A DNA stretch of 19,666 nt from Alphaproteobacteria bacterium (lineage in GTDB: Bacteria > Pseudomonadota > Alphaproteobacteria > Puniceispirillales > Puniceispirillaceae), in the NCBI GenBank assembly GCA_022425565.1, contig JAKMFG010000004.1, positions 1 to 19,666 of the forward strand. The letters run 5' to 3'. Shown piece by piece: positions 1 to 19,666 of the stretch. Within the stretch, counting starts at the first letter, position 1. Each line of letters begins with the position of its first letter. The notes under the pieces are model-generated. The model made no database searches. It saw only the letters and a list, made by a program, of their open reading frames with translations, and was not told the origin of the DNA. The translations under genes were made by a program, and so were the position numbers.

Positions 1-1104
1 CCACAGCGCGAACTGGGTTTCGTTCGCCGCCTGCGAATCATTGATGTTGGCAGCCGATCCGCTGGCGCAGCGCCATGGCAGATCGACAAGCTGCGCCAGT
101 TGCCCCGCGACAAGCGAGGCGCGGAAATGTTCCGGCGTGCCAAAGGCAGGCGCGCCCGATTTCATATCGACATTCGAGGTAAAGGTGCCATAGCAGACCG
201 GTGCCCCGGGCCGCACCAGCTGGGTCAGTGTGATCGCCGCCAGCGCCTCGGCATGGCTCAGCGTCATCGCCGCCTCGACAGTGACTGGCGCCATTGCCCC
301 CATGAGAGTGAAAGGTGTGATAATTGACAACTGCCCGTGGCGGGCGAAATCGATCAGCCCCTGCGCCATCGGGATATCGATCTGGCGCGGCGAGTTGGTG
401 TTGATGATGGTGTAGCAGTGGCTCTCTGCCATAAACGCGTCATCGCTAACTCCGCGGAAATCACGCAGGATTTCGAAGCTCTCCATCACCTGCGGTGTGC
501 CACGGCTGAAGATGAAGGGCAGCTTGTCGGACATGGTGAGCTGCGAATCCATGGTGAAGTAATGCCGAACATTCATCGGCACATCCTGCGGCTCGATCAG
601 CGGCGGCATCATCTGCAGCACGTCGAAATGCTGGGTCAGCTTCACCAGTTCATGAAAATCCTGCCCGGTGCCAGGACGGCGTCCACGTTCCAGATCGGTG
701 GCGTGCGGCGCGCCGGCCCCCGGCTGGAAGACAAGTGTGCCGGGCTCCAGCAACACGTCGCGGTCACGGCGTGCGGCGCGGCACAGGATTGAACGCGGCG
801 CAGTGTCCAGCGCGGCCGCCACGATCTCACGCCCGATCCAGACCATTTCCGATGAATCGTCGACCTTTGCACCGCCTTCGCGAAAGATCTGCCGGGCCTC
901 GGGAAGCAGGATCTTCATGCCGAGAGTCTCAAGCGCCGTCAGCGCGGCATCGTGCATCGCCTCGATCGCATCGTCCGAATACAGCTTCATCGGGGGGAAC
1001 GGATTGCGCAGATTGCGGTAGTTAACCTTGCGTGCGGGTGCGCTGGTTTCGCGTGCCTGCCGCCCGCGACGGCCGCTGCGGCCAGCAGGTTTCTTTTTGT
1101 TCAT
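1..1104 (-). CDS. MttB-superfamily (trimethylamine methyltransferase-like) methyltransferase, 3' end outside window
   Basis: The reverse strand reads open for 368 codons from ATG at 1104 to the window edge. GGGGAG lies 7 nt upstream of the start. The protein has a basic, probably disordered N-terminus (about residues 1-26, rich in Lys and Arg). It then matches the MttB superfamily by eye: an early helix resembling 'AALTALETLGMKIL', 'PGAGAPHATDLERGRRPGT' near residue 130, and 'FGTPEHFRASL' and 'SGSAANINDSQAANE' near the visible end. Family members move a methyl group from a quaternary or tertiary amine to a corrinoid protein. The usual length is about 500 residues, so about a quarter is missing. 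No in-frame TAG occurs in the visible part, but the pyrrolysine position of true MttB would fall about where the window ends. Pyl and non-Pyl types therefore cannot be told apart here, and the substrate (trimethylamine, glycine betaine or other) is unknown. It is the last gene of a minus-strand PHP-phosphatase-methyltransferase run. Confidence 0.85.
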   Translation of the reverse strand, partial: MNKKKPAGRSGRRGRQARETSAPARKVNYRNLRNPFPPMKLYSDDAIEAMHDAALTALETLGMKILLPEARQIFREGGAKVDDSSEMVWIGREIVAAALDTAPRSILCRAARRDRDVLLEPGTLVFQPGAGAPHATDLERGRRPGTGQDFHELVKLTQHFDVLQMMPPLIEPQDVPMNVRHYFTMDSQLTMSDKLPFIFSRGTPQVMESFEILRDFRGVSDDAFMAESHCYTIINTNSPRQIDIPMAQGLIDFARHGQLSIITPFTLMGAMAPVTVEAAMTLSHAEALAAITLTQLVRPGAPVCYGTFTSNVDMKSGAPAFGTPEHFRASLVAGQLAQLVDLPWRCASGSAANINDSQAANETQFALW

Positions 1105-1190
1105 GGCCCAGCTCCCCGCCAACCGAAGTCATACGAGACGCTATCAAAGCCGCGAAGCGGGTCAATCGAATTCTCGCCGATGCCACATAT

Positions 1191-1775
1191 CTAGGGCTGC
1201 ACGGGCGTACCGGCGCGTTTTGCTGCCCCTGTCCGGCTGTTATAGGCAACGAAGCCGCCGCTTTGTGGTGCGATGCCGGTGACCGCCGTGATCACCACCT
1301 GATGTGTAACCATCAGGGTGACCGGGCCGTCTGCAGGCGACCCTTTCATCCGGTCAAGATAGGCCCGAAGCAGGCTGATGGTCTGGGCACGGTCGACATG
1401 GCCGTCGAAAAATGAATTCAGCCCGTCATGGGTGGTGAAGGGGCCGAGGCCGATTTCTGCCGCCGTCTCGGTACAGCGGCACCAGCGACTGCTCAGGATC
1501 ACCCCGATCTCGATCGCCTCGTCGCGAAGATATTGGCCGATCCGGCGCGACTGGTCGCGGCCGGACTGGCTCAGATTGCGCTGGGTGCGGCAGTCATGAA
1601 TGCTGAAATTGTCAGGGTCGCCGAACCCCGGTGCGAGGGCGTGGCGCAGGAACAGCACATCCGCGTCGATCTCGTCGATGGCATCGGCAAGCGGGCTGGC
1701 CTGTGCCGGCAAGGCGAACAGCCAGAGAAGGCCGATCAATGCGGCAAGGCGGCCTGTCAGGAAACGTAATCTCAT
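1191..1775 (-). CDS. Exported histidine phosphatase family protein
   Basis: This 194-residue protein begins with a signal peptide: basic MRLRFLTGR, a hydrophobic stretch to about residue 22, and a likely cleavage after PAQA. The mature part carries the histidine-phosphatase phosphate pocket. 'LFLRHA' at about residues 41-46 is an RHA variant of the RHG motif. 'TQRNLSQSGRDQSRRIG' follows with its conserved Arg, and a late 'VTHQ' supplies the second catalytic His. Members remove phosphate from small molecules or proteins through a phosphohistidine intermediate; the substrate here is unknown. The signal peptide suggests a periplasmic location. No clear Shine-Dalgarno precedes the ATG, but the signal peptide supports this start. 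It lies 44 nt downstream of the PHP gene and 86 nt upstream of the methyltransferase gene, all on the same strand, so co-transcription is likely. Confidence 0.8.
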   Translation of the reverse strand: MRLRFLTGRLAALIGLLWLFALPAQASPLADAIDEIDADVLFLRHALAPGFGDPDNFSIHDCRTQRNLSQSGRDQSRRIGQYLRDEAIEIGVILSSRWCRCTETAAEIGLGPFTTHDGLNSFFDGHVDRAQTISLLRAYLDRMKGSPADGPVTLMVTHQVVITAVTGIAPQSGGFVAYNSRTGAAKRAGTPVQP

Positions 1776-1819
1776 GACGTTTCATGTAGGTCGTGTCCGC
1801 CCTTCCGGCAACGGGCTTG

Positions 1820-2752
1820 TCAGCGAAGGTCCAGATCTTCCATCCAGTAGGGATTCGACCATGCCTGCTTTCCCGCCTTGTCGGTCAGCACCACACGGAA
1901 GAACTCGAAATCGGTCCTGCTGATCTCGATTCTGGCCTCGGTCATGCCGTTGCCGCTTGTGGCAAATGACCGGTGTCCGCCTGCTGCGACAACGATGCGG
2001 TCCGCGGGCGAGCAGGTGATGTGGAGCATGTTGCCCTCAATTTGAATGGAGGTGAAATCTGGTCCGCACGATGCGTAATAGTCGCCCGCCTTCAGCGCTT
2101 TGAGGATGGCGCCCGCATTCAGCCCGTCCGCCGCGACCATAATCCATCCGCCGAACCCGTCGGCCAGGACATCGTGCGAATCATCGGTGGCGATGATGCC
2201 GGTCCTGAACCCCTCATTTGCCAGCTGGTCGATGGTGGCGATGCCGCCACCCCGATCGGCATCAAGGGCTGACGAGTGATTATAGGCTTCGACGGCATGC
2301 GCGCCGGCCTCGGCAAGGCTGCGTGCCTCTTCCGTGGTCATCGCATACCATTCTGGGTGCGCGATGCTGACGAAGGCCCCCGCGGCGACAGCTCGCCTGA
2401 CCAGTTCGGGACCCGTTTCAGTTGCGCTCGCTATGGGAAAGTCCAGAGGCAGCCCGTTGGCCAGAATGTGCCACAGCCCAGCCTGATCATGGAGTTTGCC
2501 GTGGCAATGCAGTTCGGCTGAGATGATGGTGATGAAATCCTCGCTGTCCAGCCCCGAGCTGTCACAGATGGTCCTGGCGGCAAAGCGCGGGTTGGTCCAG
2601 TAATGGTCCGACAGGCAGGTGAAATCATAGCCAGCCTCACGATAGAGGCGTACCACCTCTGCGGCCTCGTTCCGGCCATCCGAATGGGTGCAGTGGCCGT
2701 GAAGATTGCCGCGGTAGATTCTGCCGGTCGGGCAGAACAGGTCTCGGGACAT
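1820..2752 (-). CDS. PHP-domain metal-dependent phosphoesterase
   Basis: This 310-residue protein lacks a signal peptide and has the four PHP metal-binding motifs in order: 'LHGHCTHSDG' (about residues 17-26), 'CLSDHY' (about 46-51), 'SAELHCHG' (about 78-85), 'AHPEW' (about 130-134) and 'ATDDSHD' (about 194-200). The last third (about 205-310) looks like a beta-rich accessory region without a motif I recognise. PHP proteins hydrolyse phosphate mono- or diesters with two or three divalent metals; stand-alone members act on nucleotides or small phosphoesters, and the substrate here cannot be read from sequence. GGGAG sits 9 nt before the ATG. It heads the minus-strand run with the histidine phosphatase and MttB-like genes and is divergent from glpR across a 263-nt gap. 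Confidence 0.88.
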   Translation of the reverse strand: MSRDLFCPTGRIYRGNLHGHCTHSDGRNEAAEVVRLYREAGYDFTCLSDHYWTNPRFAARTICDSSGLDSEDFITIISAELHCHGKLHDQAGLWHILANGLPLDFPIASATETGPELVRRAVAAGAFVSIAHPEWYAMTTEEARSLAEAGAHAVEAYNHSSALDADRGGGIATIDQLANEGFRTGIIATDDSHDVLADGFGGWIMVAADGLNAGAILKALKAGDYYASCGPDFTSIQIEGNMLHITCSPADRIVVAAGGHRSFATSGNGMTEARIEISRTDFEFFRVVLTDKAGKQAWSNPYWMEDLDLR

Positions 2753-2821
2753 GGTGTCGGTCTCCCGCAGGTGGGTGCGTGATCGCGGCCGTGCCGCTGA
2801 TGATATCAGAACACAGCCATC

Positions 2822-2844
2822 GTCACGTCCCTATTGTCACGTCC
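2822..2844. repeat. Two direct copies of GTCACGTCC, 14 nt apart
   Basis: GTCACGTCC occurs at 2822-2830 and again at 2836-2844, start to start 14 nt apart. A third partial copy (GTCA) follows at about 2849. They lie in the PHP/glpR divergent intergenic region, 70-95 nt upstream of the PHP start. A tandem regulator site is possible, but a chance repeat cannot be excluded. The rest of this 263-nt intergenic stretch shows only the GlpR-type palindrome. Confidence 0.35.
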
Positions 2845-2955
2845 AAATGTCAGAATTGTGTGGTGAAAGGACAGCCCCTTTGATCCTTGGCGACTTGTCA
2901 AAGTTGGGTTTGGTCACAAGGGTTTCATTCAAAATAGCGATAACAAGCCTTTTAT

Positions 2956-2971
2956 ATGTTCAAATGAACAT
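2956..2971. promoter_or_regulatory. Probable GlpR/DeoR-family operator upstream of glpR-glpD
   Basis: ATGTTCAAATGAACAT is a 7-bp perfect inverted repeat (ATGTTCA and TGAACAT) around a 2-nt centre. The arms resemble the TGTTCG/CGAACA half-sites known for GlpR-family repressors. It ends 44 nt before the glpR ATG and overlaps a -10-like TTATAT at 2952-2957. A bound repressor would therefore block the glpR-glpD promoter, giving autoregulation. Site and position are seen; the protein that binds it is inferred. Confidence 0.6.
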
Positions 2972-3015
2972 CAAATCTGGTAGAAAGCTGAGAAATCATA
3001 CTTCGAGGCAACGTC

Positions 3016-3804
3016 ATGGCGGAACTGAACCGGCGCCAGCAGGCCATTCTGATGCAGATTCACGCCGAGGGTGAAGTGGGTGTTGATGCGCTGGCCACCC
3101 GCTTTGGCGTCACAACGCAGCAGATCAGGCGCGACCTTGCGGCGCTCTGTGATCAGGGTATGGCGATGCGCACGCATGGTGGGGCGCGCCGTCCGGTATC
3201 GGTGGCAAACATCGAATATGACGCCCGCCGCAAGCTGTCGATGCAGGCAAAGCAGGCCATTGGCCAGGCTGCTGCAGGCCTGATCGAGGACAACACCGCA
3301 GTTGCGATCAATATTGGAACCACCACCGAGGCAGTCGCCAATGCCCTGTTCGGACATGACAATCTGATGGTGCTGACCAACAATCTGAACATTCTCCAGA
3401 TGATGGCGCGCGCGCCCGGCAAGCAGCTTGTCCTTGTCGGCGGGACAGTACGGGCGCAGGACGGGGCTGTGGTCGGCGGCGCGGCTGTGGAGTTCATCGG
3501 GAGATATAAAGTGGATTATGCCGTGGTCGGCGCTTCGGCGCTGGATGATGACGGGGCGATCCTCGATTTCGACAGCCGCGAGGTGGATGTCGCCCGCGCC
3601 ATCCTGAGGAATGCGCGAAAGAAGATTCTGGTTTGCGATGCCGACAAGTTCCTGCGCCGCGCGCCGGTGCGAATCTGCGGTATCGACGAGATTGATGTGA
3701 TGGTCACTGACCGGCAGCCACCATCGCAATTCATGGCTGCCGCACAGGCTGCCGGAACACAGGTCGTTGTTGCCGAGGATATGAGGGCTTCGGCTGATGG
3801 GTGA
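3016..3804 (+). CDS. glpR: DeoR/GlpR-family transcriptional repressor of glycerol-3-phosphate metabolism
   Basis: This 262-residue protein has DeoR-family architecture. An N-terminal winged helix-turn-helix (about residues 5-58) contains 'VGVDALATRFGVTTQQIRRDL'. The C-terminal sugar-phosphate sensing domain contains 'NIGTTTEAVA' (about 94-103), 'LTNN' and 'LVGGTVR'. The conserved 'CDADKF' lies near residue 212. Length matches GlpR (about 250). GAGG lies 7 nt before the ATG. The reading frame overlaps glpD by 8 nt, so regulator and enzyme are translationally coupled. This supports GlpR, which senses glycerol 3-phosphate in known members, over other DeoR proteins. The palindrome at 2956-2971 is its likely operator. 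Confidence 0.9.
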   Translation: MAELNRRQQAILMQIHAEGEVGVDALATRFGVTTQQIRRDLAALCDQGMAMRTHGGARRPVSVANIEYDARRKLSMQAKQAIGQAAAGLIEDNTAVAINIGTTTEAVANALFGHDNLMVLTNNLNILQMMARAPGKQLVLVGGTVRAQDGAVVGGAAVEFIGRYKVDYAVVGASALDDDGAILDFDSREVDVARAILRNARKKILVCDADKFLRRAPVRICGIDEIDVMVTDRQPPSQFMAAAQAAGTQVVVAEDMRASADG

Positions 3805-5419
3805 AAAGAGCTTCGATCTTCTGGTCATTGGTGGCGGCATCAATGGATGCGGTGTGGCGCGTGATGCGGCCGGCCGCGGGCTGTCGGTGCTGCTTGTCGA
3901 AAAGGACGACCTTGCGCAGGCGACCTCCTCGGCCTCGACAAAGCTGTTCCATGGCGGCCTGCGCTATCTGGAACATTTTCACTTCCGCATGGTGCGCGAG
4001 GCGCTTCAGGAACGTGAGACGTTGCTTCGCATGATGCCGCATATTTCCTGGCCGATGCGCTTTGTCCTGCCGGTCACGCCGGGGTTGCGATATGCGCAGG
4101 ACAATTCCTCACTTGGCCGGGTGCTGGCCTATATCCCGGGCCTTGCCGGCAGACGGCCCGGCTGGCTGACAAGGATTGGCCTGTTCGTCTATGACCATCT
4201 TGGTGGCCGCAAGATTCTGCCAGCCTGCCGGGCGCTCAACCTGCGCGACCATCCAGCCGGCGCGCCGCTTCAGGACCGTTTTGTCAAAGGCTTCGAATAT
4301 TCTGATTGCTGGGTCGAGGATTCGCGTCTTGTCGTGCTGAATGCACGCTCGGCGCAGGGCCATGGCGCGACGATCAGAACGCGGACAGGTTTCGAGGGCG
4401 CTAGACGCGAGGGCGGAGTCTGGAGGGCCGAGCTGTTGCATGCTGACGGGACGCGCGAGACGGTATCCGCCCGGGCGATCGTCAATGCGGCGGGCCCCTG
4501 GGCGCGCGATGTTCTGACCGGTGACATGCAGCGTGGCAACCGCCATGGGCTGCGACTGGTGCGGGGCTCGCACATCATTGTGCGCCGCCTGTTCGATCAT
4601 GATCAGCCCTATTTCCTGCAGCTGGAAGACGGACGTATCATCTTTGCCATTCCCTACGAGCGTGATTTTACGCTGATCGGCACCACCGATGTCGATCACG
4701 AAGGTGATGCCGGAGCTGCGGTCTGCAGCGATGCCGAGCGCAATTATCTGATTGCGGCCACCAACCGCTTTTTTAAGAGTGGTATCTCAAAGGATGACAT
4801 CGTCGCCACATTCTCGGGTGTTCGCCCGCTTTATGATGATGGGGCGAGTTCTGCCTCTGCTGCCACCCGCGACTATGTTCTGACCTGCGAGGACGAGCAG
4901 GGTGCCGCGGCGCTGGTCAATGTCTTTGGAGGCAAGATCACCACCTATCGGCGTCTTGCCGAGCATGTGATGGACAAGCTGCATCCCTATTTTCCCGACC
5001 TCGGCGAAAGCTGGTCAGGGGGCGAGCCGCTGCCGGGGGGTGATTTCGACATTGGCGACAGACAGGAGCTGGTCATAAGGCTGCAGCGCACATTCGGGTT
5101 TCTGACCGCAGAATGGGCCACGCGCCTTGTCACAGCCTATGGTACGGATGCCTTCACGATCCTCGAGGGTGCGACGTCGCGCGAAGATCTGGGGCGGCAT
5201 TTTGGTGGTACGCTTCACGCCCGAGAGGTCGACTGGCTGCTTACCCGTGAGTGGGCGAGCAGCGTCGATGACATATTGTGGCGGCGCTCAAAGCTGGGAC
5301 TTGTCCTCACGCCGGAAGAGGCTTCGGCCCTTGCTGCCTATGTTGCCAACCATCTTGCCGACCACCTTTACAGTACACGCAAGGCGTCTGCTGGTGATAA
5401 AGTCGTCGTGACCGGGTGA
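3797..5419 (+). CDS. glpD: Aerobic glycerol-3-phosphate dehydrogenase (FAD, membrane-associated)
   Basis: The 540-residue product oxidises glycerol 3-phosphate to dihydroxyacetone phosphate and passes electrons to the quinone pool. The N-terminus has the FAD dinucleotide motif GGGINGCG (residues 12-19). It is followed by the GlpD hallmark 'SSASTKLFHGGLRYLE' (about 46-61), then 'DNSS', 'WVEDSRLVVLNA' and 'IVNAAGPWA', with 'TLIGTTDVDHEGD' further on. The late 'NVFGGKITTYRRLAEH' leads into the C-terminal helical domain (about 400-520). Length is normal to slightly long for the family. Its ATG overlaps the end of glpR by 8 nt, with a purine-rich GAGGG upstream inside glpR. No glpF, glpK or G3P transporter gene is present nearby, so the G3P may come from glycerophospholipids. 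Confidence 0.95.
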   Translation: MGEKSFDLLVIGGGINGCGVARDAAGRGLSVLLVEKDDLAQATSSASTKLFHGGLRYLEHFHFRMVREALQERETLLRMMPHISWPMRFVLPVTPGLRYAQDNSSLGRVLAYIPGLAGRRPGWLTRIGLFVYDHLGGRKILPACRALNLRDHPAGAPLQDRFVKGFEYSDCWVEDSRLVVLNARSAQGHGATIRTRTGFEGARREGGVWRAELLHADGTRETVSARAIVNAAGPWARDVLTGDMQRGNRHGLRLVRGSHIIVRRLFDHDQPYFLQLEDGRIIFAIPYERDFTLIGTTDVDHEGDAGAAVCSDAERNYLIAATNRFFKSGISKDDIVATFSGVRPLYDDGASSASAATRDYVLTCEDEQGAAALVNVFGGKITTYRRLAEHVMDKLHPYFPDLGESWSGGEPLPGGDFDIGDRQELVIRLQRTFGFLTAEWATRLVTAYGTDAFTILEGATSREDLGRHFGGTLHAREVDWLLTREWASSVDDILWRRSKLGLVLTPEEASALAAYVANHLADHLYSTRKASAGDKVVVTG

Positions 5420-5435
5420 ACTTTTGGAGGCAGCA

Positions 5436-5585
5436 GTGACGCATGACAGCATGGATGGTGATGACACTCCGCTTACCGATGCGCTGCTGGACCAGTTCGC
5501 CACTTACTACCTTCTTGCGATGCTGGCAGTGCGGGCGCTTGAAGAGGCGCGCCGTCATGCCGGCGCGGCCAAGAAGCAGGCCTAG
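5436..5585 (+). CDS. Small uncharacterised protein (49 aa) in the glpRD operon
   Basis: A short frame starts with GTG at 5436, 16 nt after the glpD stop, and ends with TAG at 5583-5585. Its ribosome binding site TGGAGG (5425-5430) is 5 nt from the GTG and is one of the strongest in the window. The 49-residue product starts MTHDSMDGDDTPLTDALLDQ. It has an acidic N-terminal half, a central amphipathic or hydrophobic helix including 'YYLLAMLAVRALEEARR', and a basic Ala/Lys tail. Codons have the high G+C third positions of neighbouring genes. I recognise no family. A small regulator or membrane-surface partner of GlpD is possible from position only. The stop overlaps the convergent iclR stop within CCTAGG. 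An in-frame ATG at 5451 is an alternative start. Confidence 0.6.
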   Translation: MTHDSMDGDDTPLTDALLDQFATYYLLAMLAVRALEEARRHAGAAKKQA

Positions 5586-6343
5586 GCCGTTGCCGGCGTA
5601 AAAAGCAATTCACCTATCCGGGCCGCGTGGTCCCGCAGCATGTTGCGCTTGTCCATCGCGTCATCGATGTTGAAACGCTGTGTTGGGCCGTGGATGGCCA
5701 GTGCCGCATAAAACCGCCCGTGAGGATCGGTGACTGGTGCGGCGATGGCCACCATGCCTTCATGAAATTCTTCCCGATCGAGGCTAAATCCCTGCCGCTT
5801 GATTTCCGAAAGCTCATCTGCGAGTAGCGCCGGGTCGGTGAATGTATTCGGTGTCTGGGGATGCATCTGCAGGCTCGACAGGAAAGCGCGCCGACGGGCA
5901 GCCGGCAGGCTGGCCATGAAGAGCTTGCCACTTGCGGTGCAGTGGAACGGCACCTGGGTGCCGATCGGCAGCGCCACCCGGAAGGCCCAGTTGGTCTCGA
6001 CACGATCAATGTAATTCATGCCACGCGGCTCCGGCCTGACGAAGTTCACCGTTTCACCCGAATCGCGCGCAACCTGAAGCAGAATTTGATGGCAGCCGAC
6101 AAGCCCCGCGCTTCGGTCGGCAAGGCCGGTGGCCAAAAGGCTGGCCCGGTGCCCGGGATAGAGACGTTTGTCATGTTTCTCAAGAATGCCGGACTCGATC
6201 AGCGTCTGGCACAGCCGGTGGATTGTCTGCTTTGGCCAGCCCAGCCTTGCGTTCAGCTCGGTCGGCGTTGGCGCTGTGCTGCTCTCCGACAGAACTTCAA
6301 GAATGCAGATGGCGCGTAAATTCGGTGGCACATGTTCACTCAT
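5582..6343 (-). CDS. IclR-family transcriptional regulator
   Basis: This protein of about 253 residues has an N-terminal winged helix-turn-helix (about residues 8-65, with 'TPTELNARLGWPKQTIHRLCQTL') and a C-terminal IclR effector domain. The latter is marked by 'FRVALPIGTQVPFHCTASGKLFMA' (about 120-145, with the conserved H-x-T-A-x-G-K), 'REEFHEGMVAIAAPV' and a late 'ALAIHGP'. ATG at 6343 is preferred, with AGGTAGAG upstream; an adjacent in-frame GTG at 6346 would add one residue. It is divergent from the GMC-TRAP-hps operon across about 128 nt and is the most likely regulator of that operon. IclR-type regulators (IseR) are known next to isethionate dehydrogenase genes, an arrangement resembling this one. 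Effector and sign of regulation are unknown. Confidence 0.9.
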   Translation of the reverse strand: MSEHVPPNLRAICILEVLSESSTAPTPTELNARLGWPKQTIHRLCQTLIESGILEKHDKRLYPGHRASLLATGLADRSAGLVGCHQILLQVARDSGETVNFVRPEPRGMNYIDRVETNWAFRVALPIGTQVPFHCTASGKLFMASLPAARRRAFLSSLQMHPQTPNTFTDPALLADELSEIKRQGFSLDREEFHEGMVAIAAPVTDPHGRFYAALAIHGPTQRFNIDDAMDKRNMLRDHAARIGELLFTPATA

Positions 6344-6375
6344 CACAACTCTACCTCATAGCCTGCAGCCGTTTT

Positions 6376-6398
6376 GGGCTTGCTTTAGCGCCAAGCCC
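6376..6398. promoter_or_regulatory. Inverted repeat in the iclR-GMC intergenic region, candidate operator
   Basis: GGGCTTG (6376-6382) and CAAGCCC (6392-6398) form a perfect 7-bp inverted repeat with a 9-nt spacer, 33-55 nt upstream of the iclR start and 74-96 nt upstream of the GMC start. This is a suitable place for the IclR regulator to control both directions. A weak plus-strand promoter (TTGCTT at 6380, 17-nt spacer, ATGATT at 6403) would overlap it. Without a T-run it is not a terminator. The assignment is inferred from position. Confidence 0.4.
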
Positions 6399-6418
6399 GT
6401 GCATGATTTCAACCAATA

Positions 6419-6446
6419 CTAATAAAAAAGAGAATAAAAGTCTCAA
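6419..6446 (-). promoter_or_regulatory. Candidate sigma-70-type promoter for the IclR gene
   Basis: On the minus strand TTGAGA (6446-6441) and TATTAG (6424-6419) are separated by 16 nt inside the most A+T-rich stretch of the window (about 6410-6460). Initiation near 6412 would give a leader of about 70 nt that contains the 6376-6398 inverted repeat. The match is moderate, and A+T-rich DNA yields such matches by chance. Confidence 0.3.
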
Positions 6447-6471
6447 AAAATAACATTATGAGGTTGTGGGG

Positions 6472-8067
6472 GTGGAATTCGACTTCATAATCGTCGGCGC
6501 AGGGTCGGCGGGTTGTGTCTTAGCAAATCGGCTGTCAGCAGACGGCCGGTACAGCGTCGCTTTGTTCGAGGCGGGCGGCAAGGACACCTATCCCTGGATC
6601 CACATTCCGGTCGGTTATTTCAAGACAATGGGCAATCCCGCGACGGACTGGTGTTATCGCACCGAGCCGGACCCGGGACTGAACGGCCGCGCCATCAACT
6701 GGCCCCGCGGCAAGGTTCTGGGCGGCAGCAGTTCGATCAACGGGCTGTTATATGTCCGCGGGCAGCCGCAGGATTTCGACCAGTGGCGCCAGCTTGGCAA
6801 TCAAGGATGGGCGTGGGACGACGTGAAGCCGCTGTTCCGGCGTGCCGAGAACTGGGAAGGCGAACCCTCGGCGGCACGCGGTACGGGCGGTGCATTGAAT
6901 GTATCGGAAAGCCGTGTCCAGCGGCCAGTGATTGATGCCTGGGTCGATGCGGCTGCCAGTCTCGGCTATAAGCGGAATAATGATTATAATGGTGAGGATC
7001 AGGAAGGCGTCGGTCATTTCCAGATGACCATGCGAAACGGCCGGCGTTGCAGCAGTGCGACCGCGTTCCTGAAGCCGGCGAGGGGCAGGTCGAACCTGCA
7101 GATATTCACCGGCGCGAAAACCCTTGGACTGATCATGGAGGGCCGCCGCGCGGCCGGCATCAGGGTGCGGCGCGGCAATGAAGAGATCGAGGTGCGGGCT
7201 AGGCGCGAAGTGGTGCTGTCGGCCGGCTCACTCGGCTCGCCTCATATCCTGATGCTGTCCGGGATTGGCGCCGGCGCGGAACTTTCGGGGCATGGCATTG
7301 AAGTCGTTCACGACCTCGCCGGTGTCGGCAAGAACCTGCAGGACCATCTGCAGGCGCGCCCGGTCTACAAGACGATGTCAAGCACCATCAACAGCGAGAC
7401 AAGGCACCCGCTGCAATATGTCGGCATTGCACTGGAATATGCGTTGAAACGGTCTGGTCCGATGGCGATGGCGGCGAGCCTTGGCACGGCGTTCCTGAAG
7501 ACCCGCCCAGAGCTCGAGACACCGGATATCCAGTTCCATCTGCAGCCTTTCAGCGCCGACAAGCCGGGAGAGGGAACGCATCCCTTCTCGGCCTTCACCG
7601 CCTCGGTGCTGCAGCTTCGACCGGAAAGCGCCGGCCATATAGAGCTGAAGTCATCATCGCCTGATGATTATGTGTCGATCCATCCGAACTATCTGGCGAC
7701 AAAGACCGATTGCGACACGATTGTCGCCGGTGTCCGGATTGCCCGTGCCGTCTGCCGGGCCGAACCGGTCCGCAGCATGATAACTGAGGAATATGCGCCC
7801 GGCCCGAACGTAGATGATGCTGATGACGACGCCATTCTCGAATGGGTCCGCAACACGGCGACAACGATCTATCACCCCACCGGCACCTGCAAGATGGGAC
7901 CGGACAGGATGGCCGTGGTGGATTCAAGGCTCCGCGTGCACGGGATCGAGGGCTTGCGGGTCGCGGATGCCTCGATCATGCCGATCATCACCTCGGGCAA
8001 CACCAATGCGCCAAGCATCATGATCGGCGAGAAAGCCTCGGACCTCATTCTGGAGGACGCGGCATGA
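6472..8067 (+). CDS. GMC-family FAD-dependent alcohol dehydrogenase (choline/isethionate dehydrogenase-like)
   Basis: The product is 531 residues, normal for choline-dehydrogenase-like GMC enzymes. It starts 'EFDFIIVGAGSAG' with the FAD-binding GxGxxG. GMC signature 1 is GGSSSINGLLYVRG (about residues 84-97) and signature 2 is GSLGSPHILMLSGIG (about 253-267). The catalytic pair is H468 in HPTGTCKMG and N510 in SGNTNAP. GTG at 6472 is chosen because GAGG (6460-6463) is 8 nt away; GTG at 6466 is only 2 nt from it. GMC enzymes oxidise primary alcohols, transferring electrons to oxygen or the respiratory chain. No substrate can be read from the motifs. Next to an IclR gene and a TRAP transporter it resembles isethionate dehydrogenase IseJ, giving sulfoacetaldehyde. 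It might instead act on DHPS or another alcohol imported by the transporter. Confidence 0.85.
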   Translation: MEFDFIIVGAGSAGCVLANRLSADGRYSVALFEAGGKDTYPWIHIPVGYFKTMGNPATDWCYRTEPDPGLNGRAINWPRGKVLGGSSSINGLLYVRGQPQDFDQWRQLGNQGWAWDDVKPLFRRAENWEGEPSAARGTGGALNVSESRVQRPVIDAWVDAAASLGYKRNNDYNGEDQEGVGHFQMTMRNGRRCSSATAFLKPARGRSNLQIFTGAKTLGLIMEGRRAAGIRVRRGNEEIEVRARREVVLSAGSLGSPHILMLSGIGAGAELSGHGIEVVHDLAGVGKNLQDHLQARPVYKTMSSTINSETRHPLQYVGIALEYALKRSGPMAMAASLGTAFLKTRPELETPDIQFHLQPFSADKPGEGTHPFSAFTASVLQLRPESAGHIELKSSSPDDYVSIHPNYLATKTDCDTIVAGVRIARAVCRAEPVRSMITEEYAPGPNVDDADDDAILEWVRNTATTIYHPTGTCKMGPDRMAVVDSRLRVHGIEGLRVADASIMPIITSGNTNAPSIMIGEKASDLILEDAA

Positions 8068-8252
8068 GCAGATTGTTTTCATCCCTGTTTCGCAGGGGTA
8101 CAGGAATTCCCGGAAAGGCCAAAGCGCCCGAATTCATCGGCGCGGCACTTCGGGAACAGGGGTCTGGCATTCAACCGGATGCCGGGGGGCCTTCAGTGGC
8201 TTCCGGGTCAGATCACATCATTGAAGGCACCATAACGACAAGGGAGGAATCC

Positions 8253-9368
8253 ATGTCAAAACTCACCAAACTGACCTCGGCCGTTGCCGCGGCCGGCGTA
8301 GGTCTCGCCATGTTGGCGACTCCTATCGTGGCCCAGGCGAATGAGGTCCACATCAAAGTGCAGGCCGTTCTCGGCACACAGACGACTGAAGTTAAGATGC
8401 TTCGCGACTTTATGGATGATGTGACCGCCCTGACCGGTGGCGACGTCACCTTTGAGGTTCTGCCTGCAGGCGCGGTTGTCGGTGTTAAGGAGACCCTTGA
8501 CGCTGTTGACGCCGGTCTTGTTGACGGCGGCTTCGCCTGGACCCACTACTGGTCGGGCAAGCACCCGGCAGCCATGCTGTTTGGCTCGCCTGTTGCTGGT
8601 GCCGGTGTTGGTATCGACAACATTGCATTCGTATCCTGGTTCCAGTTCGGCGGCGGTAAAGAGCTGTATGACCGTCTGTGGGACGAGATGAACCTGAACG
8701 TAAAAGGCTTCATGCTGCAGCCTGTCGGCCCTGAGGCCCTTGGCTGGTTCAAAGAGCCGATCAACTCGATGGAAGACTTCCGCAAGTACCGTTTCCGCAC
8801 GCCTCCGGGCCTGCCGGGCCAGACCTACAAGGACATCGGTGTTGCATCGGTTGCCATGGGTGGCGGCGACATCCTGCCGGCTCTCGAGAAGGGTACCATC
8901 GATGCGGCCGAGTGGTGCTGCCCGAAGCCGGACATGGATTTCGGTTTCCACAAGGTGCTCAAGCACTACTATCTGCAGGGTCTGCACCAGGTCGTTGTTA
9001 ACGCCGACATGTATCTGAACAAGGACGTCTACAACTCGCTGACGGACCATCAGAAGAAGGCCTTCGAGGTTGCCGCCAACGCAGCGCTGATGAAGGGCAT
9101 GTCCGCTCGTATCTACGACAACGGCAAGGCGCTTCATGAACTGACCACCAAGCATGGTGTGATCCTTCAGGACACGCCTGCCGACTACTTCCCGGCATAT
9201 ATGAATGCCGCGAACGCGCTGCTCGAGAAGAACTCCGCAGAGAACGAGTTCTTCGCCGAGGTATGGCAGTCGCAGAAGGATTTCGCACTTATTGCGGTTC
9301 CGTTCTGGTCGGGCGCACAGAGCTCCAACGCTCAGCTCGGCATGGCCTACGCCAACAGCCTGAAGTAA
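8253..9368 (+). CDS. dctP: TRAP transporter periplasmic substrate-binding protein (DctP family)
   Basis: This 371-residue protein has a signal peptide (MSKLTKLTSAVAAAGVGLAM, cleavage likely after AQA at about residue 28) and then the DctP fold. Conserved 'RFRTPPGLPG' carries the ligand-binding Arg (R182). 'GGDILPALEKGTIDAAEW' (about 204-221) is typical of the TakP-like group that binds small organic anions. Two adjacent Cys (222-223) after the Trp are unusual. AGGGAGGA lies upstream of the ATG, with GGAGG 5 nt away. The frame is open upstream to an ATGA overlap with the GMC gene at 8064, which could add 63 residues; the signal peptide favours 8253. Codons look strongly biased (AAC, AAG, CTG, GTT), as expected for an abundant binding protein. 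Context suggests a hydroxysulfonate such as DHPS or isethionate as ligand. Confidence 0.93.
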   Translation: MSKLTKLTSAVAAAGVGLAMLATPIVAQANEVHIKVQAVLGTQTTEVKMLRDFMDDVTALTGGDVTFEVLPAGAVVGVKETLDAVDAGLVDGGFAWTHYWSGKHPAAMLFGSPVAGAGVGIDNIAFVSWFQFGGGKELYDRLWDEMNLNVKGFMLQPVGPEALGWFKEPINSMEDFRKYRFRTPPGLPGQTYKDIGVASVAMGGGDILPALEKGTIDAAEWCCPKPDMDFGFHKVLKHYYLQGLHQVVVNADMYLNKDVYNSLTDHQKKAFEVAANAALMKGMSARIYDNGKALHELTTKHGVILQDTPADYFPAYMNAANALLEKNSAENEFFAEVWQSQKDFALIAVPFWSGAQSSNAQLGMAYANSLK

Positions 9369-9378
9369 TCCAACATGT

Positions 9379-9418
9379 GGTGAACCGCGGTATGCCGTGG
9401 TTCACCCACTTTTCTTTA
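9379..9418 (+). terminator. Hairpin with T-rich tail between dctP and the permease gene
   Basis: GGTGAACCGCGG (9379-9390) pairs with CCGTGGTTCACC (9395-9406) in a 12-bp stem with one G-T wobble and a TATG loop. The T-rich tail CACTTTTCTTTA follows (9407-9418). It begins 10 nt after the dctP stop and 103 nt before the permease ATG. Such a structure could end part of the transcripts or protect the 3' end of dctP mRNA, giving more binding protein than permease. The T-run is interrupted, so full termination is less likely. Confidence 0.65.
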
Positions 9419-9481
9419 CGAATTTCCACATCCTAATAATTGACCTTTGATTAAGACTGGCACGGCTAGCGGGGGCGTCAC

Positions 9482-13046
<3,565 letters not shown>

Positions 13047-13091
13047 CCGGCCGGGTAACTTCCCAATTCGAAGAGAGAGGATAGTGACACG

Positions 13092-13589
13092 ATGTCAGTG
13101 AATGATGTCATCATGGATGCGATGATCGAGAACAATGTCGGTTTCGTGACCACTGTGCCCTGCAAGCAGCTTGCCGGGGTGATTGAGAAAATTGAACAGT
13201 CCGACAAGATGATCCATGTCCCGTCGAACCGCGAGGATGAGGGGATGGGGCTGTGCGCCGGCGCCTTTATGGGAGGCCGCCGCCCGGCGATCATCATGCA
13301 GAATACCGCAATCGGTGTGACCATCAATTCGCTAGCCACGCTGATCCAGTATTACCGCATTCCGCTACCGATGCTGATCAGTTACCGCGGCGAGATCGGC
13401 GAGCCGGTGGCATGTCAGGTTGAAATGGCCGTCCACACCAAGGCGCTTCTCGATCAGCTCTGCATCCCGACTTACCATTTCCACAAGGAAGAGGATGCCG
13501 ACGAATTGCCGGCCATCCTCAACCACGCCTACATGGCCCGCAAGCCGGTTGCCGTGCTGATGGATGCCAGCTTCTGGAAGGGATATTGA
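13092..13589 (+). CDS. comD: Sulfopyruvate decarboxylase, alpha subunit (ComD-like)
   Basis: This 165-residue protein matches the pyrimidine-binding half of a thiamine-diphosphate decarboxylase, the ComD type. It starts 'VNDVIMDAMIENNVGFVTTVPC'. 'VPSNREDEGMGLCAGAFMGG' (about 43-62) carries the Glu residues expected to activate thiamine (E48/E50), and 'IIMQNTAIG' (about 66-74) follows. Two-subunit ComDE enzymes convert sulfopyruvate to sulfoacetaldehyde and CO2 in coenzyme M synthesis in methanogens and in sulfonate breakdown in bacteria. Phosphonopyruvate decarboxylases are related but usually one chain of about 380 residues, so the split favours sulfopyruvate. An AGAGAGGA-type ribosome site lies about 11 nt upstream. 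The beta-subunit gene follows after 4 nt. Confidence 0.85.
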   Translation: MSVNDVIMDAMIENNVGFVTTVPCKQLAGVIEKIEQSDKMIHVPSNREDEGMGLCAGAFMGGRRPAIIMQNTAIGVTINSLATLIQYYRIPLPMLISYRGEIGEPVACQVEMAVHTKALLDQLCIPTYHFHKEEDADELPAILNHAYMARKPVAVLMDASFWKGY

Positions 13590-13593
13590 GACC

Positions 13594-14148
13594 ATGATCC
13601 GCAGTGACGTACTGAAAACCTTGATCCCGCTGATTTCCGACGAGCTGGTGGTTACAAATATCGGCTTGCCAAGCCAGGAGATGCATCTTCTGGATGACCA
13701 GCCTACGAACTTCTACATGCTTGGCACGATGGGACTTGCCTCGTCGATCGGCCTCGGCCTTGCCATGGCGCAGCCTAAAAAGGTGATCGCCATCGACGGC
13801 GACGGTTCCGTGCTGATGAATCTCGGCACATTGCCGACGATTGCCAACAACCAGGTCCCGAACTTTATCCTGCTGATCATCGACAATGGCAGCTACGGCT
13901 CGACTGGCGACCAGACGACCTATGCCGGCATGCGCACCTCGCTTGCCGAGGTGGCACGAGCCTGCGGTTGTGACCATGTGGTGGAATGCGCCGCCGAGGA
14001 TACGGCTGCCGCAGTCGAGGCCGCGCTTGGCGCCGAGCAGACGACGGTAATCGTCTCGAAATGCGAGTCCGGCAATATCAAGGTGCCTGTGATCGAGCTT
14101 GATCCTGTGATGATCAAGGAACGGTTCATGGCATCAGTCGCAGACTGA
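13594..14148 (+). CDS. comE: Sulfopyruvate decarboxylase, beta subunit (ComE-like)
   Basis: This 184-residue protein (archaeal ComE is about 188) is the diphosphate-binding half of the thiamine enzyme. The thiamine-diphosphate/Mg motif runs from GDGS (G69-D70-G71-S72) to D97-N98-G99 ('IIDNGSYGSTGDQ'), the standard spacing. The N-terminal part ('VVTNIGLPSQEM', 'FYMLGTMGLASSIGLGLAMA') is close to my memory of ComE proteins. ATG at 13594 is used; an upstream in-frame ATG at 13564 lies inside comD and would add ten unlikely residues. The 4-nt gap from comD implies coupled translation of the two subunits. The product sulfoacetaldehyde would need Xsc, a reductase or a dehydrogenase, none of which is in the window. 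Confidence 0.87.
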   Translation: MIRSDVLKTLIPLISDELVVTNIGLPSQEMHLLDDQPTNFYMLGTMGLASSIGLGLAMAQPKKVIAIDGDGSVLMNLGTLPTIANNQVPNFILLIIDNGSYGSTGDQTTYAGMRTSLAEVARACGCDHVVECAAEDTAAAVEAALGAEQTTVIVSKCESGNIKVPVIELDPVMIKERFMASVAD

Positions 14149-14159
14149 AGGCGCGCGGC

Positions 14160-14924
14160 ATGGCGGCGGGGCAGCAGAATATGTTCAGCCTTGACGGGCA
14201 TGTCGCGCTTGTCACCGGGGCAAGCTCCGGCCTTGGCCGTCGTGCGGCCACGGTGCTGGCGGATGCGGGTGCATCTGTCATTGGCGTCGCACGCCGCGCC
14301 GACGCGCTGGAAAGCTGGGTTGCCGAGGGTGCCGGAAACCGTGCCGCTCTTCCTGCCGACCTGTCTGATGAGGCCGGTGTCGCCGCCATGTGCGAGGCGG
14401 CATCGGGAATGTTCGGCGCGCCCGATATTCTGGTCCATGCGGCCGGCGTCAATCTGCGCCAGCCTGCCGAGGATATCACGCCAGATGACTGGCATCTGAC
14501 CCAATGGCTCAATCTCGGCGTGCCTTTTTTCATCAGTCAGAAACTCGTGCCGGCGATGAAGGAACGCGGCTGGGGCCGTATCGTCAATTTTGCGTCGCTG
14601 CAGACAACAAGGGCCTTTCCCTCGGGCATTGCCTACGGGGCGTCAAAGGGCGGTGTCGGGCAGATGACGCGGGCCATGGCCGAGGCCTGGTCCAGCGACG
14701 GCATCAACACCAATGCCATCGGCCCGGGGTTTTTTCCGACCGAGCTGACGGCGGCAGTCTTTGCCGACGAGGCGCGCGCCGCCCGTAACGCGACGCAGAC
14801 ATGTATCGGCCGGAATGGCAGGCTCGAGGATATCGACGGGCCGTTGCTGTTTCTCTGTTCCGACGCCTCGGTCTATGTGACCGGGCAGGTCCTGATGGTT
14901 GACGGGGGGTTCACCGCGAAATGA
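14160..14924 (+). CDS. Short-chain dehydrogenase/reductase, candidate DHPS or sulfolactate dehydrogenase
   Basis: This 254-residue classical SDR has the nucleotide-binding TGASSGLG (about residues 20-27) and an 'ARRA' sequence after the second strand that favours NADP over NAD. HAAG replaces the more common NNAG. The active site is S146 with Y159 and K163 (YGASK), and 'VDGG' lies near the C-terminus. SDRs named HpsO occur in DHPS gene clusters as DHPS 2-dehydrogenases, and this gene sits in the matching place after hpsN and comDE. It could instead oxidise sulfolactate to sulfopyruvate, the step otherwise lacking here. The start at 14160 has GAAGG 8 nt upstream; ATG at 14181 (MFSLDGHVALVTG) is a reasonable alternative. 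The stop overlaps the next start in ATGA. Confidence 0.87.
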   Translation: MAAGQQNMFSLDGHVALVTGASSGLGRRAATVLADAGASVIGVARRADALESWVAEGAGNRAALPADLSDEAGVAAMCEAASGMFGAPDILVHAAGVNLRQPAEDITPDDWHLTQWLNLGVPFFISQKLVPAMKERGWGRIVNFASLQTTRAFPSGIAYGASKGGVGQMTRAMAEAWSSDGINTNAIGPGFFPTELTAAVFADEARAARNATQTCIGRNGRLEDIDGPLLFLCSDASVYVTGQVLMVDGGFTAK

Positions 14925-15904
14925 AAGCACTTGTCTATACCGGTACAAACGCAAGTGAGCTGCGCGATGTCGAAGCACCTGTCGCGGCAGGTGGTCAGAG
15001 CATCGTCGATTTGTCCTTTTGTGGAATCTGCGGGTCCGACATGCATGCCTGGCACGGCCATGACGAGCGCCGAATCCCGCCGCTCGTTCTGGGACATGAG
15101 GCGGTTGGCACGGCGCTGACCGGACCGCTCGCCGGACAGCGGGTGGCAATCAACCCGCTCATGACCTGCAATGACTGTCCCGCCTGTGATAGCGGCAATC
15201 ATCATCTTTGCGGCACGCGCGAGCTGATCGGCATGCGCCACCCCGGGGCCTTTGCCGAACAGGTGATGGTGCCCGATTCCAACCTGACTGTGCTTGCCGA
15301 CCATCTGTCCTTTTCCGAGGCGGCGCTGGCTGAACCGGCAGCGGTGGCGGTGCGTGTCGTCGAGATTGCTGCCGGTGCCGGCGCAACGCCGGATTCACGG
15401 ATCGTCATTCTTGGTGGCGGTGCCATCGGTGTGCTCGTCGCGCAGGTTCTTGCCGCGCAAGGCTTCGCCCCACCCCGCATCGCCGAGACCAATGCTCTTC
15501 GCCGCGGCATGCTCGACAATATCGGTGTCGCCGGAAGCTATGACCCGCGTGAGGAGACGCCGGATGACGGTTCGGTCGACCTTGTGATCGACTGTGTCGG
15601 CATGGGGGCCACCCGTGCTGCCGCCTCGGCGATGACGCGCCCGGGCGGTGTGATTGTCCATGTCGGCCTGCAGGATAACGAGCCGGGCCTCGACACCCGC
15701 CGCCTGACGCTTCAGGAGATCGATTTTCTCGGAGCCTATTGCTACCGGCATCAGGATTTTGCGACGGCACTCAGGCTTCTGACCGACGGCAAGGTGACCG
15801 GAGAAGGCTGGACCGAGATCCGTCCGCTGGACGGTGGCGCGCAGGCCTTTATCGATATTGACCAGGGCCGCGCCCCGCCGAAGATTATCCTCGCCACCGA
15901 CTGA
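14921..15904 (+). CDS. Zinc-dependent medium-chain alcohol dehydrogenase, candidate hydroxysulfonate dehydrogenase
   Basis: This 327-residue MDR protein has the catalytic zinc site (C37 in CGICGSD, H59-E60 in GHEAVG) and a complete structural zinc lobe (C83, C86, C89, C97). The Rossmann motif is 'ILGGGAIGVLVAQV' (about 164-177). It resembles the sorbitol/L-idonate/threonine dehydrogenase group and is slightly short for it. It starts within the stop of the SDR gene (ATGA), so the two are translationally coupled and probably act in one route, for example as the two dehydrogenases that interconvert DHPS enantiomers (HpsO/HpsP roles) or that reach sulfopyruvate. The substrate cannot be read from sequence. 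It is the last gene of the catabolic block, 44 nt from the photolyase genes. Confidence 0.9.
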   Translation: MKALVYTGTNASELRDVEAPVAAGGQSIVDLSFCGICGSDMHAWHGHDERRIPPLVLGHEAVGTALTGPLAGQRVAINPLMTCNDCPACDSGNHHLCGTRELIGMRHPGAFAEQVMVPDSNLTVLADHLSFSEAALAEPAAVAVRVVEIAAGAGATPDSRIVILGGGAIGVLVAQVLAAQGFAPPRIAETNALRRGMLDNIGVAGSYDPREETPDDGSVDLVIDCVGMGATRAAASAMTRPGGVIVHVGLQDNEPGLDTRRLTLQEIDFLGAYCYRHQDFATALRLLTDGKVTGEGWTEIRPLDGGAQAFIDIDQGRAPPKIILATD

Positions 15905-15930
15905 CGCCCGGACTGGACAAAGCGCCTTGC

Positions 15931-15951
15931 CATGCCCATCTGCCGGGCATG
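15931..15951 (+). promoter_or_regulatory. Hairpin enclosing the start codon of the photolyase FAD-domain gene
   Basis: CATGCCC (15931-15937) and GGGCATG (15945-15951) pair perfectly over 7 bp with a 7-nt loop. The right arm includes the ATG at 15949-15951. If it forms, it would hide the start codon. There is no T-run, so it is not a terminator, and I see no good Shine-Dalgarno for this start. A role in restraining translation is inferred only. Confidence 0.35.
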
Positions 15952-16761
15952 AACGAGACAATCCCCCTTCCGACCAAATTCGCCGACCGTGCGGCCATGC
16001 TGGCTCATCTGCGGGCCCTGTCAGGCCATGATGATGCAGCATCGGCGATTCCCGATATAGCGGCAGGCGGCAGAACAGCTGCCGAGGCCGTGCTAGCACG
16101 GATCGACCCGCGGGCCTACGCCGCCACCCGAAACCATCTCGATGGCGCGGTCACCAGGCTGTCCCCCTATATCCGACATGGCATCCTCAGTCTCGACGAG
16201 GTGCGCAATGCCGCCCTGGCATCCGTCAGCGATCCGAAACAGGCGGAGAAATTCATCCAGGAGCTTGCCTGGCGCGATTACTGGCAGCGCATCTATCTGG
16301 CACATCCAGAGCGTATCTGGAGCGATGTCGAATCCTACAAGACCGGGTTTGACGCCGCCGAATATGACGCCGAACTGCCGGCGGATATTGCTGCCGGCGA
16401 AACCGGCGTCGCCTGCATCGACCAGTTTATCGCGACGCTTTTCGAGACGGGCTATCTTCACAACCATGCACGCATGTATCTGGCGTCCTATACGGTGCAT
16501 TGGCGGCGCGTGTCATGGCAGGCCGGGGCGCGGTTCTTCCTCGAGCATCTGGTCGATGCCGATCCGGCCAGCAACAATCTGTCATGGCAGTGGATTGCCA
16601 GCACCTTCTCGAACAAGCCCTATATCTTCAATCTTGAGAATGTCGCGAAATATTGTGGGCCGGACATCAATACCATTCCGCGGCACAACCTGGTTCTCGA
16701 CCAGTCCTATGAGCGTCTGAGTGAATTGCTGTTCCCGTATATGGGAGGCCCGCATGGCTGA
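15949..16761 (+). CDS. Photolyase/cryptochrome FAD-binding domain protein (C-terminal half only)
   Basis: This 270-residue protein corresponds to the helical FAD-binding half of DNA photolyases and cryptochromes, without the N-terminal alpha/beta half. Recognisable parts in order are 'YAATRNHLDGAVTRLSPYIRHGILS' (about 45-70), 'FIQELAWRDYWQRI' (about 101-114), 'TGYLHNHARM' (167-176, photolyase TGWMHNRLRM) and 'DADPASNNLSWQW' (203-215, photolyase DGDLASNNGGWQW). By hand alignment, N209 matches the FAD-contacting Asn378 of E. coli PhrB, and W213 and W190 match its electron-transfer Trp382 and Trp359. The outer Trp306 appears absent. No cluster of four Cys suggests an iron-sulfur type. The start codon lies in a hairpin and has no clear ribosome site; M17 is an alternative. 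The gene for the missing half overlaps its 3' end by 8 nt. Confidence 0.85.
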   Translation: MNETIPLPTKFADRAAMLAHLRALSGHDDAASAIPDIAAGGRTAAEAVLARIDPRAYAATRNHLDGAVTRLSPYIRHGILSLDEVRNAALASVSDPKQAEKFIQELAWRDYWQRIYLAHPERIWSDVESYKTGFDAAEYDAELPADIAAGETGVACIDQFIATLFETGYLHNHARMYLASYTVHWRRVSWQAGARFFLEHLVDADPASNNLSWQWIASTFSNKPYIFNLENVAKYCGPDINTIPRHNLVLDQSYERLSELLFPYMGGPHG

Positions 16762-17203
16762 TCTTGTATGGCTTCACGAGGGCGCATTGCGCCTGACGCA
16801 TCCGGTTTTCGCCGCCGGTGGACCGGGTGCCGCCACAGTCTTTATCTGGGACACGGACCGCCTTGCGGACAGCCATGTTGGCATCAAACGCCAGCTTTTC
16901 ATTTACGAAACTCTCGCCGAAATGTCCGAATCCCGAAGTTTGGACATCCATGAGGGGCGGACGGAAGAGGTGTTGCCGCGCCTTGCTGCACAGTCGAATG
17001 CCGGTCGTGTGCTGGTGCCTTCATCCCCCGACCCGGCGGTGCGTGCCAAGATTGGTGCCATCCGCCGCGCCGCGCCGGATCTCGAAATTGTCGAAATCGA
17101 GGATACGCCCTTCGTCACTATGGCGAACACACCGGACCTCGGCCGTTTCTTTCGCTACTGGAACAAGGCCAAGAAGAGTGCGCTCCGCCCTCAGGGCATC
17201 TGA
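16754..17203 (+). CDS. Photolyase-like N-terminal alpha/beta domain protein (other half of the split photolyase)
   Basis: ATG at 16754 has GGAGG 5 nt upstream and overlaps the FAD-domain gene by 8 nt; the frame is open further 5', but that part lies within the previous gene. The 149-residue product reads like the antenna/Rossmann-like half of a photolyase. It starts 'LVWLHEGALRLTHPVF' (photolyase LVWFRxDLRLxDNPAL). 'ATVFIWDTDR' forms the second strand, and 'KRQLFIYETLAEM', 'LDIHEGRTEEVLPRLA' and 'RVLVPSSPDPAVRAKI' follow. It ends with 'DLGRFFRYWNKAKKSAL', like the TPFxxFWKxxL segment that precedes the FAD domain in complete enzymes. The match is weaker than for the FAD half. Together the two products would rebuild about 420 residues of a normal-length photolyase, but with gene order reversed. 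Antenna binding and repair activity are unknown. Confidence 0.7.
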   Translation: MADLVWLHEGALRLTHPVFAAGGPGAATVFIWDTDRLADSHVGIKRQLFIYETLAEMSESRSLDIHEGRTEEVLPRLAAQSNAGRVLVPSSPDPAVRAKIGAIRRAAPDLEIVEIEDTPFVTMANTPDLGRFFRYWNKAKKSALRPQGI

Positions 17204-17288
17204 GGCGGCAACATTGGAAATCCATTGATCCGCCGCATCGGCATCCGGTATGTTGGCGGCTGTTCTGAAGTTTTGCCGAGACGCCCAG

Positions 17289-18821
17289 ATGACAGATATT
17301 CTTGCCGAACTCGAGGCCAAACGTGCACAAGCCCGGCTTGGCGGTGGCCAGCGACGGATCGACACCCAGCACGGCAAGGGCAAGCTGACAGCCCGTGAAC
17401 GGATCACCCTTCTTCTCGACGATGCCTCGTTCGAGGAATGGGACATGTTCGTCGAGCATCGCTGCCATGATTTTGGCATGGAAGACCAGAAGGTGCCGGG
17501 CGACGGCGTCGTCACCGGATACGGCACCATTGCCGGACGCCCGGTCTTTGTCTATTCGCAGGATTTCACCGTTCTTGGCGGGTCGCTGTCTGAGACGCAT
17601 GCAGCGAAGATCTGCAAGATCATGGATCAGGCGATCAAGACCGGCATTCCCCTGATCGGGCTGAATGACTCCGGCGGCGCGCGCATTCAGGAAGGCGTCG
17701 CCTCGCTTGGTGGCTATGCCGAAGTGTTCCAGCGCAATGTGCTGGCATCCGGTGTGGTGCCGCAGATTTCGCTGATCATGGGGCCTTGCGCCGGCGGTGC
17801 CGTCTATTCGCCGGCCATCACCGATTTCATCTTCATGGTCGAGGGATCGAGCTACATGTTCGTCACTGGGCCGGATGTGGTGAAGACGGTGACACATGAG
17901 GACCTGACTGCCGAAGAGCTGGGCGGAGCAAAGATGCACAGCCGCACATCGGGTGTTGCCCATGGCGCGTTCGAGAATGATGTCGAGATGCTGATGCGCA
18001 CCCGTGCGCTGATGTCCTATCTGCCTCTGTCGAACCGCGAACCGACACCGGTGGTCCCGTGCCACGACCCGATCGACCGGCCGTCCTCGGTGCTCGACGC
18101 GATCATCCCCGACAATACCAACACCCCCTATGACATGCGCCGGGTGGTGCTGGAGATTGTCGATAATGGCGAGTTCTTCGAAATCCACGAGAATTTTGCC
18201 GCGAACATCATTGTCGGCTTTGGTCGGATCGACGGCAAAACTGTGGGTATCGTCGGCAACCAGCCAATGGTTCTGGCAGGCTGTCTCGACATCAACGCCT
18301 CGCGCAAGGCGGCGCGGTTCGTGCGCTTCTGCGATGCCTTCAACATTCCGCTGGTAACCCTCGTCGATGTGCCGGGCTTCATGCCGGGACTGGCGCAGGA
18401 AACCGGCGGCATCATCTCGAATGGCGCGAAGCTGCTGTTTGCCTATGCCGAGGCGACGGTGCCGAAGGTGACACTGATCACCCGTAAGGCCTATGGCGGC
18501 GCCTATGACGTGATGGCGTCGAAGCATCTTCGTGGCGACGTGAATTACGCCTGGCCGAGCGCCGAGATCGCGGTGATGGGACCTGAAGGCGCGGCACGAA
18601 TCATCTTTCGCGAGGATGCGGCCGACCCGGAAAAGCTGGCTGCCAAGACCGATGAATATCGTGAAAAATTCGCCAACCCGTTTGTTGCCGCCGGACGCGG
18701 TTATCTCGATGACATCATCATGCCGCGCAATTCGCGTCGGCGGATCGCGCGTGCGCTTTCGATGCTGGCCGACAAGCAGCTCGAGAACCCGCCGCGCAAG
18801 CACGACAATCTGCCGCTCTGA
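17289..18821 (+). CDS. pccB: Propionyl-CoA carboxylase beta subunit (carboxyltransferase)
   Basis: The 510-residue product, the normal PccB length, transfers a carboxyl group from biotin to propionyl-CoA to make methylmalonyl-CoA. ATG at 17289 ([12 protein letters not shown]) is chosen over an in-frame ATG at 17250, because the family begins at about this residue. Typical motifs are 'GKLTARERI', '[10 protein letters not shown]' (acyl-CoA site), '[16 protein letters not shown]', '[14 protein letters not shown]', 'VDVPGFMPG' and '[18 protein letters not shown]'. Asp407 in GGAYDVM corresponds to the residue that favours propionyl-CoA over acetyl-CoA in the studied actinobacterial enzymes. The pccA gene follows 42 nt later. 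The pathway feeds succinyl-CoA from propionate, odd-chain fatty acids, branched amino acids or possibly DMSP. Confidence 0.95.
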
Positions 18822-18863
18822 CCCGAATGTGACCCAGAAGCGCCGCGATACAGGGACCGTTTC

Positions 18864-19666
18864 ATGTTCAAGAAAATCCTGATTGCCAACCGTGGCGAAA
18901 TCGCCTGCCGGATCATGCGCACAGCCAAGCGCATGGGGATCGCCACCGTGGCCGTCTATTCCGACGCCGACGCCGGCACCCCGCATGTGATGATGGCCGA
19001 TGAGGCGGTTCACATCGGCGGCGCGGCATCGGCCGACAGCTATCTCCGTGGCGAGCGCATCATCACGGCGGCAAAGGAAACGGGCGCCGAGGCCATCCAT
19101 CCCGGCTTTGGCTTCCTGTCCGAGAATGCGGGATTTGTTGCGGATGTCGAGGCGGCGGGCCTCGTCTTTATCGGCCCGGGCACCAAGGCCATTGCGGTGA
19201 TGGGCGACAAGATCGAATCCAAGGCCCTTGCCAAATCTACCGGTGTCTCGACCGTGCCGGGAACCGAGGGCGAGGTTGATGACGTCGAGGTTGGGCTGAA
19301 GGCTGCCGCCGAGATCGGTTATCCGGTCATGGTTAAGGCGTCGGCAGGTGGCGGCGGCAAAGGGATGCGCGTCATTGAAAGCGCCGACGACCTGCCCGAC
19401 GGAATGCGGGCCGCCATGTCCGAGGCACAGACCGCCTTTGGCGACAGCCGCGTCTTCATCGAGAAATTCGTTGTTCAGCCGCGCCATATCGAAATTCAGC
19501 TTCTGGCCGACCAGCACGGCAACATCGTTTATGTCGGCGAACGTGAATGCTCGATCCAGCGCCGCCACCAGAAGGTGGTCGAGGAAGCGCCGAGCCCCTT
19601 TATCTCGCCGGAAACACGGCTGGCCATGGGAGAGCAGGCGGTCGAGCTGGCGCGTGCCGTCGGTTA
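18864..19666 (+). CDS. pccA: Propionyl-CoA carboxylase alpha subunit (biotin carboxylase), 3' end outside window
   Basis: The frame opens with ATG at 18864 and stays open to the window edge (267 complete codons). It encodes the start of a biotin carboxylase: '[25 protein letters not shown]', '[11 protein letters not shown]' (about 73-83), the ATP-grasp glycine loop '[13 protein letters not shown]' (about 158-170), and '[13 protein letters not shown]' with '[21 protein letters not shown]' (about 206-248). PccA has about 660 residues, so the rest of the carboxylase core and the biotin-carrier domain lie outside. It charges the biotin with CO2 using ATP for the PccB subunit encoded directly upstream. 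Acetyl-CoA or methylcrotonyl-CoA carboxylases share this region, but the pccB neighbour decides the call. Confidence 0.92.

Follow-up and report, generated by a model that had tools for sequence, protein, structure and literature searches.

A GMC dehydrogenase from a sister clade of IseJ in a putative DHPS operon of a SAR116 bacterium

The window, by which we mean the whole stretch of 19,666 nucleotides that was analysed, covers positions 1 to 19,666 of contig JAKMFG010000004.1 (assembly GCA_022425565.1) from an alphaproteobacterium of the Puniceispirillaceae. A preliminary description had proposed an operon of eight genes at 6472..15904, read from one strand and served by a single TRAP transporter and a single IclR regulator, and this outline is supported (Table 1). 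All eight genes lie on the + strand with the IclR gene divergent, the TRAP permease is a fusion with DctQ and DctM in a single open reading frame of 754 amino acids, and the end at 15904 is exact. GTG codons at 6466 and 6472 are both open as starts of the GMC gene; the majority of eight relatives compared start near the residue of 6472, which on this comparison appears to be the better choice. The IclR gene lies 119 bp from the GMC gene, with gaps of 185 bp to DctP, 113 bp to DctQM and 7 bp to HpsN; 45 bp then precede ComD, which overlaps ComE by 26 bp, and 11 bp separate ComE from the SDR gene, which overlaps the zinc dehydrogenase gene by 4 bp. The operon contains no slcD, no HpsKLM and no LacI gene. 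Nine terminator-like sites were found in the region against 8.8 expected, and the stem-loop with the most pairs, between the binding-protein and permease genes, is a possible attenuator. A promoter scan gave 2 sites against 3.6 expected.

Table 1. Features of the locus, with positions in the window
Feature	Position	Strand	Basis
IclR-family regulator	5582..6346	-	Pfam IclR_C/HTH_IclR
GMC flavoprotein dehydrogenase of a clade sister to IseJ	6466 or 6472..8067	+	PF00732/PF05199, trees
TRAP solute-binding protein (DctP)	8253..9368	+	PF03480
Stem-loop of 12 pairs in the gap from binding-protein to permease gene	9379..9406	+	
Fused TRAP permease DctQM	9482..11746	+	PF04290 + PF06808
HpsN, (R)-DHPS 3-dehydrogenase	11754..13046	+	Sequence comparison, GRYAH motif
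ComD, sulfopyruvate decarboxylase alpha	13092..13589	+	TIGR03845, 156.3 bits vs cut-off 147.95
ComE, sulfopyruvate decarboxylase beta	13564..14148	+	TIGR03846, 233.4 bits vs cut-off 221.5
HpsO, SDR-type DHPS dehydrogenase	14160..14924	+	Best solved match 8wwf
HpsP, zinc-type DHPS dehydrogenase	14921..15904	+	Best solved match 8wwd

The HisD-like protein scores 582.8 bits against the C. pinatubonensis HpsN (8v35) and 238.5 bits against the best HisD, and carries GRYAH at residue 123 with the EH, GDK and QAEH segments also conserved; scores and motif together rule out a true HisD and place the protein with HpsN, as had been proposed. PMC11382572 gives a G-R-Y-A/S-H motif with an HpsN-specific histidine as the mark of this enzyme. 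For the SDR protein the best match among solved structures is the HpsO structure 8wwf (E 5.7e-117), and it is 71% identical to HpsO of a Leisingera hps operon. The best solved match of the zinc-type protein is 8wwd (E 6e-87), a 'zinc-containing alcohol dehydrogenase' that we take to be HpsP; identity is 41% to HpsP of C. pinatubonensis and 48% to that of Leisingera. These matches to solved structures and known operons bear out the earlier naming of the pair as HpsO and HpsP.

Both ComD and ComE exceed their curated cut-offs, confirming the proposed sulfopyruvate decarboxylase, and Xsc is encoded in the same genome on a contig (C282) unlinked to the operon (937.9 bits against a cut-off of 676.4). 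A route from DHPS through sulfolactate, sulfopyruvate and sulfoacetaldehyde to Xsc, with SlcD for the middle step, is described in PMC11382572. The presence of Xsc is in line with the suggestion of a hybrid that joins two modules; the joining of hps genes to ComDE and Xsc is already published. The pathway is known; an operon with a GMC dehydrogenase, its own TRAP transporter and an IclR regulator is a new version of it.

Three other genomes of the genus share the gene order of the window (HpsN identity 91-98%), with the operon whole in one (G389) and the contigs ending before the GMC gene in two (G394, G395). Because of this repetition, and because other genera and families also have an IclR-GMC-TRAP-hpsN core, the arrangement is more than chance. 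The full gene order, known from four genomes, is a mosaic, in which HpsN, HpsP and the TRAP transporter are of the type of other SAR116 GMC-hpsN operons, ComDE is nearest to unlinked SAR116 comDE and HpsO is nearest to the type found in LacI operons. Searches of the open PMC literature listed no recognisable description of a GMC gene beside hpsN. We found hpsN in 51 of 151 relatives searched, which contrasts with a 2025 paper on SAR116 physiology (PMC12262181), whose main text does not contain 'taurine', 'sulfolactate' or 'xsc'.

The GMC protein scores below the cut-offs of two choline dehydrogenase profiles (487.1 of 732.1 and 590.2 of 605 bits) and lies far from E. coli BetA in the tree, which rules out a choline dehydrogenase; the trees group it with IseJ, as anticipated. 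With the HpsN assignment above, both sequence checks that the preliminary description had set itself thus favour it. In a tree of 149 rows (150 minus one short row), one larger group holds both the IseJ clade, with its ise gene order, and a separate clade of 88 rows that includes the window protein (support 99 in FastTree and 97 in IQ-TREE quick). The window protein is about 62% identical to IseJ, and the two clades differ at 10 clade-fixed residue positions. Before counting, GMC matches shorter than about 1,300 bp and identical proteins were excluded, and near-identical hpsN or comE genes were merged.

Linkage separates the two clades, with the limit that relatives are not independent: hpsN lies near the GMC gene in 56/88 rows of the window clade and in 1/35 of the IseJ clade (Fisher 7e-11), and in 9/16 of the former in a less biased family sample. 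It is absent nearby in 32/88 rows, and in 23/88 the module's TRAP is present with hpsN out of view, some contigs being cut in both cases. The tree requires at least seven changes of hpsN linkage (46 rows with at least 7 kb on both sides; gains and losses indistinguishable). HpsKLM is present at 2/57 hpsN loci with a GMC gene of the window clade versus 22/56 without (p 1.8e-6), and at 2/27 versus 16/34 where 4.5 kb is available on both sides (p 0.0007); with 6.5 kb the contrast drops to 2/15 versus 12/30 (p 0.094). Among hpsN plus comE loci with at least 1.2 kb behind comE, slcD occurs in 1 of 12 with the GMC gene and 6 of 9 without (p 0.016). Three of those nine are cut contigs or come from an incomplete genome in the same genus as the window, and without them all six GMC-less loci carry slcD (p 0.0004, a subset chosen post hoc).

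By sequence, the TRAP transporter is an orthologue of neither IseKLM nor HpsKLM. At 1e-5, BLASTP matched the binding protein to neither IseK nor HpsK, and at E 0.001 it hit neither the DHPS-binding 24gc nor the isethionate-binding 8t9t; as controls, Leisingera HpsK matches 24gc at 2.2e-202, and Ruegeria IseK weakly matches 24gc (2.2e-10) and 8t9t (7.4e-9). Its matches among solved structures are keto-acid- and lactate-binding proteins, to which class it appears nearest, although these matches that suggest the ligand class are distant. The binding-site motif is invariant in 74/74 relatives of at least 55% identity. The IclR protein shares 94% identity with that of G389 and 43% with its counterpart at an ise-type locus of Ruegeria. 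With a GMC gene of separate clade, a TRAP transporter other than IseKLM and a different layout, the module is not the isethionate (ise) module, contrary to the preliminary description.

A C3 substrate of the GMC enzyme is suggested by its linkage to hpsN, by how seldom HpsKLM and slcD occur beside it, and by the class to which the binding protein belongs. We favour, tentatively and at somewhat less than even odds, an IseJ-derived C3-sulfonate dehydrogenase that most likely converts sulfolactate to sulfopyruvate in place of SlcD. The whole locus would then be a SAR116 DHPS catabolic operon reaching sulfoacetaldehyde. By homology to characterised enzymes, HpsO, HpsP and HpsN would take DHPS to 3-sulfolactate, ComDE would decarboxylate sulfopyruvate to sulfoacetaldehyde and the unlinked Xsc would release acetyl phosphate and sulfite. 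The GMC flavoprotein would supply the sole step lacking a classical enzyme in the operon, acting on the HO-C-C-SO3 skeleton of isethionate with a carboxylate on the carbinol carbon. Import of a C3 sulfonate would fall to the keto-/hydroxy-acid-type TRAP transporter instead of HpsKLM, and IclR would replace the LacI-type HpsR.

Two further points favour sulfolactate. It is a 2-hydroxy acid, as isethionate and DHPS are not, and the genomes G385 and G387 (99% complete) have hpsNOP, comDE and xsc with best SlcD matches of 40-41%. Against it count an unlinked FMN dehydrogenase of the window genome (C326) that is 51% like SlcD, one locus (L255) carrying slcD together with a GMC gene of the window clade, the absence of a comE match in 11/32 GMC-bearing genomes (GMC at 60% identity or above), and G387, where TerC adjoins the GMC gene and the TRAP was not seen. 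Counterparts of the SlcD homologue lie, in four relatives (L206, L207, L208 and L210), one gene from a GCV_T-family gene (assigned by Pfam for L210), which we take for dmdA. NAD-linked ComC or SlcC could also make sulfopyruvate from sulfolactate.

Close behind comes the possibility, itself doubtful, that the GMC enzyme is an isethionate dehydrogenase, and that one TRAP transporter and IclR serve both C2 isethionate and C3 DHPS, meeting at sulfoacetaldehyde and Xsc. The enzyme is nested in the IseJ group, some members of which adjoin xsc (P. seriniphilus; P. denitrificans by tblastn), the module also occurs alone, and at two loci (L309, L310) the same TRAP is paired with a GMC gene of the IseJ clade. 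Within one family 77/295 genomes carry a GMC gene belonging to the group, always a single one, against 4.4 double carriers expected from 37 IseJ-like and 35 other genes (P(0) 0.007; classes by identity alone, at least 70% and at most 64%), while both occur in 2/43 named genomes (P 0.08 against the family base rate), so that the two nearly exclude each other. This near-exclusion points to isethionate, as does the presence of Xsc in nearly all carriers (40/43 named genomes; 27/32 in an 80-genome set), including 9 of the 11 without comE; G441, for one, has Xsc and no comE match. Taurine also feeds Xsc, however, and almost every carrier of either clade has Xsc, so its presence is not decisive; a 96% complete genome (G400) has the operon and no xsc match. 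Against isethionate also stand the single IseJ gene beside hpsN and a TRAP transporter unlike IseKLM and not near the isethionate-binding protein, and sulfolactate oxidation would be left without an enzyme.

It is unlikely that the GMC protein, coupled to the respiratory chain, oxidises the C2 or C3 hydroxyl of DHPS and so assists HpsO and HpsP or stands in for them. Its link to hpsN where HpsKLM is scarce would fit, and no hpsO was seen at L079, L235, L237 and L249, but the window already has HpsN, HpsO and HpsP, and at hpsN loci hpsO (21/27 with the GMC gene versus 22/34 without, p 0.4) and hpsP (25/27 versus 28/34, p 0.28) are about equally common either way. A substitution for HpsO or HpsP is thus not seen. 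Least probable is a module for another hydroxysulfonate or hydroxy acid merely co-located with hps genes, which would suit the rows with hpsN out of view and the invariant binding-site motif, but a substrate from the DHPS pathway fits better with the repeated changes of hpsN linkage and with HpsKLM being so rare.

Phytoplankton and bacteria exchange sulfur and carbon in the form of DHPS, sulfolactate and isethionate. Returning to sulfolactate as the favoured substrate, an IseJ-derived GMC clade with a keto-acid-type TRAP transporter and IclR may, rather speculatively, form a widespread second DHPS/sulfolactate route replacing HpsKLM, HpsR and SlcD, and perhaps IseJ, by which streamlined ocean bacteria would handle both C2 and C3 hydroxysulfonates with a single transporter, regulator and flavoenzyme. 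Surveys keyed on HpsKLM, SlcD or IseJ would overlook or misinterpret uptake and oxidation in its users, namely SAR116, RCA/Planktomarina (for which PMC10675870 already reports hpsN and comDE) and other Rhodobacteraceae. Cultured carriers exist, so the GMC step is directly testable; they include Shimia haliotis (L299) and, each with an IseJ as well, Marinovum algicola (L249) and Primorskyibacter sedentarius (L237).

The nearest known systems are the HpsNOP-SlcD-ComDE-Xsc route, given for Jannaschia, Ruegeria sp. ANG-S4 and Granulosicoccus in PMC11382572, and plasmid operons of Leisingera, Sulfitobacter and Alisedimentitalea with the order LacI-TRAP-HpsN-HpsO-HpsP-USP-ComDE-'alpha-hydroxy acid oxidase', the last gene of which we read as SlcD by position (compare SPO0598 in PMC4334477). 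The window shares with these HpsN, HpsO, HpsP, ComD, ComE, a TRAP transporter and a genomic Xsc, but has the GMC gene, another TRAP transporter and IclR in place of slcD, HpsKLM and LacI, and its comDE lies between hpsN and hpsO. The isethionate locus iseR-iseMLK / iseJ of R. pomeroyi (SPO2355-2359; PMC4334477), whose gene order is also found in Ruegeria AD91A and P. seriniphilus, has in common an IclR regulator, a GMC enzyme of the same group and a TRAP transporter. In the window the GMC protein belongs to its own clade, the TRAP transporter is non-orthologous with a fused DctQM, and IclR diverges from the GMC gene with the TRAP genes following, whereas ise loci have their TRAP genes divergent from the GMC gene. 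The C. pinatubonensis hpsRNOUP-suyAB cluster (PMC11382572) shares HpsN, HpsO and HpsP and differs in having an MFS transporter and SuyAB lyase, with neither ComDE nor a GMC gene.

All eight genes listed in the preliminary description, together with its divergently transcribed IclR gene, are present as it had them, with gaps of at most 185 bp. The window takes up the whole of contig C152 in a SAR116 bacterium's draft genome (2.29 Mb; 82.6% complete). The HisD-like protein is HpsN and not HisD, as had been proposed, scoring 582.8 bits against C. pinatubonensis HpsN and 238.5 against the best HisD. It also carries the G-R-Y-A/S-H motif, which according to PMC11382572 sets HpsN apart from HisD. 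ComD and ComE likewise keep their assignments, both being over the curated cut-offs, while the top matches among solved structures are HpsO (8wwf) for HpsO and a zinc alcohol dehydrogenase (8wwd) for HpsP. Xsc is encoded on another contig of the same genome, C282 (937.9 bits, cut-off 676.4). The DHPS half of the gene content is therefore firm. Three DHPS routes are described in PMC11382572, one of them running through HpsNOP, SlcD, ComDE and Xsc, so the pairing of hps with comDE is not new; the same paper counts hpsNOP, comDE and xsc in 37/272. Enantiomer roles of HpsN, HpsO and HpsP are given for Roseobacteraceae and SAR11 (PMC11131964). The window operon is a real, recurrent merger within this known pathway.

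Features of the window and of two related loci (L092, L128)
Feature	Location	Strand	Remark
MttB-family methyltransferase, cut by contig end	1-1122	-	below cut-off of pyrrolysine-type TMA enzyme
310-aa protein	1820-2752	-	resembles PHP-type metal hydrolases by our own reading
12-pair stem-loop with short T-rich tail, between TRAP binding-protein and permease genes	9379-9406	+	possible attenuator
Photolyase FAD domain (PF03441) ORF	15949-16761	+	Pfam
Photolyase N-terminal domain (PF00875) ORF	16754-17203	+	Pfam
TerC-family membrane protein (YjbE-like), inside GMC-TRAP module	L092:5059-5676	+	
DUF475/TerC protein, between permease and hpsN	L128:4951-6015	-	

Among the other window genes, the 310-aa protein has no Pfam match, even at E 1. 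MttB homologues also lie near the GMC module elsewhere, at 37-38% identity in six loci (L241, L244, L252, L254, L258, L317) and 70% in L313.

The GMC protein is not a choline dehydrogenase, as it missed both curated cut-offs (487.1 against 732.1 bits and 590.2 against 605). A FastTree phylogeny of 149 GMC rows places it within an 88-row clade (support 99) neighbouring a 35-row IseJ clade, the two forming one group distant from E. coli BetA. The expected affinity with IseJ is thus borne out, but membership of the ise module proper is not, the clade being separate from IseJ (FastTree 99; IQ-TREE 97). With 100 rows in IQ-TREE, the window clade is recovered at support 97 and an IseJ clade at 95. 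Two loci with a window-type TRAP (L309, L310) have their GMC within the IseJ clade, and L301, with an ise-type TRAP, falls immediately outside the window clade in FastTree, a placement not retained by IQ-TREE. The closest plasmid relatives are about 62% identical, and the three inspected all lie in IclR-TRAP-GMC loci arranged like R. pomeroyi iseR-iseM-iseL-iseK-iseJ, SPO2355-2359 (PMC4334477). In the ise-order locus of Paracoccus seriniphilus, xsc, a sulfate exporter gene and pta adjoin the GMC gene.

Neighbourhoods were taken from a GTDB genome scan with the GMC alignment (the best 80 of at least 580 loci, plus SAR116, class and family samples). Within this set hpsN lies near GMC in 56/88 window-clade rows versus 1/35 IseJ-clade rows (Fisher 7e-11), in 9/16 window-clade rows when one family was sampled evenly, and in 32/46 window-clade rows flanked by 7 kb or more on each side, with at least seven linkage changes on the tree. 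The joins vary in layout: hpsN is downstream and co-directional in SAR116, Marinovum (L249) and Shimia (L299), behind a divergent LacI gene in L244 and L252, convergent in L313, L325 and L243, and upstream of IclR in L253 and L275. A set of 113 distinct hpsN loci was compared by whether this GMC is near (57) or not (56), features being scored only within reach of the fetched stretch, with thresholds of our own and relatives that are not independent. HpsKLM occurs in 2/57 versus 22/56 (p 1.8e-6), comDE in 19 versus 9, suyAB in 3 versus 16 and slcD in 1 versus 6; hpsO and hpsP have no association with this GMC. For HpsKLM the counts are 2/27 versus 16/34 with 4.5 kb on both sides (p 0.0007) and 2/15 versus 12/30 with 6.5 kb (p 0.094). 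A second GMC type, 42-44% identical, adjoins HpsN-HpsO-HpsP-SuyAB in another family of the order (L111-L114), with a TRAP also in view in L111-L113.

For the sulfolactate step, the comparison took comE-bearing hpsN loci whose sequence extends 1.2 kb or more past comE; slcD occurs in 1/12 with this GMC and 6/9 without (p 0.016). Three of the nine (L077, L078, L121) are merged-operon cut contigs or a 58%-complete genome from the window's genus; leaving them out, an exclusion chosen after the data were seen, gives 6/6 (p 0.0004). An unlinked FMN dehydrogenase in the window's genome is 51% like SlcD, its family matches being lactate dehydrogenases, below cut-off. The GMC protein is a candidate for sulfolactate oxidation, a role that we place slightly ahead of isethionate oxidation.

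Oxidation of isethionate by this GMC is a rival reading only a little less likely, and we keep it in consideration because IseJ and this GMC avoid each other as if both did the same job: they occur together in 2/43 named genomes, and in none of 77 carriers against 4.4 expected (295 genomes of one family, classed by identity only with at most four candidates per genome scored). Xsc is present in 40/43 named genomes with this GMC and 7/7 with IseJ. In 80 genomes, 52 put in as hpsN carriers and 28 without an hpsN match at 1e-120, GMC at 60% identity or more occurs in 32, all hpsN carriers (0/28 others), a confinement that is partly plain linkage; the GMC of one (G447) falls in the IseJ clade. These 32 have xsc in 27 and comE in 21; of the 11 without comE, six have suyB and nine have xsc. 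Sulfopyruvate could not get to Xsc via this ComDE in those nine, which favours isethionate (or taurine) as their sulfoacetaldehyde source. One GMC enzyme may also serve both sulfolactate and isethionate.

Among solved structures the window's TRAP binding protein matches 4pet, 2hzk (listed as SmoM, which we take to be TakP), 2zzv and 7ug8 ('Ketoacid-binding protein'), with E-values from 7e-34 to 1e-29. TTHA0766, which binds lactate, is matched through two constructs (5e-23 and 4e-22), whereas DHPS-binding 24gc and isethionate-binding 8t9t give no match at 0.001; Ruegeria IseK gives weak matches, including to both of these. This TRAP subfamily holds 2-oxo and 2-hydroxy acids via a metal, a ligand class that sulfolactate fits and DHPS and isethionate do not. 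Since E161, R182 and EWCCP are unchanged in all 74 window-type binding proteins (at least 55% identity), their sequences suggest one shared ligand. The window has no TerC gene; in many relatives the GMC-TRAP module includes a TerC-family protein, a candidate exporter of a product such as sulfite, and a TerC cluster occurs in 48 window-clade loci.

The operon is a mosaic. Two photolyase-domain genes and the propionyl-CoA carboxylase beta gene lie next to the sulfonate locus in seven genomes of the window's genus. The overlapping photolyase genes are separate, with the FAD domain first, the reverse of the usual order, and the pair is adjacent, in the same order, in six other genus genomes (L076, L077, L078, L117, L119, L120). 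At this site G385, G386 and G387 have a LacI-HpsKLM-HpsN-HpsO type (the G386 contig stops at hpsO); hpsP and comDE are also present in G385, beside GMC-DctP-DctQM, and in G387, beside GMC-TerC with no TRAP in view. The merged type is found in the window, G389, G394 and G395 (the last two on cut contigs), the only loci with comDE between hpsN and hpsO in the neighbourhoods compared (best 80 of at least 580 GTDB loci plus samples). Window HpsN is 81-85% identical to other SAR116 GMC-hpsN operons versus 58-59% to its own genus's LacI type, and HpsP 60-66% versus 43-44%; ComE is 74-86% identical to unlinked SAR116 ComE versus 69-72%. HpsO has the opposite trend (61-67% to the LacI type, 71% to Leisingera, versus 53-57%), and the closest GMC outside merged operons is that of G385 (82%). 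As these identities point different ways, the operon was assembled from two or more sources.

In three annotated plasmid operons of the HpsNOP-ComDE route the order is LacI / TRAP(P, Q, M)-HpsN-HpsO-HpsP-USP-ComD-ComE-alpha-hydroxy acid oxidase, the terminal oxidase being SlcD by our own reading. One of the three, from Leisingera, has a TRAP binding protein (HpsK) of the solved DHPS-binding type (24gc, 2.2e-202). The window operon, by contrast, runs IclR / GMC-DctP-DctQM-HpsN-ComD-ComE-HpsO-HpsP; in place of the LacI, HpsKLM and SlcD of the plasmid operons it has IclR, GMC and a different TRAP.
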